From Phycicoccus sp. M110.8 (GTDB lineage: Bacteria > Actinomycetota > Actinomycetes > Actinomycetales > Dermatophilaceae): a DNA stretch of 64,000 nt. The stretch lies in NCBI RefSeq assembly GCF_032464895.1, contig NZ_JAWDIC010000001.1, positions 1,426,001 through 1,490,000 of the forward strand. Reading direction: 5' to 3'. Below are positions 1 to 64,000 of this stretch, in pieces. The notes beneath the pieces are model-generated. The model had not been told where the DNA came from, searched no databases, and saw only the letters and a program-made list of their open reading frames with translations. Within the stretch, counting starts at the first letter, position 1. The number at the start of each line of letters is the position of its first letter. Position numbers and translations under genes: made by a program.

Positions 1-95
1 CCGGCGGCCCCGCCGACGCGCGGCAGCTCTCCGAGGCCATCACGACGATCGCGTTCGACGGCTTGGCGACCGCCACGGCCCGTCACCAGTCGTAG
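1..95 (+). CDS. C-terminal end of a probable TetR-family regulator (partial)
   Basis: Only the last 30 codons are inside the window, read from base 3 to the TAG at 93-95. The peptide (SEAITTIAFDGLATATARHQS at the end, split here as SEAITTIAFDGL then ATATARHQS) resembles the last helix of TetR-family repressors. It converges on paaH and overlaps its 3' end by 13 bases. A TetR gene beside a paa operon would fit a PaaR-type repressor acting on the palindrome between paaA and paaZ, but that is inference: no DNA-binding domain is visible here. Confidence 0.45.
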   Translation, partial: GGPADARQLSEAITTIAFDGLATATARHQS

Positions 96-958
96 AAGCC
101 GCGCCCCGCCTTGCGACCCAGCTCGCCGGCAGCGACCTTGTCCCGCAGCAGCTGCGGCGGCTCGAACCGCGGGCCGAGCTCGCGGGCCAGGTGCTCGGCG
201 ATGGCCAGCCGCACGTCGAGCCCGACGATGTCGGTGGTCCGCAGCGGCCCCACGGGGTGGCGGTAGCCGAGCGTCATGGCGGTGTCGATGTCCTCGGCAC
301 TCGCCACGCCCTCCTGCACCATCCGCATGGCCTCGAGCGCGATCGCGACCCCGAGCCGGCTGCTGGCGAACCCGGGCGCGTCCTGCACGGTGATCCCCGT
401 CTTGCCCAGGGCCTCGACCCACGCGCGGGCGTCGTCGACGAGGGCCGGGTCGGTGCGCCTCCCGACGACGACCTCGACGAGGTCGCTGACGGGCACGGGG
501 TTGAAGAAGTGCAGCCCGACGAGCCGCTCCGGACGCGACAGCCCGTCGGCGATCGAGTCGATCGACAGCGAGCTCGTGTTCGTGGCGAGTGCCGCGTCCG
601 GCGCCGCCTGCTCCACCGCCGCGAACACCTGCCGCTTGAGCTCGACGTCCTCGGGCACCGCCTCCACGACCAGCGTCACCTCGGCGAGGTCGGCCGGGTC
701 CGTGGTCGTCCGGTATGCCGCGCCCGCGGCCTCCGCCTCGACCCCGAGGGTCCCGCGCTCGGCCGCCTTCGCGAGGCTGCCGGCGATGCGCTCCCCCGCC
801 GCCTGGGCCGCCGCTTCCGAGCTCTCGACGACGACGACCTGCGAGCCTGCGGAGACGAAGGCGTGCGCGATGCCGGCGCCCATGCGGCCACCCCCGTAGA
901 CGCCGACGTGGGCCGGCAGCCGGCGCCCGGCCGCGCCGGCCGCGCCCGCGGCGCTCAC
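83..958 (-). CDS. paaH: 3-hydroxyacyl-CoA dehydrogenase (phenylacetate pathway)
   Basis: This 291-residue protein is a 3-hydroxybutyryl/3-hydroxyadipyl-CoA dehydrogenase. It oxidises 3-hydroxyadipyl-CoA to 3-oxoadipyl-CoA with NAD in lower phenylacetate degradation. The N-terminal Rossmann loop reads GGGRMGAGIA, and the active-site segment LHFFNPVPVSDLVEVV carries the conserved His. The C-terminal domain (GYRHPVGPLRTTDIVGLDV, ending RKAGRGFYDW) is typical of the family. I place the start at the GTG at 958, which overlaps the thiolase stop (GTGA). The open frame continues upstream, but that stretch is antisense shadow of the thiolase gene. Last gene of the paa operon in the window. Confidence 0.85.
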   Translation of the reverse strand: MSAAGAAGAAGRRLPAHVGVYGGGRMGAGIAHAFVSAGSQVVVVESSEAAAQAAGERIAGSLAKAAERGTLGVEAEAAGAAYRTTTDPADLAEVTLVVEAVPEDVELKRQVFAAVEQAAPDAALATNTSSLSIDSIADGLSRPERLVGLHFFNPVPVSDLVEVVVGRRTDPALVDDARAWVEALGKTGITVQDAPGFASSRLGVAIALEAMRMVQEGVASAEDIDTAMTLGYRHPVGPLRTTDIVGLDVRLAIAEHLARELGPRFEPPQLLRDKVAAGELGRKAGRGFYDW

Positions 959-2133
959 GGGCGCTCCAGCAGCAGCGCGGTGCCCTGCCCGACGCCGACG
1001 CACATCGTCGCCAGGCCACGCCGGGCGCCGGCGCGCTCGAGCCGGCCGAGCAGCGTCACGACGATCCGGGTGCCGGAGCAGCCGAGCGGGTGGCCGAGGG
1101 CGATGGCGCCGCCGTCGGCGTTGACGACCTCCTCGTCGAGCTTGAGGTCGCGGACGCAGGCGAGGGACTGCGAGGCGAAGGCCTCGTTGAGCTCGACGGC
1201 GTCGAGGTCGTCCACCGTCCAGCCGGCCCGGTCGAGGGCCTTGCGCGTGGCGGGCACCGGCCCGATGCCCATGACGTCCGGTGCGACCCCGGCACTGGCA
1301 CCGCCGACGATGCGCGCCCGCGGGGTGAGGCCGTGCTTCTCCACGAACGCCTCCGACGCGACGACCACCGCCGCTGCGCCGTCGTTGAGGGCGCTGGAGT
1401 TGCCGGCCGTGACGAGGCCGTCCGGGCCGTGCAGCGGCCGCAGCCGGGCCAGCTTCTCCAGGCTCGTGTCGGCGCGGGGGCCCTCGTCGACCGCGACCTC
1501 GCCGTCGCCGACGGGGACCGCGACGGTCTCGGCCTCGAACCGCCCCGCCTCGATGGCCGCCACCGCCCGCTGGTGGGAGCGCAGCGCGAAGGTGTCGAGC
1601 TCCTCGCGGCTCAGCCCCCACCGCTGTGCGACCCGCTCCGCGGTCTGCGGCATGGTCAGCGTGGTGTCGGCGTCGAACCGCGGGTTGGTGAAGCGCCAGC
1701 CGATCGAGGTGTCGAACGCCGCACCCGGACGGGCGAACGCCTTCGCCGGCTTCTCCTGCACCCACGGCGCCCGCGTCATCGACTCGACCCCGCCCGCGAC
1801 GACGACGTCGGCGTCGCCCGCCGCGACCATCTGCCGGGCGGTGGTGATCGCCGTCATGCCCGAGGCGCACAGCCGGTTGACGGTGAAGCCGGGCACCGAG
1901 TCGGGGAAACCGGCGAGCAGCCAGGCCATCCGGGCGACGTTGCGGTTGTCCTCGCCTGCCTGGTTCGCGGCACCGAGGACCACCTCGTCGACCAGAGCCG
2001 GGTCGACGCCTGCCCGACGGACGACCTCGCCGACCACGAGGGCAGCGAGGTCGTCGGGGCGCACGGACGCCAGCGCACCGGCATACCGGCCGATGGGGGT
2101 GCGGACGGCGTCGACGAGAAACGCTTCGGGCAC
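955..2133 (-). CDS. paaJ: Acetyl-CoA acyltransferase (3-oxoadipyl-CoA thiolase type)
   Basis: A 392-residue thiolase with all three family motifs: the nucleophilic Cys in NRLCASGMTAI, the His in NADGGAIALGHPLGCSG and the second Cys in ATMCVGVGQG. In this operon it most likely cleaves 3-oxoadipyl-CoA to succinyl-CoA and acetyl-CoA, the last step of phenylacetate degradation. The family alone does not separate it from a general acetyl-CoA acetyltransferase, so the role comes from context. The GTG start has a good AAGGAG site 6 bases upstream and lies 27 bases after the paaE stop. The gene overlaps paaH by 4 bases. Confidence 0.82.
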   Translation of the reverse strand: MPEAFLVDAVRTPIGRYAGALASVRPDDLAALVVGEVVRRAGVDPALVDEVVLGAANQAGEDNRNVARMAWLLAGFPDSVPGFTVNRLCASGMTAITTARQMVAAGDADVVVAGGVESMTRAPWVQEKPAKAFARPGAAFDTSIGWRFTNPRFDADTTLTMPQTAERVAQRWGLSREELDTFALRSHQRAVAAIEAGRFEAETVAVPVGDGEVAVDEGPRADTSLEKLARLRPLHGPDGLVTAGNSSALNDGAAAVVVASEAFVEKHGLTPRARIVGGASAGVAPDVMGIGPVPATRKALDRAGWTVDDLDAVELNEAFASQSLACVRDLKLDEEVVNADGGAIALGHPLGCSGTRIVVTLLGRLERAGARRGLATMCVGVGQGTALLLERP

Positions 2134-2160
2134 GTCAATCTCCTTGCGGGACAGGGTCGG

Positions 2161-3258
2161 TCACGCGTCGAAGTCGACGGTGACGCGCTCGCTGACGGGG
2201 TAGGACTGGCAGGTCAGGACGAAGCCTTCGTCGACCTCGCCGTCCTCGAGGGCGTAGTTGCGGCGCATGTCGACCTCGCCCTCGCGGACCAGGGCGCGGC
2301 AGGTGCCGCAGACGCCGCCCTTGCAGGCGAACGGCAGGTCGGTGCGGGTGCGCTGGGCACCGTCGAGGATGCTCGTCGAGCGCGAGATCGGGGCGGTGCT
2401 GGTGAGCCCGTCGAGGACGACGGTGACCTCGCTCGTCTCCCCGGCGAGCTCCTCGTCGGGCCGGTGCAGCTCCGGCGGCGGCGCGTCGACGTAGAAGAGC
2501 TCGAAGTGAACGCGCTTCGGCTCGACCCCCAGGTCGGCCAGCGCCTCGCGTGCACCCTCGATCATGGCGTGCGGACCGCAGAGCCAGACGTGGTCGATCG
2601 AGTCGATCGGCACGAACGCCCCGGTGAGGGCGCGGATGCGGTCGGCGTCGAGGCGGCCGGAGAAGAGCGGGACGTCGCGCGGCTCACGGGACAGGACGTG
2701 GACGAGCTGGAACCTCGAGCCGTAGCGGTTCTTCAGGTCGGCGAGCTCCTCGGCGAACATCACCGAGCCGGTGGTGCGGTTGCCGTAGAACAGCGTCAGC
2801 TCGGCGTCGGGGTGGGCGAGCACGCTGGCGGCGATCGACAGCATGGGCGTGATGCCGGACCCGGCGGCGATGCACAGGTGCCGCTCGCCGACGCTCGGGT
2901 CGGCGCGGAACGAGCCCGACGGCGTCTGCACCTCGAGCACGTCCCCGGCCCTGACCTCGCGGACCAGCCAGCGGCTGAACAGCCCGTCGGGGATCTCACG
3001 GACCCCGATGCGCGGGCGCTCCCCCGCGGCGGCGCAGATGGAGTACTGCCGCCGCTCCTCCACCCCGTCGACGGTGCGCCGGATGGTGAGGGACTGGCCC
3101 GGCGCGAAGTCGTACTCGGCGGCGAGCTCCTCGGGAACGTCGAACGTGACGGCCGCAGAGTCGTCCGTGAGGCGCTCGACCGAGTGCACGGTGAGCTCGT
3201 GGAACCGCGGCCCGCGCCGGCGGCCGGCGGGGACGAGGAGGGAACCCGTGGCGGTCAC
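2161..3258 (-). CDS. paaE: 1,2-phenylacetyl-CoA epoxidase, reductase subunit PaaE
   Basis: PaaE (also called PaaK) passes electrons from NADPH through FAD and a [2Fe-2S] cluster to the diiron subunit PaaA. The 365-residue protein has the expected order: an FAD domain with RQYSICA, an NAD(P) domain starting at CIAAGSGITPMLSIA, then a plant-type ferredoxin domain. Its cluster cysteines are visible in ACKGGVCGTC and the later LTCQSYP. The GTG start abuts the paaD stop codon with no gap, so translation is probably coupled. Confidence 0.92.
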   Translation of the reverse strand: MTATGSLLVPAGRRRGPRFHELTVHSVERLTDDSAAVTFDVPEELAAEYDFAPGQSLTIRRTVDGVEERRQYSICAAAGERPRIGVREIPDGLFSRWLVREVRAGDVLEVQTPSGSFRADPSVGERHLCIAAGSGITPMLSIAASVLAHPDAELTLFYGNRTTGSVMFAEELADLKNRYGSRFQLVHVLSREPRDVPLFSGRLDADRIRALTGAFVPIDSIDHVWLCGPHAMIEGAREALADLGVEPKRVHFELFYVDAPPPELHRPDEELAGETSEVTVVLDGLTSTAPISRSTSILDGAQRTRTDLPFACKGGVCGTCRALVREGEVDMRRNYALEDGEVDEGFVLTCQSYPVSERVTVDFDA

Positions 3259-3822
3259 TCAGATCTCCTTGACGTGCTCGAACGGCTCGAGGCAGGACGT
3301 GCAGCGGTAGAGCGCCTTGCACGACGTCGGCCCGAACTCGGAGGTGAGGGCGGTGTCGGCCGACCCGCACCGGGGGCAGGTCACGGCACGCCGGGTGGGC
3401 GCGAGGGTGAGCGGCACGGGTCCGCTGCCGACGCGACGGCCGACCGGGTGCGGGGCGGAGATCCCCGCCTCGGCGAGGGCGGCGCGACCCCGCTCGCTGA
3501 TCCAGTCGCTCGACCAGGCCGGGGACAGGGCCACCGCCACCCGCGCCTCGAGGCCCGCCTCGGCGAGCGCACGCACGAGGTCGTCGCGCATCGTGGCCAT
3601 CGCCGGGCAGCCGGAGTACGTCGGGGTGATCGAGACGACCACCGTGCCGTCGGCGTCGACCTCGACCCCGCGCAGGACCCCCAGGTCCTCGAGCGTCAGC
3701 ATCGGCAGCTCGGGGTCGGTGACGGTGCGCGCCACGGCATACGCCCGCTCCTGCAGCCCAGCGGCCCCTCGCCGTGCCGGGGGCTCATGCAGCCCGTCGA
3801 CGCGGGTGGACACGGCGGTCAC
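3259..3822 (-). CDS. paaD: Phenylacetate degradation protein PaaD (MIP18/DUF59 type)
   Basis: PaaD is a small MIP18-family protein needed to mature the iron centres of the epoxidase. From the GTG at 3822 it is 187 residues. The MIP18 part has TVTDPELPMLTLEDLGVLRG and the conserved Cys in SGCPAMATMRDDL. The C-terminus has two CxxC pairs (CPRCG and CTSC), probably a metal-binding ribbon. The start forms a GTGA overlap with the paaC stop; another GTG one codon upstream (3825) is also possible. The frame is open much further upstream, but that is shadow of paaC. Confidence 0.88.
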   Translation of the reverse strand: MTAVSTRVDGLHEPPARRGAAGLQERAYAVARTVTDPELPMLTLEDLGVLRGVEVDADGTVVVSITPTYSGCPAMATMRDDLVRALAEAGLEARVAVALSPAWSSDWISERGRAALAEAGISAPHPVGRRVGSGPVPLTLAPTRRAVTCPRCGSADTALTSEFGPTSCKALYRCTSCLEPFEHVKEI

Positions 3823-4769
3823 CACTGCCCCATGGGGTGCGCGCGAGCGACGGACTGCATCTCGGCGAGGAGCCGGCTCAGCGCCTCGGTGTGCATGCCG
3901 TCGCGCCCGGTGCGGCCGGCCACCGCGGCGAGGCGCCCCGGGGCGGGCTGCTCGACGCCGCTCATCGCGAAGACCTGCGCCAGGACGACGCCGACCTCGT
4001 CCGCCACCGTGGACGGGTCCACCCCGACGCCCTGCTCGGCTGCGGCCCGCTCCGCGTCGTGGGTGTCGAAGAGCTCGGCGAACAGCGGCCAGACCGAGGT
4101 CAGGGCGGCGTCGAGCCGGCGGCGGGACTCCTCGGTCCCCTGCGCCAGGGTGAGGAACCACCGGCCGGCGAAGTCGCGGTGGTACGTCAGCTCCTTGACG
4201 CCCTTGGCTGCGACCGCGGCGAGCACGTGGTCGCGGCTGTCGGCGAGCCGCTCGAACACCGCGATCCGCGCGCAGGAGAACAGCAGCAGCTTGACGATCG
4301 TCACGGCGAAGTCGCCGTTGTCGAGCTCGACGAGCCGGACGTTGCGGAACTGCTGGTCGCCACGGAAGAACGCGAGCGCGTCCTCGGGCGGGACGGGCGA
4401 GCCCTCGGGCAGCGCCGGCACGAGCGAGGGGTCGGCCGCCGCAGCCCGGGCGAGCAGCAGCCGGGCCTGGCCGAGCAGGTCCAGCGCGATGTTGGCGAGG
4501 GCGATGTCCTCCTCGAGGTCGGGCGCGCGGCTGCACCACTCCGACAGCCGGTGCGAGGCGACGAGCGCGTCGTCGGCCAGCATGAGCGAGTACGCGCCGA
4601 GGACGGCGGGGTCGACACCCTCGGGGATGGTCGTGTCGACGCCGGCGAGCGGGTCCTCGAAGTCGGTGCCGAAGGCCCAGTGGGCGGCGTCGCCGGCCGG
4701 TTCGTGCTCGAGCAGCCCGTCGTAGACGGAGCCGTCGGCGGCGTTCGGGTCGGGGGTGGGGTGGCTCAT
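3819..4769 (-). CDS. paaC: 1,2-phenylacetyl-CoA epoxidase, structural subunit PaaC
   Basis: PaaC is the non-catalytic ferritin-like partner of PaaA in the PaaABC(E) complex that epoxidises phenylacetyl-CoA. The 316-residue product is normal to slightly long. It carries recognisable PaaC segments such as EEDIALANIALDLLGQARLLL and TIVKLLLFSCARIAVFERLADS, and ends in ARAHPMGQW. The N-terminal 50 or so residues are acidic and variable. It lies 7 bases after paaB and overlaps paaD by 4 bases. Confidence 0.92.
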   Translation of the reverse strand: MSHPTPDPNAADGSVYDGLLEHEPAGDAAHWAFGTDFEDPLAGVDTTIPEGVDPAVLGAYSLMLADDALVASHRLSEWCSRAPDLEEDIALANIALDLLGQARLLLARAAAADPSLVPALPEGSPVPPEDALAFFRGDQQFRNVRLVELDNGDFAVTIVKLLLFSCARIAVFERLADSRDHVLAAVAAKGVKELTYHRDFAGRWFLTLAQGTEESRRRLDAALTSVWPLFAELFDTHDAERAAAEQGVGVDPSTVADEVGVVLAQVFAMSGVEQPAPGRLAAVAGRTGRDGMHTEALSRLLAEMQSVARAHPMGQW

Positions 4770-4776
4770 CGGTCGC

Positions 4777-5118
4777 TCACATGTGGGGGACGTCGTCGGG
4801 GATCGTGTAGAAGGTCGGGTGCCGGTAGACCTTGTCGCCGCTGGGGGCGAACAGCGGGTCCTTCTCGTCCGGGCTCGACGCCGCGATGTCGACAGACTTC
4901 ACGACCCAGATGCTCACGCCCTCGTTGCGCCGGGTGTAGACGTCGCGGGCGTGCATCAGCGCCATCTGGTCGTCGGCGGCGTGCAGCGACCCGACATGGA
5001 CGTGGTTGAGCCCCCGCTTGCCGCGCACGAACACCTCGTACAGCGGCCACTCCGCGCGGACGCCCGAGCCGCCGTGCGCCGTCGTGCCGGCCTGCGCCGT
5101 CGTTCCCTGCTCGCTCAT
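4777..5118 (-). CDS. paaB: 1,2-phenylacetyl-CoA epoxidase, subunit PaaB
   Basis: A 113-residue PaaB, the small subunit that bridges PaaAC dimers in the epoxidase. Conserved segments seen are [21 protein letters not shown], split here as [13 protein letters not shown] and [13 protein letters not shown], then [16 protein letters not shown] and the closing [14 protein letters not shown]. The first 20 residues are a Thr/Ala/Gly-rich extension. The ATG at 5118 overlaps the paaA stop as ATGA. Confidence 0.93.
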
Positions 5119-6104
5119 GCCGCACCCTTCTCGTCGTTCGCGGCGGCAGCCTGCTTCGCGGCATACGCGGTCGCGGCCTCACGCACCCACGCGCCGTCCT
5201 CGTGGGCCTTGCGGCGGTGGGCGATCCGCTGGGCGTTGCACGGCCCGTTGCCCTTGACCACCTGCATGAACTCGCTCCAGTCGGGCTGGGTGAAGTCGTG
5301 CGCGCCGCGCTCGGCGTTCCAGCGCAGGTCGGGGTCCGGCAGGGTGACGCCGAGCGCCTTCGCCTGCGGCACCGTCATGTCGACGAAGCGCTGGCGCAGG
5401 TCGTCGTTGGTGTTGCGCTTGATCCCCCACGCCATCGACTGCTGCGTGTTGGGCGACTCGGCGTCCGGCGGCCCGAACATCATCAGTGCCGGCCACCAGA
5501 ACCGGTCGACCGACTCCTGCACCATCGCCCGCTGCTCGTCGGTGCCGCGCATCATCGTCATGAGCAGCTCGTAGCCCTGCCGCTGGTGGAAGGACTCCTC
5601 CTTGCAGATGCGGATCATCGCCCGGCCGTACGGCCCGAACGAGGTGCGGCACAGCGGCACCTGGTTGCAGATCGCGGCGCCGTCGACGAGCCAGCCGATC
5701 GTGCCGACGTCGGCGTACGACAGGGTCGGGTAGTTGAAGATCGAGGAGTACTTCTGCCGGCCGTCGATGAGCATCTCGGTGAGCTCCTGGCGCGAGACGC
5801 CGAGCGTCTCGCACGCGGAGTAGAGGTACAGCCCGTGGCCGGCCTCGTCCTGCACCTTGGCGAGCAGGATCGCCTTGCGCCGCAGGGAGGGCGCGCGGGT
5901 CAGCCAGTTGCCCTCCGGCTGCATGCCGATGATCTCCGAGTGGGCGTGCTGCGCGACCTGCCGGACCAGCGTCCTGCGGTAGCCCTCGGGCATCCAGTCC
6001 CGTGGCTCGATGCGGTCGCCTCGTGCGATGGTGGCGTCGAAGCCCGCTTCGTATGCCGCGTCGTCGCCCGCGTCGCCGCGGGTGCGTTCCGGAGCCGTCG
6101 TCAT
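5115..6104 (-). CDS. paaA: 1,2-phenylacetyl-CoA epoxidase, catalytic subunit PaaA
   Basis: PaaA holds the diiron site that inserts oxygen into the ring of phenylacetyl-CoA. The 329-residue product contains diiron ligand segments including [20 protein letters not shown] and [17 protein letters not shown] start at the ATG at 6104 ([10 protein letters not shown]) because GGGAGGA lies 5 bases upstream; an in-frame start 14 codons earlier has no better support. First gene of the leftward paa operon; its promoter region faces paaZ across about 146 bases that include a TetR-type palindrome. Confidence 0.93.
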
Positions 6105-6192
6105 CGCGTCCTCCCGAGGGTGGTGGGAACCAGCATCCCGCGCCACCGAGAAGGAGCACAGACCGGTGGCACGGGAAGGGCCGCGCGGGCAT

Positions 6193-6214
6193 TTACTGAC
6201 CGAGCGGTCTGTAA
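6193..6214. promoter_or_regulatory. TetR/PaaR-type operator between paaA and paaZ
   Basis: A 22-base near-palindrome with arms TTACtGACCG and CGGTCtGTAA around the central AG. Eighteen of 22 positions are symmetric. GACCG-NN-CGGTC is a typical TetR-family half-site pair, and its place between the divergent catabolic genes suits a phenylacetyl-CoA-responsive repressor of the PaaR kind. The right arm runs into TAATAGTGT, a plausible -10 region for paaZ. Confidence 0.65.
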
Positions 6215-6250
6215 TAGTGTGGCACGCACCGAGGGAGAGGACAACACCCC

Positions 6251-8287
6251 ATGTCGATGCTCGAGAGCTATGCCGCGGGCCGGTGGTTCCGCGCCACCGA
6301 CGAGGGCGCCCCGCTGCGGGATGCCACGACCGGCGAGGAGGTCGCCCGGATCTCGTCCACCGGCCTCGACGTCGGCGCGATGGTGGAGCACGCGCGCAGC
6401 GTCGGCGGTCCCGCGCTGCGTGACCTGACGTTCCACGAGCGCTCGGCCCTCATCAAGGAGCTCGCCAAGCACCTCACCGCACACAAGGACGAGTTCTACG
6501 AGCTCTCCACCCGCACGGGCGCGACGAGACGCGACTCGGCAGTCGACATCGACGGCGGCTTCGGCACGCTCTTCTCCGTGGCGAGCAAGGGCACCCGCGA
6601 GATGCCGGCCGACACGGTCTACCTCGACGGGGGCCTCGAGCAGCTCGGCCGTGCGGGCCAGTTCGTCGGCCAGCACGTCTACACGACGCGGCCGGGCGTC
6701 GCCGTGCAGATCAACGCCTTCAACTTCCCGGTCTGGGGCATGCTCGAGAAGCTCGCGCCCGCCTTCATCGCCGGGGTGCCGAGCATCGTCAAGCCGGCCA
6801 GCCAGACGGCATACCTCACCGAGCTCGTGGTCCGGCGGATCATCGAGTCCGGGATCCTCCCCGAGGGCACCCTGCAGCTGCTCAGCGGCAGCGCGTCCGG
6901 CCTGCTCGACGCGCTCACCGTGCAGGACTCGGTCGCGTTCACCGGGTCGGCGCACACGGCCGGCATCCTGCGCAGCCACCAGAACGTGCTGCACGGCGGC
7001 GTCCAGCTCGGCGTCGAGGCCGACTCGCTCAACTGCTCGGTCCTCGGCCCGGACGTGACGGCCGACGACCCCGAGTTCGACCTGTTCGTCAAGGGCGTCG
7101 TCACCGAGATGACGGTCAAGGCCGGCCAGAAGTGCACCGCCATCCGGCGCACCATCGTCCCGGCGGCCATCGCCGACGAGGTCGTCGAGGCCATCGGCGC
7201 CCGGCTGTCCTCAACCACTGTCGGCAACCCGGCGAACCCGGACGTGCGCATGGGCGCGCTCGCCTCGGTGGACCAGCGCGACGAGGTCCGCAAGGCCATC
7301 GCGTCGCTCCAGGCCTCGAGCGACATCGTGTGGGGCAACCCCGACTCCGCCGAGCTCGTCGACGCGGACTTCGCGGTGGGCGCCTTCCTCGCTCCGGTGC
7401 TGCTGCGGGCCCGGGAGGGTGCGGTCGAGCCGCACGACGTCGAGCCGTTCGGTCCGGTGAGCACCGTCATCTCCTACGAGACCGTCGACGAGGCGATCGC
7501 GCTCGCGGCCCGCGGCAAGGGCTCGCTGGTGGGTTCGCTCGTCACGCACGACCCCTCCGTCGCCCGCGACGTGACCCTCGGCCTCGCGCCTTGGCACGGC
7601 CGGATCCTCGTGCTCGACCGCGCGGCCGCGCCGGAGTCCACCGGCCACGGCTCCCCGCTGCCGATGCTCGTCCACGGCGGTCCCGGCCGGGCGGGTGGCG
7701 GCGAGGAGCTCGGTGGCGTGCGCGGCATCCTGCACCACATGCAGCGCACCGCCCTGCAGGGCTCCCCCGACATGCTCACCGCCATCACCGGGCGCTGGAC
7801 CAAGGGGGCGCAGCGTCGCGTCGAGGAGGTCCACCCGTTCCGGAAGTCGTTGGCAGAGCTGCGCATCGGCGACACGGTGCAGTCGGCGTCGCGCCGGGTG
7901 ACGCTCGAGGACATCGAGCACTTCGCCGAGTTCACGGGCGACACGTTCTACGCCCACACCGACGAGGCGGCAGCTCAGAAGAACGAGCTCTTCGGCGGGA
8001 TCGTCGCGCACGGCTACCTCGTGGTGTCGCTGGCGGCTGGACTGTTCGTCCAGCCGGACCCGGGCCCCGTCCTGGCCAACTTCGGCGTCGACAACCTGCG
8101 GTTCCTCACCCCCGTCAAGGTCGACGACGAGATCTCTGTGCTGCTCACCGTCAAGCAGCTCTCGCCGCGGCGCTCGGCCGACTACGGCGAGGTCCGCTGG
8201 GACGCCGTCGTGAGCAACGCCGACGGCGAGCCGGTCGCGACCTATGACGTGCTCACGCTGGTGGCCAAGGAGCAGCCGCAGTACTGA
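6251..8287 (+). CDS. paaZ: Bifunctional oxepin-CoA hydrolase / 3-oxo-5,6-dehydrosuberyl-CoA semialdehyde dehydrogenase PaaZ
   Basis: PaaZ opens the oxepin ring and oxidises the resulting aldehyde, giving 3-oxo-5,6-dehydrosuberyl-CoA. The 678-residue protein is a fusion: an aldehyde dehydrogenase domain (about 1-520) and a C-terminal MaoC-type R-hydratase domain (about 540-678). Catalytic Glu256 (LGVEADSLN) and Cys295 ([10 protein letters not shown]) fall at the same positions I recall for E. coli PaaZ. The hydratase pair is Asp564 and His569 in GDTFYAHTD, both intact, so both activities are expected. GAGGGAGAGGA sits upstream of the ATG. Divergent from paaABCDE. Confidence 0.93.
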
Positions 8288-8370
8288 CGAGCCAGGGGTG
8301 CCGCCGACCGGCGAGGCGCAGGGATCGCGCGTTGACGCCCAGTGGCTCCTCGGCCCCAGGGCCACCCTTG

Positions 8371-8430
8371 GTGATCGAGAAACGAACCTGGGTTTCGGAG
8401 TTCCGAAACCCAGGTTCGTTTCTCGATCAC
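8371..8430. repeat. Perfect 29-bp inverted repeat between convergent genes
   Basis: Left arm 8371-8399 and right arm 8402-8430 are exact reverse complements, separated by only the two bases GT. The arms are A/T-richer than the surroundings and contain CGAGAAACG and AACCTGGGTTTCGG. The right arm includes the TGA stop of the leftward TetR gene (8427-8429); paaZ ends 84 bases to the left. It could be a two-way terminator for the converging genes, though it has no T-run and is longer and more perfect than terminators need. A dispersed intergenic palindrome is the other explanation. Confidence 0.85.
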
Positions 8431-9113
8431 ACCACCCTGGGGGCCAGCCCCTCCCACGCGAGCGAGGTGAGCAGCTCCACGAGCCGCTCCTCGGGAATGG
8501 TGGGCCGGTCGAGCCAGCGGTGGGTCGCGAGCTGCACGAGGCCCACCACGGCATACGCCACGTGCTCGTCGTCGTCCGCGGGCTCGCCGCGACGGGTGGC
8601 GAGCAGGGCGACGAGGGCCTGCGCGACCGCTGACTCCACGCCGCCCACGAAGTCACCGCCGTCGCCGAGTCCGTTGTGCGCGAAGGCGAACCGGTAGAGG
8701 TCGCGGTCCTCGCGCACGGTGGCGACATACGCGCGGACTGCCGAGGCGACGACGGCGCGGTCGTCGGCGGACTCGGCCTCGAACGCCTCGGCGAGCCGCG
8801 GGAGGAAGACGTCCTCGGCGGCGGACTCGAGGACGGCGCGGAACAGGTCGTCCTTGTCCTTGAAGTGGCGGTAGACCACCGGCTTGCTCACCCCCGCCAC
8901 CGCGCAGACGTCGTCGAGGCCGATGCGTGGCCCGTGCTGGCGGATCGCCGCGATGGCCGCCTGGACGAACTCGCGGCGCCGCTCCTCGCGGTGGGTCCGC
9001 CAGCGCTCCGAGCGGCCGTCCGGGCGTGCGACCTCCGCGGGGGCCGAGCGCCCGCGCTCCGTGACGTCCGGTCGGGCGTCCCCCTTGACGGCGTCGCTCT
9101 TCATGTGAACCAT
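8427..9113 (-). CDS. TetR/AcrR-family transcriptional regulator
   Basis: A 228-residue TetR repressor. After a charged N-terminal tail of about 40 residues comes the HTH: FVQAAIAAIRQHGPRIGLDD, then VCAVAGVSKPVVYRHFKDKDDLFRAVLE, a textbook TetR recognition helix. The C-terminal domain is unassigned. Start ATG 9113 is used; ATG 9104 is an alternative that would leave more room for the promoter. It faces a diiron oxygenase gene and most likely controls it; a role in the nearby paa genes is possible but not shown. Its stop codon lies inside a long inverted repeat. Confidence 0.85.
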   Translation of the reverse strand: MVHMKSDAVKGDARPDVTERGRSAPAEVARPDGRSERWRTHREERRREFVQAAIAAIRQHGPRIGLDDVCAVAGVSKPVVYRHFKDKDDLFRAVLESAAEDVFLPRLAEAFEAESADDRAVVASAVRAYVATVREDRDLYRFAFAHNGLGDGGDFVGGVESAVAQALVALLATRRGEPADDDEHVAYAVVGLVQLATHRWLDRPTIPEERLVELLTSLAWEGLAPRVV

Positions 9114-9126
9114 AGTAGGCGTTACT
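9114..9126. promoter_or_regulatory. Candidate operator between TetR and diiron oxygenase genes
   Basis: A short inverted repeat AGTA-GGCGT-TACT lies immediately upstream of the TetR start. An outer, imperfect TGTGAA/TTCACA pair flanks it. A self-regulating TetR site would be expected here, but the arms are only 4 bases, so this is tentative. Confidence 0.35.
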
Positions 9127-9155
9127 CGGATTCACACATATCCTGAGGAGCCTCC

Positions 9156-10082
9156 ATGACCCCCACGACGACCACCGCGCCGGCGCTCGAGCGCGTGCGC
9201 CCCCGGCACGACCGCGACACCACCGCCCGCCGCTTGCTCGCCTCTGCGGCGAAGACCTCCTACGACCCGCAGAAGGACATCGACTGGTCCGAGCCGCTCG
9301 AGCCGGGCCTGTTCGGCATGTCGGCGCAGTGGTCGACGCTCTACGGCACCGCGCTGTGGGACGACCTCACCCCCGAGCAGCGGGTCCGCCTGACCGAGCT
9401 GGAGTTCTGCTCGATCTCGGGGGTGGGCATCTGGTTCGAGATGATCCTGATGCAGATGATCCTGCGCGACGTCTACGACCAGGACCCGGCCACGCCGCAC
9501 GTGCAGTTCGCGCTCACCGAGATCGGCGACGAGTGCCGCCACTCCGTCATGTTCGCGCGCACCGCGGAGAAGTTCGGCGCGCGGTCGTACCAGCCCACCG
9601 GACTGGACCACCAGCTCGGCCGGCTCTTCAAGACCCTCGCCACGGGGCCGTCGCTCTACGCCTCGATCCTCGTCGCCGAGGAGGTTCTCGACATCTTCCA
9701 GCGCGAGGTGATCGACGACGAGCAGGTGCAGCCGCTCACCCGTGCCGTCAGCCGGATCCACGTCGTGGAGGAGGCGCGCCACATGCGGTTCGCCCGCGAC
9801 GAGATCGCGCGCCGTGCCGAGACGATGGGCCGCGCCGAGCGGGCGCGGCAGCGGCTCGTCCTCGGCGTCGTGGCCAACGTGATCATCCACAACCTCGTCC
9901 AGCCCGACGTGTATGCCGAGGTGGGCCTCGACCCCGACGTCGCCGTGCGCGTCGCGAGGGCCAACGAGCACCACACCGCCAAGCTGCGGGGCGCGGCCGA
10001 GAACCTGACCTCCTTCCTCACCGACTGCGGCCTCGTCGGGGGCACCTCGGCCCGGCTCTGGCGCCGCGCCCGGCTCGTCTGA
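9156..10082 (+). CDS. AurF-type diiron oxygenase family protein
   Basis: A 308-residue protein of the AurF (p-aminobenzoate N-oxygenase-like) diiron family. The carboxylate/His ligand segments are visible: LEFCSISGVGIWFEMIL, TEIGDECRHSVMFA (ExxxH type), ILVAEEVLDIFQRE and VVEEARHMRFARDE. The family includes N-oxygenases, but most actinobacterial members next to TetR genes are uncharacterised, so the substrate is unknown. The ATG has a GAGGAG site 6 bases upstream. Divergent from the TetR gene across 42 bases, so probably regulated by it. Confidence 0.75.
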   Translation: MTPTTTTAPALERVRPRHDRDTTARRLLASAAKTSYDPQKDIDWSEPLEPGLFGMSAQWSTLYGTALWDDLTPEQRVRLTELEFCSISGVGIWFEMILMQMILRDVYDQDPATPHVQFALTEIGDECRHSVMFARTAEKFGARSYQPTGLDHQLGRLFKTLATGPSLYASILVAEEVLDIFQREVIDDEQVQPLTRAVSRIHVVEEARHMRFARDEIARRAETMGRAERARQRLVLGVVANVIIHNLVQPDVYAEVGLDPDVAVRVARANEHHTAKLRGAAENLTSFLTDCGLVGGTSARLWRRARLV

Positions 10083-10224
10083 GCCGCGGCCGGCCGCGCT
10101 TCCGAGCGCGAGCCCGCACCACCTCCGGGCGCGGACTCGCGGTGTCGGAGGGGGTCGGCGGATGGGCTATGATCGTCCGGTCGCGGCGGGCCACCCCGTC
10201 GCGATGGTGCGCCCGGCGCACCAC

Positions 10225-10301
10225 GGCCAGGTAGCTCAGTTGGTACGAGCGTCCGACTGAAAATCGGAAGGTCGGCGGTTCGACCCCGCCCCTGGCCACC
10301 A
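10225..10301 (+). tRNA. tRNA-Phe (anticodon GAA)
   Basis: A full cloverleaf is visible. Acceptor stem GGCCAGG pairs with CCTGGCC (10291-10297). The anticodon stem TCCGA/TCGGA encloses the loop CTGAAAA, and the T-arm has GGTTCGACC. The discriminator is A and CCA is encoded (10299-10301). A TATGAT at 10168-10173 is a plausible -10 element, though no good -35 lies upstream. The 142 bases between the oxygenase gene and the tRNA show nothing else. Confidence 0.95.
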
Positions 10302-10305
10302 CCGA

Positions 10306-10340
10306 ACCCGCAGGCCAGAGCACTGGCCCGCGGGTTTCGT
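10306..10340 (+). terminator. Rho-independent-type terminator after tRNA-Phe
   Basis: A 13-bp stem with one mismatch (10306-10318 with 10323-10335) has the four-base loop AGCA. It is followed by TTTCGTGTTT. It begins four bases after the tRNA 3' end. The next roughly 220 bases to 10562 contain no feature I can support. Confidence 0.75.
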
Positions 10341-10562
10341 GTTTGCCTGACAGGCCCTTGCGATGTCGATTGCCGCGGCCTGCGCGCCTCGTCGCCTGGC
10401 CGACTGACATTTGTCACGCGTGCGTCGAATCGCGTCCGAGGCCTGCTGCCGCGCCCCTACCGTGGTCCACGTCGGGGGCCGGCCGGAGCAGGTCCACAGA
10501 GGCTGTCGGCGGTGGGGCGCACGTCCCGGGGCTCGCCGACCACGGTGTCTTGGGGGGCCAGG

Positions 10563-11186
10563 ATGATGACGGACGACCGGCCGCCGGCCGATGGCCGGCA
10601 GAGGTGGAAGTCGTACGGGTACGGCCCGCAGGTCAGGCGGCAGTTCCTCCTCACCTACGCCGTCTTCGGTTCGTTCCTGCTCGTGCTCGTGTTGGAGGCC
10701 GTGAGCGCCCTCGAGCAGCACCCGTGGGTGGGCGCGGTGGCAGCGGCTCTCGCGGCGTGGCTGTCCTTCTACCTCGGCAGGGCTGTCTACCGACACCTGT
10801 GGCTCATGACGCACCGCGAGGTCGTCCCCGTGACGCCACCCGCCCCCGACCCCACGAAGCGGGCCTGGGTGTGGTCCGCGGTGCGACAGGGACGGGTGCT
10901 GGAGCCCGAGGAGAGGGAAGTGGCGGCCGCGACGGCACGCAAGGTGCTGTGGAAGCCGTGGCAGATGGTGCTGAACGTCGTCGCACCGGCGTACTTCGCA
11001 GTGCGGATCCTCGTCCACCTCAACAACAGCCGGCTGACCGTCACGAGCGTCACGTGGTCCCTCATCGGCCTGGCGTTGGTGTGCGGCAGCCTGCTCGCGT
11101 GGGTCATGCAGGCCCGGCTGCGTCGGTGGATGGCGGCCAATTCGCTGTTGCCGGGACAGGCGGCCCCGCTGCAGCCCCCTCGGTGA
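10563..11186 (+). CDS. Hypothetical membrane protein
   Basis: I do not recognise this 207-residue protein. It has a charged N-terminus and likely membrane segments near residues 26-42 (FLLTYAVFGSFLLVLVLEAV), 48-68 (WVGAVAAALAAWLSFYLG), 130-150 and 165-185 (SLIGLALVCGSLLAWVMQA). A soluble loop of about 50 residues sits between pairs two and three. There are two tandem ATGs (10563, 10566) after a G-rich ribosome-binding stretch GGGGGGCCAGG. It is followed 28 bases later by a glycosyltransferase gene, with no clear functional link. Confidence 0.6.
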   Translation: MMTDDRPPADGRQRWKSYGYGPQVRRQFLLTYAVFGSFLLVLVLEAVSALEQHPWVGAVAAALAAWLSFYLGRAVYRHLWLMTHREVVPVTPPAPDPTKRAWVWSAVRQGRVLEPEEREVAAATARKVLWKPWQMVLNVVAPAYFAVRILVHLNNSRLTVTSVTWSLIGLALVCGSLLAWVMQARLRRWMAANSLLPGQAAPLQPPR

Positions 11187-11214
11187 CGACAGGCTCCGGG
11201 ATTACTGTCTGCGC

Positions 11215-12810
11215 ATGACAGCGGCTCCAGCGGTGCCGTCCTCCCCCTCCGGGCCGAGGGCGCCCCGAACCGTCGCCCGGCTGTCCCGGCGACACCTGCT
11301 CCTGGTGGTCCTCGCGGTCGGCGTGCTCGCGGTCGCCGTCCGGGTCGGGACGATCCTCCGGGGCGGCGGGCCGCACGCCCTCTCGGTGTTCTACGACGAC
11401 GGGGTCTACTACGCGGCGGCGAGCGCGGTGGCGTTCGGCCGGATGCCGTACCGGGACTTCGTGCTGCTGCACCCCCCGGGCATCGTGTGGGCGCTGCTGC
11501 CGTTCGCGTGGCTGGGACGGGTGACGACCGACACGGACGGCATGGCCGCCGCGCGGCTCGCCTGGGCGGTCCTCGGAGGTCTCAACGCTGCCCTGGTCGT
11601 GGTGGTCACGCGCAGGTTCGGCCTGGTCGCCGCGCTCGTCGGTGGCGTCTTCTATGCGTTGTGGCCCACCGCGATCCGCGTCGAGTCGGGGCCGTTGCTC
11701 GAGCCGGTGGGGACCTTGGCGCTGCTCGCCGCCCTGGCGCTCCTCTCCGCCCGGGGTGTCGCGGACCGCCGCGGTGTGCAGGTGGCCGCCGGCGCCGCGC
11801 TGGGCCTCGCCCTCGTCGTGAAGATCTGGTGGGCCGTACCGGTGGTCATCGTCCTCGGGTACGTCGCGCTGCGGTGGCGGGGCCGGGTGCTCCTGCGGGT
11901 GGTCCTCGGGGCTGCGGCGTCGGCATCCGTCGTGTGCCTGCCGTTCTTCCTCAACGCGCCGGGGACCATGTGGCGGATGGTCGTGCTCGACCAGCTGGGC
12001 CGCGGCCGGGTCTCGGACACCACGCTGGAGCGCCTGAGCCAGATCGGCGGGGCGGAGACGTTCAAGCTCCTGGGACGCAGTGCCACCCAGGTGGCCGGGG
12101 TGGGCTGGCTCGTGCTCGTGGTCCTCACGATCGCATGCGCCCTGGCCGCCTGGGGGTCGGTGGAGGGTCGGCTCTTCGCGGTCCTCACCGTGTCGGTCGT
12201 GGCCGTGCTCCTGACCGCCCCGTCGTTCTTCGGCTTCTACGCCGCGTTCGCGGCACCGGTGTTCGCCCTCGTGGTTCCCGCCGCCATCCACGGCGCGGCG
12301 GGTCTGGTCCCCGGCCCCGCGACATACGGGCGCCCGCGCAGGCGGCCCGTCGTGGCGGTGGCCGTCATTGCCGGCCTGTCCCTGGTGGTGGGCGCGGTCG
12401 AGGGCAGCACGTATGCCGCGGGCAAGCCGTTCCCGGAGCGCCGGCTCCAGCCGGTGGTGGCCGGCACTCGCTGCGTCACCTCGGACTCACCGTGGGGGCT
12501 CATCGAGCTCGACGCCCTCTCGAAGGACTTCCGGGACGGTTGCCGGGTCGAGATCGGCGTCAGCGGTGTCACGCACGACACGCTGCACCTCACCCGGGCC
12601 AACGGCAGCGAGGTCGCGCGGTCTGGCAACGCCGCCTGGCGGCAGTACCTGCTGACCTACCTGCGAAGTGGTGGCGCGACCATCATCATGCGCGCACCGA
12701 GCGGCGACGGGATCACCGGCAGGGAGCGCACGGTCATCGAATCCTGGCCCGTCCGCGGCCGGGCAGGCGGGTACGCAGTCCGCGACCCCGCCGCCGCACC
12801 GGCCGGGTAG
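11215..12810 (+). CDS. GT-C family membrane glycosyltransferase (family 39-like)
   Basis: A 531-residue multi-span protein with the layout of GT-C (ArnT/PMT-like) glycosyltransferases, which use lipid-linked sugars at the outer membrane face. The first external loop carries the acidic motif VFYDDGVYYAAA and then YRDFVLLHPPGIVW, typical of family 39. About ten hydrophobic segments follow, and then a C-terminal extracytoplasmic domain from about residue 400. Substrate unknown. It is not clearly operonic with its neighbours; the next gene starts 58 bases downstream. Confidence 0.72.
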   Translation: MTAAPAVPSSPSGPRAPRTVARLSRRHLLLVVLAVGVLAVAVRVGTILRGGGPHALSVFYDDGVYYAAASAVAFGRMPYRDFVLLHPPGIVWALLPFAWLGRVTTDTDGMAAARLAWAVLGGLNAALVVVVTRRFGLVAALVGGVFYALWPTAIRVESGPLLEPVGTLALLAALALLSARGVADRRGVQVAAGAALGLALVVKIWWAVPVVIVLGYVALRWRGRVLLRVVLGAAASASVVCLPFFLNAPGTMWRMVVLDQLGRGRVSDTTLERLSQIGGAETFKLLGRSATQVAGVGWLVLVVLTIACALAAWGSVEGRLFAVLTVSVVAVLLTAPSFFGFYAAFAAPVFALVVPAAIHGAAGLVPGPATYGRPRRRPVVAVAVIAGLSLVVGAVEGSTYAAGKPFPERRLQPVVAGTRCVTSDSPWGLIELDALSKDFRDGCRVEIGVSGVTHDTLHLTRANGSEVARSGNAAWRQYLLTYLRSGGATIIMRAPSGDGITGRERTVIESWPVRGRAGGYAVRDPAAAPAG

Positions 12811-12868
12811 GTCGCGCACGTGGGTCGCGGACGCCCGCCGCGGCAGCCCCCGGGCCTACGCTCCAACG

Positions 12869-13592
12869 GTGCCCGACCCCCTGTTCGCTGAGCCGCGCCT
12901 CGCACGTCTCTACGACGCGGTCGACGGCGAGCGGGACGACCTGGCGCACTACCTGGCGCTGGCCCACGAGCTGCGTGCGCGGCACGTCCTGGACCTCGGC
13001 TGCGGCACGGGAAGCTTCGCCGTCCTGGCGGCCAGGGAGGGTTTCACCGTGACGGGCGTCGACCCGGCGCAGGCCTCGCTCGACGTGGCCCGGACCAAGC
13101 CGGGGGGTCGAGCTGGTGACGTGGCACCTGGGCGAAGCCCACACCATCCCTCCGCTCACCGTCGACCTCGCCGTCATGACGGGCAACGTCGCCCAGGTCT
13201 TCCTCACCGACGACGACTGGGTCCGGGCACTCGAGGCGGTCCACGCGCAGCTCACGGCAGACGCGTGGCTCGTCTACGAGACGCGACGGGTCGAGGACCG
13301 GGCGTGGGAGCGGTGGGGTCGCGACGCCGACGAGAGGACGGTGACTATCGCGGGGACCGGTCCCGTCCGGCACCGCACCGAGGTCCTCGACGTCGACCTG
13401 CCGTTCGTGACGTTCGAGCACCACTTCGCATTCCCCGACGGCACCAGCCTCAGCTCGCGCTCGACGATCAGGTTCCGCCCCGACGACGAGAACCGGCAGT
13501 GGCTGGCCAGCACCGGGTACGACGTCGCGGACGTCCGGGACGCACCCGACCGCCCCGGACGGGAACGGGTCTACCTCGCCCGACGTCGCTGA
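12869..13592 (+). pseudogene. SAM-dependent methyltransferase gene with a frameshift
   Basis: The first frame, from the GTG at 12869, encodes a class I methyltransferase N-terminus with the SAM motif VLDLGCGTGSFAVLA and the acidic GVDPAQASLDVAR. Similarity then jumps to another frame (LGEAHTIPPLTVDLAVMTGN to the end, YLARRR). The break is in a run of six G at 13102-13107. Removing one G gives a continuous 240-residue protein (TKPGVELVTWHLGEA across the join). It is either a recent inactivating insertion, a phase-variable tract, or a homopolymer sequencing error; the intact codons on both sides make error or very recent mutation most likely. Confidence 0.75.
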
Positions 13593-13625
13593 CCACCGCG
13601 CGGCGCGCCCGGTGCGTCCCTGACG

Positions 13626-14531
13626 TCAGCCGTCGCGACGGGCCACGACGACGAAGTCCGCTGCGTGGCCGACCGGTCGCCGACCACCGGCCCAGACCGC
13701 ACGCAGCCTGCGCCGCATCGGCAGGTCCGGCACCGGGACGACCGCCAGGTCATCCGCGGCCACGGCGTCGAGCACCGCCAGTCGGCTGAGCACGGCCGGT
13801 GCCGTTCCCGCCATCGCGGCGACGCGGACGGCGGTGTTGCTCGAGAGCGCCTGCGCCGGCTCGGCGAGCGTGAGACCGCGGGCACGGCAGGCCTCCACCA
13901 GGGTCTGCAGCGTCCCCGAGCCTTCCTCCCGCACCACGAGCGCAGTGCGCGAGAGCTCCTCCGCCGTCACGGGATGGGTCCGGCGGCGGGTCCACGGGTG
14001 ACCGGGGGCGACGACGACCACCAGCTCGTCGGTCGCCACCGTCGCCGAGCTCAGGGCGCGCGGGGCGCCCGCCGTCTCGACGAACCCGAGGTCGCGGCTG
14101 CCGTCGCGCACCGCCTCGACCACCCCCGCCGAGTTCATGACGGCGAGGTTGACGTCGACGTCGCCGTGCTCGCGCCTGAAGGCGGCCAGCCACCGAGGCA
14201 CGAGGTGCTCGGCGGTCGTCATGCTCGCCGCGAGCGCCAGGTGCGAGCTGCGCTCCGCACGCAGGGCGTCGGTCGCCAACCGCAGCCGGTCGGCCGCGGC
14301 GAGGACGTCCCTCGCCCAGTCGACGTAGAGGGACCCCTCCGGAGTCATCGCCGAGCCGCGGCTCGACCGCTTCACCAGGGCCAGGCCCAGCCGCCGCTCC
14401 AGCCGCGCGATGCTGGTGCTGGCGCTCGGCTGCGAGACGCCCAGCCTGGCAGCAGCGGCGCCGATGCTGCCGACCTCCGCCACGGCGACCAGCAGCTCGA
14501 GCACCTCGAGGTCGGGCCAGCGAGCACTCAC
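13626..14531 (-). CDS. LysR-family transcriptional regulator
   Basis: A 301-residue LysR protein. The N-terminal HTH is classic (LEVLELLVAVAEVGSIGAAA, ARLGVSQPSASTSIARLERR). The effector domain follows, with VVVVAPGHPWTRRR and VVREEGSGTLQTL. Start at GTG 14531, giving VSARWPDLEV; the very long frame upstream is antisense shadow. It is divergent from a YeiH-type transporter across a 16-base palindrome, the usual arrangement in which the LysR protein activates the divergent gene and controls itself. Confidence 0.88.
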   Translation of the reverse strand: MSARWPDLEVLELLVAVAEVGSIGAAAARLGVSQPSASTSIARLERRLGLALVKRSSRGSAMTPEGSLYVDWARDVLAAADRLRLATDALRAERSSHLALAASMTTAEHLVPRWLAAFRREHGDVDVNLAVMNSAGVVEAVRDGSRDLGFVETAGAPRALSSATVATDELVVVVAPGHPWTRRRTHPVTAEELSRTALVVREEGSGTLQTLVEACRARGLTLAEPAQALSSNTAVRVAAMAGTAPAVLSRLAVLDAVAADDLAVVPVPDLPMRRRLRAVWAGGRRPVGHAADFVVVARRDG

Positions 14532-14551
14532 CCCACACCCCCGGTCCCAGC

Positions 14552-14567
14552 CATAGCCATGGCTATG
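14552..14567. promoter_or_regulatory. LysR operator candidate, 16-base perfect palindrome
   Basis: CATAGCCATGGCTATG is a perfect palindrome in the gap between the LysR gene and the YeiH-type gene. It contains ATA-N8-TAT, compatible with the LysR T-N11-A rule. It ends 58 bases before the transporter start chosen here. Confidence 0.65.
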
Positions 14568-14624
14568 AGTGTATGCCGGAATGCCCGGTACCAGCCGACG
14601 ACCGCGTCCGTGAGGGTTGGCACC

Positions 14625-15686
14625 GTGGACGCGACTGCCGACCCCGACCGACCCCCGAACCTCCTCGCCGACCGTGAGGCGGACGCGGAGGAGGACCGAC
14701 CCCCGGGCCGGCGGCCCTCGCTCCCGTGGCCCGGACTTGCCCTCGCCCTCGGCGTCGCCGTGGTCGCCGTCCTGCTGCAGCGCGTGGTCCCCGGCCTGAG
14801 CCCGTTGCTCGTCGCGGTCCTCGCCGGGGCCGTGCTGTCGAACACCCGAGCCCTCCCGGCGTCGCTCGGCCCCGGGCTGCAGGTCGCCTCGCGCCGGCTG
14901 CTGCGGGTCGGCATCGTCCTGCTCGGGCTCCAGCTCTCGCTCGGCGACATCGTCGCCCTCGGGGGCGGCACGATCGCCGTGGTGGTGGGCGTCGTCGTGC
15001 TCGGCATCCTCGGCACCCTGGCCGTCGGCCGGTGGCTGCAGGTGCCGCCCGCCCTGAGGCTGCTCATCGCCACCGGCTTCTCCATCTGCGGGGCCGCGGC
15101 GGTCGCCGCCATGGAGGACACGGCCGACGCCGACGAGGAGGAGGTCGCGACCGCGATCGGCATGGTGGTGCTCTTCGGGACCCTGATGATCGCCGTGGTG
15201 CCGGCGGTGACCGGACTGTGGGGCCTCCCCTCGCAGGCGGCCGGCTTGGTCGCCGGGGCGTCCATCCACGAGGTGGCACAGGTGGTCGCCGCCGCGGGCG
15301 TCATCGGCAGCGGCGCGCTCAAGGTGGCCGTCGTGACCAAGCTGGGCCGGGTGCTGATGCTGGCACCGGTGATCCTCGTCGCCGGCGCGCTCCGTCGCCG
15401 GGGCGCTGCCCGCGACACCACCTCGCGGCCGCCGCTCCTGCCGCTCTTCGTCGTGGGCTTCCTCGCCGCCGTCGTCCTGCGCAGCACCGTGCACCTCGGC
15501 CCGGCCCTGCTGACCGCGGCCTCCACCGTGCAGACCCTGCTGCTCGCGGCCGCGATGTTCGCCCTCGGCTGCGGCGTCCGGTTCGACAAGGTCCGGGGCA
15601 TGGGCGCACGACCCCTGGTGCTCGGCACCATCTCTACGGCGTGGGTCCTCGAGATCGCGTGCGCGGGGGTCGCCCTCACCCGCTGA
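14625..15686 (+). CDS. YeiH-family putative sulfate/anion exporter
   Basis: A 353-residue membrane protein of the YeiH (UPF0324) family with about ten hydrophobic segments. Family-like stretches are LLRVGIVLLGLQLSLGDI, TGFSICGAAAVAAM, AGASIHEVAQVVAAAG and VVTKLGRVLMLAPVI. The family is annotated as sulfate exporters, but function is poorly tested. I use GTG 14625 with GAGGG upstream. An ATG at 14565 is in frame but lies inside the LysR palindrome, so it is unlikely. Probably controlled by the divergent LysR regulator. Confidence 0.8.
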   Translation: MDATADPDRPPNLLADREADAEEDRPPGRRPSLPWPGLALALGVAVVAVLLQRVVPGLSPLLVAVLAGAVLSNTRALPASLGPGLQVASRRLLRVGIVLLGLQLSLGDIVALGGGTIAVVVGVVVLGILGTLAVGRWLQVPPALRLLIATGFSICGAAAVAAMEDTADADEEEVATAIGMVVLFGTLMIAVVPAVTGLWGLPSQAAGLVAGASIHEVAQVVAAAGVIGSGALKVAVVTKLGRVLMLAPVILVAGALRRRGAARDTTSRPPLLPLFVVGFLAAVVLRSTVHLGPALLTAASTVQTLLLAAAMFALGCGVRFDKVRGMGARPLVLGTISTAWVLEIACAGVALTR

Positions 15687-15858
15687 CCGCACGACCGGCA
15701 CCCGCCCACTCCAGCCACCCCACTGCAGCCAGCCCACGGCATACGGACCCCTGCGGACGGCACCACGAGGGCACCGGAAAGGGACGCGCGGGCCGCGCGA
15801 CGCAGCCGGGTCTCTCTCCCGCGGGCGGATCCGGCCGCGCCGACTTACCGTTCCAGAC

Positions 15859-18072
15859 ATGGACCTCGGGGCGTCGATCGCCGCAGTCGCGTCCGCGCCC
15901 ACCCTCCTCGAGGGCATGCGAGCCGCGGACGGGCTCGCGCGCGCCGCCGCGGCGGCCGGCGGCGACGCGGTGCCGACCCTGCGCTCGACGGTCCGGACCG
16001 CTGACCCCCTCACGGCCATCGCGGCGGTGCACGCGCTCGGCGCCTGCGCGGACGCGACCGCCGGCGAGGCCCTCGCCGACCTCCTCGGGGACGAGCGCCC
16101 GTTCGTCGCCGAGCACGCCCTCGACGCCCTGCGGCTCGCACCCGTGGTCGGGCGCGCGCTGCCCGCGCTGGTGGGCAGGTGCGCCGCCGGCGGCTTCCCC
16201 GGGATGCTCGCCCAGCGCACCCTCGAGCACTGGGCGGTGCAGGACCCCGACCGGGTGCGGGCGGCCCTGGCCACGGGGATCGCGTCCGCGGCCGGGATCG
16301 AGGAGCAGGCGCGGCTGGTCGAGACCGTCGGGCTCGTGCCCGGGGCGGCCTCGTCCCGGCTGCTCACCAGCCTCGCCTCGGGCGAGGTCGAACAGCCCGT
16401 CGCGGTGCGCCGGGCCGCCCTGGCGGCCCTGGGCGAGGGGCCGGCCGACGACCCAGGCGCCGAGGAGCTCCTGCTGTCGTACTCCCGGTGCGTCGGACCG
16501 CTGGCCGAGACGGCCCGGCTCGCCCTGCACGACCTCTTTCCCGGGCCCGACGCGCTGGTCCCGGACGGACCGGCGGTCGCCCAGCTGTTCCTCCACGCGG
16601 ACGTCGACGGGCAGCTCCACCAGTCCGGCCGTGGCGACACCGGCGGCATCGCCACGCTGCTCGTCCAGCTCGGTGACGCCCTCGTCCGCCAGCGCCCCCA
16701 CGGTGCACGGGTCCTCACGATCTCCCGCACCCGTGCGGACCTGGCGCACTACCCGCTCGGCCGCGGTCAGGCCGCGCTCGGCGCCCCGGGTGCGGCCACC
16801 GGGCACCGCGACCTCGGGCTGCGCGACCCCGGCCACCACTACGCCGGCGTCCCGCTCGTGGGGTCCCCGCAGGGCATCGCCCGGGCGTGGCCGGCCCGGG
16901 TCGCCGCGCGACGCGGCATACGTCGCATCCTGCGCGCCGCGGGCAGGGTGGACGCCATCCACCTGCGGATGGCCGACGTCGGCTCGATGGCGGCTGCGGA
17001 GGCTGCCCGCGAGCTGGGCGTGCCGTTCGTGCTGACCGCGGCACCGGACCCGCAGGCCCTCATCGAGGCGCGGGACACCGCGGGCACGCTGACCAGGGAC
17101 GGCTTCGGCGAGGCGGACCTCGTCGAGCACCTGTGGTTCCGCGACCGGCTGCTGCGGGACCTCGCCGCCGATGCCGCCCACCTGGTGGTCCTGCCGCGGC
17201 TCGAGGTCGCCGGCGACCTGCAGCGCCTCCTCGGGATCGACCTGTCGAGCCGTGGCGTGCCCGTCTCGGTCGTGGGCGAGGGCATCGACCTCACCAGCGT
17301 CGACCGGGCCGTGCGCGAGGTCGGCGAACCGGCGCTGCGCACGCGCGGCACGGCCACCGCCCTCGCGCAGCTGGAGGACCTGCTCGAGACCCTGCCGCCT
17401 GCGCGCCGCGCTCTCCCGGTCGCGGTCTCGGTCGGCCGCCTGAGCCCCGTGAAGGGCATGGCCACCCTGGTCCGGGCCTGGGCCGACGACGCGACGCTGC
17501 GCAAGCGCTGCAACCTGCTGGTCGTCGGCGGGGACCTCGACGAGCCCAGCGACGACGAGGCCGCCGAGCTCGGCCGGATCGCCGACGTCGTCGACCTGGA
17601 CCGCGCGGCATCGCTCGGGCTCCTGCTGGCCGGCCACCGCCCCAACGCCACCACGGCCGCCTGGCTGGCCGCGGTTCGCCGGGGCGACCCGGCATCCGGC
17701 CGACCGCCCGGCGCCTACGTCAGCGCCAGCCTCAAGGAGGAGTTCGGCATCGCGATCCTCGAGGCGATGGGGGTGGGCTTGGTCGTCGTCGCACCGGACG
17801 GCGGCGGTCCCGCGACCTACGTCGCGGACGGGCAGACCGGGTTCCTCGTCGACACCTCGTCCCCCGCCGCGCTCGTGCGGGGCGTCCACGCCGCCCTCGA
17901 CCTCGCGGCCGTCGACGGCGCCGAGGACCGGGCCAGCCGGTCGCGCGCCATGGTGCGCAGCCGGTTCGGCATCGACGCGATGGCTGCGGCGCTGGCAGAC
18001 GTCTACGACGACGTCGCGCGCCTCAGCGGCGCAGGCCGGGTGGCACCCGAGGCCGTGGAGGACGTCTCGTGA
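15859..18072 (+). CDS. HEAT-like repeat / GT4 glycosyltransferase fusion protein
   Basis: This 737-residue protein joins an N-terminal alpha-helical repeat region (about 1-235; repeated patterns such as ADPLTAIAAVHALGACADATAG and RRAALAALGEGPADD) to a GT-B fold glycosyltransferase. The GT part resembles family 4 sucrose-phosphate-synthase-like enzymes: GGIATLLVQLGDAL (donor loop), VSVGRLSPVKGMATLVRAW, then YVSASLKEEFGIAILEAMG with the EX7E motif and GGGPATYVADGQTGFLV. The HEAT-like part probably mediates protein contact. Donor and acceptor are unknown. It overlaps the next glycosyltransferase by 4 bases, so they likely act together. Confidence 0.72.
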   Translation: MDLGASIAAVASAPTLLEGMRAADGLARAAAAAGGDAVPTLRSTVRTADPLTAIAAVHALGACADATAGEALADLLGDERPFVAEHALDALRLAPVVGRALPALVGRCAAGGFPGMLAQRTLEHWAVQDPDRVRAALATGIASAAGIEEQARLVETVGLVPGAASSRLLTSLASGEVEQPVAVRRAALAALGEGPADDPGAEELLLSYSRCVGPLAETARLALHDLFPGPDALVPDGPAVAQLFLHADVDGQLHQSGRGDTGGIATLLVQLGDALVRQRPHGARVLTISRTRADLAHYPLGRGQAALGAPGAATGHRDLGLRDPGHHYAGVPLVGSPQGIARAWPARVAARRGIRRILRAAGRVDAIHLRMADVGSMAAAEAARELGVPFVLTAAPDPQALIEARDTAGTLTRDGFGEADLVEHLWFRDRLLRDLAADAAHLVVLPRLEVAGDLQRLLGIDLSSRGVPVSVVGEGIDLTSVDRAVREVGEPALRTRGTATALAQLEDLLETLPPARRALPVAVSVGRLSPVKGMATLVRAWADDATLRKRCNLLVVGGDLDEPSDDEAAELGRIADVVDLDRAASLGLLLAGHRPNATTAAWLAAVRRGDPASGRPPGAYVSASLKEEFGIAILEAMGVGLVVVAPDGGGPATYVADGQTGFLVDTSSPAALVRGVHAALDLAAVDGAEDRASRSRAMVRSRFGIDAMAAALADVYDDVARLSGAGRVAPEAVEDVS

Positions 18073-19394
18073 CGCTGCTCGTGGTCAGCCCCGACTACGC
18101 CTCGCACCTCTACCCGCTCGCCACGCTCGCCACCGCCTGGCGCGACGCCGGTGAGCGGGTCGTCGTGGCCACGGGGCCCGCCACCGACGCCCACGTGCGC
18201 GGGTTCGGGTACGAGCGGGAGCACCTGCAGCTCGGCCGCGGCTCGAACCCCGGTGTCATCCGGGCCGAGGAGCAGCCGCCCGGCGAGGACGACGCGCTTC
18301 GAGGGTTCTTCGACGCCACCCGGCGGGGAGCGGTCGAGGCCCTGACGTTCCAGGCCTCGGCCCGGCGCGACGACCTGCTGTGGAACCCGGTCGGGGTCGG
18401 GCGCGCCGTGCAGGACGTCGTGGACCGGGTGCGCCCCGACACCGTCGTCGTCGACCACCTCGCCTTCGGCGCCCGGCTCGGGCTGACCGCCGCCGGCGTC
18501 GCGTACACGGACGTGGTGCTGGGGCACCCGTCCGCCCTGGTCGTCGGGGACGAGGTCTACGGCTGCCCCGAGGACTGGCCGGCCGCCTTCTCCCCCGACC
18601 CCGACGGCCTGGCCCGGCTCCGCCGGCTGTGCGAGCAGGTGCGCGACGAGTTCACGGCTCAGTGGAACGACGCCCTGGCCCAGCTCGACCCGGGGGCCGC
18701 CGCGAGCTCGGACGCGTTCGCGGAGACGGGCGACGTGCTGCTGCTCAACTACCCCGCGGAGCTGCACGACCCGCGACGCACCGCGCTACTGCCGCGGCAC
18801 GAGTTCCTCGGGTCGTGCGTGCGGGACGAGTCGCGCGACGACGAGGTCGAGGCGTGGCTGGCCGGGGGCGCGGACGAGCCGGTCGTCTACGTCAGCCTGG
18901 GCAGCTTCCTCTCGGCCCGCAGTGACGTCCTCGCCCGCATCGTCGACGCCCTGCGCGGCCTCGACGCCCGGGTCGCCCTCGCCCACGGGTCGACCCCGCG
19001 GGCCGCCCTCGAACCGCTGCCCGGCCACTGGCTGGTCCGGGAGTCGCTCCCCCAGGTGACGCTCCTGCGGCACGCGGCGGTCGCGGTGACCCACGGCGGC
19101 AACAACAGCGTGACCGAGGCGCTCACCGCCGGGGTCCCCCTGCTCGTGCTGCCGCTGTCCACCGACCAGTTCTCCGGCGCTGCCGCGATCGAGCGGCACG
19201 GCCTGGGCGAGGTCCTGGACCCCAACGCCGCCGGACCCGAGGCTCTGCGCGCAGCCGTCGGCCGGCTGCTCGCGGGGGCGACCCGGGAGGACGCGGGTCG
19301 CGCACTGCTGGGTGAGCTGTCCACGTCGCTGCGCGAACGGCCGGGCCCGCTCCGCGCGTGGGAGGCGCTCGGCGAACGCCTGCCCGCGTCGTAG
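18069..19394 (+). CDS. GT1/MGT-family glycosyltransferase
   Basis: A 441-residue soluble glycosyltransferase of the MGT/UGT type. The N-terminus (LLVVSPDYASHLYPLATLA) matches the acceptor domain start. The C-terminal donor site shows VVYVSLGSFLSARSDVL, VRESLPQVTLLRHAAVAVTHGGNNSVTEAL and GVPLLVLPLSTDQFSGA. Enzymes of this family glycosylate small molecules or lipids with UDP-sugars. The GTG start overlaps the preceding gene (GTGA), marking a two-gene operon. Target unknown. Confidence 0.78.
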   Translation: MTLLVVSPDYASHLYPLATLATAWRDAGERVVVATGPATDAHVRGFGYEREHLQLGRGSNPGVIRAEEQPPGEDDALRGFFDATRRGAVEALTFQASARRDDLLWNPVGVGRAVQDVVDRVRPDTVVVDHLAFGARLGLTAAGVAYTDVVLGHPSALVVGDEVYGCPEDWPAAFSPDPDGLARLRRLCEQVRDEFTAQWNDALAQLDPGAAASSDAFAETGDVLLLNYPAELHDPRRTALLPRHEFLGSCVRDESRDDEVEAWLAGGADEPVVYVSLGSFLSARSDVLARIVDALRGLDARVALAHGSTPRAALEPLPGHWLVRESLPQVTLLRHAAVAVTHGGNNSVTEALTAGVPLLVLPLSTDQFSGAAAIERHGLGEVLDPNAAGPEALRAAVGRLLAGATREDAGRALLGELSTSLRERPGPLRAWEALGERLPAS

Positions 19395-19421
19395 GCGCGC
19401 CCGGGCGGGGACGGGCGGGTC

Positions 19422-19901
19422 TCAGTCGGCCCGCGTCGCGGCCGCGCCGTCCACCCGCGCGGGGTCGGCGGGTGCCGGGCCTGCGTATGCCGGGTCGGCG
19501 CCTGCCGGTCCGGCGGGTGCCGGGTCGGCGGCCGCCGGTCCGGCGGGTGCCGGGTCGGCGACCTCTTCCGGTGCGAGCTCCGCCTGGTCGCCGCCGGCGG
19601 CGGAGGACCCGCCCCCCACTGTCGACAGCACGAGCGCGACCCCAGCGGTCGCGAACGCCCAGGCGCAGCCGAACCGGACCAGGGCGTCGTGCGGCGACAG
19701 CTCGCCCTTGGCGACGAGGTAGACCGCAGGGCCGGTGAGCAGCAGGGCCAGGACGACCGCGGCCCGGAAGCCCGACGGGGTGGACCCCGCCTGTGTCGCG
19801 CCGGGTGTCCTGACGGACCCCGCGGAGGCCGACGAGGCAGCGGCAGGGGCGGGCCGTCCGGCGGGGCGGGCGGGCGTGCCGGGCGCGGCAGTGGTCGTCA
19901 C
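19422..19901 (-). CDS. Small membrane protein at the end of the flhA operon
   Basis: Unrecognised 159-residue protein. It has a Pro/Ala/Thr-rich N-terminus (about 45 residues), two predicted membrane helices (AAVVLALLLTGPAVYLVA and FGCAWAFATAGVALVLS), and a C-terminal tail made of degenerate ADPAPAGPA repeats that cross about 50 residues. The DNA shows a repeating GCCGGGTCGGCG-like unit at 19478-19560. It begins one base after the flhA stop, so it is co-transcribed with flhA. A flagellar role is suggested only by position. Confidence 0.5.
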   Translation of the reverse strand: MTTTAAPGTPARPAGRPAPAAASSASAGSVRTPGATQAGSTPSGFRAAVVLALLLTGPAVYLVAKGELSPHDALVRFGCAWAFATAGVALVLSTVGGGSSAAGGDQAELAPEEVADPAPAGPAAADPAPAGPAGADPAYAGPAPADPARVDGAAATRAD

Positions 19902-19902
19902 G

Positions 19903-21954
19903 TCAGGCCGCCGTCACGGTCTCGGCGAGGTCGACGACCCCGGCAGGCGTCAGGCGCAGGTTGCCGCCCAGCTCGGGGTAGGCGAGCACGGCGAGCTGCG
20001 GGGCACCCGGCTCGACGAGGCGGCGCACGGCCCGCCGCAGCGGCTGGGCGCAGACGAGCACGGGCAGGACACCCCGCTCCTCGGCGACCTGTGACACCCG
20101 CAGCGCCTCCGTCGCGAGCCGCTCGGCGAACCACGGGTCGAGCAGCAGCTGGCCGCCGCCCTCGCCGGCGCGCAGGGACTCGAGCAGCCGCTGCTCGAGC
20201 TGCGGGTCGAAGGTGAGCACGTGCAGCTCCCCGCCCACGGCGTGCGACGCGGCGATCGCGGGACCCAGCGCGCCGCGTACGACCTCCACCAGGCTGTCGG
20301 GGTCGGTCGTGGCGCGCGCCCGCAGCGACATCGCCTCGAAGATCCGGACGAGGTCGCGGATGCACACGCCCTCGGCGAGGAGCGCCTGGAGGCACCGTTG
20401 GACCTCCCCGAGCGCGAGCGGGGTCGGGGTGAGCTCGTCGATGACCGCCGGGTGGGTCGCCCGGACCGTCTCGACGAGCAGCTTGACGTCCTCGCGACCG
20501 AGCAGGTCCGAGGCGTTCTGGCGGACCATCTCGGCCAGGTGGGTCGTCACGACCGAGGACCGGTCAACCACGGTGGCGTCGACCTGCTCGGCCCGCCCGC
20601 GCTGGTGGATCGGCACCCACTTGGCGTCGAGGCCGAAGACCGGCTCGCGGGTGGGCGTGCCCTCGAGCTGACCGATCCGGTCACCGATGGCGAGCACCAT
20701 GCCGGGCGGCGCCTCGCCGCGGGCGACCTCGACGCCGTGGATGCGGATGGCATACGTGTGCCGCGGCAGGTCGACGTTGTCGCGCGTGCGCACGAGCGGG
20801 ATGAGGATGCCGAGCTCGTGGGCGAGCTTGCGCCGCAGGGCGCGCACCCGGTCGAGCAGGTCCCCGCCGGCGCTGGCGTCGACCAGGCCGATGAGGTCGT
20901 AGGCCAGCTCGAGCTCGATGGGCTCGACGCGGATGTCGTGGGCGATCGCCTCGGGGCTGTCCGGGGAGGGGGCCGGGGCCGCCGTGGCGGCTGCCTTCGC
21001 CGCTGACTCCTTGTCCTCGGGCTTGGGCAGCTGGCGGGCGATGAGCAGGGCGGCGCCGCCGACGAGCAGGAACGGCAGCTTCGGCAGGCCCGGGACGAGG
21101 GCGAGCCCCATGACTGCCGTACCGGCAAGCTGCACGGCCTGGCGCTGCTGGCCGAACTGGTGCAGCAGGTCGCTGCCCATGTCCCGCTCCGTGGTGGCCC
21201 GGGTGACGATGAGGCCGGTCGACATCGACATGAGCAGCGCGGGGATCTGCGAGACCAGGCCGTCGCCGACGGACAGCAGGCTGTACCGCGTGATCGCCTC
21301 GGAGAACGGCATGTGGTTCTGCACGACGCCGATCACGAGGCCGCCGACCAGGTTGACCAGGGTGATGACGATGGCCGCGATCGCGTCGCCCTTGACGAAC
21401 TTGGACGCACCGTCCATCGCGCCGTAGAAGTCGGCCTCGGAGGACACCTCGGCCCGGCGCCGACGGGCCTCGTCCTCGTCGATGAGCCCCGAGTTGAGGT
21501 CGGCGTCGATCGCCATCTGCTTGCCGGGCATCGCGTCGAGGGTGAAGCGGGCGGCAACCTCAGCGACGCGTCCGGCACCGTTGGTGATGACCACGAACTG
21601 GATGACGATGAGGATGACGAAGATGACCAGGCCGACCACGATCGAGCCGCCCACGACGAAGTGACCGAACGCGTCGATCACCTTCCCCGCGAAGCCGTCG
21701 AGCAGCACCAGCCGGGCCGCGCTGACGTTGAGCGCGAGCCGGAACAGCGTGGCCACGAGCAGCAGCGACGGGAAGACGGCGAAGTCGAGCGGCTTCTGCA
21801 CCCGCAGCGCCACGAGCAGGATGAGCACCGAGCCGGTGAGGTTGACCGCGAGCAGCAGGTCGAGCAGCACGCTCGGCAGCGGCACCACCATCATCACGAC
21901 GATGCCGACGATGGCCGCGGGGATGCCGATCTGGCCGATCCGGTTGCGGGTCAT
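19903..21954 (-). CDS. flhA: Flagellar biosynthesis protein FlhA
   Basis: FlhA is the nonameric gate of the flagellar type III export apparatus. The 683-residue protein is of usual length. It has an N-terminal membrane domain with VFPSLLLVATLFRLALNVSA, the FHIPEP-like loop region around AGRVAEVAARFTLDAMPGKQM, and a large cytoplasmic C-terminal domain (ALRRKLAHELGILIPLVR, HLAEMVRQNASDLLGREDV). It receives chaperone-substrate complexes such as FliS-FliC. A FliA-type promoter lies upstream, overlapping the end of flhB, so flhA can be transcribed separately. Confidence 0.96.
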   Translation of the reverse strand: MTRNRIGQIGIPAAIVGIVVMMVVPLPSVLLDLLLAVNLTGSVLILLVALRVQKPLDFAVFPSLLLVATLFRLALNVSAARLVLLDGFAGKVIDAFGHFVVGGSIVVGLVIFVILIVIQFVVITNGAGRVAEVAARFTLDAMPGKQMAIDADLNSGLIDEDEARRRRAEVSSEADFYGAMDGASKFVKGDAIAAIVITLVNLVGGLVIGVVQNHMPFSEAITRYSLLSVGDGLVSQIPALLMSMSTGLIVTRATTERDMGSDLLHQFGQQRQAVQLAGTAVMGLALVPGLPKLPFLLVGGAALLIARQLPKPEDKESAAKAAATAAPAPSPDSPEAIAHDIRVEPIELELAYDLIGLVDASAGGDLLDRVRALRRKLAHELGILIPLVRTRDNVDLPRHTYAIRIHGVEVARGEAPPGMVLAIGDRIGQLEGTPTREPVFGLDAKWVPIHQRGRAEQVDATVVDRSSVVTTHLAEMVRQNASDLLGREDVKLLVETVRATHPAVIDELTPTPLALGEVQRCLQALLAEGVCIRDLVRIFEAMSLRARATTDPDSLVEVVRGALGPAIAASHAVGGELHVLTFDPQLEQRLLESLRAGEGGGQLLLDPWFAERLATEALRVSQVAEERGVLPVLVCAQPLRRAVRRLVEPGAPQLAVLAYPELGGNLRLTPAGVVDLAETVTAA

Positions 21955-22046
21955 CGCAGGCTCCGGCGCGGCGAGCGGCCGGTGGTCCGGCCGGTGGTGC
22001 GGCGCCGCAGGGCGGCAGGCGGGGCGACAGGTGTCATGACATCGGT

Positions 22047-22075
22047 CCTATCGGCGCACACGGCGCCCTCCTGAG
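22047..22075 (-). promoter_or_regulatory. FliA (sigma-28)-type promoter for flhA
   Basis: On the minus strand CTCA (22075-22072), then 16 bases, then GCCGATAGG (22055-22047). The -10 box matches the classic FliA core GCCGATAA. The flhB stop codon TAG (22050-22048) is embedded in the -10 box. The start of the transcript would fall near 22039, next to the palindrome TGTCATGACA, leaving a leader of about 85 bases before flhA. Confidence 0.75.
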
Positions 22076-23193
22076 GTGTGGCGGCCGGGATCGGCCAGCT
22101 CGCGCCGCGCGTGCGCTCCGGGGTTGCGGTGGAAGCCGGTGGTGAGGCCGCGCTGGCGCAGGCCCATGAGGAAGACGAAGACGCCCGCCACCGCGTCGTA
22201 CAGCTCGGCCGGGATCTCCTGGCCCAGTGCGCAGCTGCGGTAGAGCATCCGCGTCAGCGGGACGTCCTCGACGAGCGGGAGCCGCTTCTCCGCCGCCTCC
22301 TCGCGGATGCGGGCGGCGACGAGGCCGGCCCCCTTGGCCACGACCCGGGGTGCACCGCGACCCGGTTCGTATGCCAGGGCGACCGCGACGTGGGTCGGGT
22401 TCACCATGACGACGTCGGCGGCCCCGAGGTCGGCGAGCATCCGGTTGCGGCTCAGCTCACGCTGCTTGCCGCGCAGCAGCCCCTTGAGCAGGGGGTCGCC
22501 CTCGGACATCCGGTTCTCGCGCTTGACGTCCTCGCGGCTCATCTTCAGCTGGGACCCGACCCGCCGCCGCTCCATCACGTAGTCGGCTGCAGCGAGGACG
22601 ATCCCGACCACCGCGATGGTCCGCAGCACCGACAGCGCCGACTCGGTGGCCGCGGCGGCGGAAGCCCCGAGCGACCACTGTCCGGCCCCGGTCACCCGGT
22701 CGGTGATGCCGAGCACTGCGCCGTAGGCCACCCAGCCGAAGACGACGAGCTTGATGAGGGTCTTGGCGAAGGTCCACGCGGCGTGCGCCCCGACGAGGTT
22801 CTTCAACCCCTTGGCGGGGTTGAGCGTCTCGAACCGGGGCTTGAACTTCCCCGGGTACACGCGAATTCCGCCCTGCGCGGCATTCGCCACGACGGCGACG
22901 ACCACCATCGTCGCGAGCAGCGGGGCCAGCACGGCGAGCGCTCCGGTCGCGGCGTCGTGCCCGACCTGCATGGCGACGGCGGTCTCCGGGTGCACGACGA
23001 CCTTCTGCAGGTCGGCCATGGTGCGGCCGAACCGGTCCGCCAGTCCGCGCACGAGGTGCGGCACCACGACCGTGAACGCCAGCACCGACAGCCACGCCCC
23101 GAGCTCCTGGGTGCGCGGCACCTGCCCGTCGCGCCGCGCCTTGCGCAGCCGCTGGGCGGTGGGCTTCTCGGTCCGCTGGGACTTGTCGCTCAA
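22048..23193 (-). CDS. flhB: Flagellar biosynthesis protein FlhB
   Basis: FlhB switches the export apparatus from rod/hook to filament substrates. The 381-residue protein has the N-terminal signature EKPTAQRLRKARRDGQVPRT, four membrane segments and the cytoplasmic self-cleavage site NPTH in VVMVNPTHVAVALAYEPG, followed by PLVEDVPLTRMLYRSCALG. A 30-residue basic tail (RRELADPGRHTSGGRRVRR) extends past the conserved domain. It overlaps fliR by 4 bases. Confidence 0.96.
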   Translation of the reverse strand: MSDKSQRTEKPTAQRLRKARRDGQVPRTQELGAWLSVLAFTVVVPHLVRGLADRFGRTMADLQKVVVHPETAVAMQVGHDAATGALAVLAPLLATMVVVAVVANAAQGGIRVYPGKFKPRFETLNPAKGLKNLVGAHAAWTFAKTLIKLVVFGWVAYGAVLGITDRVTGAGQWSLGASAAAATESALSVLRTIAVVGIVLAAADYVMERRRVGSQLKMSREDVKRENRMSEGDPLLKGLLRGKQRELSRNRMLADLGAADVVMVNPTHVAVALAYEPGRGAPRVVAKGAGLVAARIREEAAEKRLPLVEDVPLTRMLYRSCALGQEIPAELYDAVAGVFVFLMGLRQRGLTTGFHRNPGAHARRELADPGRHTSGGRRVRR

Positions 23194-23963
23194 CTGGTCC
23201 CCAGCATCCTGGCGACCGCGCCCATGTCCTGGGCCGCCTGGCCGACGAGCCGGCTCACGGCACCGGGCAGCAGCGCGAAGGCGACCCCGCTCAGCGAGAC
23301 CGCGAGCAGGATCTTCACGGGGAAGCCGACGGCGAAGATGTTGAGCGTCGGCACCGCCCGGCTGACCAGGCCGAGGGCGAGCTCGGCCAGGAACAGCACC
23401 ACCATGACGGGAGCGGCGATCTCGAGCGCGGCGGTGAGGAACCGGCCGAGCCCGTCGGTCACGAGCCGCCCCACGTCGCCGAGCGCCATCGGCCGCAGGG
23501 GCGCGGTCCGGAAGCTCGTGACCAGCCCGCGCACGAGCAGCAGGTGACCCCCGGAGGCGAACAGCAGCGTGGTCGCCAGCAGCGCCTGCACCCGGCCGAA
23601 CATGCTGCTCGACACGTTCGTCATCGGGTCGTAGAGGCTGCTCAGGGTGAACCCGCTGGCGAGGTCCACCAGCTCGCCGGCCGCCTGCACGGCGCTGAAG
23701 GCGAGGTAGACGACGAACCCCATCGTGGCCCCCACGAGCACCTGGTATGCCGCGCCGCCCAGGAGGCCGGTGAGGTCCAGCGTGGGCCCCTGGCCCTTGA
23801 GCCGCGGGGCGACGAGCAGCGCGATCGCGAAGGACAGGGCTGCCTTGACCCGGGCGGGGACGGCCCGGCTGCTGAACGGCGGGGCGATCGCGAAGAAGGC
23901 CGACAGCCGGACCGTGGCCATGAGGACGACCCCGAGGGTGTCGCCGCCGACGAGCGCCTCCAT
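23190..23963 (-). CDS. fliR: Flagellar biosynthetic protein FliR
   Basis: FliR is a membrane component of the export gate (FliP5-FliQ4-FliR1). The 257-residue protein is normal length with six hydrophobic segments. Recognisable parts are RLSAFFAIAPPFSSRAVPARVKAAL (given as RLSAFFAIAPPF and SRAVPARVKAAL) and AVQAAGELVDLASGFTLSSLYDP. It overlaps flhB by 4 bases and shares one base with fliQ, consistent with coupled translation. Confidence 0.95.
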   Translation of the reverse strand: MEALVGGDTLGVVLMATVRLSAFFAIAPPFSSRAVPARVKAALSFAIALLVAPRLKGQGPTLDLTGLLGGAAYQVLVGATMGFVVYLAFSAVQAAGELVDLASGFTLSSLYDPMTNVSSSMFGRVQALLATTLLFASGGHLLLVRGLVTSFRTAPLRPMALGDVGRLVTDGLGRFLTAALEIAAPVMVVLFLAELALGLVSRAVPTLNIFAVGFPVKILLAVSLSGVAFALLPGAVSRLVGQAAQDMGAVARMLGTS

Positions 23964-24232
23964 CAGTCGAGCAGCTGGGGCAGCAGGGCGAACAGGTCGC
24001 GGGTGAACCCGACGGTCTCCTGCAGCATCCAGTGACCGGAGACGAGCAGGACGAGGGCCACGCCGATGAGCTTGGGGACGAAGCTGAGGGTCATCTCCTG
24101 CACCTGCGTGACGGCCTGCACCAAGGAGACGGCGAAGCCGATCCCCAGCGCCACCAACAGGATCGGGAACCCGAGCTTGGCGCTGAGCAGCATGGCCTGC
24201 AGGCCGATGTGGACGACGTCTGAGTCGGTCAT
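23963..24232 (-). CDS. fliQ: Flagellar biosynthetic protein FliQ
   Basis: An 89-residue FliQ with its two membrane hairpin helices: ILLVALGIGFAVSLVQAVTQ, followed by the conserved VQEMTLSFVPKLIGVALVLL. It packs around FliP and FliR in the export gate. It is located between fliP and fliR, 7 bases after fliP. Confidence 0.95.
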   Translation of the reverse strand: MTDSDVVHIGLQAMLLSAKLGFPILLVALGIGFAVSLVQAVTQVQEMTLSFVPKLIGVALVLLVSGHWMLQETVGFTRDLFALLPQLLD

Positions 24233-24239
24233 GGCGCCC

Positions 24240-25151
24240 TCAGTGGTAGCTCTGGACGAGGGCGGTGGCGATCATGCTCCAGCCGCTGACCATGACGAAC
24301 AGCAGCAGCTTGAACGGCAGCGAGATCAGTGCCGGCGGCAGCATCATCATGCCCATCGACATCAGCGCCGACGAGACCACGACGTCGATCACGAGGAACG
24401 GCACGAAGATGACGAACCCGATGATGAAGGCCGACTTCAGCTCCGACAGCACGAAGGCCGGGACCAGCGTCGTCATCGGCACGTCGGCCGGCGTGGCGGG
24501 TGCCTCCTCCTTGCTGAGCTTGACCATCGTGGCGAGCTCGGCCGGCCGGGTCTGCTTCATCATGAAGTCGTGCAGCGGCTTGACGCCCGCGTCGTAGGCC
24601 TGGGACTGGGTGAGGTCGCCCTTGAGGTAGGGCTGCACGCCGGCGTCGTTGATGGCCGACAGGACCGGCGACATGATGAACAGGCTGAGGAACAGCGCGA
24701 GGCCGGCCAGGACCTGGTTCGGCGGGATCGTGGTGGTGCCCAACGCGTTCCGCGTCAGCGAGAGCACGACGATGATCTTGGTGAACGACGTGCACAGCAC
24801 GAGCAGGGCGGGAGCCACCGACAGCACGGTGAGCAGCAGGATGACGTTGACGGCCTGGCTCGGCTTGCCGAGGTTGGGGTCGACCTTCACCGACACGGTG
24901 CCGGACGGCGACGGCGAGGGAGAGGGCGGCGTCGGGGCCGCCACCGCGGACGCGAACTGAGCCGCGGGCGTCGCGGAGAGCGCGGGCGTCGCGGAGAGCG
25001 CGGGCGTCGCGAGCCGCGAGGGGAGGCTCACGGCCACCGCCGTGGAGGGTGCGGGGGCGGCGGACGCCGCCGTGGCGCACGCGAGCACGCCGCCGAGCGC
25101 CAGGGCCGCTGCGGCGACGCCGCGCAGCAGGCGGGTGGACCGGTCAGCCAC
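24240..25151 (-). CDS. fliP: Flagellar biosynthetic protein FliP
   Basis: FliP forms the pentameric core of the export gate. From GTG 25151 it is 303 residues, about 50 more than usual. It has a signal peptide (LLRGVAAAALALGGVLACAT, then AASA), a 60-residue low-complexity linker containing three TPALSA repeats and a Pro/Ser run, and then the conserved domain (ILLLTVLSVAPALLVLCTSF, PPNQVLAGLALFLSLFIMSP, GFVIFVPFLVIDVVVSSALM). The start overlaps the fliO stop by 8 bases. The frame continues upstream through fliO but that is shadow. Confidence 0.93.
   Translation of the reverse strand: MADRSTRLLRGVAAAALALGGVLACATAASAAPAPSTAVAVSLPSRLATPALSATPALSATPAAQFASAVAAPTPPSPSPSPSGTVSVKVDPNLGKPSQAVNVILLLTVLSVAPALLVLCTSFTKIIVVLSLTRNALGTTTIPPNQVLAGLALFLSLFIMSPVLSAINDAGVQPYLKGDLTQSQAYDAGVKPLHDFMMKQTRPAELATMVKLSKEEAPATPADVPMTTLVPAFVLSELKSAFIIGFVIFVPFLVIDVVVSSALMSMGMMMLPPALISLPFKLLLFVMVSGWSMIATALVQSYH
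24963..25011. repeat. 18-bp tandem repeat inside fliP
   Basis: Two full copies and about 13 bases of a third of the unit CGCGGGCGTCGCGGAGAG. They encode the TPALSA hexapeptide repeats of the FliP linker just after the signal peptide. Slippage here would change only linker length. Confidence 0.8.
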
Positions 25152-25719
25152 GACGGGCCTGCAGGGTCCGCAGGACGAACGACGCGGCCGACCACGGCCA
25201 GCCGTCCGGCACGGGGATCCGCGACGCGACCCCGTGCGGCCGCGACGTGGCAGCCACCGCGGGTGCGGCCACCCTGGCCGCCACGGGGGCACCGAACGCG
25301 GGTGCGGCGAACGGGCCGTCCACCGCCCCAGCGGCGAGCGGACCACCGGCCGCTTGGACCGCCTGCGCCGCGAGCAGCTGCTCGAACGCGTGCCGTCCGG
25401 GCACCTCGACCTGCCGCTGCGCGGCGACCGGCTCGGGCACGACGAGGTCCTCGTCGCCGAGCTCGCCCAGCACCGAGACGCCGTGCTCGGTCACGCCGAG
25501 CACCATGGTCCGGCGGCCGACCTGCACCACCTGCACCGAGGAGGTGCGGCCGAGCGAACGGCGGGACAGCACGTCGACGCTGACTCCCCCGCGCGGTGTG
25601 CGCGCGCCCCCGATGCCGCGTTTGGCGGCATACCGGGCGACCCACACCACGAGGGTGAGGACGGCGCCGAGCGAGACCAGCAGGCGCAGGACCGCGACGA
25701 CGGTGGACCCGTCACTCAT
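25144..25719 (-). CDS. fliO: Flagellar protein FliO
   Basis: FliO helps assemble the FliP ring. The 191-residue product has one N-terminal membrane segment (VVAVLRLLVSLGAVLTLVVW) followed by the compact FliO domain (VDVLSRRSLGRTSSVQVVQVG, split as VDVLSRRSLG and RTSSVQVVQVG, then MVLGVTEHGVSVLGEL). An Ala/Pro-rich tail of about 70 residues has no recognisable domain. The ATG at 25719 overlaps the fliN stop as ATGA. Confidence 0.9.
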   Translation of the reverse strand: MSDGSTVVAVLRLLVSLGAVLTLVVWVARYAAKRGIGGARTPRGGVSVDVLSRRSLGRTSSVQVVQVGRRTMVLGVTEHGVSVLGELGDEDLVVPEPVAAQRQVEVPGRHAFEQLLAAQAVQAAGGPLAAGAVDGPFAAPAFGAPVAARVAAPAVAATSRPHGVASRIPVPDGWPWSAASFVLRTLQARRG

Positions 25720-26435
25720 GCGCGCAGGCGGGCGTCGGCCTCGGGGCCGACGACCTCGGTGACGCGCACGGCGAACTCCTCGTCGACGACGACGACCTCG
25801 CCGCGGGCCATCAGGGTGCCGTTGACGAGCACGTCCACGGGCGCACCGGCCGGACGGTCGAGCTCGATCACCGCACCGGGCGCGAGGCCGAGCACGTCCT
25901 GCACGGTCATGCGCGTGCGGCCGAGCTCGACGCTGATGCCCATCTCGACGTCGCGCAGCAGGTGCAGGCGCCGGGGGTCGATGTCGGTCACGGGGGTGGA
26001 GGCGCCGAGCGGCGGCAGCGCGGCGGCCTGCACGGCCCGCGGGGTGAGCACGAGCGCGGCGACGAGTACATCGCCGTCGAGCACCGCCGCGACCCGCACG
26101 CCGGCACCGGCCGGGACGACCTCCCCGACCTCGACCTCGTGCGTCGCCGAGGGGACCAGGGGACCGAGCTCGAGGGCCATCGAGGAGATGCCCGCGGTGA
26201 GGGCCGTCTGCCGGTCGGCGGCGCGGTCGCGCGGGGCGAGGACGGCCACCTGGCCCTCCCAGGCGCCCTCCACGGTCGTCACCAGTGCCGGGGCGAGGTC
26301 GGCGGCCTGCAGCACCGGCCACTCGGCCGGGCCCAGCGCGCTCGCGGTGGCGCCCGCCGGGCCGCCGAGCCGTTCGGCGACGAGCGCCGCCGCGGTGAGG
26401 AGGGCGGCGTCGACCTGGGGCTCGGTGAGGGTCAT
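25716..26435 (-). CDS. fliN: Flagellar motor switch protein FliN/FliY
   Basis: A 239-residue switch protein. The C-terminal SpoA domain (MGISVELGRTRMTVQDVLGLAPG, read as MGISVELGRTRM then TVQDVLGLAPGAVIELDRP, and LMARGEVVVVDEEFAVRVTEV) is standard FliN. The N-terminal 150 residues form an extra domain like that of FliY, with no EAxEA-type phosphatase motif that I can see. It forms the bottom of the C ring with FliM. The 154 bases between this start and the fliM stop are highly G-rich, with no gene. Confidence 0.93.
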   Translation of the reverse strand: MTLTEPQVDAALLTAAALVAERLGGPAGATASALGPAEWPVLQAADLAPALVTTVEGAWEGQVAVLAPRDRAADRQTALTAGISSMALELGPLVPSATHEVEVGEVVPAGAGVRVAAVLDGDVLVAALVLTPRAVQAAALPPLGASTPVTDIDPRRLHLLRDVEMGISVELGRTRMTVQDVLGLAPGAVIELDRPAGAPVDVLVNGTLMARGEVVVVDEEFAVRVTEVVGPEADARLRA

Positions 26436-26589
26436 GGGCGTTCCTTCGGTGCGGTGCGGCGGCGGGTGCGGGCGGAGCGGGAGGGGGCGGAGCTGGTGCG
26501 GGTCGAGCTGGGGCGGGCCGGGAGGTGGGGCGGACGGGGGCGGTGGGGGTGCGGGGCCGGGGCCTCGGGGGAAGGAGCGAGCCCGCGCC

Positions 26590-27459
26590 TCAGGGCGCGA
26601 CCACCTGGCAGGCGATGCGCTTGCCGGAGCTGCCCGGGCGGGCGGCGGCGACGCGGGCGTCGTCGACGGCCACGACGAGCGGCTCCTCGACCGGGTGGTG
26701 CAGCGGGACGACGTCACCCACGGCCAGGGAGAAGACCTCCGAGGAGGTGAGCGTCACCTCGCGGAAGGCCACGCGGACGTCGACCTCCACCTCCCGGAGG
26801 CGGGACTCGACGGTGCGGGCTGCGGCGTCACGGGGACCGGCCGCCCCAGCCGACGCGCTCTGGTCGACGGCGGCGAGGACGGGCTTGAGCGTGGCCAGCG
26901 CCAGGCACATCGTGGCGGTCGCGACCTGGTCGCCGATCCGCAGCTCGACCTCGGTGGCGACCATCGGGTCGGCGGGCGGCGCCAGCTGGAGGAACTGGGT
27001 GTTCGACTCCAGCCCGGTCACCTCGGCGTGGACGGGGGCGATGGACTCGAAGGCGTAGGTGAGCTCACGGGCGACCTGGGCGACGACCCCGCGGATCAGC
27101 CCGGTCTCGATGTCGCTGAGGGCGCGGCTGGGCTGCTCCCGCCCGCCGGCGCCTCCGAGCAGGCGGTCGATGACGCCCATGACGACGCCCATCGGGAGCT
27201 GGAAGACCCCCGACCCGGGCAGGTCGCGGAAGCCCAGCACGGCCAGCAGCGAGGGGTTGGGCAGCCCGCGGACGTACTCGTCGTAGGTGACCTGGCGCAC
27301 GGCGACGACCCGCGCGTAGACGACCGCCCGGAGGGTCGTCGACAGCACGGTCGACAGCTGGCGCGCGAACGTCTCGCTCGTCACCTGCAGGGCCCGCACC
27401 CGCTCACGGCTGAGCCGTCCGGGGCTGCGGAAGTCGTAGGAGACGGGCGCGGCGGTCAC
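26590..27459 (-). CDS. fliM: Flagellar motor switch protein FliM
   Basis: FliM forms the C-ring wall. The protein (289 residues from GTG 27459) has the middle domain (LSRERVRALQVTSETFARQL, GSGVFQLPMGVVMGVIDRLLG, TGLIRGVVAQVARELTYAFE) and the SpoA domain (VRVAFREVTLTSSEVFSLAVGD, given as VRVAFREVTLTSSEV and FSLAVGDVVPL). The N-terminal EIDALL-type peptide that binds CheY-P elsewhere is absent: the protein begins VTAAPVSYDFRSPG. I prefer GTG 27459 over GTG 27477 because the latter lies inside a FliA-type -10 box; the transcript would then be leaderless. Confidence 0.93.
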   Translation of the reverse strand: MTAAPVSYDFRSPGRLSRERVRALQVTSETFARQLSTVLSTTLRAVVYARVVAVRQVTYDEYVRGLPNPSLLAVLGFRDLPGSGVFQLPMGVVMGVIDRLLGGAGGREQPSRALSDIETGLIRGVVAQVARELTYAFESIAPVHAEVTGLESNTQFLQLAPPADPMVATEVELRIGDQVATATMCLALATLKPVLAAVDQSASAGAAGPRDAAARTVESRLREVEVDVRVAFREVTLTSSEVFSLAVGDVVPLHHPVEEPLVVAVDDARVAAARPGSSGKRIACQVVAP

Positions 27460-27466
27460 GAGCCCA

Positions 27467-27495
27467 CAGATCGGCACCCCCGGAGGCGTCCTGAG
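27467..27495 (-). promoter_or_regulatory. FliA-type promoter for fliM (leaderless)
   Basis: Minus strand CTCA (27495-27492), 16 bases, then GCCGATCTG (27475-27467). The GTG of fliM follows after exactly 7 bases, where a transcript start is expected. The ten-base element CGCGTTTGCC lies at 27514-27505, just upstream of the -35. Confidence 0.62.
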
Positions 27496-27563
27496 GCTTC
27501 CGTGGGCAAACGCGGGCAGACTGGCCGAACGGACTACCCGCCGCGGACCACCGCCAGCCGGGG

Positions 27564-28031
27564 CTACTGCATGACGAACTCGGTCAGGTAGACCTGCAGC
27601 ACCTCCCCGTCGTAGCGCTTGCGCACCTCGGTGTCGAGCGCGGCGAGGGCGGCCGACCTGCCCTTGGGCGACAGCAGCTGCTGGTAGCTGCGCTGGCCGA
27701 AGATGCCGATGGCCGCGTCACGCGCCTTGGCACCGTTCACCCCGCCCTCGCTGCCCTTGGCCGCCGGCGCGTCCGCCGACAGCTGCAGCGACAGCCCGAC
27801 CTTGAGGAACCTGCCGTCGGCGAGGTTGAGGGTGAGCGGCTCGAGGTCGACGACCGCGCCGGGGGTGGGTGCCGCTGCGGCCTCGTGCCCCGACCCCTTC
27901 GTGAGCAGGTATGCCGCGGCGCCGCCGCCGAGCAGGACGACCAGGACGATCGCGATGAGGAGGGTGCGCTTGCGGCGGGGGGCTGGTTCGGCGCCTGCCT
28001 CGGTGGCGGGCGCGACGGTGGCGGTGGCCAT
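27564..28031 (-). CDS. fliL: Flagellar basal body-associated protein FliL
   Basis: A 155-residue FliL, which rings the stator and supports torque. It has a basic N-terminus (APRRKRTLL), one membrane helix (LIAIVLVVLLGGGAAAYLLT) and the periplasmic FliL domain (VVDLEPLTLNLADGRFLKVGLSLQL, read as VVDLEPLTLNLADG and RFLKVGLSLQL, ending VLQVYLTEFVMQ). The ATG at 28031 starts one base after the motB stop. It is followed by 104 bases before fliM that hold a separate promoter. Confidence 0.93.
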   Translation of the reverse strand: MATATVAPATEAGAEPAPRRKRTLLIAIVLVVLLGGGAAAYLLTKGSGHEAAAAPTPGAVVDLEPLTLNLADGRFLKVGLSLQLSADAPAAKGSEGGVNGAKARDAAIGIFGQRSYQQLLSPKGRSAALAALDTEVRKRYDGEVLQVYLTEFVMQ

Positions 28032-28032
28032 G

Positions 28033-28953
28033 TCAGTCTCCTGGGGTGGGGATGGCGGAGGCGGCCTGCGCGGCCGAGCCGGAGGAGTCGAGCGCGTGCA
28101 CCACGATCGCCACCCGGCGGTTGCGGGCGCGGCCGGCGGCGGTGGCGTTCGACGACAGGGGGCGCTGGTCGGCATACCCGGCGGCGGACACCTGCGCGCT
28201 CGGGACGCCGCGGGTAAGCAGGTACCGGAGCACGGTCGTGGCGCGCTCGGTCGACAGCTCCCAGTTCGAGGCGTAGCGGCCGCTGACCGGGACGTTGTCG
28301 GTGTGGCCCTCGACGGTCAGTGCGTTGGGCAGCCCGCGCAGGGCCGGCGCCACGGCGTCGAGGACCTTGCGGCCCTCGGGGCGCAGGGTCGCCTCGCCGA
28401 GCTCGAAGAGCACCCGGTCGGTGACGACGTTGACGACGAGGCCGTGGTCGCGCTGCTCGAACTGCACCGCGCCGGACAGGCCCCGGGACGCCAGCGACGC
28501 GGAGATCCGGCGCTGCACGGCAGCGAGGTCCTCGCGCTGGCGCGCGGCCTGCGCCCGGCCCGCGGCCTGCGCGGCCGCCTGGGCCGCCGCCTGGGCGGTC
28601 GACCCGCCCGGCCGCGGGATGATCGGGTCACCCGTGGCGGACGGGTTCGGGGTCGCGGCGTGGCCGTCGACCGCGGCCTGGGGGCTGCCGTCGAGGATGC
28701 CGGTCGAGCTGGTCTTGCTGGCCGGCTCGCCGAAGTACTGGTCGAGGCCGTTGGACAGCGCGATGAGCTTGGCCTGGTCGACCTGGCTGATCGCGAACAG
28801 GACGATGAACAGCGCCATGAGCAGGGTGATCATGTCGGCGTAGCTGAGCAGCCACCGCTCACTGTTCTCGTGGCCCTCCTCGTGGTCCTCCTCCACGACC
28901 CGGCGACGGCCCGCGCCGCCGGCCCGTGCGCCGCCCGACCGGCCGGTGCTCAC
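28033..28953 (-). CDS. motB: Flagellar motor stator protein MotB
   Basis: MotB anchors the proton-driven stator to peptidoglycan. The 306-residue product has the single membrane helix with the essential Asp in YADMITLLMALFIVLFA, then a plug/linker with an Ala/Gln-rich coiled stretch (AQAAAQAAAQAAG). A C-terminal OmpA-like domain follows (LPNALTVEGHTDNVPVSG, NWELSTERATTVLRYLL, AGRARNRRVAIVV). The GTG start overlaps the motA stop. Confidence 0.95.
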   Translation of the reverse strand: MSTGRSGGARAGGAGRRRVVEEDHEEGHENSERWLLSYADMITLLMALFIVLFAISQVDQAKLIALSNGLDQYFGEPASKTSSTGILDGSPQAAVDGHAATPNPSATGDPIIPRPGGSTAQAAAQAAAQAAGRAQAARQREDLAAVQRRISASLASRGLSGAVQFEQRDHGLVVNVVTDRVLFELGEATLRPEGRKVLDAVAPALRGLPNALTVEGHTDNVPVSGRYASNWELSTERATTVLRYLLTRGVPSAQVSAAGYADQRPLSSNATAAGRARNRRVAIVVHALDSSGSAAQAASAIPTPGD

Positions 28954-29726
28954 GCCGCCTCCGTCGCCGCCGGCGCGTCGACGTCCGCGGACAACACGGC
29001 CAGGAGCCGCTTCTCGACGACCCGCGGACTCGTGCCGGACTGCACGGCCAGCACGCCCTCGAGCAGCAGCTCGAGGTGGGCGCACTCGACCTCGCTGAGC
29101 CGCTTGAGCTTGTTGGACAGGGGAAGCCAGATCGCGTTGGCGCTCATGACGCCCCAGAGGGTCGCGACGAACGCGCTGGCGATGAGCTCGCCCAGCGTCT
29201 CCGGCGAGGACAGGTTGCCGAGGACGTGGATGAGGCCGATGACGGTGCCGATGATGCCGATCGTCGGGGCGTAGCCACCCATGTCGGCGAAGAACTTGAT
29301 GCCGAGGCGGTCCTGGCGCTTCTTGGAGGAGATGCGGGCGTGCAGGACGTCGTGGATCTCGTCGGCGTCGGTGCCGTCGACGGTCATCTCGATGCCCTGG
29401 CGCAGGAACGGGTCCTCGATGCCGCGCAGGCGCTCCTCGAGCGCGAGCAGGCCCTCACGGCGGGCGGTGTCGGCCATGGAGACCAGGTCCGCGACGGCGG
29501 CGTCGCTCTGCGGCGCCTTGGCGGTGAAGGCGCGGGCGACCTGCTTGCCGACGACCTTGACGTCGGACATGAACCCGCCTGCGACGGCTGCTCCGAGGGT
29601 GCCGACGATGACGAGCACGATCGGCGGCAGCAGCAGGATCGAGGTGGGCGAGGCGCCCTCCATGATCAGCGACGCGAAGACCGCACCGAGGACGACGACG
29701 ATCCCGGCGAGGGTGGCCAGCTCCAT
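28950..29726 (-). CDS. motA: Flagellar motor stator protein MotA
   Basis: MotA forms the stator ring that drives the rotor using proton flow. The 258-residue protein has four membrane segments and the conserved cytoplasmic loop (FLRQGIEMTVDGTDADEIHD). The TM3-TM4 region is visible as GYAPTIGIIGTVIGLIHVLGNL, split as GYAPTIGIIGT and VIGLIHVLGNL, and FVATLWGVMSANAIWLPLSN. The ATG lies one base after the flbD stop; the longer open frame upstream is shadow. Confidence 0.95.
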   Translation of the reverse strand: MELATLAGIVVVLGAVFASLIMEGASPTSILLLPPIVLVIVGTLGAAVAGGFMSDVKVVGKQVARAFTAKAPQSDAAVADLVSMADTARREGLLALEERLRGIEDPFLRQGIEMTVDGTDADEIHDVLHARISSKKRQDRLGIKFFADMGGYAPTIGIIGTVIGLIHVLGNLSSPETLGELIASAFVATLWGVMSANAIWLPLSNKLKRLSEVECAHLELLLEGVLAVQSGTSPRVVEKRLLAVLSADVDAPAATEAA

Positions 29727-29727
29727 G

Positions 29728-29979
29728 TCAGCGGTCGCTGTCCTGGACGACGTGCAGCCCCGGGCGCGAACCCGGCCCGGCGTGCACGTGCTCGGCGGCC
29801 GCGAGGACGGAGGCCCGGAAGTCGCGCACCTCGCGGACGACCTCGTCGACCGACTCCACCACCACGTAGCGGGCACCACCCACGAGCGTGATCACGGTGT
29901 CGGGCGTGGCCTCGACGCGTTCGATGAGGTCGGGGTTGAGTGCAAAGCAGGTGCCGTTACGGCGCGTGACAGCGATCAT
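29728..29979 (-). CDS. flbD: FlbD-family flagellar protein
   Basis: An 83-residue protein of the small FlbD family found next to motA in Gram-positive flagellar operons. It contains the core MIAVTRRNGTCFALNPDLIE, followed by RVEATPDTVITLVGGARYVV and a C-terminal acidic helix. Its molecular role is not established. It is the first gene of the flbD-motA-motB-fliL unit, preceded by AAGGACGG (29994-29987) and a leader hairpin with GGA in the loop. Confidence 0.88.
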   Translation of the reverse strand: MIAVTRRNGTCFALNPDLIERVEATPDTVITLVGGARYVVVESVDEVVREVRDFRASVLAAAEHVHAGPGSRPGLHVVQDSDR

Positions 29980-30005
29980 GGCGGGTCCGTCCTTGGTTGT
30001 GCAGA

Positions 30006-30026
30006 GCGCGACCATCCGTGGCGCGC
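30006..30026 (-). promoter_or_regulatory. Leader hairpin of flbD-mot, CsrA-site candidate
   Basis: In the mRNA, GCGCGCC (30026-30020) pairs with GG and CGCGC (30013-30006) with one bulged U. The six-base loop is ACGGAU (30019-30014). A second GGA lies in the Shine-Dalgarno AAGGACGG. CCACGGAUGG is identical to the stem-loop core in the fliC leader. Confidence 0.55.
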
Positions 30027-30032
30027 ACCCCT

Positions 30033-30061
30033 CCTATCGGCAGGCGCCCGGCATACCTGAG
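30033..30061 (-). promoter_or_regulatory. FliA-type promoter for flbD-motA-motB-fliL
   Basis: Minus strand CTCA (30061-30058), 16 bases, then GCCGATAGG (30041-30033). It is identical in both boxes and spacing to the fliC and flhA promoters. The spacer contains one copy of the abundant octamer GTATGCCG. The predicted leader is about 47 bases. Confidence 0.8.
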
Positions 30062-30073
30062 GACGGGCGGAGG

Positions 30074-31693
30074 TCAGCCCCCGGACCGCCGCCCGCGGGC
30101 GTGACGCCCGGTGGGCGGGTGACGGCGCAGCAGGAAGGCGCCCAGGAGCCCGCCGAAGGGCGCGAGGAGGAACCCGGCCCCGATCGCGAGGTAGAAGGAG
30201 CTCTCGACGAGGCCGGTCCATCCTGGAGCGAACACCACCTCGTCGTCCCCTTCGTAGTACGCCGGCAGGGACTGCCCGACGTCTGCGGAGGCGCCCACGA
30301 TCTCCACGTCGGTCAACGACTGCGCGCCGTCGCTGCTGCGCCAGCTGCCGTAGTGGTGGCACGGGCCCTTCCCGCCGCACGACACCGACGTGACCGTCAA
30401 GCTGCCCGCCGTGCCCTTCCCGTGGGCTGCGTGCCACGCCGGTCCGACGTCGCCCAGTGCGAACGACAGCACCAGGACGCCCAGCCCGAGGCTGAACAGC
30501 TGGCGCAGGACCGGCAGCACAGCGGCGCCCCTGTCGGCCGCGGCGGCCACACGCGGGTGGACCTCCGGGCTCCGGAAGTCGAGTGGACGCCACCGGTACC
30601 TGGCCTGCAGCGGGCCGGACACCGGCAGCGGACCCTCCCGGGTGGTGATGGCGACCCAGCTGCCCGGTGCGACCCGCCCGGAGACCAGCGCGGGCTCGGC
30701 CGCGCCTCCCGGTGCCCCGGCGGCCCCGGCCAGGGAGACCGTCGCGACGGGTCGGGTGCTCCCGGCGAGTGCGAGATCAGCCCTGCCCTTGGGGGTGATC
30801 CGCACCCAGTGGGCTGCCACCGTGCGCGGGCGGCGGGTGTCCCGCAGGCCGGAGCCTGCCCGCACTGCCGACCAGGCGACGGCGAACCCGCCGAGCGCGA
30901 CCCAGCCGAACCAGTACGTGTACCCCTTCGGCTCACTGGCCAGGCGCGCCCAGGACGGGTCCTGCGGGTCGAGCAGGACGACCCAGTCGCCGTCCAGGTC
31001 GAGCTCCTCGGCCACCTCGACGCGCACACGCTGGCCGGCGCGCGGACCGTCCTGCAGCTCGAACACCCGCCGGTAGTCCTGGCCGGTCAGGCTCACGACG
31101 CGAGCGTCGGTGCGCTCGGCGCGGGCCACGTGCGCCTCCTCTGCGGTCGTCTGCGCGACGTACCCGGCCACGGCGCCCCCGACGAGAAGGAGCCCTGCGA
31201 CACCCACGGCCGGTACCCACCACGACACCCACCGCCGCGGCCTGATCTCCTCCCCTGCCGGCGCGAAGCCCACTGTGACGGGTGCGGCCGCGGCGGCGTC
31301 GTCCGCGACCTGTGCCTGGCGCGCGCGGATGGCGCGCAGCGCGGCGAGACCTCCCGCGGAGGCGCAGGCGAGGACGAGCCCGGCGCAGCGGCCCGGTGTG
31401 CTGGGATCGAACGCCGCGGCGAGCGCGCCGTAGGCGAGGCCGGCGACGAGAGCTGTTGCCGGTTCCCACCAGACGACGGACGCCGCGATGCCCGCGAGGG
31501 CGACGACGACGGGGAAGACACCATCGGGCTGACAGGGCTGGGCGACGGTGCAGACGGTGACCGGTTCGCCGACCGCGCTCGCGATGACAGAGCCCAGCAG
31601 CAGTGCCCACCACGCGAACGGCACCCACGCGGGAGGCTGCAGCACCAGCCACCGGTCCCCCGGCGCCCGGTCGAGCCAACCCTTCGCGGACAC
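30074..31693 (-). CDS. Membrane protein with DUF3592-like regions inserted in the flagellar island
   Basis: A 539-residue protein with about six predicted membrane helices (for example WVPFAWWALLLGSVIASAVG, VVALAGIAASVVWW, WWVPAVGVAGLLLVGGAVAG, LVESSFYLAIGAGFLLAPFG). Two extracytoplasmic segments (ARVVSLTGQDYRRVFELQDG near 200 and the SLTVTSVSCGGKGPCHHYGS region near 440) look like DUF3592 domains. Nothing ties it to flagella. It sits between the flgE terminator and the flbD promoter, reads the same way as both, and no standard flagellar gene corresponds to it. GTG start. Confidence 0.6.
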   Translation of the reverse strand: MSAKGWLDRAPGDRWLVLQPPAWVPFAWWALLLGSVIASAVGEPVTVCTVAQPCQPDGVFPVVVALAGIAASVVWWEPATALVAGLAYGALAAAFDPSTPGRCAGLVLACASAGGLAALRAIRARQAQVADDAAAAAPVTVGFAPAGEEIRPRRWVSWWVPAVGVAGLLLVGGAVAGYVAQTTAEEAHVARAERTDARVVSLTGQDYRRVFELQDGPRAGQRVRVEVAEELDLDGDWVVLLDPQDPSWARLASEPKGYTYWFGWVALGGFAVAWSAVRAGSGLRDTRRPRTVAAHWVRITPKGRADLALAGSTRPVATVSLAGAAGAPGGAAEPALVSGRVAPGSWVAITTREGPLPVSGPLQARYRWRPLDFRSPEVHPRVAAAADRGAAVLPVLRQLFSLGLGVLVLSFALGDVGPAWHAAHGKGTAGSLTVTSVSCGGKGPCHHYGSWRSSDGAQSLTDVEIVGASADVGQSLPAYYEGDDEVVFAPGWTGLVESSFYLAIGAGFLLAPFGGLLGAFLLRRHPPTGRHARGRRSGG

Positions 31694-31849
31694 GATGAGG
31701 ATTGTGCCCGCTCGTCACTCCTGCGCGGTCCCCCGACGCCACGTGTCCGAATCCGGCATACCCGAGGACGCGGACCCCGGCGACACGCGGCCGGCGACAG
31801 GCGGCCGGCGACGCGCCCGGACCGCGCACACGGCTGCCCGGACAACGCA

Positions 31850-31890
31850 CACGGGCGGTGGCGCGGAGGAACTCCGCACCACCGCCCGTG
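31850..31890 (-). terminator. Terminator downstream of flgE
   Basis: A 19-bp stem with one mismatch (31850-31868 with 31872-31890) around the three-base loop GAA. It lies 27 bases after the flgE stop. No T-run follows, as is common in high-GC Actinobacteria. It ends the flgB-to-flgE operon. The remaining bases to 31693 hold no gene. Confidence 0.8.
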
Positions 31891-31916
31891 GCGGCCCGTC
31901 TGCCCGGATCGACCGG

Positions 31917-33161
31917 TCAGCGCTTGAGGTTGACGAGGTCCTGGAGGATCTCGTCGGAGGCGCTCACGACGCGCGAGTTCGCCTGGAACCCGCGCTGCGC
32001 CACGATGAGGTTGGTGAACTCCTGGGCGAGGTCGACGTTGCTCATCTCGAGCACGCCGCTGGCCAGGGCGCCGCGACCACCGGTTCCCGCGGTGCCGACC
32101 GACGGGGCGCCCGAGTTGGCCGTGCCGCGGTAGAGCGAGTCGCCGGCCTTCTCCAGGCCCGCCGGGTTGGTGAAGCTGGCGAGCGCGACCTGGCCCAGCT
32201 TCTCGGTGCGGCCGTTGGAGAAGATGCCGACGAGGACGCCGGTGGTGTCCATGGTGAAGCTCTGCAGGCTGCCCATCGTCGAGCCGTCCTGGTTGCGGGC
32301 GGTGGCGCTGGCGGCCCCGGAGAACTGCGTGAGCGGGGTGCTGTCGCCGCCGATGGTGAGCGTCACGTCGGACGCGAACCGGTAGCCGGCGCTGGTGAGC
32401 GCGGCACTGGTGAGGCTCATCGAGGCGGTCGTGAACGACTTCGCGGCGGGGTCCCACGTCAGCGACGTGGTGCCGACGGTGGCCGTGCCGCCACCGGGCT
32501 TGGGGACGGTCGTGACGGCGGACCACGTGTCGGTGCCGGTCTTGGTGTAGGTCGTCGTGGCGGGGATGGTCGCGCCCTGCTCGTCGACGATGTCGATGCT
32601 GTGCGTCACCGTCGCACCGGTGGCCGCGTCGGCCGGGAGGTTGCCGCCGAGGTCGACCGTGCGCGTGGCGGTCGGCGCGAGCACCTGGCCGACCGGCAGG
32701 CGCAGGCCACCGACCGGGGCGTTGGTGTCGATGGCGCCCTTGGTGGCGCCCCAGCCCTGCACCGTCGCGCCCTCGGGAGTGACGAGGTTGCCGAGGGCGT
32801 CGAAGGAGAACGCGCCCGCGCGGGTGTACATCGTCTGGCCGTCCTGCTGGACGACGAAGAAGCCGTCGCCCTGGATCGCCATGTCGCTCTGGCGGCCGGT
32901 GACCTGGGTGCTGCCCTGGCCGAAGTTGGTGGTGACCCCGGCGAGCCTGACGCCGAGGCCGACCTGGGCCGGGTTGGTGCCGCCGCCGGTGCCCTGCGGG
33001 GCGCCCGCGGTACGCAGCGCCTGGCTCAGGGTGTCCTCGAAGACGGTCTGGGAGGACTTGTAGCCGGTGGTGTTGACGTTGGCGATGTTGTTGCCGATGA
33101 CGTCCATCATCGTCTGGTGGGCGCGCAGGCCGGACACGGCCGAGAAGAGCGAACGGAGCAT
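31917..33161 (-). CDS. flgE: Flagellar hook protein FlgE
   Basis: FlgE builds the hook. The 414-residue protein starts with the rod/hook signature MLRSLFSAVSGLRAHQTMMD and VIGNNIANVNTTGYKSSQTVF. It has the FlgE central domains and ends with SNVDLAQEFTNLIVAQRGFQ and NSRVVSASDEILQDLVNLKR. It is last in the flgB-to-flgE operon, 6 bases after flgD. A separate distal-rod gene (flgF/flgG) is not present in the window. Confidence 0.95.
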   Translation of the reverse strand: MLRSLFSAVSGLRAHQTMMDVIGNNIANVNTTGYKSSQTVFEDTLSQALRTAGAPQGTGGGTNPAQVGLGVRLAGVTTNFGQGSTQVTGRQSDMAIQGDGFFVVQQDGQTMYTRAGAFSFDALGNLVTPEGATVQGWGATKGAIDTNAPVGGLRLPVGQVLAPTATRTVDLGGNLPADAATGATVTHSIDIVDEQGATIPATTTYTKTGTDTWSAVTTVPKPGGGTATVGTTSLTWDPAAKSFTTASMSLTSAALTSAGYRFASDVTLTIGGDSTPLTQFSGAASATARNQDGSTMGSLQSFTMDTTGVLVGIFSNGRTEKLGQVALASFTNPAGLEKAGDSLYRGTANSGAPSVGTAGTGGRGALASGVLEMSNVDLAQEFTNLIVAQRGFQANSRVVSASDEILQDLVNLKR

Positions 33162-33167
33162 GGTCAG

Positions 33168-33734
33168 TCAGTCCTTTGCGGAGGCGGAGCCCGTGGTGGC
33201 CCCGGTCGGAGTGGTGCCGGAAGAAGCGGTGCCGGAGGTCGAGGTACCGGAAGAAGCGGTGCCGGAGGTGGTGGTGGCGGTGCGGGCGACCTCGGTGACC
33301 GACGACAGCGGCACCTCGGTGGCGTTCACGAGCAGGGTCGGGCCACCGGCGGTGAGCTTGACCGAGTCGACGGTGCCGCTGGCGGAGACCCCGCCGACGG
33401 AGTAGGTGACGCGCTGCCCGACGAGGGCCAGCGCGCTGAGGCTGTTCTGGCCGGCGATGACGGCGGCGTTCTGCGAGACCAGCTCGTGCAGCGTCTCGAC
33501 CATCTGGAGCTGGGCGGTCTGTGCCATGAACTGCGCGCTGTCGACCGGCTTGCTCGGGTCCTGGTACTTCAGCTGGGCGACGAGCAGCTTGAGGAACGCG
33601 TCGCCGGACAGGGTCGGGCCCATGGCGCCGGAGGTGCCCTGGCCGGCGCTCGCCGAGGCGGACTGGGTCGGCTGTGCCGCCTGGGCTGCCTGGGCGGCGG
33701 CCGTGGCGTCGTACGTGCCGATGGGGGTCGTCAC
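33168..33734 (-). CDS. flgD: Flagellar hook assembly protein FlgD
   Basis: FlgD caps the growing hook. From GTG 33734 it is 188 residues, short for the family. The N-terminal FlgD signature is clear (GDAFLKLLVAQLKYQDPSKP, then VDSAQFMAQTAQLQMVETL). The middle part has the hook-binding GQRVTYSVGGVSASGTVDSV. The C-terminus is a low-complexity TSGTASSGTSTSGTASSG stretch encoded by a near-repeated 30-base unit. It starts 7 bases after the fliK stop. Confidence 0.9.
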   Translation of the reverse strand: MTTPIGTYDATAAAQAAQAAQPTQSASASAGQGTSGAMGPTLSGDAFLKLLVAQLKYQDPSKPVDSAQFMAQTAQLQMVETLHELVSQNAAVIAGQNSLSALALVGQRVTYSVGGVSASGTVDSVKLTAGGPTLLVNATEVPLSSVTEVARTATTTSGTASSGTSTSGTASSGTTPTGATTGSASAKD

Positions 33735-33741
33735 GAGGGCC

Positions 33742-35226
33742 TCACATTCTGACGTCGACGCGGACGTCGCGGGGTCGGGGTCGAAGGGGGTCGGTCGGGT
33801 CGGGGACGGTCGGGGCGTCGCGGCCGGGGTCGGCGCCGCCGGCCCTGGACGTCCAGCCGTCGAGGGGGCGTCCGTGGCGCTGCCACGTGCCGTCACGGGA
33901 CGGGTCGCCACCGGTGTCGCCCGGCTCGGCCGCCCACGGACCGGGGTCGCGTTGACCCTGGTCGCGGGGACCGCGGTCGGTGGTCGAGCCGCCCTGCCCC
34001 GGGTCGCGCGCGGTGTCGACGGGCGCGACCTGGACGTCGATTCCCGCCGACCGCAACCCGATCCGCTCGAGGTGCGACCGCAGCTCGGGAGTCCCCTGCC
34101 GCAGCGCGTCGCCGGTCGCGGGGTCGACCGCGGTGAGCCGCACGGCCACCTCGCCCCCGCGGACCTCGAGGTGCACCTGCACCGACCCGAGGTGGGCCGG
34201 CGCGAGGTGCACCGTGAGCCGGTGGGTGCCGTCGGCCGTCGTCAGCAGCGGGGAGACCGCACGGAGCACCTGCGCCTGGGGTGGCAGGGCCGGCTGCGCC
34301 GGGCGCGCGTCGGCGGTCGTCGCCACGGGCGTGGCTGTGCCGCCGGGCGCCGCCCCCGCCGGCGTGAGGGCGTATGCCGGGGAGCCGTCGACGGTGCCTC
34401 CACCGGACGTCGGTGGGGCGCCGGGGTCGAGGGCGGAGCGGACCTCGTCCCCGGCGGGGCCTGCGGCGGGCACCGTGTCCGGCGACGGGGTGCCCGCAGC
34501 CACCGAGCCGGCCGCGGTCCCAGCAGCAGCCACGCCGTCGGCCTGTCCGGCTCGCACTCCGGGAAGGCCCGCGGCGGCGGCGTCGCCGTCGGCGGGGGCA
34601 GGCGCCGGGTCGCCGACAGCCGGGGCGGGCATCGGACTGGCCACAGCGGAGGCGTCCGCTGCCGCGGCCTGCCCACCGGGCGAGCTGGTCGGGACGTGCC
34701 CGGGGGCGACAGCGGGTCGCCCCGCACCCGGGACCACGGCGCCGGCTCCCGGCGAGGCAGCGCCGCCGGGCTGCTGCCCGACACCAGCCACACCACCCGA
34801 GGAGGGGACGGCCGCCGCCGACGGTGCGGTGCCGGCGGGGACGGCAGGGGCTGACGGAGCCGACCCGTCGGCGGGCTGCTGCGACGACGCGGGCGTCACG
34901 GCGGGGGCGGCGCTGTCGGGTCCCGCGGTGGGTGCAGTGGCGCCGGTCGGGGCGGCATCGCACCCCACCGCGCCGGAGGCGTCCGTGCCACGCTCCGGGG
35001 AGGTCGGCCCGGGCCGGCGGTCACGGGACCCGTCGTGGCCGTGCTCCCGGCTGCCGGGGCGCGCGGGGCCCGGTGCGGGCCGCTGGCTGTGCCCGCGCAG
35101 GACGGCCTCGAAGGCTCCCGGGCCGGCACCCGCTGCCCGGTCACCCGGGGCAGGGGTCGAGGACGCGGCTGCCGACGAGGCGGACACGCTGGGCGGCACC
35201 ACGGCGCGCGGCGCGACGGCGGTCAT
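33742..35226 (-). CDS. fliK: Flagellar hook-length control protein FliK
   Basis: FliK measures hook length and triggers the FlhB switch. The 494-residue protein has a long disordered Pro/Ala/Gly-rich part (about 1-330). Its C-terminal Flg_hook domain shows LTVHLAPAHLGSVQVHLEVR and GGEVAVRLTAVDPATGDALR. It ends in a disordered basic tail. The ATG overlaps the stop of the upstream wall-hydrolase gene (ATGA). A typical FliK architecture, assigned from domain and place. Confidence 0.82.
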   Translation of the reverse strand: MTAVAPRAVVPPSVSASSAAASSTPAPGDRAAGAGPGAFEAVLRGHSQRPAPGPARPGSREHGHDGSRDRRPGPTSPERGTDASGAVGCDAAPTGATAPTAGPDSAAPAVTPASSQQPADGSAPSAPAVPAGTAPSAAAVPSSGGVAGVGQQPGGAASPGAGAVVPGAGRPAVAPGHVPTSSPGGQAAAADASAVASPMPAPAVGDPAPAPADGDAAAAGLPGVRAGQADGVAAAGTAAGSVAAGTPSPDTVPAAGPAGDEVRSALDPGAPPTSGGGTVDGSPAYALTPAGAAPGGTATPVATTADARPAQPALPPQAQVLRAVSPLLTTADGTHRLTVHLAPAHLGSVQVHLEVRGGEVAVRLTAVDPATGDALRQGTPELRSHLERIGLRSAGIDVQVAPVDTARDPGQGGSTTDRGPRDQGQRDPGPWAAEPGDTGGDPSRDGTWQRHGRPLDGWTSRAGGADPGRDAPTVPDPTDPLRPRPRDVRVDVRM

Positions 35227-36344
35227 GCGCCCACCCCCGCGTAGCCGAGCACCCGCTGGACGTACTGCTGCGTCTCCCGGTACGGCGGCACCCCGGCATA
35301 CCGCTCCACCGCGCCGGGCCCGGCGTTGTAGGCAGCCAGGGCCAGTGGGGTGGACCCGAAGCGGCGCAGGTGGCTGGACAGCAGCCGGGCGGCACCGTCG
35401 ACGGCCTGGGCCGGGTCGCGCGGGTCGACCCCGAGCCCGCGCGCGGTCGACGGCATGAGCTGCATGAGGCCCACGGCCCCCGCGGGGCTGACCGCGCCTG
35501 CATTGAAGCCGCTCTCGGCCCGGGCCACCGACGCCAGCAGCGCGGCGGGCACGCCGTGGCGGGCGGCGGCCGTCGCGAACAGCGACCGCCACTGCGCCGG
35601 CACCCACGACGGCACGCCGCCGGTCGACCCCGCCGCACCCTGCGCGGCGAGGGCGGCGGGCACGGTCGAGGAGCTGCCGGCATACGTGCGCAGGACGGGT
35701 CCTCCGGGCTCGGAGACGCGGCGGATCGCGGTGGGGGTGCGGTAGACGTCCTGGACCATGACGTCCTTGCCGGCGCGCGGGGCGACGAGCATCTTCCCGT
35801 CGCCGACGTAGATGCCGATGTGGTCGACCGGGCTGCCGAAGGCGACGAGGTCGCCGGGCCGCGCGTGCGCGAGGTCCGGCACGGCGGTGCCCACCCTGGC
35901 CTGGTCGGCGGCGACCCGCGGGAGCCGGACGCCCACATCGGCGTAGGCGCGCTGCACCAGGCCCGAGCAGTCGAGGCCCTTCGCGGGGTCGGTGCCGCCC
36001 CACACGTAGGGCACGCCGAGGTACTTCCGCCCGGCTGCGACGGCACGCGCGCCGACTCCGCCGTCGCTCGCCGGGTCGTCGGTCGCAGCCCCGCCGACGG
36101 CGCCGGCCCGGGTGAGGGCGTCGCCGAGGACAGCGTCGAAGGAGGTTCCCGGCGCGTCCGCACCGGTCGCCGCGGAGAGCAGGGACGTCGCCGACGAGAC
36201 GCCCGTCGCCGAGGCCGCCCCGGAGGTCGTCGAGCCGGTCGTCGAGCCGGTCGCGGAGGCAGGTGCGGACAGGGCCGCGAACCGGCTCTGGATGGCCCCG
36301 ATCCGGGCCAGGGCGGCCGCGGGGCCGCTGACGTCGATGCTCAC
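35223..36344 (-). CDS. Two-domain cell-wall hydrolase: NlpC/P60 plus lytic transglycosylase
   Basis: A 373-residue protein in the position where many bacteria carry a flagellar wall-opening enzyme (FlgJ-like role). After a Ser/Thr-rich N-terminus comes an NlpC/P60 domain with the Cys in GLDCSGLVQRAY and the His in PVDHIGIYVG. A goose-type lysozyme/SLT domain follows with the Glu in ASVARAESGFNAGAVSPAGA, then GLMQLMPSTARGLG and LALAAYNAGPGAVERY. So it should cut both peptide and glycan bonds. No signal peptide is seen, so export may use the flagellar route. GTG 36344 overlaps fliJ. Confidence 0.85.
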   Translation of the reverse strand: MSIDVSGPAAALARIGAIQSRFAALSAPASATGSTTGSTTSGAASATGVSSATSLLSAATGADAPGTSFDAVLGDALTRAGAVGGAATDDPASDGGVGARAVAAGRKYLGVPYVWGGTDPAKGLDCSGLVQRAYADVGVRLPRVAADQARVGTAVPDLAHARPGDLVAFGSPVDHIGIYVGDGKMLVAPRAGKDVMVQDVYRTPTAIRRVSEPGGPVLRTYAGSSSTVPAALAAQGAAGSTGGVPSWVPAQWRSLFATAAARHGVPAALLASVARAESGFNAGAVSPAGAVGLMQLMPSTARGLGVDPRDPAQAVDGAARLLSSHLRRFGSTPLALAAYNAGPGAVERYAGVPPYRETQQYVQRVLGYAGVGA

Positions 36345-36769
36345 AGCCACGCACCCCCGTCCCGGGACGCGCTCTCGTCGGCCTCGCGCTGGTCGGCCGC
36401 GAGCAGCTCGCGGTGCGCGACCTCGCGGGCCCGGTCGACGAGCCGCTCGAGGCCGGAGGTGCGGGTGCGGGCCTCGGTGAGCAGGACCCGCGCGCGCTCG
36501 GTGTCGCCGAGCGCGAGCTCGTACCGCGCGCCCGCCTGCGCGACGTGGCGGGCCCGGCCGCCGGCCCGCTCCCGGGCGGCCCGGAACGCTGCGGCCGCGC
36601 CGGGGTCGGGTGCGCCGGCCGAGGCGAGGTAGCGCTCGTGCGCCGCCCGGGTCTCCTGCTCGGCGGCAGCGGCGGTGGCCAGCGCGCGGGCCAGGTCGGC
36701 CTGGCGCAGCTCCTCCTGGATCCGGCGCACGCGCAGCACGACGGCCAGGCGGTTGCCGCGGACGCTCAC
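36341..36769 (-). CDS. fliJ: Flagellar FliJ-like protein
   Basis: A 142-residue, almost entirely helical and charged protein (VLRVRRIQEELRQADLARAL, RERAGGRARHVAQAG, ERLVDRAREVAHRELLAADQ). It has the coiled-coil character of FliJ, the stalk that couples FliI to the export gate. Sequence identity in this family is always low, so the call rests on size, coiled coil and place right after fliI. It overlaps both neighbours by 4 bases. Confidence 0.82.
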   Translation of the reverse strand: MSVRGNRLAVVLRVRRIQEELRQADLARALATAAAAEQETRAAHERYLASAGAPDPGAAAAFRAARERAGGRARHVAQAGARYELALGDTERARVLLTEARTRTSGLERLVDRAREVAHRELLAADQREADESASRDGGAWL

Positions 36770-38064
36770 CGCGCACCTGCCAGGGCGTGCAGACCGGACC
36801 AGCTCTCGGCGAGGTCGGCGACGTCGTCGAGGTCCTGGCGCAGGAACCGGTCGATGTCACCGGCCTGGGCGAGCGCGCGGTCGACCAGCGGGTTGGTGCC
36901 GGCGACGTACGCGCCGATCTCGACGAGGTCCTTGGCGTCGCGCCGGGCAGCGAGCAGCTGGCGCAGGGTCGAGGCGGACTCTCGCTGCGAGGCGTCGGTG
37001 AGCGACCGGTTCGCCCGCGACACCGACTCGAGCACGTCGATGCAGGGGAAGTGCCCCGACGTCGCGAGCCGGCGGTCGAGCACCACGTGGCCGTCGAGGA
37101 TCGAGCGGACGGCGTCGGCGATCGGGTCGTTCATGTCGTCGCCCTCGACGAGCACGGTGTACAGGCCGGTGATGCTGCCGGCGTGCGACGTGCCGGCCCG
37201 CTCGAGCAGCCGCGGCAGCAGCCCGAACACCGACGGCGGGTAGCCGCGCGTGGCCGGCGGCTCGCCGGCGGCGAGCCCGACCTCGCGCTGCGCCATGGCC
37301 ACGCGCGTGACGCTGTCCATGGCCAGCAGGACGTCCTGCCCCTGGTCCCGGAACGCCTCGGCGATCCGCGTGGCGGTGTATGCCGCGTGCAGCCGCACGA
37401 GCGCCGGCTCGTCCGAGGTGGCCACGACGACGACCGAGCGGGCGAGGCCCTCGGGCCCGAGGTCGTGCTCGACGAACTCGCGCACCTCGCGGCCGCGCTC
37501 GCCGACGAGGGCGAGGACGCACACGGGCGCGTCGGTGCCGCGCACGACCATCGACAGCAGGCTCGACTTGCCCACGCCGGAGCCGGCGAAGACACCCATG
37601 CGCTGCCCACGGCCGCAGGGGACGAGGGTGTCGATGGCACGGATGCCGAGGGCGAGCTGGGTGTCGATGCGGTCGCGGGTCATGGCGGGCGGCGGCGTGC
37701 CGTCGCTGGTCTCCCAGGTGACGTCGCGCAGCGGCGGTCCGCCGTCGATCGGGGTGCCGAGGGCGTCGACGACCCGGCCGACCAGCCCGGGACCCACGGG
37801 CACGCGCAGCGGGCCGCCGGTGGCGACCACCTCGGCGCCGCGGCGCACGCCGCGCAGGTCCGACACCGGCAGGCAGCGGGCCGTGTCGCCGTCGAGGGCG
37901 ACGACCTCGGCGAGGATCGGCCCGGAGTCCCCCGACACCCGCACGGCCTCGCCGACGGCGACGTCGAGCCCGGCCACGTCGAGGCTCACGCCGACCGCGC
38001 GCGTGACGCGGCCGACGACGAGCGGGCGGGCGGCCCGGACGAGCTCCTCCAGCACAGCGGTCAC
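36766..38064 (-). CDS. fliI: Flagellum-specific ATPase FliI
   Basis: FliI energises export of flagellar proteins. The 432-residue protein is F1-beta-like: Walker A in GVFAGSGVGKSSLLSMVVRG, Walker B region in QDVLLAMDSVTRVAMAQREV, and the FliI/YscN segment GEPPATRGYPPSVFGLLPRL. The N-terminal beta-barrel and C-terminal helical parts are complete. Starts with ATG/GTG overlap with fliH (4 bases). Confidence 0.96.
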   Translation of the reverse strand: MTAVLEELVRAARPLVVGRVTRAVGVSLDVAGLDVAVGEAVRVSGDSGPILAEVVALDGDTARCLPVSDLRGVRRGAEVVATGGPLRVPVGPGLVGRVVDALGTPIDGGPPLRDVTWETSDGTPPPAMTRDRIDTQLALGIRAIDTLVPCGRGQRMGVFAGSGVGKSSLLSMVVRGTDAPVCVLALVGERGREVREFVEHDLGPEGLARSVVVVATSDEPALVRLHAAYTATRIAEAFRDQGQDVLLAMDSVTRVAMAQREVGLAAGEPPATRGYPPSVFGLLPRLLERAGTSHAGSITGLYTVLVEGDDMNDPIADAVRSILDGHVVLDRRLATSGHFPCIDVLESVSRANRSLTDASQRESASTLRQLLAARRDAKDLVEIGAYVAGTNPLVDRALAQAGDIDRFLRQDLDDVADLAESWSGLHALAGAR

Positions 38065-38723
38065 CGGGCCAGCACCTCGCGGACCCGCGCGAGCGCGGCC
38101 TCGAGCCGGGCGTCGACGGTTCGGTCACCGAGGTCGGCGACGGCGCCGCCGCGGCCGACGGAGGCGTCGGGCACGAGCGTCAGGGTGGAGTCGGCGCAGA
38201 GCGCTGCGGTGTCCTCCGGCAGCAGGGGCAGGTCGTCGGGGTGCACGCGCAGGGTCACGACCGAGCCGCGCGGCACGTCCGCCAGCGCTCGGGTGACGGC
38301 GTCGAGCGCACTGCACTCCCCGACCCGCAGGTGGTGGCCCACGAGCGCCTCGGCGATCTCCACGGCGAGGGCCGCGGCGGTCGCGGTGACGTCGTCGACG
38401 GCTGCCTGCGCCCGGGCGCCGGTCACGGCCTCGCGGAGCCCGGCGAGGACGGCGTCCCAGCTGTGCCCGCGGGCGGCGGACTCGGCCGCCTCCCGTGCGG
38501 CGGCCGCCTGCGCCCAGCGCTCCTGCTCCCGGCGCGCCTCCAGCAGCCCCGCGGCATACCCGGCCGCGTGGCCCTCGTCCCACGCACGGGCGGGACCGCC
38601 GGTCTCACCGGCGGGACCGGCGCCCGGGGCGGCCAGCTGCTCGCCGAGGAAGCGGGCGGGACGCAGGGCGCCGTGGCCGACCCGCGGGAGGACGGTGGCG
38701 CGACGCGACTCAGAGGACGACAT
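38061..38723 (-). CDS. fliH: Flagellar assembly protein FliH
   Basis: FliH binds and regulates FliI. The 220-residue product has the usual form: a variable N-terminus, a helical region with Ala/Arg/Glu heptads (AAGYAAGLLEARREQERWAQ) and a V-ATPase-E-like C-terminal domain (VEIAEALVGHHLR, VTLRVHPDDLPLLPEDT, ending LEAALARVREVLAR). I use ATG 38723, which overlaps the fliG stop by 14 bases. Confidence 0.85.
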   Translation of the reverse strand: MSSSESRRATVLPRVGHGALRPARFLGEQLAAPGAGPAGETGGPARAWDEGHAAGYAAGLLEARREQERWAQAAAAREAAESAARGHSWDAVLAGLREAVTGARAQAAVDDVTATAAALAVEIAEALVGHHLRVGECSALDAVTRALADVPRGSVVTLRVHPDDLPLLPEDTAALCADSTLTLVPDASVGRGGAVADLGDRTVDARLEAALARVREVLAR

Positions 38724-39741
38724 CGTCGCCACCCCCACCGCGCGAGACGACGATGTCACCCGACTCCTCCAGGGCACGGATGAGGCGGATGACGACGGCC
38801 TGCGCCTCCTCGACGTGGCGGAGCCGGACCGGTCCCATGACCTCGATCTCCTCGCGCAGGGCCGAGGCCGCGCGCTCGGACATGTTGCGCATGACCTTGT
38901 CGCGCACGTCGGCACTGACGCCCTTGAGCGCGAGCGCGAGCTGCTTGCTGTCGACCTGGCGCAGCACCACCTGCACGGCGCGGTCGTCGAGGCCGACGAT
39001 GTCCTCGAACATGAACATGTGCGCGCGGACCTCCTCGGCGAGCTCGGGGTCGCGCTGCTCCAGGCCCTCGAGGATGAGCTTCTCGGTGGACCGCTCGGTG
39101 CTGTTGATGATGCCGACGAGCGGGGCGAGCCCGCCCACCGCCGAGTAGTCGGCGCTCTGCACGAGGTTGGCCAGCCGGCGCTCGAGGTGGGCCTCGACCT
39201 GCTTGACGATCTCGGGCGAGGTGCGGTCCATCACGGCGAGGCGGTGGGCGACGTCGGCCTGCATCTCCTCGGGCAGCCCGCTGAGCACCACGGCCGCCTG
39301 GTCGGAGGCCATGTGCGCCAGCACCAGGGCGATCGTCTGCGGGTGCTCGTCCTGCAGGAACGACAGCAGCAGCCGCGGCTCGACCCGGCGCAGGAACTCG
39401 AACGGCACCTGCATCAGCGACGCCGACAGCCGGCCCAGCACCTCCTTGGCGCGGTCGCGGCCCAGGGACTCGACGAGCATCTCCTCGGCGAGGTCGAGGC
39501 CGCCCTGGATGTAGTAGCGCTCGGCGCTGACCATCGCCTCGAACTCCTGGAGCACGTGGTCCTGGGTGTCGAGGTCGGTGCCCTCGAGCCGGGCGATCTC
39601 GGCGGTGAGCAGCTCGACCTCGCTGGGGCGCAACGCGCGCAGCACGTGGGCCGAGCTCTCCTTGCCGAGCTGCACGAGCAGCACGGCGGCCTTGCGGATC
39701 CCGGGGAGCGTCTGCGGGCCCCCGGTCGTCGTCACGGTCAC
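38710..39741 (-). CDS. fliG: Flagellar motor switch protein FliG
   Basis: FliG couples rotor and stator. The 343-residue protein has the three armadillo-like domains. The EHPQ motif is visible in LLSFLQDEHPQTIALVLAHM, and the torque helix region is FMFEDIVGLDDRAVQVVLRQ followed by KQLALALKGVSADVRDKV. The GTG start (39741) overlaps the fliF stop as GTGA; the frame continues far upstream only as shadow of fliF. Confidence 0.96.
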   Translation of the reverse strand: MTVTTTGGPQTLPGIRKAAVLLVQLGKESSAHVLRALRPSEVELLTAEIARLEGTDLDTQDHVLQEFEAMVSAERYYIQGGLDLAEEMLVESLGRDRAKEVLGRLSASLMQVPFEFLRRVEPRLLLSFLQDEHPQTIALVLAHMASDQAAVVLSGLPEEMQADVAHRLAVMDRTSPEIVKQVEAHLERRLANLVQSADYSAVGGLAPLVGIINSTERSTEKLILEGLEQRDPELAEEVRAHMFMFEDIVGLDDRAVQVVLRQVDSKQLALALKGVSADVRDKVMRNMSERAASALREEIEVMGPVRLRHVEEAQAVVIRLIRALEESGDIVVSRGGGGDDVVL

Positions 39742-41333
39742 GTCCGGTCCTCCGCCATCCAGCCGCGCAGCAGGCGGGCCACGTCGTCGGGTCGTTCGCG
39801 CGCCATCGTCGCCACCGTCTCCCGGCTGCGGCTGCGCAGCTCGGCGGCGCTGTCGGGGACGCGGTGCGGCAGGGCGGGGCGCAGCTCGGCCTGCTCGAGC
39901 AGCGCGTCGACCGGCGCGGGGCCGGTCGGCACGCGGTAGACCTCGATCTCCTGCGGCTCGGCCGGGCCCTGGCGGCGGCGCGAGCGCTTGAGCCCGATGA
40001 GCAGGGCGAGGACCAGGACGACGCCGAGGCCGACGGTCTTGCCGATGTCGACGTACTGCGCGCGCTGGCGGTCCTTGGCGGCCTGCTCGAGCTCCTTGGC
40101 GGCCGACGCGGCGGCCGTGGTGTCGAACGCCATCTGGCTCACCTGCACGACGTCGCCGCGCTTGGGGTCCAGGCCGGCAGCGGCCGAGACGAGCGACGAC
40201 AGCTCGCCGAAGTTGACCGACCCGGCCGACTTCGCGTCGACGACGACGGCCACCGACATGCGGCGCACCTGGCCCGGCGCGGTCGTGGTCTTCTCCTTGA
40301 CCGTGCCGACGGCGTTGGTGAGCTTGTCCTCGGTCTTGGTGTAGTTCGAGCCGGAGCCGCCGGTGGTCCCGCCGGTCGCCGTCGGGCCGAGGACCCCGCC
40401 GACCGGGGTGCCGGTGCCGGTGTACTTCTCGGTGGTCTTGGACGAGCTGAGCGGCGTCGCCGGCTGGGACGGGACGTACTGCTCGCGGTCGATGGTCTGC
40501 TGGTCGAAGTTGAGGTCGGCGTCGACCCGCACGACGGCCTTGCCCGGTCCCACGACGGTGTCGAGCATCGACTGCACGGTGGCCGCGGTGGCGTCGGAGA
40601 AGGCGCGCTTCTGCTGGTCGCGGGCGTCGGCGCCGGCGGTGTCCGAGCCCGGCGAGCCGGCGGCGTGCAGCACCTTGCCCGACGCGTCGGCCACCGTGAC
40701 CTGCTCCGGGCTCAGCTTGGGCACGGAGCCGGAGACGAGGTGGACGACCGAGTCGACGATGGTCGGCGACAGCGTCACGCCGGGAGCGGTCTTGACCAGC
40801 ACCGAGCCGGTCGGCTGGGCGGCGTCGGTGGTGAAGACGTCGTCCTGCGGGACGGCGAGGTGCACGACCGCGGCCTGCACGCCGTTGATCGACTCGACCG
40901 TCTTGGCGAGCTCGCCCTCGAGCGCCCGCTGGTAGGTCACCTTCTGCTGGAAGTCGCTGCTGGTCATGCTCTGCTTGTCGAGCAGCGAGTAGCCCTGCGT
41001 GCCGTCGGTCCCGGCGGGCAGGCCCTGGCCGGCGAGGTCGATCCGCTGCTGGTAGACGTCGGCCTGCGGCACCATGACCGTCTGCCCGCCGTCGGCGAGC
41101 TGGTACGGCTCGCCGGCCTCGGTGAGCTTGGCCGTGACGGCCGCCGCGTCGGTGCTGGAGAGCCCGGTGAACAGCGGCGCATACGTCGGCTTGGACGCCC
41201 ACGACACGAACAGGGCCGCTCCCACGACCACGGCAAGGGCGGCGACACCGGTGACGACGCGCTGCCCCGGCGTGAAGCCGCTGAAGAGCCGACCGACGCG
41301 GGCGAGTAGGTCCTTGGGGTCGAAGCGGTTCAC
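39738..41333 (-). CDS. fliF: Flagellar MS-ring protein FliF
   Basis: FliF forms the MS ring, the base of the motor. The 531-residue protein has two membrane helices ([18 protein letters not shown] and [15 protein letters not shown]) around the ring-building domains ([44 protein letters not shown]-like [14 protein letters not shown]). The FliG-binding C-terminus ends [18 protein letters not shown]. It overlaps fliE and fliG by 4 bases. Confidence 0.96.
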
Positions 41334-41683
41334 ATCGGCATCCGCATGATCTCGGTGAACGCGTCGACGGCCTTGTTGCGGACGGCGACGGTCAGCTGGG
41401 TGGCGACCGCGGCCTCGTTGGCGGCGATCGTGTAGTCGTGGATGTCGGCGAGGTTGCCCGTCACCGCCTGCACGGCCAGGGAGTCGGTGGTCGAGTGCAT
41501 GGCCTGGAGCTTCTCCAGGCCCTGGGTCACGGCGTTGCCGAACGCGGCCGGGTCGGTCCCGCCGGCGGCGACACCGGCGCCCGCGCCGGCCGGCGTGGTG
41601 CCGACGGCGCCGGGGGTCGCGGCACCGGCGAGGGGCATGGCTGCGGACAGCCCGGCGAGGGGGGAGATCGGGGAGATGCTCAC
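41330..41683 (-). CDS. fliE: Flagellar hook-basal body protein FliE
   Basis: A 117-residue FliE, the adaptor between the MS ring and the rod. The N-terminal half is Ala/Gly/Pro-rich. The conserved C-terminal helix pair is present: [20 protein letters not shown] and [18 protein letters not shown]. It starts one base after the flgC stop. Confidence 0.94.
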
Positions 41684-41684
41684 G

Positions 41685-42086
41685 TCAGCGGCCCAGCCCG
41701 ATCGCCTGCTGGTATGCCGCGGTGGCGCGCTCGACGACGGCGAGGTTCGCCTGGTAACCGCGCTGGGCCATGATCAGCTGCGACATCTGGTCGGCGAGGT
41801 CGATGTCCGGCAGCCGCACGTAGCCCTGGGCGTCGGCCAGGGGCGAGTCCGGCTGGTAGGTCATCCGGCCCTGGGCGTCGCCGAACTCGGCACCCGCCAC
41901 GCGCACCCCGTCGGTGCCGCCGTAGTTGGCGGCCTCGGCGACGACGTACCGCGCGCGGAACGCCTCGCCGCTCGTCGGGCGGACCGTGTTGACGTTGGCG
42001 ATGTTGTCGGCGACGGCGTCCAGCCACGTGCGGTGCAGCACCAGGCCGGTGCCGGCGGTGTCGATGGCGCCGAACGGCCCGGCCAT
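41685..42086 (-). CDS. flgC: Flagellar basal-body rod protein FlgC
   Basis: A 133-residue proximal rod protein. It has the N-terminal [20 protein letters not shown], a central [20 protein letters not shown] and the C-terminal motif [20 protein letters not shown]. The last helix, [10 protein letters not shown], is typical. Its start shares one base with the flgB stop (TGATG). Confidence 0.95.
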
Positions 42087-42445
42087 CAGGAGGCCCCGCC
42101 CGCGGCGATGCGCAGCCGTGCGAAGTGGTCGGTCATCGCCTGCACGCCGAGCTGGTAGGCGAGGCCGGTCTCGGTGCCGGCGAGGGTCTCCTCGTCGAGG
42201 TTCACGTTGTTGCCGTCGGTCCGGGTGGGGGCCATCGAGCGCTCTGTTGTCACGGGTGCGTCACCGGCGTCCTCGCCGTCGGAGATCGCGGCGAGCAGGC
42301 TGGACTCGAAGTCGACCCGGCCCGCGAGGAACTGCGGGGTGTCGACGTTGGCGACGTTGTCGGCGATGGTCCGCTGACGCAGCGACAGGCCGCTCAGCGC
42401 GTGGCCGAGGGCGCGCAGCGTCGCGTCGCCGATGAGGTCGGTCAT
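42086..42445 (-). CDS. flgB: Flagellar basal-body rod protein FlgB
   Basis: A 119-residue proximal rod protein with RTIADNVANVDTPQFLAGRV, VDFESSLLAAISDGED and the C-terminal LAYQLGVQAMTDHFARLRIA. It is the first gene of the flgB-to-flgE operon. AGGAG lies 4 bases before the ATG. A FliA-type promoter and a GGA-loop hairpin precede it within the 200-base gap after flgL. Confidence 0.94.
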   Translation of the reverse strand: MTDLIGDATLRALGHALSGLSLRQRTIADNVANVDTPQFLAGRVDFESSLLAAISDGEDAGDAPVTTERSMAPTRTDGNNVNLDEETLAGTETGLAYQLGVQAMTDHFARLRIAAGGAS

Positions 42446-42527
42446 GGCACTCCTGGATGGCGGTCCGTCGCACCGTGGTGCCACGAACCAGTCGGGGGCG
42501 TGGTGCCACCCGTCCCTGGCGGCGTCC

Positions 42528-42541
42528 GGCCATCCATGGCC
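42528..42541 (-). promoter_or_regulatory. Leader hairpin of flgB, CsrA-site candidate
   Basis: In the mRNA, GGCC-AUGGAU-GGCC (42541-42528) puts GGA in a six-base loop. The hairpin lies at the expected 5' end of the transcript. AGGAG before the flgB ATG carries a second GGA. The stem is only 4 bp, the weakest of the three leader hairpins. Confidence 0.42.
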
Positions 42542-42548
42542 TGGCGCC

Positions 42549-42577
42549 CCCATCGGCCCGTGCCGCGGGCCACTGAG
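42549..42577 (-). promoter_or_regulatory. FliA-type promoter for the flgB operon
   Basis: Minus strand CTCA (42577-42574), 16 bases, then GCCGATGGG (42557-42549), one base from the fliC -10 box. CGCGTTTGCC lies at 42607-42598, 20 bases upstream of the -35. Confidence 0.7.
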
Positions 42578-42613
42578 GAGTCAGGACATCAAACCGCGGC
42601 AAACGCGGTCGAA

Positions 42614-42631
42614 CTCAGCCGTTCGGCTGAG
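42614..42631 (-). terminator. Hairpin after flgL
   Basis: CTCAGCC (42614-42620) pairs with GGCTGAG (42625-42631) around the loop GTTC, 13 bases after the flgL stop. It probably ends flgL transcription before the flgB promoter. No T-run. Confidence 0.55.
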
Positions 42632-42644
42632 GCTCGGCCGAGCG

Positions 42645-43553
42645 TCAGCGCAGGAAGTCCATGAGCGACGGCTGGACCACCTTGGCCGCGGCCCCGAGCG
42701 CGGCCTGGTACGCGGTCTGCTGGAGGCTGAGGTCGGTGATCGTCTTCGCCAGGTCGATGTTCTCGACGGCGGCCAGTCGGCTGGTGACGGTGTCGGCGCG
42801 CAGCGCACCGCTGGACTGGGCGGCGGTGAGCCGGTTCGCGCGGGCGCCGACGGTGCTCTGCGTCGAGCGCAGGGCCTCCCCGGCCGTGTCGAGGTCGCCG
42901 AGCGCGGTGCCGAGCGCCGTCGTGTCACCGCTGCGCAAGGCGGCGCTGATCCGGCCGAGGACGCCTGCCCCGGTCGGGTCCGACGGGTCGGCCAGCAGCG
43001 TCGTGAAGGCGGCGCTGCCGGGCACGCTGACGGGGACGCGGCCCGAGGCGGCGTCGTCGGAGACCGTGCGGTCGACGGTGGCGCCGTTGCCGAGGTAGGC
43101 GCCGGTGGCCGGGTCGTACGCCGAGGCGGTGTCCTGGGTGCCGGCGAAGACGGGGCGGCCGCCGTACTGGGAGTTGGCGAGCTGGAGGATCCCGGCGCGC
43201 AGCTGGTCGACCTCGGCGGCCATCGCCTCGCGCTCGGCCGGGCCGTTGGTGGCGTTGCCTCCGGCGAGGACGAGCTGGCGCACCCGCCCGAGCGAGCTGT
43301 CCGCCTGGTTGAGCGCGGAGTCGGCGGTGTCGAGCCAGGCGAGGCCGTCGTCGATGCTGCGCGACAGCTGCTCCTGCTGACCCTGCTGGGCCCGCAGCTG
43401 CATCGCCGCGACGGTGTCGACGGGCGAGTCGGACGGCCGGTTGAGCCGCCGCCCGGAGGAGAGCTGCTCCTGGGTCTGCTGCAGCCGGGACAGGCTGCTC
43501 TGGAGGCCGGCCATCACACCGCTGCTGAGGGTGGTGGGGGTGACGCGGGTCAT
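42645..43553 (-). CDS. flgL: Flagellar hook-associated protein FlgL (HAP3)
   Basis: FlgL joins hook and filament. The 302-residue flagellin-like protein has the N-terminal LQSSLSRLQQTQEQLSSGRR and LNRPSDSPVDTVAAMQLRAQ, and the C-terminal helix ENIDLAKTITDLSLQQTAYQ followed by AALGAAAKVVQPSLMDFLR. It is 76 bases after flgK, last in the fliD-fliS-flgK-flgL set. Confidence 0.94.
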   Translation of the reverse strand: MTRVTPTTLSSGVMAGLQSSLSRLQQTQEQLSSGRRLNRPSDSPVDTVAAMQLRAQQGQQEQLSRSIDDGLAWLDTADSALNQADSSLGRVRQLVLAGGNATNGPAEREAMAAEVDQLRAGILQLANSQYGGRPVFAGTQDTASAYDPATGAYLGNGATVDRTVSDDAASGRVPVSVPGSAAFTTLLADPSDPTGAGVLGRISAALRSGDTTALGTALGDLDTAGEALRSTQSTVGARANRLTAAQSSGALRADTVTSRLAAVENIDLAKTITDLSLQQTAYQAALGAAAKVVQPSLMDFLR

Positions 43554-43629
43554 GGGGATCGCTCCGGTGCGCTCGGCGGGGTCGGGGTCGGTCGGTGGGG
43601 TGGCCGGTGGTGGTGGTCGGTGGCGCGCC

Positions 43630-44997
43630 TCAGCGCGCCATCGTCATCAGGGTGCTCAGCGTCTCGTCGACCGCGGTCACGAACCGGGCGGCGGCGGCAT
43701 ACGCGTGCTGGTAGCTCATGAGGTTGGTCATCTCCTCGTCGAGGCTGACGCTGGAGACGCCCTGGCGCGCGGTGTCGACCTGGCGCAGCACGACCCCCTG
43801 CACGTCGGCCTGCCGGGAGGCGCTCTGCGACTCGACGCCGAGCTGCACGACGAGGCTGCGGTAGCTCGCGTCGGGTCCGGTCGCGTCGCCGAGGTGCGCC
43901 GCCATGGCGGAGGCGTTGCCGCCGTCGTATGCCGGGGGCGGCGCCGAGGAGGCCGCGACGCCCTGGGGGTCGTCCATCGCCACGCGGAGGGTGCCGGCGG
44001 TGGTGCCACCGAACAGCGGGCTGCCGGTGCCACCGGTGCGGTCGAAGCCGGCTGCCTGCTGGGCGTTCACGGTGGTGACGACCGACGCGGCAACCGCGTC
44101 GAGGGCGCCGGCGTAGGTGGGGATCGTGGTGGTCAGGGCGGTGAGCAGCCCCTGGGCGGTGCCGCCGCCGAGGGTGGCCGGGGTCCCCGAGGCGGCCCAC
44201 GCGACGCCGGCGCCTCCCCCGGCGGCGCGGGTGGGCTGCCCCGTGACGGTCAGCTCGGAGGCCCGGTTCCCGCTCACCAGCGCCGTGCCGCCCACGGTGA
44301 CCGTGACGGTGCCGTCCTCGGCGAGGCGGCCGACCGCGCCCACCGACTCGCCGAGCTGCAGGACGAGCTGGTCACGCTGGTCCGACAGCTCGTGCGCCGG
44401 CACCCCGGAGGCGGTGGCGCTGCGGATGGCGTCGTTGAGCCTGGCGACGTCGGCCGCGGCCTGGTTGGCCTGGGCCACGGTGGCGACCAGCTGCTCGCGG
44501 CCGTCGGACCACTGCTGGTCCAGGTCGTCCGCGACCCGGTTGAAGGCGCCGGCCAGCTGGGTGGCCTTGGCGAGCAGCGCGGTGCGGGGGGCGGTGCTGG
44601 TCGGGTCGTTCGCGACGTCGTGCCAGGCGTTCCAGAAGGCCGACAGCTGCGACTGCAGGCCGGTGCTGCCCGGCTCGCCGAAGGCGCCCTCGACGGCGCC
44701 GAGCGTGGACTGCGCGGTGGCCGCGAGCGCCTGCGAGCCGTGCACCTGCTGGGCGCGGGCCTCGAGGAACTCGTCCCGGATCCGCTCCGTGCCCGGGACC
44801 AGGACGCCGTCGCCGGTGATCGGTCCCGCGGCCCACATCGACGGCACGACGGAGGAGCCCTGCGCGACCTGGTCGAGGCGCTGGCGCGAGTACCCGGCGG
44901 TGTTCACGTTGCTGATGTTCTGTCCGCTGAGGTCGAGACCGCGCTGGGCCGCCTGGAGCGCACGGGCGCCCAGGCCGAGGCTGGCGAAGTCGGACAT
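43630..44997 (-). CDS. flgK: Flagellar hook-associated protein FlgK (HAP1)
   Basis: FlgK is the first hook-filament junction protein. From ATG 44997 it is 455 residues. It starts with SLGLGARALQAAQRGLDLSG and NISNVNTAGYSRQRL. The conserved middle has QVHGSQALAATAQSTLGAVE and FWNAWHDVANDP. It ends with the family motif VSLDEEMTNLMSYQHAYAAA. Its start shares a base with the stop of the preceding small gene, suggesting coupled translation. Confidence 0.95.
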   Translation of the reverse strand: MSDFASLGLGARALQAAQRGLDLSGQNISNVNTAGYSRQRLDQVAQGSSVVPSMWAAGPITGDGVLVPGTERIRDEFLEARAQQVHGSQALAATAQSTLGAVEGAFGEPGSTGLQSQLSAFWNAWHDVANDPTSTAPRTALLAKATQLAGAFNRVADDLDQQWSDGREQLVATVAQANQAAADVARLNDAIRSATASGVPAHELSDQRDQLVLQLGESVGAVGRLAEDGTVTVTVGGTALVSGNRASELTVTGQPTRAAGGGAGVAWAASGTPATLGGGTAQGLLTALTTTIPTYAGALDAVAASVVTTVNAQQAAGFDRTGGTGSPLFGGTTAGTLRVAMDDPQGVAASSAPPPAYDGGNASAMAAHLGDATGPDASYRSLVVQLGVESQSASRQADVQGVVLRQVDTARQGVSSVSLDEEMTNLMSYQHAYAAAARFVTAVDETLSTLMTMAR

Positions 44998-45338
44998 CAG
45001 GCCCTCGTGTCCAGGAAGGCCGGGTGACGGCGACCGCGGCTGCCGGGTGCGCCGCCCTCGGGGGCACGCTCGGTGACCCTGCGGAGCTCCCTGCCGGTGC
45101 GGGACAGCTCGCCGGCCACCCGGTGGGCGAGCGCGTCGGTGCGCGCCAGCAGGTCGCGGGCCCGGTCCCCCAGGTGCTCGGGGAGCGGGGTGCCCAGGTC
45201 GGGCACGAACGGCTCGGGCGCGACGGTCAGCGACCCACCGGACAGCTGCGCCTCGACGCGGTCGAGGTCCTCCTGGAGCCGGTCCAGTGCGCCGTCCCAC
45301 GGCTGGCTCCAGGACAGCGCCCAGGACTCGGCGCTCAC
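44997..45338 (-). CDS. Small helical protein between fliS and flgK (chaperone-like position)
   Basis: Unrecognised 113-residue protein, mostly helical, acidic in the first half (DGALDRLQEDLDRVEAQLSG) with a long amphipathic helix (LARTDALAHRVAGELSRTGR) and a basic tail. In many flagellar operons fliT or another small export chaperone occupies this slot after fliS. That is a positional guess. It overlaps fliS by 4 bases and flgK by 1. Confidence 0.55.
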   Translation of the reverse strand: MSAESWALSWSQPWDGALDRLQEDLDRVEAQLSGGSLTVAPEPFVPDLGTPLPEHLGDRARDLLARTDALAHRVAGELSRTGRELRRVTERAPEGGAPGSRGRRHPAFLDTRA

Positions 45339-45736
45339 GACACGCCCTCGAGCGGCTCGGCCTCGGGGGTCAGCGCGGCGGTCGCGAACGCGTCGCGCAG
45401 CGGCTCGACGACCTCGAGGCAGTCCATGACGTAGGACTGCGACTTGGCCAGGTTGGCGCGCACGAGGGTGTGCGACAGGTACTCGTAGAGGGAGGCGAGG
45501 CTGCGTGCCTCCTCCCAGCGCTCGACGTCGAGCGAGCCGGTCAGCTCGGCGACGATCTCCTGCGCGTGGAGCAGGGCGTTGTGCGCGCCCGGGATGTCGG
45601 CGGACCCGATCGCCGTGTGCGCGGCATACAGGTCCTTGACGAGCCGGTCGTAGAGCATGACGACGAGGCGGCTCGGGGTGGCGGTGGTCACGGCGTCGGC
45701 CTGGTAGCGGCGGCGCAGCATCGCGGGGGTGGTCAC
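45335..45736 (-). CDS. fliS: Flagellin chaperone FliS
   Basis: FliS keeps flagellin unfolded for export. From GTG 45736, with AGGAG 9 bases upstream, it is 133 residues. It has family segments LRRRYQADAVTTATPSRLVV, MLYDRLVKDLYAAHTAI and LASLYEYLSHTLVRANLAKS. An upstream start would add 27 residues that overlap fliD and look like shadow. It lies 26 bases after fliD. Confidence 0.94.
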   Translation of the reverse strand: MTTPAMLRRRYQADAVTTATPSRLVVMLYDRLVKDLYAAHTAIGSADIPGAHNALLHAQEIVAELTGSLDVERWEEARSLASLYEYLSHTLVRANLAKSQSYVMDCLEVVEPLRDAFATAALTPEAEPLEGVS

Positions 45737-45762
45737 GGTGGGAGCTCCTGGGTTGTCGCCGG

Positions 45763-47646
45763 CTAGTTCTTGCCGCTGGACGGGGTGGGCAGCGACGCGA
45801 TCTGCCCCGCGAGCCACTGGCTCTGGGACTGCAGGCTGCCGAGCATGGTCTCGAGGGCGGCGTACTGGCGCTGGAGGCTGTCCTGCCGCATGGACATCCG
45901 GACCTCGAGGTTCGCGATCTGGTCGGTGTAGTCGCGGACCTGCTCCTGGGCGAGGTTCACCTGCCCGGTGACGTAGCCGTCGAGCGGGTCCGAGGCCGCC
46001 TTGACCGTGTCCGTGACGGCCGAGGCCATGGTCGTCAGCGTGCCCGCGACCGCGTCGGGGTCCTTGGCGTAGGCCGTGAGGAACGCCGTGCGGTCGAAGG
46101 TGAGGCTGCCGTCGCGCGCCACCTGGACCCCGACCATGCCCGGCGTGCTCGCCGAGGTGCCGACGGCCGTGTCCGTGATCCGCTGGGCCAGGTCGCGCGC
46201 CATCGAGCTGCCGAGGAGCGGCCCCGCGGTCTTGCTCGTGGCGTCGTACGAGGACTTGCTCGACAGGTAGGCCAGGACGTCGTTGGCGGCCTTGACCATC
46301 GCCTGGACCTTGTCCGCGATGCCGGCGCTGTCGTGGTCCACGGTGATGGTGACCGGGGTGGTGGGGTCGGCCTTGGCGGCCGTGACGGTGACGCCGGGGA
46401 GCAGCCCGGTGACGGACGCGGTCGGCGAGGTGACGTCGTACGCGCCGGGTCCCGTGCCGACCCGAAGGACGGTGTCGGTGCCCTTCTGCAGCTCGAGCAT
46501 CGACCCGAGGGTGGAGGTCGAGGCGGGGAACGCGTTGTCTCCCAGGGTGACGTCGGACGCCGCCCCCGTGGTCATCGAGTTGAGCTGGAGCCGGTATGCC
46601 GTGGAGGACACCTGGACGGCGGTGGCCCGGACGCCCGCGCCGGCCCCGTTGATCGCCGAGACCACGGCCGTCAGGGAGGCGCCGGCCGCGACGTCGACGA
46701 GCGTCGCCGACGCGGTCCCGGCACGGAGGCCGCCGCTGAGGGTGAAGACGAGGCTGTCGCCGCCGGCGCCGTTGAGGCTCAGCTGGGTGCCGCGGGTCAG
46801 GCTCGAGACGGTGGTCGCGACCCCGTCGAGCGAGAGGACCGCGTCGGTGCCCGTCGCCGTGGTCGAGGTGTCGGTGAGGCCGAGGGCGGTGTTGGCGCCG
46901 GCCAGGGCGAAGCTGGCGGCCGAGCCCTCGTGGGTCGTGGCGACGCTGAGCGCACCGCCGGTCGTGGTGGAGGCGGTCAATGCACCGCCGGACGCGCGCG
47001 TGACCTCGGCCGCGAGCTGGTCGCGGGTGTAGGTGCCCTGCGCGAGGGTGAACGTCGTGGGGGTCGCCGAGCCGTCGAGCAGGACGGAGAGGCCTGCATT
47101 GGAGGCGTCGATCGTCACGGTGTCGGCCACCGGGGAGCCGGTGAGCGTCGCGCCGGCCGAGGACTGGGTGACCGCGACGGTGTGCTTCCCGGCCGCCAGG
47201 GTGGCGCCGGCCGTGGGCGAGGCGAGGCCGAGCGCGCCGAGGCCCTGGGCCAGCACGAACGGGCCGCCGGCGACGGCCGTGTCGAGGCTGGCGACCGAGC
47301 CGGAGGAGACCGCAGCCCCCGCGGTGGCGACCGACTGCACCGTGAAGGTCGTGCTGCCGGGCGTGGCGGTGGCGCCGGTGGTCGCGGTGGCGAGGGTCGC
47401 CTGCGAGGAGGTCGCCGTGGTCGAGGTCCAGGCGGAGGTCTTCGTGATGCTGTCGGGGACGAGGGCAGCGGCGGCCGTCTGCAGCGTGCTGAGGCTGCTG
47501 TTGAGCGCCTGCAGGACGCTGACCATCGTCTGGCTGGCCGCCTTGCCGGTGGTCAGGTAGGCGCCCGACTGCCGCTCGACCTGCATGAGGGAGCTGATGA
47601 TCTGGGCGGTGTTCAGGCCGGAGACGAGTCCGTCGACCGAGGCCAT
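45763..47646 (-). CDS. fliD: Flagellar filament cap protein FliD (HAP2)
   Basis: FliD caps the filament and folds incoming flagellin. The 627-residue protein has the N-terminal helix VDGLVSGLNTAQIISSLMQV and a C-terminal coiled coil (VRDYTDQIANLEVRMSMRQD, LQRQYAALETMLGSLQSQSQ, WLAGQI). The centre is Ala/Thr/Ser/Val-rich beta structure, longer than in E. coli. A strong AAAGGAGG site precedes the ATG. No FliA box was found directly upstream, so it may rely on readthrough past the fliC terminator or on another promoter. Confidence 0.93.
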   Translation of the reverse strand: MASVDGLVSGLNTAQIISSLMQVERQSGAYLTTGKAASQTMVSVLQALNSSLSTLQTAAAALVPDSITKTSAWTSTTATSSQATLATATTGATATPGSTTFTVQSVATAGAAVSSGSVASLDTAVAGGPFVLAQGLGALGLASPTAGATLAAGKHTVAVTQSSAGATLTGSPVADTVTIDASNAGLSVLLDGSATPTTFTLAQGTYTRDQLAAEVTRASGGALTASTTTGGALSVATTHEGSAASFALAGANTALGLTDTSTTATGTDAVLSLDGVATTVSSLTRGTQLSLNGAGGDSLVFTLSGGLRAGTASATLVDVAAGASLTAVVSAINGAGAGVRATAVQVSSTAYRLQLNSMTTGAASDVTLGDNAFPASTSTLGSMLELQKGTDTVLRVGTGPGAYDVTSPTASVTGLLPGVTVTAAKADPTTPVTITVDHDSAGIADKVQAMVKAANDVLAYLSSKSSYDATSKTAGPLLGSSMARDLAQRITDTAVGTSASTPGMVGVQVARDGSLTFDRTAFLTAYAKDPDAVAGTLTTMASAVTDTVKAASDPLDGYVTGQVNLAQEQVRDYTDQIANLEVRMSMRQDSLQRQYAALETMLGSLQSQSQWLAGQIASLPTPSSGKN

Positions 47647-47686
47647 GGCACTGCCTCCTTTCCTGGTGCTGGTGCAGGACGGGCGC

Positions 47687-47728
47687 GGGCCCGGGGCAGA
47701 GGGAGGGTCGCCCCCTCAGGCCCCGGGC
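47687..47728 (-). terminator. Terminator after fliC
   Basis: A 10-bp G/C stem (47687-47696 with 47719-47728) whose interior contains a second short GAGGG/CCCTC pairing. It lies 12 bases after the flagellin stop. No T-run. It probably trims flagellin mRNA and lets part of transcription continue to fliD. Confidence 0.65.
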
Positions 47729-47740
47729 CGCGCTCCGGAC

Positions 47741-48568
47741 TCAGCCGAGCAGCTTGAGGACCGACTGCGGGGCGGAGTTGGCCTGCGCCAGCATCGAGAC
47801 ACCGGCCTGCTGCAGGATCTGCGACCGGGTGAAGGACGTCATCTCCTTGGCCATGTCGGTGTCGCGGATCCGGGACTCGGCAGCAGCCGAGTTCTCGGAG
47901 GCGACGCTGAGGCTGTTGATGGTGTGCTGCAGACGGTTCTGCACCGCACCGAGGTCGGCCCGGTTGCCCGAGACGGTCTTGATGGCGTTGTCGATCGCGG
48001 TGAGCGCGGTCGCCGCGCCGGCCGAGGTCGACACGTCCAGGGTGCCGGTGCCGAGGGTCGTCGTGTCGGCCTTCGCGAAGGCGACGTCGACGGTCTGGCC
48101 GCTGTTGGCGCCGATCTGGAAGGTGAAGGTGCCGGAGGTGCCACCGGTGCCGTCGAGGAGGTTCTGCCCGTTGAACTGGGTGGTGCTGGCGATGCGGTCG
48201 AGCTCGTCGTTGAGGGCCGTCACCTCGCTCTGGATGGCGGTGCGGTCGTCCGCGGTGTTCGTGTCGTTGGCCGCCTGGACCGACAGCTGACGCATGCGCT
48301 GCAGGATCGAGTGCGTCTCGTTGAGTGCGCCCTCCGCAGTCTGCACGAGGCTGATCGCGTCCTGCGCGTTCGAGGTGGCCTGGTTGAGGCCGTTGGTCTG
48401 GGCGCGCAGCTTCTCGCTGATCGCCAGGCCGGCGGCGTCGTCGGCGGCCCGGTTGATCCGCAGGCCCGAGGACAGTCGCTCGAGGCTGGTGGCCATCGAA
48501 CTCTGCGTCGAGCTCAGGTTCCGGTACGCGTTCATGGCCGCGACATTGGTGTTGATCTGAAGACCCAT
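47741..48568 (-). CDS. fliC: Flagellin FliC
   Basis: A compact 275-residue flagellin made almost only of the conserved terminal domains. The N-terminus is MGLQINTNVAAMNAYRNLSS with SLERLSSGLRINRAADDAAG. The C-terminus is SRIRDTDMAKEMTSFTRSQI and LQQAGVSMLAQANSAPQSVL. The variable surface region is reduced to about 70 residues (TGTFTFQIGANSGQTVDVAF). AAGGAGAGG lies 7 bases before the ATG. The leader carries a FliA promoter and a hairpin with GGA in its loop. Confidence 0.96.
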   Translation of the reverse strand: MGLQINTNVAAMNAYRNLSSTQSSMATSLERLSSGLRINRAADDAAGLAISEKLRAQTNGLNQATSNAQDAISLVQTAEGALNETHSILQRMRQLSVQAANDTNTADDRTAIQSEVTALNDELDRIASTTQFNGQNLLDGTGGTSGTFTFQIGANSGQTVDVAFAKADTTTLGTGTLDVSTSAGAATALTAIDNAIKTVSGNRADLGAVQNRLQHTINSLSVASENSAAAESRIRDTDMAKEMTSFTRSQILQQAGVSMLAQANSAPQSVLKLLG

Positions 48569-48596
48569 GGTGGTTCCTCTCCTTGGATGGGGTCCC

Positions 48597-48618
48597 GGGG
48601 AGCCATCCGTGGCTCCCC
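48597..48618 (-). promoter_or_regulatory. Leader hairpin of fliC, CsrA-site candidate
   Basis: In the mRNA, GGGGAGCC (48618-48611) pairs perfectly with GGCUCCCC (48604-48597) around the loop ACGGAU. One more C-G pair can extend the stem to 9 bp. Further GGA triplets lie in the Shine-Dalgarno AAGGAGAGGAA (48584-48574). This is the CsrA two-site arrangement known from flagellin leaders. Confidence 0.65.
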
Positions 48619-48645
48619 GCGTCGGCCCAGGGGGTCGACACCGGC

Positions 48646-48674
48646 CCTATCGGCCGGGCCGAGCCGTCCCTGAG
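48646..48674 (-). promoter_or_regulatory. FliA-type promoter for fliC
   Basis: Minus strand CTCA (48674-48671), 16 bases, then GCCGATAGG (48654-48646). Predicted leader length is about 70 bases to the flagellin ATG. Confidence 0.82.
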
Positions 48675-48702
48675 GACTTTCTCCGCGAGCGTGTCGCGGG
48701 AC

Positions 48703-49575
48703 TCACTCGCCCACGACGCGGTGCGCGCGGTGGGTGCTCCCGATGCCGCCCGGGCGGCGGTTGTGGTGGCTGGCCCGGCCGGCGATCTCGGCGTAGTACG
48801 CGGCCCTGCGTCGGGCGACGACGCCGTCGGGTCGGGCCGGCACGAGCTCGGGGTCGAGGTGGGTGTTGAGCCCGTCGCGCAGCAGCCCGAGCGCCTCGGT
48901 GCGCAGCTGGGAGACGCGCGACTCGGTGACGCCGAGCTCCTCGGCCACCTCGCGGATCGGGCGGTCCTCGAAGAAGGTCCCGCGCACGACGGCCTGGAGC
49001 CGCTCGGGGAGGGCGTCGACGGCGGCGAGCAGGTAGGCGCGGCGCTCCCGCTCCACGACGAGCGACTCCGGTGTCGCGGTGGTGCGGGGCAGCAGCGCGT
49101 CGGCCTCGCCGTCCTCGCGCACGGCGTCGATCCGCAGCACGACCGACTGGTGCAGGTCCCGGCGCAGCTCGCGCAGCTCCTGGACCGACGTCCCCATCGA
49201 GGTCGCCAGCTCCTGCTCGCGCGGCTCGCGGCTCAGCCGGCCGGCGAGCGCCTCGCGGTGGGCCTCGCGCTCGCGGGCCCGGGCGCGCAGCGACCGCGAC
49301 GCCCAGTCCATCGAGCGCAGCTCGTCGAGCAGCGCGCCGCGGATGCGCCGCGCGGCATACCGCCCGAACGGCACCCCGAGGGCGGGGTCGAACGAGCGGG
49401 CGGCGGCGACCAGCGCACCGAGGCCGGCCGACGTGAGGTCGTCGAGGGCGACGTGGCCGGGGAGGCGGGCGCTGAGCGAGCGCACCTCGTAGTGCACGAT
49501 GGGAAGGTTCTCGCGGCAGGCCCGCTCGACGTCAAACTCGTCCAAACTGGCCTGAAAGCACTCAGTCGCGGTCAC
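48703..49575 (-). CDS. fliA: RNA polymerase sigma factor FliA/WhiG family
   Basis: A 290-residue sigma-28-type factor. Region 2 shows VHYEVRSLSARLPGHVALDD and SFDPALGVPFGRYAARRIRG ALLDELRSMDWASRS (a typical FliA/WhiG block). Region 3 has LATSMGTSVQELRELRRDL. Region 4 is LPERLQAVVRGTFFEDRPIR and EVAEELGVTESRVSQLRTEA. About 45 extra basic residues follow region 4. Start is the only suitable GTG (49575). It should read the CTCA-N16-GCCGAT promoters in this window. No anti-sigma FlgM gene is recognised nearby. Confidence 0.9.
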   Translation of the reverse strand: MTATECFQASLDEFDVERACRENLPIVHYEVRSLSARLPGHVALDDLTSAGLGALVAAARSFDPALGVPFGRYAARRIRGALLDELRSMDWASRSLRARAREREAHREALAGRLSREPREQELATSMGTSVQELRELRRDLHQSVVLRIDAVREDGEADALLPRTTATPESLVVERERRAYLLAAVDALPERLQAVVRGTFFEDRPIREVAEELGVTESRVSQLRTEALGLLRDGLNTHLDPELVPARPDGVVARRRAAYYAEIAGRASHHNRRPGGIGSTHRAHRVVGE

Positions 49576-49635
49576 GTGGACGAGAATTGCGCACGCCACC
49601 GAGTGCTCCCGACCACCACAGCAGGTCTCCGCCCC

Positions 49636-49664
49636 TTCGGACAAGCAACCTCGGCCGTTCGGAC
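49636..49664. promoter_or_regulatory. Paired TTCGGAC direct repeats between fliA and flgN
   Basis: TTCGGAC occurs at 49636-49642 and 49658-49664, 22 bases apart (about two helix turns), in the fliA-flgN divergent region. The second copy extends to CCGTTCGGACGA, shared with the site upstream of the XRE-like gene at 55587. A regulator binding site is plausible but unproven. Confidence 0.4.
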
Positions 49665-49767
49665 GACGTTGGGTATGGAATGTGTCAGGAACCTGTGTTT
49701 GCGGCACTCCGCTGTGCTCATGGAAGCGCTTGCAGCCCGCGCGACCCTCGATGACGTCCCGAAACGG

Positions 49768-49796
49768 CTCAGGGATGCCGCCCGGCTGACGATGGG
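49768..49796 (+). promoter_or_regulatory. FliA-like promoter for flgN-fliW-csrA (leaderless)
   Basis: CTCA (49768-49771), 16 bases, then GACGATGGG (49788-49796), two bases from GCCGATAGG. The flgN GTG follows after exactly 7 bases, the same geometry as fliM. Confidence 0.5.
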
Positions 49797-49803
49797 GGCG
49801 GTC

Positions 49804-50316
49804 GTGAGAACCGAGACCCGTGACGCCGCCCAGCAGTGCGCCGAGCTCTCCGGCGCCCTCTGGGCCGTCCGCGGGCTGCTCGAGCGCCTGGCCTACCGCC
49901 TCGAGGTGCAGCGCGCCCTGGTCGAGACCGGACGTGCCACCTGGGTGGCGCGGGCGGCGCAGGAGGTCGAGATCGCGCTGGAGCAGGTGCGTGGGGCCGA
50001 GCTGGTCCGCGCCGTCGACACCGCGCCGGTCGCCCTCGCGCTGGGCCTGGACGCCGACGCCACCCTGTCCCAGATCGCCGCGCTCGCGCCCGCGCCGTGG
50101 GACGACCTGCTCGCCGAGCACCGCACCGCCCTGCTCGAGGCGACCCGCGACCTGACCGAGTCCGCCGCCGCCAACCGCGACGTGCTCGCCGCCGGGGCCC
50201 AGGCGGTCGAGGACGTCCTCGCCCGCTTCACCGGGCCGACCCCTGCCGCGACCTACGGCCCGACCGGCGCCCGGCAGACCGACCCCACCCGCCGACTTTT
50301 CGACCAGAGCACGTGA
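49804..50316 (+). CDS. flgN: FlgN-like flagellar export chaperone
   Basis: A 170-residue, all-helical protein with the FlgN pattern: LSGALWAVRGLLERLAYRLE, VQRALVETGRATWVARAAQE, LLEATRDLTESAAANRDVLA. FlgN escorts FlgK and FlgL to the export gate. The start is set at GTG 49804, 7 bases after a FliA-like -10 box. An ATG at 49675 is in frame but adds a 43-residue segment with no FlgN character. It is 7 bases before fliW. Confidence 0.65.
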   Translation: MRTETRDAAQQCAELSGALWAVRGLLERLAYRLEVQRALVETGRATWVARAAQEVEIALEQVRGAELVRAVDTAPVALALGLDADATLSQIAALAPAPWDDLLAEHRTALLEATRDLTESAAANRDVLAAGAQAVEDVLARFTGPTPAATYGPTGARQTDPTRRLFDQST

Positions 50317-50323
50317 GGCGACA

Positions 50324-50737
50324 ATGACCGCGATGACCCTCGACGCCCCCTCCTCCACGACCACCCCTGTCGCGCACTTCGCCGAGGGCCTGGTGGGCTT
50401 CCCCGACGCGCACGACTACGCCCTGCACGGCGGCGAGGGTGGCGTCTTCGAGATGCTGCCGACCGACGGCTCGGGCCCGGGATTCGTCGTCGCCGCCGCG
50501 GGCGTCTTCTTCCCCGACTACCAGCCGGTCCTGGACGACGCCACCGCCCGGCGGCTCGGCCTCGAGGACGCCGACGACGCGCTCGTCCTGACGATCGTTA
50601 CTGTGGGGGCGGACGTCAGCGCCGCCCATGCCAACCTGCTCGCACCGGTCGTGGTCAACACCCGCTCCGGAGTCGCCGAGCAGGTCGTCCTGAGCGGCCA
50701 GGACTTCCCGCTGCGGGCGCCGCTCGGCGCGCACTGA
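50324..50737 (+). CDS. fliW: Flagellar assembly factor FliW
   Basis: FliW binds both flagellin and CsrA; free FliW removes CsrA from flagellin mRNA. The 137-residue protein has the family features HFAEGLVGFPDAHDYALHG, FFPDYQPVLDDATARRLGL, VLTIVTVGADVSAAHANLLA and APVVVNTRSGVAEQVVL. Two candidate ATGs (50324, 50333); the first has GAGGCGA upstream. It stands between flgN and csrA, the classic partner arrangement. Confidence 0.92.
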   Translation: MTAMTLDAPSSTTTPVAHFAEGLVGFPDAHDYALHGGEGGVFEMLPTDGSGPGFVVAAAGVFFPDYQPVLDDATARRLGLEDADDALVLTIVTVGADVSAAHANLLAPVVVNTRSGVAEQVVLSGQDFPLRAPLGAH

Positions 50738-50790
50738 CCACCGCAGGCGTCGACGACCATGGCCCGACGGGCCAGGGAAGGAGCCGGGGC

Positions 50791-51120
50791 GTGCTCGTGC
50801 TCAGCCGCCGTCCCCACGAGAGCTTCCGCATCGGCCACGACGTCGTGATCACCGTGCTGGAGGTCAACGGCGACAAGGTGCGGATCGGCATCGACGCGCC
50901 GTCGCACGTGCAGGTGCACCGGCAGGAGGTCTACGAGGAGGTGCAGCGGGCCAACGCCGCCGCGGCCGCCACCGAGCAGGGCGCGACGACCGACCTTGCC
51001 CGCGCCGTGCGCGGCGCCGCCGGTGACCGGGGCTCGGACCGAGCCGCAGGGACGGACGACGCCGCGACGTCGGCCGAGCCGGAGGAGCCAGGGCAGCCGG
51101 GCGCCGCTCCGGGGGCCTGA
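50791..51120 (+). CDS. csrA: Carbon storage regulator CsrA with extended C-terminus
   Basis: CsrA binds GGA-containing hairpins in mRNA leaders. The N-terminal 55 residues are a clear CsrA: MLVLSRRPHESFRIGHDVVI, then TVLEVNGDKVRIGIDAPSHV and QVHRQEVYEEVQRANA. A further roughly 50 residues, rich in Ala, Asp, Gly and Glu, follow, making 109 residues against the usual 60-75. GTG start with AAGGAGCCGG upstream. Last gene of flgN-fliW-csrA. Confidence 0.93.
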   Translation: MLVLSRRPHESFRIGHDVVITVLEVNGDKVRIGIDAPSHVQVHRQEVYEEVQRANAAAAATEQGATTDLARAVRGAAGDRGSDRAAGTDDAATSAEPEEPGQPGAAPGA

Positions 51121-51123
51121 GCC

Positions 51124-51608
51124 TCACACCCGGGCCCGGGCGGGCACCTCGCGCGCCAGGACGACCGCGACGGCTCCCAGCAGCGTCCCCGTCACCCGGC
51201 GCTGCCACACCACCCAGGACGGGCGTCGCGTCAGCACCCCCGCGATGCCGCCCGCGGCCACGACGATGCCCGCGTTCACGGTCACGCTCACCGCGATCTG
51301 CACCGCGCCCAGGACGAAACCCTGCGCGACCGTGTGGCCGCGCGACGGGTCGACGAACTGCGGGATGAGGGCGAGGTACATGATCGCCGCCTTGGGGTTG
51401 AGCAGGTTGGTGACCAGCCCCATCCGGAACAGGCGTCCGGCACCGTGGCGGGCGGTGGGGTGCACCTCGAAGGGCCCCGGCCACCCGGCCGCAGCGCCTG
51501 CCACGCGAGGACCGCGACGTATGCCGCGCCGGCCGCCTTGAAGCCGATGAACAGCCACGGCACGGCGACGAAGACCACGGCGAGCCCGACGCCCGTCGAG
51601 ACTCCCAC
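51124..51608 (-). pseudogene. Broken LysE-family amino-acid exporter
   Basis: The remains of a LysE/RhtB transporter are split over two frames. GVSTGVGLAVVFVAVPWLFI GFKAAGAAYVAVLAWQALR lies in one frame (from 51608). LFRMGLVTNLLNPKAAIMYL ALIPQFVDPSRGHTVAQGF lies in the other, to the stop at 51124. The shift is near 51480-51500. The first 45 or so residues normal for the family, with the first membrane helix, are missing, and a stop precedes the remaining coding part. Two independent lesions argue for a true pseudogene. It converges on csrA with 3 bases between stops. Confidence 0.8.
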
Positions 51609-51727
51609 GTGGCCAGCCTGTCACGGCACGGCGTCCGGTCGGGCCGGGGTCGTCCGAAGGGTCGTCCTTACGGCCCGGAAGCGCGCGTTTGCCCGGACAA
51701 CGGCACGTTTGGTGCGAGGATTGGCCC

Positions 51728-54700
51728 GTGCCAGAGCCCCGCGACGTCGACCCCGCCGAGCTGCAGCGCTGGCTCGCAGAGGCGTCCCCCGACGGGCTGT
51801 GGGTGTTCGACCGCGAGGGCCGGACGGTCTACGCCAACGACCGGCTGGCCCAGCTGCTCGGACGCACCCCCGGCGAGATGCAGGGCCTGTCGGTGTTCGA
51901 GACGCTCGACGAGGTCGGGCGGCAGCAGTTCGCCCACCACCTGCGCGAGCTCGAGGAGACGGGTGAGCCCGGGGACAACCTCGAGTGCGCCCTCGTGCGC
52001 AAGGACGGCAGCCGGCTGTGGGCGCTGGTCAGCCACACCCCCATCCACGACGAGGTGGGGCGCCCGGTCGGCTGGCTGCACCGGGTCACCGACTACCGGC
52101 AGCAGCGGCGGCTCATCGAGAGCATGCAGCGCAGCGAGCAGCTGCTGGCCGAGGCGCAGCACATCGCCAAGATCGGCAGCTGGGAGTGGGACGTCGTCAC
52201 CGACACCGTCACCTGGTCCGACGAGCTGTACCGCATCTACGAGCTCGACCGGGTGGAGGACCTGAGCCCCACCTACCAGGGCTTCGTCGACCGCATCCAC
52301 CCCGACGACCGCGCCCAGGTCGAGGCGACCGTGCAGGCCGCCATGGAGACCGGCACGTTCGAGTTCGACGCGCGCATCATCCGGCACGACGGCGGGTTGA
52401 AGTGGATCCGCGGTCGCGGCCAGGCGACCCGCGACGCCACCGGCCGGGTGGTCCGCATGGGCGGCACGGCCCAGGACGTCACCGAGACCAAGGACGCCGA
52501 GCAGGCCCTCGCCCTCCTGACGTCGATGGCGACGGCGGCGAACGAGGCCACCACCATCACCGAGGTCATCCCGCGCATCCTGGCCGACGTCGCCGAGCAC
52601 ACCGGCTGGCGCGCGGTCGCGGCGTGGCGGGTGACCCACGACGGGGAGCTCGTCGCGGTCCCCGGCCGGACCCGCCCGGCGCCGCAGGCGGACGTCGACG
52701 AGGCGCGACGGCTGGCCAGGGCCGCGATCCGCAGCCTCATGCCGGAGATCTCGCGCAGCACCGAGGGCACCCACCTCGTCGCGGCCCCCGTGGTCGCGGA
52801 GGAGCGTGCCGCGTGCGTCATCGTCATGGACACCCGCGCCACGACCCCACCCACCGACAGCGACAGCGTCACCGTGGGGCAGGCGAGCGCGCTGTTCGCC
52901 CACGTCGCCGAGCGCGAGTGGGCGGCCGAGCGGCTCGCCCAGGCGCGCGACGACGCGATGCGGGCCTCGAGGGCCAAGTCGGACTTCCTGGCGACGATGA
53001 GCCACGAGATCCGCACCCCCCTCAACGGCGTCATCGGCCTGTCCGAGCTGCTCGGGCGCACCGAGCTGTCGCCGCAGCAGCAACGCCTCGCCGACGGCAT
53101 CGACTCGGCCGGCCGCAGCCTGCTCGCCCTCGTCAACGACATCCTCGACCTGTCCAAGATCGAGGCCGGCCGGCTCGAGCTCGAGCGGGTGGAGTTCGAC
53201 CCGACGAGCGTCGTCGAGCAGAGCACCACCCTGTCGGCCGAGCGGGCCCGGGCCAAGTCCCTCGAGCTCGCCGTCACCTGCTCCCCGGACGTGCCGCGGC
53301 GCGTCCTGGGCGACCCGGTGCGGTTCGGGCAGGTGGTCGCCAACCTGACCGCGAATGCCGTGAAGTTCACCGCGGCGGGCGAGGTCGTGGTGCGCTGCAC
53401 CGTCGAGTCCGCCCGGGACGGGCACGTGCAGCTGCGTGTCGACGTGAGCGACACCGGCTCGGGGATCTCGCCGGAGGTCCAGGCCCGGCTGTTCACCGCG
53501 TTCTCCCAGGGCGACACCTCGACCACGCGGGAGTACGGCGGCACGGGGCTGGGCCTGGCGATCAGCCGGCAGCTCGTCACGGCGATGGGCGGCCGGATCG
53601 GGGTCAACAGCGAGGAGGGCGCGGGCAGCACGTTCTGGTTCACCGCGACCTTCGACGCGGCCGGCGAGGGGTCCGCGCCGCCGCCACCCACGAGCAGCGT
53701 CATCGCCGGGCTGCGCGCGCTCGTGGTCGACGACAACGAGACGAACCGGTTCATCCTCGAGGAGCAGCTGGCCGGGTGGAAGGTCGACGCGGTCGTCGCG
53801 TCGTCCGGCGTGCAGGGCCTCGGCCTGCTCGACGAGGCGGAGCGGCAGGGGGCCCCGTTCGACCTCGTGCTGCTCGACTACGTCATGCCCGGCGTCAACG
53901 GTGAGCAGTTCGCGCGGATGGTGCGCGCCGACACCCGCTTCGACGCCACGCGGATCATCCTGCTGACCTCGGCCATGGACCTCGGCTCGGGCGACATCGC
54001 CGCCGCCGGCATCGACGCCAGCCTGCTCAAGCCGGTGCTCCCCTCCGCCCTGCTCGACACCCTCAACACGGTGGGGGCCGCCAGCCGCCAGCCGGGTCCG
54101 GCCCCCGAGCCCGTCCCCGCCCCCGCCGCCCCCCGGCAGCAGGCGCGGTCGCTCGACCGGGGCCGGGTGCTCGTGGTCGAGGACAACGAGGTCAACCAGC
54201 TCGTGGCCGCCGGGATCCTGGAGTCGCTCGGCTTCGCCGTCGACCTCGCCGAGAACGGCCTGGCCGGCTACTACTCCTTCCAGAACGCCGACGGCGCCTA
54301 CGACGCGGTGCTCATGGACTGCCAGATGCCGCAGATGGACGGCTACGACGCGACCCGCGCCATCCGCGCCTTCGAGGACGGCCGGCAGCACGTCCCGGTG
54401 ATCGCGATGACCGCGTCGGCCATCGCCGGTGAGCGCGAGCGCTGCCTCGAGGCCGGCATGGACGACTTCCTCACCAAGCCCGTGGACATCGCGCTGCTGA
54501 CCGACGTGCTCGACCGGCTCGTGGGTCCCAGGGCCACGAGCCCGGACGACGCAGCCGGGGCGGAGCCCACGCCCGGCCCCGCGCCGTTCGCTGCCGAGGC
54601 CGGGGCGGATGCCGCGCCCGGCCCCGCGCCGTTCGCTGCCGACCTCGCGCCCGAGCTGGCTGCCGCCCTCGACCTCGACCGGCTCGCCGAGCTGCTCGAG

Positions 54701-55015
54701 CTCGACCCCGACGACCCCAGCCTGCTGCTGCGGATGCTCGACCGCTTCGACTCCAGCACCGCCGAGACCATGGACACACTGCGAGCGGCGCACTCCGCCG
54801 GTGACGCGGAGGGCCAGGGGCGGGCGGCCCACAAGCTCAAGGGGACGGCCTCCAACCTCGGCGCGACCGCCCTGGCTGCCCTCTGCCTCGAGGTGGAGCA
54901 TCTCGGCGAGGACGGTGTGCTGGTCGCCGACCCGGTGGTGCAGGAGCTCGAGCGGCAGCGGCGGCTGGCGGCCGACGCCCTGCGCGCCTACCGGGAGCAG
55001 GTCCGGCCCGGATGA
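51728..55015 (+). CDS. Hybrid sensor histidine kinase: PAS-PAS-GAF-HisKA-HATPase-REC-REC-HPt
   Basis: A 1095-residue phosphorelay protein without membrane helices, so it senses a cytoplasmic cue. Two PAS domains (VFDREGRTVYANDRLAQLLG; IGSWEWDVVTDTVTWSDELY) and a GAF-like region are followed by HisKA with His426 (SDFLATMSHEIRTPLNGVIG). The ATPase N and G boxes are intact (NLTANAVKF, DTGSGISPE, GGTGLGLAIS). REC1 has Asp717 (LVLLDYVMPG), REC2 Asp864 (AVLMDCQMPQMDG), and the HPt His1035 (AAHKLKGTASNLGA). GTG 51728 with GAGGA upstream. No DNA-binding output is fused; a separate response regulator is expected. CGCGTTTGCC lies at 51684-51693. Confidence 0.9.
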   Translation: MPEPRDVDPAELQRWLAEASPDGLWVFDREGRTVYANDRLAQLLGRTPGEMQGLSVFETLDEVGRQQFAHHLRELEETGEPGDNLECALVRKDGSRLWALVSHTPIHDEVGRPVGWLHRVTDYRQQRRLIESMQRSEQLLAEAQHIAKIGSWEWDVVTDTVTWSDELYRIYELDRVEDLSPTYQGFVDRIHPDDRAQVEATVQAAMETGTFEFDARIIRHDGGLKWIRGRGQATRDATGRVVRMGGTAQDVTETKDAEQALALLTSMATAANEATTITEVIPRILADVAEHTGWRAVAAWRVTHDGELVAVPGRTRPAPQADVDEARRLARAAIRSLMPEISRSTEGTHLVAAPVVAEERAACVIVMDTRATTPPTDSDSVTVGQASALFAHVAEREWAAERLAQARDDAMRASRAKSDFLATMSHEIRTPLNGVIGLSELLGRTELSPQQQRLADGIDSAGRSLLALVNDILDLSKIEAGRLELERVEFDPTSVVEQSTTLSAERARAKSLELAVTCSPDVPRRVLGDPVRFGQVVANLTANAVKFTAAGEVVVRCTVESARDGHVQLRVDVSDTGSGISPEVQARLFTAFSQGDTSTTREYGGTGLGLAISRQLVTAMGGRIGVNSEEGAGSTFWFTATFDAAGEGSAPPPPTSSVIAGLRALVVDDNETNRFILEEQLAGWKVDAVVASSGVQGLGLLDEAERQGAPFDLVLLDYVMPGVNGEQFARMVRADTRFDATRIILLTSAMDLGSGDIAAAGIDASLLKPVLPSALLDTLNTVGAASRQPGPAPEPVPAPAAPRQQARSLDRGRVLVVEDNEVNQLVAAGILESLGFAVDLAENGLAGYYSFQNADGAYDAVLMDCQMPQMDGYDATRAIRAFEDGRQHVPVIAMTASAIAGERERCLEAGMDDFLTKPVDIALLTDVLDRLVGPRATSPDDAAGAEPTPGPAPFAAEAGADAAPGPAPFAADLAPELAAALDLDRLAELLELDPDDPSLLLRMLDRFDSSTAETMDTLRAAHSAGDAEGQGRAAHKLKGTASNLGATALAALCLEVEHLGEDGVLVADPVVQELERQRRLAADALRAYREQVRPG

Positions 55016-55096
55016 GACCGACGCAGACGGCCGGCCGGAGAGGTCTCCGGCCGGCCGTCCGGCGTCTGGGCGGGAGCCGCCCGGGATGGGGTGGGT

Positions 55097-55483
55097 CTAG
55101 GCGGACTCGACGTCCGCGCCGAGCAGCCCGCTCGGGCTCGCGATGTACTGGCCCGTGCGCGCACCGAGGGCGAGCCGGCGGCGGACCTCCCTCATGAGGT
55201 CCTCGTTGGACGCGAGCATCAGGGTCTCGGTGGGGCTCAGGGGCGCCAGGACGTCCAGCCCGCAGCCCTGGGCGGCCTGGAGCACGAGCTCGCGCACGGG
55301 GAGGTTGAGCTCGCGCGCCAGCGCGGCCATGGCCCGCGGCTCGGGCCACTCCGGCAGGACCGGGGAGTCCAGGATGGCCTCGAGGGTCCACTCGTCGAGG
55401 GCGGTGCGCTGCATCAGCGTCTCCCGGCTCCAGCCGAGCAGGCGCATCTGCTCGAGGACGAACGTACCGAGACTGTTGGTCAC
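55097..55483 (-). CDS. XRE-like helix-turn-helix protein
   Basis: A 128-residue protein whose first 70 residues look like an XRE-type HTH (FVLEQMRLLGWSRETLMQRT, then ALDEWTLEAILDSPVLPEW, AALARELNLPVRELVLQAAQ). The remainder has no known domain. The GTG start has GGGAG upstream. A good sigma-70-type promoter and a 16-base palindrome lie in the 120 bases upstream. It converges on the hybrid kinase gene. It may be a motility or general regulator; the target is unknown. Confidence 0.6.
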   Translation of the reverse strand: MTNSLGTFVLEQMRLLGWSRETLMQRTALDEWTLEAILDSPVLPEWPEPRAMAALARELNLPVRELVLQAAQGCGLDVLAPLSPTETLMLASNEDLMREVRRRLALGARTGQYIASPSGLLGADVESA

Positions 55484-55538
55484 AGTGGGCTCCCGAGGGT
55501 CACGAGGCAGGTGGTCGTGGGATGACTAAACCGCCGAA

Positions 55539-55567
55539 CTGATACGCGGCACCGCGAACTTTGCCAA
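55539..55567 (-). promoter_or_regulatory. Housekeeping-type promoter for the XRE-like gene
   Basis: Minus strand TTGGCA (55567-55562), 17 bases, TATCAG (55544-55539). The spacing is ideal for the main sigma factor. It would give a leader of about 48 bases. Confidence 0.6.
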
Positions 55568-55586
55568 GCCTTGAATGACCACTCAA

Positions 55587-55602
55587 CCGTTCGGACGAAC
55601 GG
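55587..55602. promoter_or_regulatory. 16-base palindrome upstream of the XRE-like gene
   Basis: CCGTTCG-GA-CGAACGG has perfect 7-bp arms. It lies 19 bases upstream of the -35 box and directly after the CoA-transferase stop. It shares CCGTTCGGACGA with the fliA-flgN region. Confidence 0.5.
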
Positions 55603-55605
55603 AGT

Positions 55606-56730
55606 TCACTCTTCGGTCCCACCCATCCCGGGCAAACCGGGACGGGTGGGGCGCCCGGCCCGGAGCCCGGAGCCCGCGCCCGGGACGGGCGAGAAGCGCG
55701 GGACGACGCCCGGCTGGGTCGGCCCGGAGCCGCCCGGGTCCGGGAGGTAGGTGCCGCGCGCGGCGAGGTGGGGGTCCTGCGCCGCCTCGGCGAGCGAGAG
55801 CACCGGCGCCACGCAGGCGTCCAAGGCCTCGAAGAGCGCGGCCCACTCGTCGCGGGTGCGGGTCGCGAACGCGGCCTCGAGCCGGGCCGCGACCCCCGGC
55901 CACGTCGAGCGGTCGAGCTGCCGCTCCACGAGCTCGTCCGCCACGGCGCCGTCCAGCCCGAGACCCGCGAGCACGCGCGCCCAGAAGACCGGCTCGACGG
56001 CACCGACGGCCACCCAGCGGTCGTCGGCCGTCCGGTAGCAGCGGTAGAACGGGGCGCCACCGTCGAACAGGTTGGCGCCGCGCGGCCCCGGCCACAGCCC
56101 CGAGGCGACCATGGACTGCAGCATCGCGGTCGTCGAGGCGACGCCGTCGACGATCGCCGCGTCCACCACCTGGCCCTCACCGGTCGCGCGGGAGTGCAGG
56201 AGGGCCGACACCACGCCGAAGGCGAGCAGCATCCCGCCGGCGCCGAAGTCACCGAGAAGGTTCAGGGGCGGCACGGGCCGCCCGTCGGCCCCGGCGAACG
56301 CCTCGAGGGCACCGGAGATGGCGAGGTAGGTGATGTCGTGGCCGGCGCGACCGGCATACGGGCCCTCCTGGCCCCACCCGGTCATCCGTCCGTAGACCAG
56401 CGCAGGCCGGACCGACAGGAGGTCCTGCGGTCCGAGCCCGAGCCGCTCGGCGACCCCGGGGCGGAACCCCTCGAGGAGCACGTCCGAGCGCGCGGCGAGG
56501 TCGAGCACCGCTGCGCGGCCGTCCTCGGACTTGAGGTCCAGCTCCACGGACCGGCGGCCGCGCAGCAGCACGGCATGGGTCGGACGCAGGTCCTCCCCCG
56601 GCCGGTCCACGCGGACGACGTCCGCGCCGAGATCGGCCAGGAGCATGCCGGCATACGGGCCGGGGCCGATGCCCCCCAGCTCGAGCACGCGGACGCCGGA
56701 CAGCGGTCCGGGACGCGGCGCACCACTCAT
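55606..56730 (-). CDS. CaiB/BaiF-family CoA-transferase (alpha-methylacyl-CoA racemase-like)
   Basis: A family III CoA-transferase/racemase of 374 residues. It begins with GPLSGVRVLELGGIGPGPYA and MLLADLGADVVRVDRPG. The pattern YGRMTGWGQEGPYAGRAGHD ITYLAISGALEAFAG is strongly like alpha-methylacyl-CoA racemase, and the catalytic Asp appears in EVVDAAIVDG-like GQVVDAAIVDGVASTTAMLQ. It probably epimerises 2-methyl-branched acyl-CoAs. ATG 56730 is preferred over GTG 56739. Not linked to motility; the neighbour on the left is regulated separately. Confidence 0.8.
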   Translation of the reverse strand: MSGAPRPGPLSGVRVLELGGIGPGPYAGMLLADLGADVVRVDRPGEDLRPTHAVLLRGRRSVELDLKSEDGRAAVLDLAARSDVLLEGFRPGVAERLGLGPQDLLSVRPALVYGRMTGWGQEGPYAGRAGHDITYLAISGALEAFAGADGRPVPPLNLLGDFGAGGMLLAFGVVSALLHSRATGEGQVVDAAIVDGVASTTAMLQSMVASGLWPGPRGANLFDGGAPFYRCYRTADDRWVAVGAVEPVFWARVLAGLGLDGAVADELVERQLDRSTWPGVAARLEAAFATRTRDEWAALFEALDACVAPVLSLAEAAQDPHLAARGTYLPDPGGSGPTQPGVVPRFSPVPGAGSGLRAGRPTRPGLPGMGGTEE

Positions 56731-56891
56731 GAAGGGCACGGTAACCGGTCGGGCACGACGGGACCGCCGGCGTCCCGTCCACCTCTGTCCCCTAGAGGTG
56801 GACGGGCTGCCGGCGACGCGGCTCGACCGCGAACGCCGGGGTGCGTGGCCGGTCCGAGCCCCTGAAACCCGGAGCCGGCCTCACTCCCCCG

Positions 56892-57080
56892 TCAGATGAC
56901 GTTGGACAGGAGCGCCCGCACCTCCGCCTCCCGGTAGCGGCGGTGGCCGCCCAGGGTGCGGATCGAGTTGAGCTTTCCTGCCTTGGCCCAGCGGGTGACT
57001 GTCTTGGGATCGACTCGGAAGAGCGCAGCAACCTCTGCAGGCGTGAGCAGCTTCTCGACCTCCGTCGGACGAGTGACCAT
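56892..57080 (-). CDS. bldC: BldC-family MerR-like regulator
   Basis: A 62-residue protein nearly identical in pattern to actinobacterial BldC: EKLLTPAEVAALFRVDPKTV, TRWAKAGKLNSIRTLGGHRR, YREAEVRALL. BldC binds direct repeats cooperatively and controls development in Streptomyces. Its role in non-sporulating relatives is little known. ATG 57080 has GGAG upstream. The 295 bases to the next gene (57081-57375) hold the divergent promoters of bldC and the dehydrogenase, including the small palindrome TCCCATTGGGA. Confidence 0.93.
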   Translation of the reverse strand: MVTRPTEVEKLLTPAEVAALFRVDPKTVTRWAKAGKLNSIRTLGGHRRYREAEVRALLSNVI

Positions 57081-57375
57081 GTGTTCTTCTCCTACTTCAG
57101 GGGACGTCCACCCATAATCGGACAAGGGCCTCCCATTGGGAACATTCCGAACGGGCCATCCCGCATGGTCCGGAAGTACTAGTCACGCGGATGCCGTGAG
57201 CCGGCCGGCGCGCGGCCCGGTACCCGCCAGAGGCGGGCCGGGACGCGGCACCCCCGAGCTCGGGAGGCCGGCTGGGACGCGGGCACCCGGACCTCGCGCG
57301 CAGGAATACGCTGGGAGCACGACGCGCGACCCGCGCCGCCCAGCCCAGCGTCACCGAGCCCTAGGAGTCACCACC

Positions 57376-58467
57376 GTGACCGTGTCCTCGCCGCCCACGA
57401 CCTCGATGTCCCAGCACGAGCAGGTCGTCTTCTGCCACGACAAGACCACCGGCCTGCGGGCCATCATCGGCATCTACAGCACGGCCCTCGGGCCGGCCCT
57501 CGGCGGGACGCGGTTCTACCCGTACGCCACCGAGGAGGAGGCCCTGGCCGACGTGCTGCGCCTGTCCAAGGGGATGGCGTACAAGAACGCCGTGGCCGGG
57601 CTGGAGCTCGGCGGTGGCAAGGCCGTCATCATCGGCGACCCGGCGACGGACAAGACCCCCGACCTGCTGCGCGCCTACGGACGCTTCGTCGAGAGCCTCG
57701 GCGGCCGGTACGTCACGGCGTGCGACGTGGGCACGTACGTCGCCGACATGGACGTCGTCAGCGAGACGACCCGCTTCGCCACCGGGCGCAGCGAGGCCAA
57801 CGGCGGCGCCGGCGACTCCTCGGTGCTCACGGCGTACGGCGTGTTCCAGGGCCAGCGGGCGTGCGCCCAGCACGTGTGGGGCAGCCCGACGCTGCGCGGC
57901 CGGACCGTCGGCATCGCCGGCGTCGGCAAGGTGGGCCGCATCCTCACCGGGCACCTCCTGGAGGACGGTGCCCGCGTCGTCGTCACCGACGTCAACCAGG
58001 AGGCGCTCGAGGCCCTCACCGCCGCGCACCCCGAGGTCGAGGTCGTGGCCGACACCGACGCCCTCATCCGGTCCGACATCGACGTGTACGCCCCCTGCGC
58101 GCTCGGCGGGGCGCTCGACGACGCGACCGTGGCGGCGCTGCGGGCCACCGTCGTCTGCGGCGGCGCGAACAACCAGCTCGTCACCGAGGGTGAGGGCGGC
58201 ACGGCCGACCAGCTCGCGGCGCGGGGCATCACCTACGCCCCCGACTTCCTCGTCAACGCCGGTGGCGTCATCCAGGTGAGCGACGAGCTGCACGGGTTCG
58301 ACTTCGAGCGGGCCAAGAAGGCCGCGACGGCGATCTTCGACCACACCCTCGAGGTCCTCGAGACCGCGCAGGAGCGCTCGATCACCCCCGCCGCGGCGGC
58401 GGACCACATCGCCGAGGAGCGGATGGCGGCCAAGCAGGCCGGCGGCATCTGGCTGCCCGCGCGCTGA
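57376..58467 (+). CDS. Leucine/valine dehydrogenase (Glu/Leu/Phe/Val family)
   Basis: A 363-residue NAD-dependent amino-acid dehydrogenase that interconverts branched-chain amino acids and their 2-oxo acids. It shows the catalytic lysines in [25 protein letters not shown], the NAD motif GVGKVG in [20 protein letters not shown], and the Asp-ended strand [13 protein letters not shown] 57376 follows AGGAG by 8 bases. The neighbouring bldC is divergent. Streptomyces vdh is the closest functional analogue I can name. Confidence 0.88.
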
Positions 58468-58526
58468 GCCCTCCCGGTGGGGGTGCGACGCGCTCCCCCA
58501 CCCCGCCGCGCGCCCGTTCGTGCGGT

Positions 58527-58575
58527 GGCGGGACCCGCGCCTCGTCCGACCGGCTCGATCGGCGCGGGTCCCGCC
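58527..58575 (+). terminator. Strong terminator after the dehydrogenase
   Basis: A perfect 15-bp stem, GGCGGGACCCGCGCC (58527-58541) with its reverse complement (58561-58575), around a 19-base loop. It lies 59 bases after the dehydrogenase stop. No T-run follows. Confidence 0.8.
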
Positions 58576-58711
58576 GCAGAACTTGCGCGGCTCATGTAGC
58601 GTTGGACCCACGACACATACACATTTCCCGGGACCGCTCCGTGGAGCCGAGGCACCATAGGTGACTCGTCCAGGCGATGCCGTCCCGGCAGACGCATGAG
58701 GGGGTCACGCC

Positions 58712-58903
58712 ATGGGGCGCGGCCGGGCCAAGGCCAAGCAGACCAAGGTCGCTCGGGAGCTGAAGTACTTCTCCCCGAACACCGACCTGAGCGCGCTTGA
58801 GCGAGAACTACACGGTTCGTCGTACACCGAGCCGGAGCGAGCCTCCGACGACGCCGACGACGAGTACGACGACTACGGGAAGTGGGTTTCGGGTCAGCGA
58901 TGA
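58712..58903 (+). CDS. DUF3073 family small protein
   Basis: A 63-residue protein of the actinobacterial DUF3073 family. It has a basic start (MGRGRAKAKQTKVARELKYF), then SPNTDLSALERELHG, and an acidic region (DDADDEYDDYGKW). Function is unknown. An unusual length of non-coding DNA surrounds it (136 bases before, 154 after) with nothing more I can name. Confidence 0.9.
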   Translation: MGRGRAKAKQTKVARELKYFSPNTDLSALERELHGSSYTEPERASDDADDEYDDYGKWVSGQR

Positions 58904-59057
58904 CCTGATCCACGACCTGCTCCACCCTCATGCACGGGCCGGTGGTCCGTGTCGGCCACGACGGTCCTCCGGGACCGCCTGCACCCCGGCCGCCACGCCG
59001 CCGCGCCTCCAGCCGCGCCACCCCTGAGGGGGCTCGGCCGGGGGCTACGCTCCGCTC

Positions 59058-60521
59058 ATGAGCACAGACACGCGGGAGCGCACCCGCCGTCTCGGGGTCG
59101 AGACCACCGGCATCGAGATCATCGACGAAGCCGAGCGGACCGCTCGACCCCGAGACCTGTTCTGGCCGTGGTTCGCGGCCAACGTGTCCGTGTTCGGGAT
59201 CAGCTACGCCGCGTTCGCCCTGGCGTTCGGGATCTCGTTCTGGCAGGGCGTGCTCGTCTCGGTCGTCGGCATCGTCGTGTCCTTCCTGCTGTGCGGCGTC
59301 ATCGCGATCGCCGGCAAGCGCGGGTCGGCCCCGACGATGGTGCTCTCCCGCGCGGCGTTCGGCGTCACCGGGCAGAAGGTGCCGGGCGTCATCTCGTGGC
59401 TCACCTCGATCGGCTGGGAGACCTTCCTCGCCATCACGGCGACGCTGGCGACCGCGACGATCTTCCGCGAGCTCGGCTGGGGCGGCGGCACCGGCACCAA
59501 GGTGGTGGCCGCGCTCGTCACGGCCGCACTGATCGTGCTCGCGTCCGTGGCGGGCTACCACGTCATCATGCGGCTGCAGTCGTGGCTGACCTGGATCACC
59601 GGCGTGGTGACGGTCCTCTACGTCGCGATGACGGTGGACCACATCAGCTGGTCGACCGTCACGGCGATCCCGGCCGGCTCCACCCAGTCGGTCATCGGCG
59701 CGCTCGTGCTGCTCATGACCGGCTTCGGCCTGGGCTGGATCAACATCGCCGCGGACTGGTCCCGCTACCAGCGCCGTGACGCCTCCGGCTCCTCGATCGT
59801 CGCCTGGAACACGGTGGGCGGGGCGCTGGCGCCGGTCCTGCTCGTCCTCTACGGCCTGCTCCTCGCCGGCTCGGACCCCAAGCTGCGCGACGGCATCTCC
59901 GCCGACCCGGTCGGCACGCTCGCCACGATCCTGCCGACCTGGGTCCTCGTGCCGTTCCTCGTCGCCGCGATCCTCGCGCTGGTCAGCGGCGCGGTGCTGG
60001 GCATCTACTCCAGCGGCCTGACGCTGCTCTCGCTCGGCGTGCGCATCCCCCGCCCGAGCGCGGCGCTCGTCGACGGCGTCATCCTCACCCTCGGCACCAT
60101 CTGGGTCGTCTTCTTCGCCCAGGACTTCCTCGGCCCGTTCCAGTCGTTCCTCATCACCCTCGGGGTCCCGCTGGCCGCCTGGGCCGGGATCATGATCGGC
60201 GACATCTGGCTGCGCCGGCGCGACTACGACGAGGAGGCGCTGTTCGACCCGCGTGGCCGGTACGGCGCGTGGGACTGGACCTCGATCGGGCTCACCGTCG
60301 TCGCCTCGGTCCTGGGCTGGGGCCTGGTCGTCAACACCTTCGCCAAGGACGCCTCGTGGAACAACTGGCAGGGCTACCTGCTGGGGCCGCTCGGCCTCGG
60401 CGGGCGTGACGGCGCCTGGGCGTACGCGAACCTCGGCGTGCTGCTGGCCCTCGTCATCGGTCTCGTCGGCACCCTGGCCCTGCGGCGCGGCACCGTCCGC
60501 CGCCAGGAGGGCCGCGCGTGA
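59058..60521 (+). CDS. NCS1-family cytosine/purine permease
   Basis: A 487-residue transporter of the NCS1 family (cytosine, purines, hydantoins). Twelve membrane segments are predicted. Diagnostic stretches include FWPWFAANVSVFGISYAAFA, TMVLSRAAFGVTGQKVPGVI and GLGWINIAADWSRYQRRD. The substrate cannot be fixed from sequence. It overlaps the next hydrolase gene by 4 bases, suggesting uptake and breakdown of an N-containing compound. Confidence 0.85.
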   Translation: MSTDTRERTRRLGVETTGIEIIDEAERTARPRDLFWPWFAANVSVFGISYAAFALAFGISFWQGVLVSVVGIVVSFLLCGVIAIAGKRGSAPTMVLSRAAFGVTGQKVPGVISWLTSIGWETFLAITATLATATIFRELGWGGGTGTKVVAALVTAALIVLASVAGYHVIMRLQSWLTWITGVVTVLYVAMTVDHISWSTVTAIPAGSTQSVIGALVLLMTGFGLGWINIAADWSRYQRRDASGSSIVAWNTVGGALAPVLLVLYGLLLAGSDPKLRDGISADPVGTLATILPTWVLVPFLVAAILALVSGAVLGIYSSGLTLLSLGVRIPRPSAALVDGVILTLGTIWVVFFAQDFLGPFQSFLITLGVPLAAWAGIMIGDIWLRRRDYDEEALFDPRGRYGAWDWTSIGLTVVASVLGWGLVVNTFAKDASWNNWQGYLLGPLGLGGRDGAWAYANLGVLLALVIGLVGTLALRRGTVRRQEGRA

Positions 60522-61075
60522 GCGCTGGGCCCTGGCTGGTCGCCGTCGACTTCCAGCGCGTGTTCGGCGACCCCTCGAGCGAGTGGCGAGCGCCCCGGTA
60601 TGCCGCGGCGGCGGCGAACGCCGTGCGCCTCGCCGAGGCGTTCGGCGAGCGGGCGGTGTTCACGCGGTTCGTTGCGCCGCAGCGCCCGACCGGCGCGTGG
60701 GTCCCGTACTACGAGCAGTTCCCGTGGGCCCTGCAGCCGGCCGACAGCCCGCTCTACGAGCTCACGGACGAGGTCGCCCCGCACGCCGAGCGGGCGGCGA
60801 CGGTGACGGCGACCACCTTCGGCAAGTGGGGGCCGGACCTGCGGGCCCTCGTCGGCGACCAGCCCGAGCTCGTGGTCGCCGGGGTCGCCACGGACTGCTG
60901 CGTCATCTCCACCGTGCTCGCCGCCGCCGACGCCGGGGCGTCGGTCACGGTCGTGACCGACGCCTGCGCCGGCTCGACCGACGACAACCACGCCAAGGCC
61001 CTGGACGTCATGGCCCTCTACGCACCCCTCGTGGCACTGACGACCACCGACGAGGCACTGGCGAGCGCCCGCTAG
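60518..61075 (+). CDS. Isochorismatase-like cysteine hydrolase
   Basis: A 185-residue member of the isochorismatase-like hydrolase family. The triad is intact: Asp in LVAVDFQRVFGD, Lys in TFGKWGPDL and Cys in GVATDCCVISTVLAA. Members split amides and related N-C bonds (nicotinamide, ureidoacrylate, biuret). The GTG start overlaps the permease stop (GTGA), so it likely acts on the permease substrate. It ends convergent with the next gene, sharing 4 bases. Confidence 0.85.
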   Translation: MSAGPWLVAVDFQRVFGDPSSEWRAPRYAAAAANAVRLAEAFGERAVFTRFVAPQRPTGAWVPYYEQFPWALQPADSPLYELTDEVAPHAERAATVTATTFGKWGPDLRALVGDQPELVVAGVATDCCVISTVLAAADAGASVTVVTDACAGSTDDNHAKALDVMALYAPLVALTTTDEALASAR

Positions 61076-61554
61076 ACCGACCCGGCGCCGAAACCGCTCT
61101 GCTGGGCGGCGTGCGCCCGGGCGTAGGCCCAGGCCTCCGCCGCCGGGTCGCCGTCCTTGCCGGGCCCACCGCCGTGGTCGACCCCGGGGTCGGCCGGCTC
61201 GCGGTCGGCGCCGTCCCAGTCGCCGTAGCCGCCGAGGAGACCGAAGGCCGCCTCCGAGCCGACGACGCGGTCCGCCAGCGCGTGCAGCGTCGCCGGGTCG
61301 CAGGCCCGCCGGAACTCACCCGGCGCCCGCTGCTCGCCGTGCACGACCAGCCGCGCGACGGCCGCGGTATCGTCCGGGCGCAACCGTCCACCCGCTACGA
61401 AGGCCTCCTGGACCGCGCGCAGGGCCGCCTCGCGTCCGCGCTCGTCCAGTCCCTCGAGCGCCTCGACGTGCGCTGCCTGCAGCGCGTCGGCCGGCGCGGT
61501 CGCGAGCAGGTACCGGTAGCGGCGGACCACCTGGTCCTCGGTCGGTGCGGTCAT
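61072..61554 (-). CDS. Hypothetical protein, tandem paralogue A
   Basis: A 160-residue soluble protein of unknown function. Segments YRYLLATAPADALQAAHVEA, LRAVQEAFVAGGRLRPDDTA and SEAAFGLLGGYGDWDGAD match the next gene at the same spacing, so the two come from a duplication. About 30 disordered acidic residues follow before the end. No cysteines apart from one in the middle (RRACDPATL). Confidence 0.7.
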   Translation of the reverse strand: MTAPTEDQVVRRYRYLLATAPADALQAAHVEALEGLDERGREAALRAVQEAFVAGGRLRPDDTAAVARLVVHGEQRAPGEFRRACDPATLHALADRVVGSEAAFGLLGGYGDWDGADREPADPGVDHGGGPGKDGDPAAEAWAYARAHAAQQSGFGAGSV

Positions 61555-61639
61555 GGCTCCCCCTCCGTGACGGACTACCCGGTGACCGCAGCGTAGGGCT
61601 CCGGGCCTCCCCAGCGGGGCGCTTCCGGCCCCCAGCCGC

Positions 61640-62131
61640 TCACCAGCCGCGCGACCCGGCCGACCCGGGCACCGAGCGCCCGCCGCTGATGCCGCGGTAG
61701 GCCACGTGCTCCTCGACCGCGACGTGCCAGGGCTCGGCGTACGCGGAGTCGTCGACGCCGTCCTCCTCGGGCTCGGGGTCCGAGCCGTCCCACGCGGCAT
61801 ACCCGCCGAACCTGCCGAACGAGGCCTCGGCGACGATCACGCCCTCCGCCAGCGTGACCAGCACGGGCGTCGGGCAGGCGCGCAGGAAGTCGCCCGGGCG
61901 TCGCCGCTCACCGACGGTGACGAGGTGGGCGATGCGCCCCACGTCGTCGGGGGTCAGCCGCAGGCCGGTCACGAGGCCGTACTGGACGGCACGCAGGACG
62001 ATCGAGCGGCGCGACCTCGGCATGGGCGTCAGCGCCTCGACGTGCGCCGCCTCGAGGGCGTCGAGCGGCGAGGTGCGCAGCAGCCACCGGTACTGGCGCA
62101 CCGACTGGTCCTCCCCGTCCCACCCGGGCAC
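61640..62131 (-). CDS. Hypothetical protein, tandem paralogue B
   Basis: A 163-residue relative of the preceding gene: YRWLLRTSPLDALEAAHVEA, LRAVQYGLVTGLRLTPDDVG, AEASFGRFGGYAAWDGSD. GTG start (62131). It is separated from paralogue A by 85 bases. Function unknown; conservation of the two cores after visible divergence suggests both are kept. Confidence 0.7.
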   Translation of the reverse strand: MPGWDGEDQSVRQYRWLLRTSPLDALEAAHVEALTPMPRSRRSIVLRAVQYGLVTGLRLTPDDVGRIAHLVTVGERRRPGDFLRACPTPVLVTLAEGVIVAEASFGRFGGYAAWDGSDPEPEEDGVDDSAYAEPWHVAVEEHVAYRGISGGRSVPGSAGSRGW

Positions 62132-62155
62132 CCTCCGACGCTAGCGCCGGTCGGC

Positions 62156-62596
62156 TCAGCCGGGGAAGCCCCCGGTGACCTGCGCGAGGACGACGAGCTC
62201 GGCTCCCGAGCAGAGGGCCGCTGCCGTCAGCCCGTTGGCCCACGGGGGCATCGTGACCGAGCGGCCGAGCCGGGAGGCCAGGGCGACCGCGGCGGCCACG
62301 GCCAGGACGGTCGCCACCGTGGTGGTCGTGAGCAGGTCGGTCAGCGTGCTCGCCGCGGAGGGCAGCTCGTCGGGGTCCGTCGTGGCCCACCCACCCGCCA
62401 GGCCCCGGGTGAGGCCGTAGGCAGCCCGGCCGAGGGTCTGGGCGACCGCCCACTCGACGACGAGGGCCGCCGTGGCGAGGAGCCCCGCGGTCGTGGTGGC
62501 CAGCCCGGCCCACCACATCGCGGAGCGACGACGCCCGCCGTCCGGGGCGTGGAGGGTGTCGATGGAGCCGGCGGACCCGGCTGCGGCGGTGGTCAC
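62156..62596 (-). CDS. Hypothetical membrane protein
   Basis: A 146-residue protein with three predicted membrane helices: WAGLATTTAGLLATAALVVE, TTTTVATVLAVAAAVALAS and GLTAAALCSGAELVVLAQV. No recognised domain. GTG start at 62596. It lies 49 bases after purM and may be co-transcribed with it. Confidence 0.62.
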   Translation of the reverse strand: MTTAAAGSAGSIDTLHAPDGGRRRSAMWWAGLATTTAGLLATAALVVEWAVAQTLGRAAYGLTRGLAGGWATTDPDELPSAASTLTDLLTTTTVATVLAVAAAVALASRLGRSVTMPPWANGLTAAALCSGAELVVLAQVTGGFPG

Positions 62597-62645
62597 GCGA
62601 CCATGGTCGGGGCGCCGTCACCGGGCCCGCCATCCGCCGGCCTAC

Positions 62646-63758
62646 TCAGGCGCGGTAGTCCCCGACGAGCTGGACCGCGCCACCCTCGACGCCCTTGGCG
62701 CCGCGGACGACCTCGTGGCCGGGGTCCGGGGTGGCGTCCGCCTCGTCGACGACCTCGCCCGCGACCCAGGCCGGTATGCCGCGCGCGGCGAGGAACGCGA
62801 TGGCCGTGTCGACCTGCCCGGCCGGGAGCATCGCGACGAAGCCGACGCCCATGTTGAGGGTGCGCTCGAGGTCGTCCTGCGGCACGCGGCCGAGGGAGCC
62901 GACCGTCGAGAACACCGCCGGGGGCGTCCACGTGGAGCGGTCGACGCGGGCGAACGAGCCCGGGGGCAGCACGCGGGCCAGGTTGGCGGCCAGGCCACCG
63001 CCGGTGACGTGCGAGAGGGCGTGGACGTCGACACCGTCGGTGCGGATGAGGTCGACGAGGTCCGCGGCATACACCCGGGTGGGGGTGAGCAGCTCCTCAC
63101 CGAGCGTGCGGCCGAACTCGGGGACCTCGCGCTCGAGCGCCCACCCGGCGGTCAGCACGACGCGCCGCACCAGGGAGTAGCCGTTGCTGTGCAGGCCGCT
63201 GCTGGCCAGGGCGAGGACGACGTCACCCGCGACCACGCGGTCGGGACCCAGCACGTCGGCGTGCTCGACGACGCCGGTGGCGGCGCCCGCCACGTCGTAC
63301 TCGCCGGGCTCGAGCAGCCCGGGGTGCTCGGCCGTCTCGCCGCCCACGAGGGCGACGCGGGCCTGCTCGCAGGCGGCCGCGATACCCGAGACGATCGCCG
63401 CGACGCGCTCGGGGACGACCTTGCCCGTCGCGATGTAGTCGGTCATGAACAGGGGCTCGGCCCCGCACACGACGATGTCGTCGACGACCATGCCGACGAG
63501 GTCGAAGCCGATGGTGTCGTGCCGGTCGAGGGCCTGGGCGATGGCGACCTTGGTGCCGACGCCGTCGGTGCTGGTGGCGAGGACGGGGCGGGTCATGCGG
63601 GCGAGGGCGCTGGCGTCGAACATGCCCGCGAACCCGCCGAGCCCGCCGAGCACCTCGGGCCTGGTCGCCCGGCGCACGCTCGCCTTCATCAGCTCGACGG
63701 CCCGGTCGCCCGCCTCGACGTCGACTCCGGCGGACGCGTACGTGGTCGGCTCGCTCAC
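62646..63758 (-). CDS. purM: Phosphoribosylformylglycinamidine cyclo-ligase PurM
   Basis: PurM (AIR synthetase) closes the imidazole ring in purine synthesis, using ATP. The 370-residue protein has the family motifs LATSTDGVGTKVAIAQALDR, GFDLVGMVVDDIVVCGAEPL, GGETAEHPGLLEPGEYDVAG and LSHVTGGGLAANLARVLP. The GTG start follows a G-rich region. purF, usually directly upstream, is not there: the next upstream gene is an FG-GAP-repeat protein. Confidence 0.95.
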   Translation of the reverse strand: MSEPTTYASAGVDVEAGDRAVELMKASVRRATRPEVLGGLGGFAGMFDASALARMTRPVLATSTDGVGTKVAIAQALDRHDTIGFDLVGMVVDDIVVCGAEPLFMTDYIATGKVVPERVAAIVSGIAAACEQARVALVGGETAEHPGLLEPGEYDVAGAATGVVEHADVLGPDRVVAGDVVLALASSGLHSNGYSLVRRVVLTAGWALEREVPEFGRTLGEELLTPTRVYAADLVDLIRTDGVDVHALSHVTGGGLAANLARVLPPGSFARVDRSTWTPPAVFSTVGSLGRVPQDDLERTLNMGVGFVAMLPAGQVDTAIAFLAARGIPAWVAGEVVDEADATPDPGHEVVRGAKGVEGGAVQLVGDYRA

Positions 63759-63845
63759 GGGTCCCAGCGTAGAGCCCCTCGGCCTCCCCCCACGACGCCG
63801 CCCATTCCGTCCTCATCCGATCGACACCGCCCGCTCCCACGCTCT

Positions 63846-63920
63846 CCCACTTGTTGCCACGTGGTGGTCACCGGGACGCCAGATCGGCCGACCCGTGACC
63901 ACGAGGTGGCAACAAGTGGG
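63846..63920. repeat. Long inverted repeat upstream of purM
   Basis: Arms 63846-63871 and 63895-63920 match at 24 of 26 positions around a 23-base loop. The arms contain ACTTGTTGCCAC and GTGGTCAC and are less G+C-rich than the region. It lies just after the end of the FG-GAP gene, so it may be its terminator. Confidence 0.75.
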
Positions 63921-63936
63921 GGTAGGGGTCAGGCCG

Positions 63937-64000
63937 TCAGAAGATCGCGTCGAGGCCGTTCCAGCCGGTGCCGACACGGACCCGCGGCAGCCAGCCGCCG
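63937..64000 (-). CDS. C-terminal end of an FG-GAP/VCBS-repeat protein (partial)
   Basis: The last 20 codons read GGWLPRVRVGTGWNGLDAIF and stop. This is the closing blade typical of FG-GAP-like repeats in secreted actinobacterial hydrolases. The bulk of the gene lies beyond the window. Confidence 0.6.
   Translation of the reverse strand, partial: GGWLPRVRVGTGWNGLDAIF

Follow-up and report, generated by a model that had tools for sequence, protein, structure and literature searches.

The fliC leader is very likely a two-site CsrA target

Our comparative analysis identifies the leader of the flagellin gene fliC in Phycicoccus sp. M110.8 as very likely a two-site target of CsrA (probability about 0.87). 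The basis of this reading is shown directly: the leader has two sites with a defined spacing, the sites are conserved, the stem covaries, csrA and fliW are present, and csrA co-occurs with flagellin across the order. CsrA binding, the direction of control and the action of FliW are inferred, and we have no binding or expression data.

The window, meaning the whole 64,000-nucleotide stretch of DNA that we analyzed, encodes a 275-residue flagellin (fliC, 47741..48568, (-), ATG at 48568; Pfam Flagellin_N, 6.5e-51, and Flagellin_C, 7.9e-29) whose nearest named relatives, from Austwickia and Mobilicoccus, are 67-72% identical. By sequence reading and a pattern scan of the window, we located a promoter at 48649..48674 (-), with CTCA at 48674-48671, a 16-nt spacer and GCCGAT at 48654-48649, which we take to be FliA-type from its resemblance to the consensus. 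Directly upstream of fliC lies the reading frame of a FliA-like sigma factor (48703..49614, (-), start undetermined; Pfam Sigma70 regions 2, 3 and 4). The leader contains a hairpin (48597..48618, (-)) of sequence GGGGAGCC-ACGGAU-GGCUCCCC, with 8 base pairs plus a possible A-U pair and its loop at 48610-48605; this hairpin, conserved and covarying in relatives, is the probable CsrA site 1. The Shine-Dalgarno (SD) sequence AAGGAGAGGAA (48574..48584, (-)), read in the sequence, holds an ANGGA motif and is the probable site 2, with 26 nt between the loop GGA and the SD GGA. The leader folds at -41.1 kcal/mol (z -2.24; 3/200 shuffles fold equally well), and the hairpin appears in the minimum and centroid structures alike. 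It is also the best match in the window to the R1 model (57.3 bits), in which this same leader is included. No Rfam family exceeded its curated cut-off at the leader, where twelve sub-threshold matches included none with E <1.

Both putative regulators are encoded nearby on the opposite strand: fliW (50324..50737, (+); Pfam FliW, 1.6e-26; a relative of FliW in PDB 5dmb, E 2.7e-10) precedes csrA (50791..51120, (+); Pfam CsrA, 9e-25; a relative of PDB 1t3o and 5dmb_D) by 53 bp, and a genome-wide search found a single copy of csrA. The CsrA sequence contains V42-H43-R44, residues of functional relevance, and N55, a putative FliW contact; a text search of the relevant paper found no mention of N55 in this role. 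An earlier sequence-only reading had noted the FliA-type promoter, the hairpin with its ACGGAU loop and the GGA in the SD, all of which are present in the sequence. That reading placed csrA and fliW 2-3 kb from fliC; both are indeed close, with starts measured at 1.8 kb (fliW) and 2.2 kb (csrA).

The hairpin loop is conserved and its stem covaries

We detected flagellin matches in 105/396 genomes of the order, and oriented 122 upstream regions from 98 of them. We kept 121, excluding L200 from all leader counts as it lacks a flagellin start. The other seven matched genomes (G064, G148, G157, G182, G185, G225 and G378) had no usable N-terminus and contribute no leader, and some further flagellin copies were left out. 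A strict hairpin, defined as an ANGGAN hexaloop on >=4 bp within 100 nt upstream, is present in 105/121 fliC leaders, against a mean of 1.4 and a maximum of 5 in 100 dinucleotide-shuffled rounds. Two of the 105 lie at the SD (18-19 nt) and the others at 39-89 nt; the remaining 16 leaders keep the loop motif, though their stem is imperfect. The sequence-only reading held that the idea would fall if the loop GGA were not conserved in close relatives. It is conserved: [AG]NGGAN occurs in 121/121 leaders, 34-66 nt upstream of the start, a count in which GGA is fixed by the picking of loops.

The same loop emerges when its letters are left unconstrained. Hexaloop hairpins of >=5 bp at -80..-20 occur in 85/121 leaders; counting the 15 commonest loops, which cover 80/85, no fewer than 71 of the 85 are ANGGAN. 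Positions 1, 3, 4 and 5 are A in 74, G in 78, G in 81 and A in 77, while the last base is free (T 39, C 34, A 7, G 5). Read as a middle triplet, GGA is found in 75 leaders and the runner-up, GGC, in 5. Conservation is far higher in the loop than in the stem.

Aligning the leaders for covariation around a fixed GGA loop, as the sequence-only reading had proposed, gave a clear signal: among 55 representatives stem covariation was 0.493, compared with 0.145 for shuffled and <=0.161 for slid controls, and 7/8 stem pairs change on both sides somewhere. All four loop-near pairs are standard in at least one leader of 35/37 genera, again with GGA fixed by loop picking and with the L125 loop set at its ACGGAT motif. 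The leaders are kin, and these counts are therefore not independent. As a comparison we used fliD, for which 43/61 supplied loci yielded a start; just 1/43 fliD leaders carries a strict hairpin.

The second site is conserved as well. The SD is ANGGA in 115/121 fliC leaders versus 18/38 GGA-holding fliD SDs, and the two GGA triplets, in loop and SD, lie 23-40 nt apart (median 30; 121 leaders). ANGGAN is the signature of RsmE ligands, and CsrA can bridge sites 10-63 nt apart, best at >18 nt (PMC7652899). Conservation, spacing and covariation thus support the two-site CsrA design proposed in the sequence-only reading, with the direction of control still inferred and no binding data available.

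Where flagellin genes stand side by side (G129:C18, G026:C2, G043:C3, G059:C3 and G321:C1), each copy inspected has a hairpin-type leader containing the loop motif, on stems that are in some cases different and in others identical. In one genome, a short flagellin-like frame of 113 residues (L248; G125:C13:127632-127581), ~470 bases upstream of fliC, has a full CsrA-type leader of its own.

csrA accompanies flagellin within the order

Within the order, csrA is found in 100/105 flagellin-matched genomes (77/80 and 23/25 in the two sets searched). Each of the five misses is an assembly split into 410 to 1060 contigs, and in two of them the flagellin match was only weak. Where the order's genomes gave no flagellin match, csrA was found in 1/55 (G012, 89% complete). 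Here csrA thus goes with the flagellum, rather than behaving as a general metabolic regulator.

Genomes without csrA provide only a thin, weak control for the link between hairpin and csrA. Two complete genomes that lack csrA and have a flagellin-like gene (G999 and G1094) show no hairpin in the leader inspected, but both genes are divergent and the start of one is uncertain. A second flagellin-like match in G1094 and weak matches in G657 and G978 were outside this comparison. In G800, which is 80% complete, the hairpin is present though no csrA was found.

In the wider class outside the order, csrA is present in 36/42 flagellin-matched genomes. Strict hairpins occur in 23/36 class-level leaders, one of them (L415) at the SD alone; this count omits the misplaced L375 (24/37 with it), as well as L409 and L412, whose matches start deep within the gene. 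In other classes of the phylum, sampled from genomes that all carry csrA, 17/30 leaders have a strict hairpin (8 of the 17 at the SD alone) and 13/30 have none. No flagellin match was found in 15/69 csrA-bearing genomes of these classes, and csrA is therefore not tied to this flagellin everywhere. Beyond the phylum, an ANGGAN hairpin is present in 41/50 Firmicutes flagellin leaders (L005-L078; four at the SD), most commonly with the loop AAGGAT (15/41), and in 6/12 spirochaete leaders (one at the SD). Because Firmicutes and spirochaetes share the design, the element is likely to be old. A tblastn search among named loci found FliW in Firmicutes and in two Arthrobacter loci.

Given its wide occurrence in Firmicutes and the lack of any match over an Rfam cut-off at the window's leader, the ANGGAN flagellin-leader element may merit its own Rfam family.

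Similar sites precede flbD-motA and, less clearly, flgB

The window contains a second FliA-type promoter, identified by pattern scan, upstream of flbD-motA (30036..30061, (-); CTCA at 30061, GCCGAT at 30041-30036). Behind it is a hairpin, GCGCGCC-ACGGAU-GGUCGCGC (30006..30026, (-)), with one bulged U, which we consider a probable CsrA site, followed by an SD, AAGGACGGA (29986..29994, (-)), with two GGA. The downstream genes are flbD, of the FlbD/SwrD family (29728..29979, (-); Pfam FlbD, 2.3e-26), and, immediately after it, the adjacent frame motA (28950-29729, (-); MotA_ExbB, 3.9e-30). The R1 model matches only weakly here (30032-29974; 14.7 bits, E 0.018 in the window). This flbD hairpin does not pass the strict stem test, and shuffled sequences fold as well as its region does (z 0.35).

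Support for this site comes from relatives. FlbD is encoded in 80/80 flagellin genomes, and a strict hairpin is present in the flbD leader of 36/80, spanning 17/36 genera (shuffles: mean 0.8, maximum 4). The loop motif, with no stem required, is found 30-75 nt before the start in 49/80 genomes, and 47 distinct flbD hairpins covary (0.380 vs 0.157 shuffled and <=0.168 slid). The loop motif is absent in families f6, f14 and f19 (0/22), and in f16 it occurs in 5/13.

In f6, f14 and f19 the flbD promoter also differs by eye, reading TTAC or TAAC with GCCGACAGT or similar (for instance L345, L327 and L371); in these families flbD has apparently switched promoter type and lost the hairpin site together.

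A third FliA-type promoter (42552..42577, (-); CTCAG at 42577, GCCGAT at 42557-42552; pattern scan) precedes flgB, a rod protein gene (42086..42445, (-); Pfam Flg_bb_rod, 7.2e-6) named by gene order and resemblance. Its leader folds with z -2.59 and has a hairpin with loop AUGGAU (42521..42548, (-)), a possible CsrA site that the R1 model matches weakly (42545-42521; 14.4 bits, E 0.021). We read a comparable arrangement before flgB in G235 (L276) and G333 (L274); a near-identical match in G094 comes from the pattern search alone. The hairpin is ~90 nt upstream of the ATG, which makes it doubtful that one bridging dimer could block the SD. These like sites suggest that, in this lineage, CsrA may also adjust further FliA-type transcripts, namely flbD-motA and, less surely, flgB.

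Proposed mechanism and alternative explanations

By analogy with Bacillus and Campylobacter (PMC7652899, PMC6529632, PMC4894983), from which binding, direction of control and FliW action are all inferred, CsrA would bind the ANGGAN hairpin loop of the fliC leader with high affinity. Its second RNA-binding face would then reach ~26 nt downstream to the SD ANGGA, so that ribosomes could not start. FliW is predicted to bind CsrA via its C-terminal part and free the fliC message, and cytoplasmic flagellin may occupy FliW, so that unexported flagellin would shut off its own synthesis. One feature counts against CsrA as the ligand: the fliC stem is long and very stable, whereas most CsrA hairpins selected by SELEX had four or fewer contiguous pairs (PMC7652899).

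We considered whether the hairpin might instead stabilise the 5' end of abundant FliA transcripts or act there as a ribosome standby structure, with no protein needed. The hairpin does precede the SD, in a leader that folds stably. However, the loop is better conserved than the stem and a stabiliser would not need ANGGAN; moreover, the hairpin accompanies csrA in the order. We regard this alternative as very improbable. Equally hard to sustain is the idea that the loop is read by a protein other than CsrA, such as FliW or an unknown one. In its favor, binding of FliW to the hag leader has been reported (PMC6529632) and fliW is near fliC in the window; against it, an ANGGAN hexaloop combined with an SD ANGGA is a known CsrA ligand, and csrA is present in one copy.

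CsrA might alternatively bind the fliC mRNA and activate or stabilise it, as it stabilises flhDC in E. coli (PMC7652899). This we also hold to be most unlikely, in that the second site overlaps the SD in 115/121 leaders, which is the repressing layout of hag and flaA. There is similarly little to recommend an element that acts at the DNA level, for example an operator palindrome located behind FliA promoters. In Actinosynnema, PhoP does bind upstream of flgB and of a flagellin gene (PMC9019756), but the reported motif, GTTCACGC, differs from the hairpin. In both fliC and flbD, moreover, the stem varies by compensating pair changes around a constant loop, whereas an operator would keep its sequence. 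A chance hairpin is ruled out by the shuffles, the unconstrained loop counts and the fliD leaders, a transcription terminator by the lack of a T run after the stem, and a known Rfam element by the lack of a match over cut-off.

FlgM was not found over the cut-off in flagellated Actinobacteria

We found no FlgM over the cut-off in any of 54 flagellated actinobacterial genomes (0/54); weak matches in 22/54, with a best E of 0.007, all fell below it. On a control list, the same search exceeded the cut-off in 3/14, and it remains possible that a FlgM-like protein of other sequence is present. The result agrees with prior work: FlgM was noted absent in Kineococcus radiotolerans, where the timing of late flagellar genes without it was raised as a question (PMC2587704), and its absence in later classes has also been noted (PMC10746217). 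A CsrA-type site on fliC, flbD-motA and possibly flgB offers a testable answer to that question.

The failure to find FlgM over cut-off leads us to infer that CsrA-FliW may be a replacement checkpoint. In the boldest form of this proposal, CsrA-FliW would hold much of the FliA regulon at an assembly checkpoint in FlgM-less Actinobacteria. Flagellin, the flbD-motA motor operon and the rod operon would share one hairpin module, placed behind their FliA-type promoters, and flagellin export, via FliW, would license translation of several operons. We hold this only tentatively and, on balance, lean against it; still, the similar hairpins before motor and rod genes suggest that one RNA-binding protein may pace several flagellum-building steps.

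Comparison with known CsrA-flagellin systems

In Bacillus subtilis, as in the window, the flagellin (hag) leader has two CsrA sites, one of them at the SD, and fliW precedes csrA (PMC7652899, PMC6529632, PMC8523840). Unlike in B. subtilis, the window's upstream site presents the loop ACGGAY on a strong GC stem, and the lineage has like sites on flbD-motA and flgB and no FlgM over the cut-off. Campylobacter jejuni flaA shares an ANGGA hairpin loop, compensatory changes in relatives, FliW as antagonist, and a lack of csrA in non-flagellated species; it differs in phylum, in having both ANGGA motifs in stem-loops, and in that fliW is not beside csrA (PMC4894983). The Clostridioides difficile fliC leader also has a predicted BS1, TGACAAGGATGT, and a BS2 at the SD, but it comes from a Firmicute and has an AAGGAT-type loop (PMC8523840).

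The closest precedent is Kineococcus radiotolerans, of the same phylum, for which CsrA control of fliC was proposed in 2008 from an SD region likened to hag BS2 (9/12 bases), together with the absence of FlgM (PMC2587704). The consulted sections of that paper contain no hairpin, conservation analysis or other CsrA targets. FliW control of CsrA has also been suggested for Actinobacteria among others (PMC4682653). The idea of CsrA control in Actinobacteria, which the sequence-only reading called hardly described, is therefore not new. A search of the open-access literature (subscription papers were outside its scope) found no report in Actinobacteria of the hairpin, its conservation, or the flbD and flgB sites. 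Within that literature, the conserved covarying fliC hairpin and the further probable targets are new. The fliC leader is a well-supported CsrA-type case, albeit without binding data, and the putative several-operon arrangement sets the window's system apart. Confirmation would extend CsrA-FliW control to a phylum in which our literature searches found no experiment.

Genome-wide search for further sites

The R1 model recovers fliC as top match in 40/40 flagellin genomes (worst best-E 4.6e-8, with many of these leaders in the model), and in 40 genomes without flagellin it finds nothing below E 9.5e-4. Below the fliC matches it picks SD-type matches in genes unrelated to flagella, and R1 alone therefore does not define a regulon. 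We used a compound pattern joining a FliA-type promoter to a CsrA-type site, written after the first examples were known. In the whole genome of the window's strain it matches exactly three loci: fliC, flbD-motA and flgB. Across the 80 genomes it gives 50 matches in 26/40 with flagellin and 0/40 without, and the reversed pattern matches in 0/80. We read 30 of the 50 loci: 8 lie before fliC, 14 before flbD (one being the window's own) and 2 before flgB; one precedes a FlhA-like and one a CheB-like protein gene, both named by eye, and 4 have nothing plausible. These last (L264, L273, L283 and L289) lack a plausible flagellar gene and are probably chance matches.

Another FliA-type promoter in the window (22075-22040, (-); CTCAGG...GCCGATAG) has no ANGGAN hairpin behind it. 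The FlhA-like gene, in G135, has both promoter and hairpin (L282). Far from fliC in two genomes, a gene for a receiver-domain protein, identified by eye (L259, G048:C2; L260, G078:C1), has a leader with a promoter-like CTCAGG...GCCGAC sequence, a hairpin with an ACGGAC loop and a GGA SD, and is a possible signalling target.
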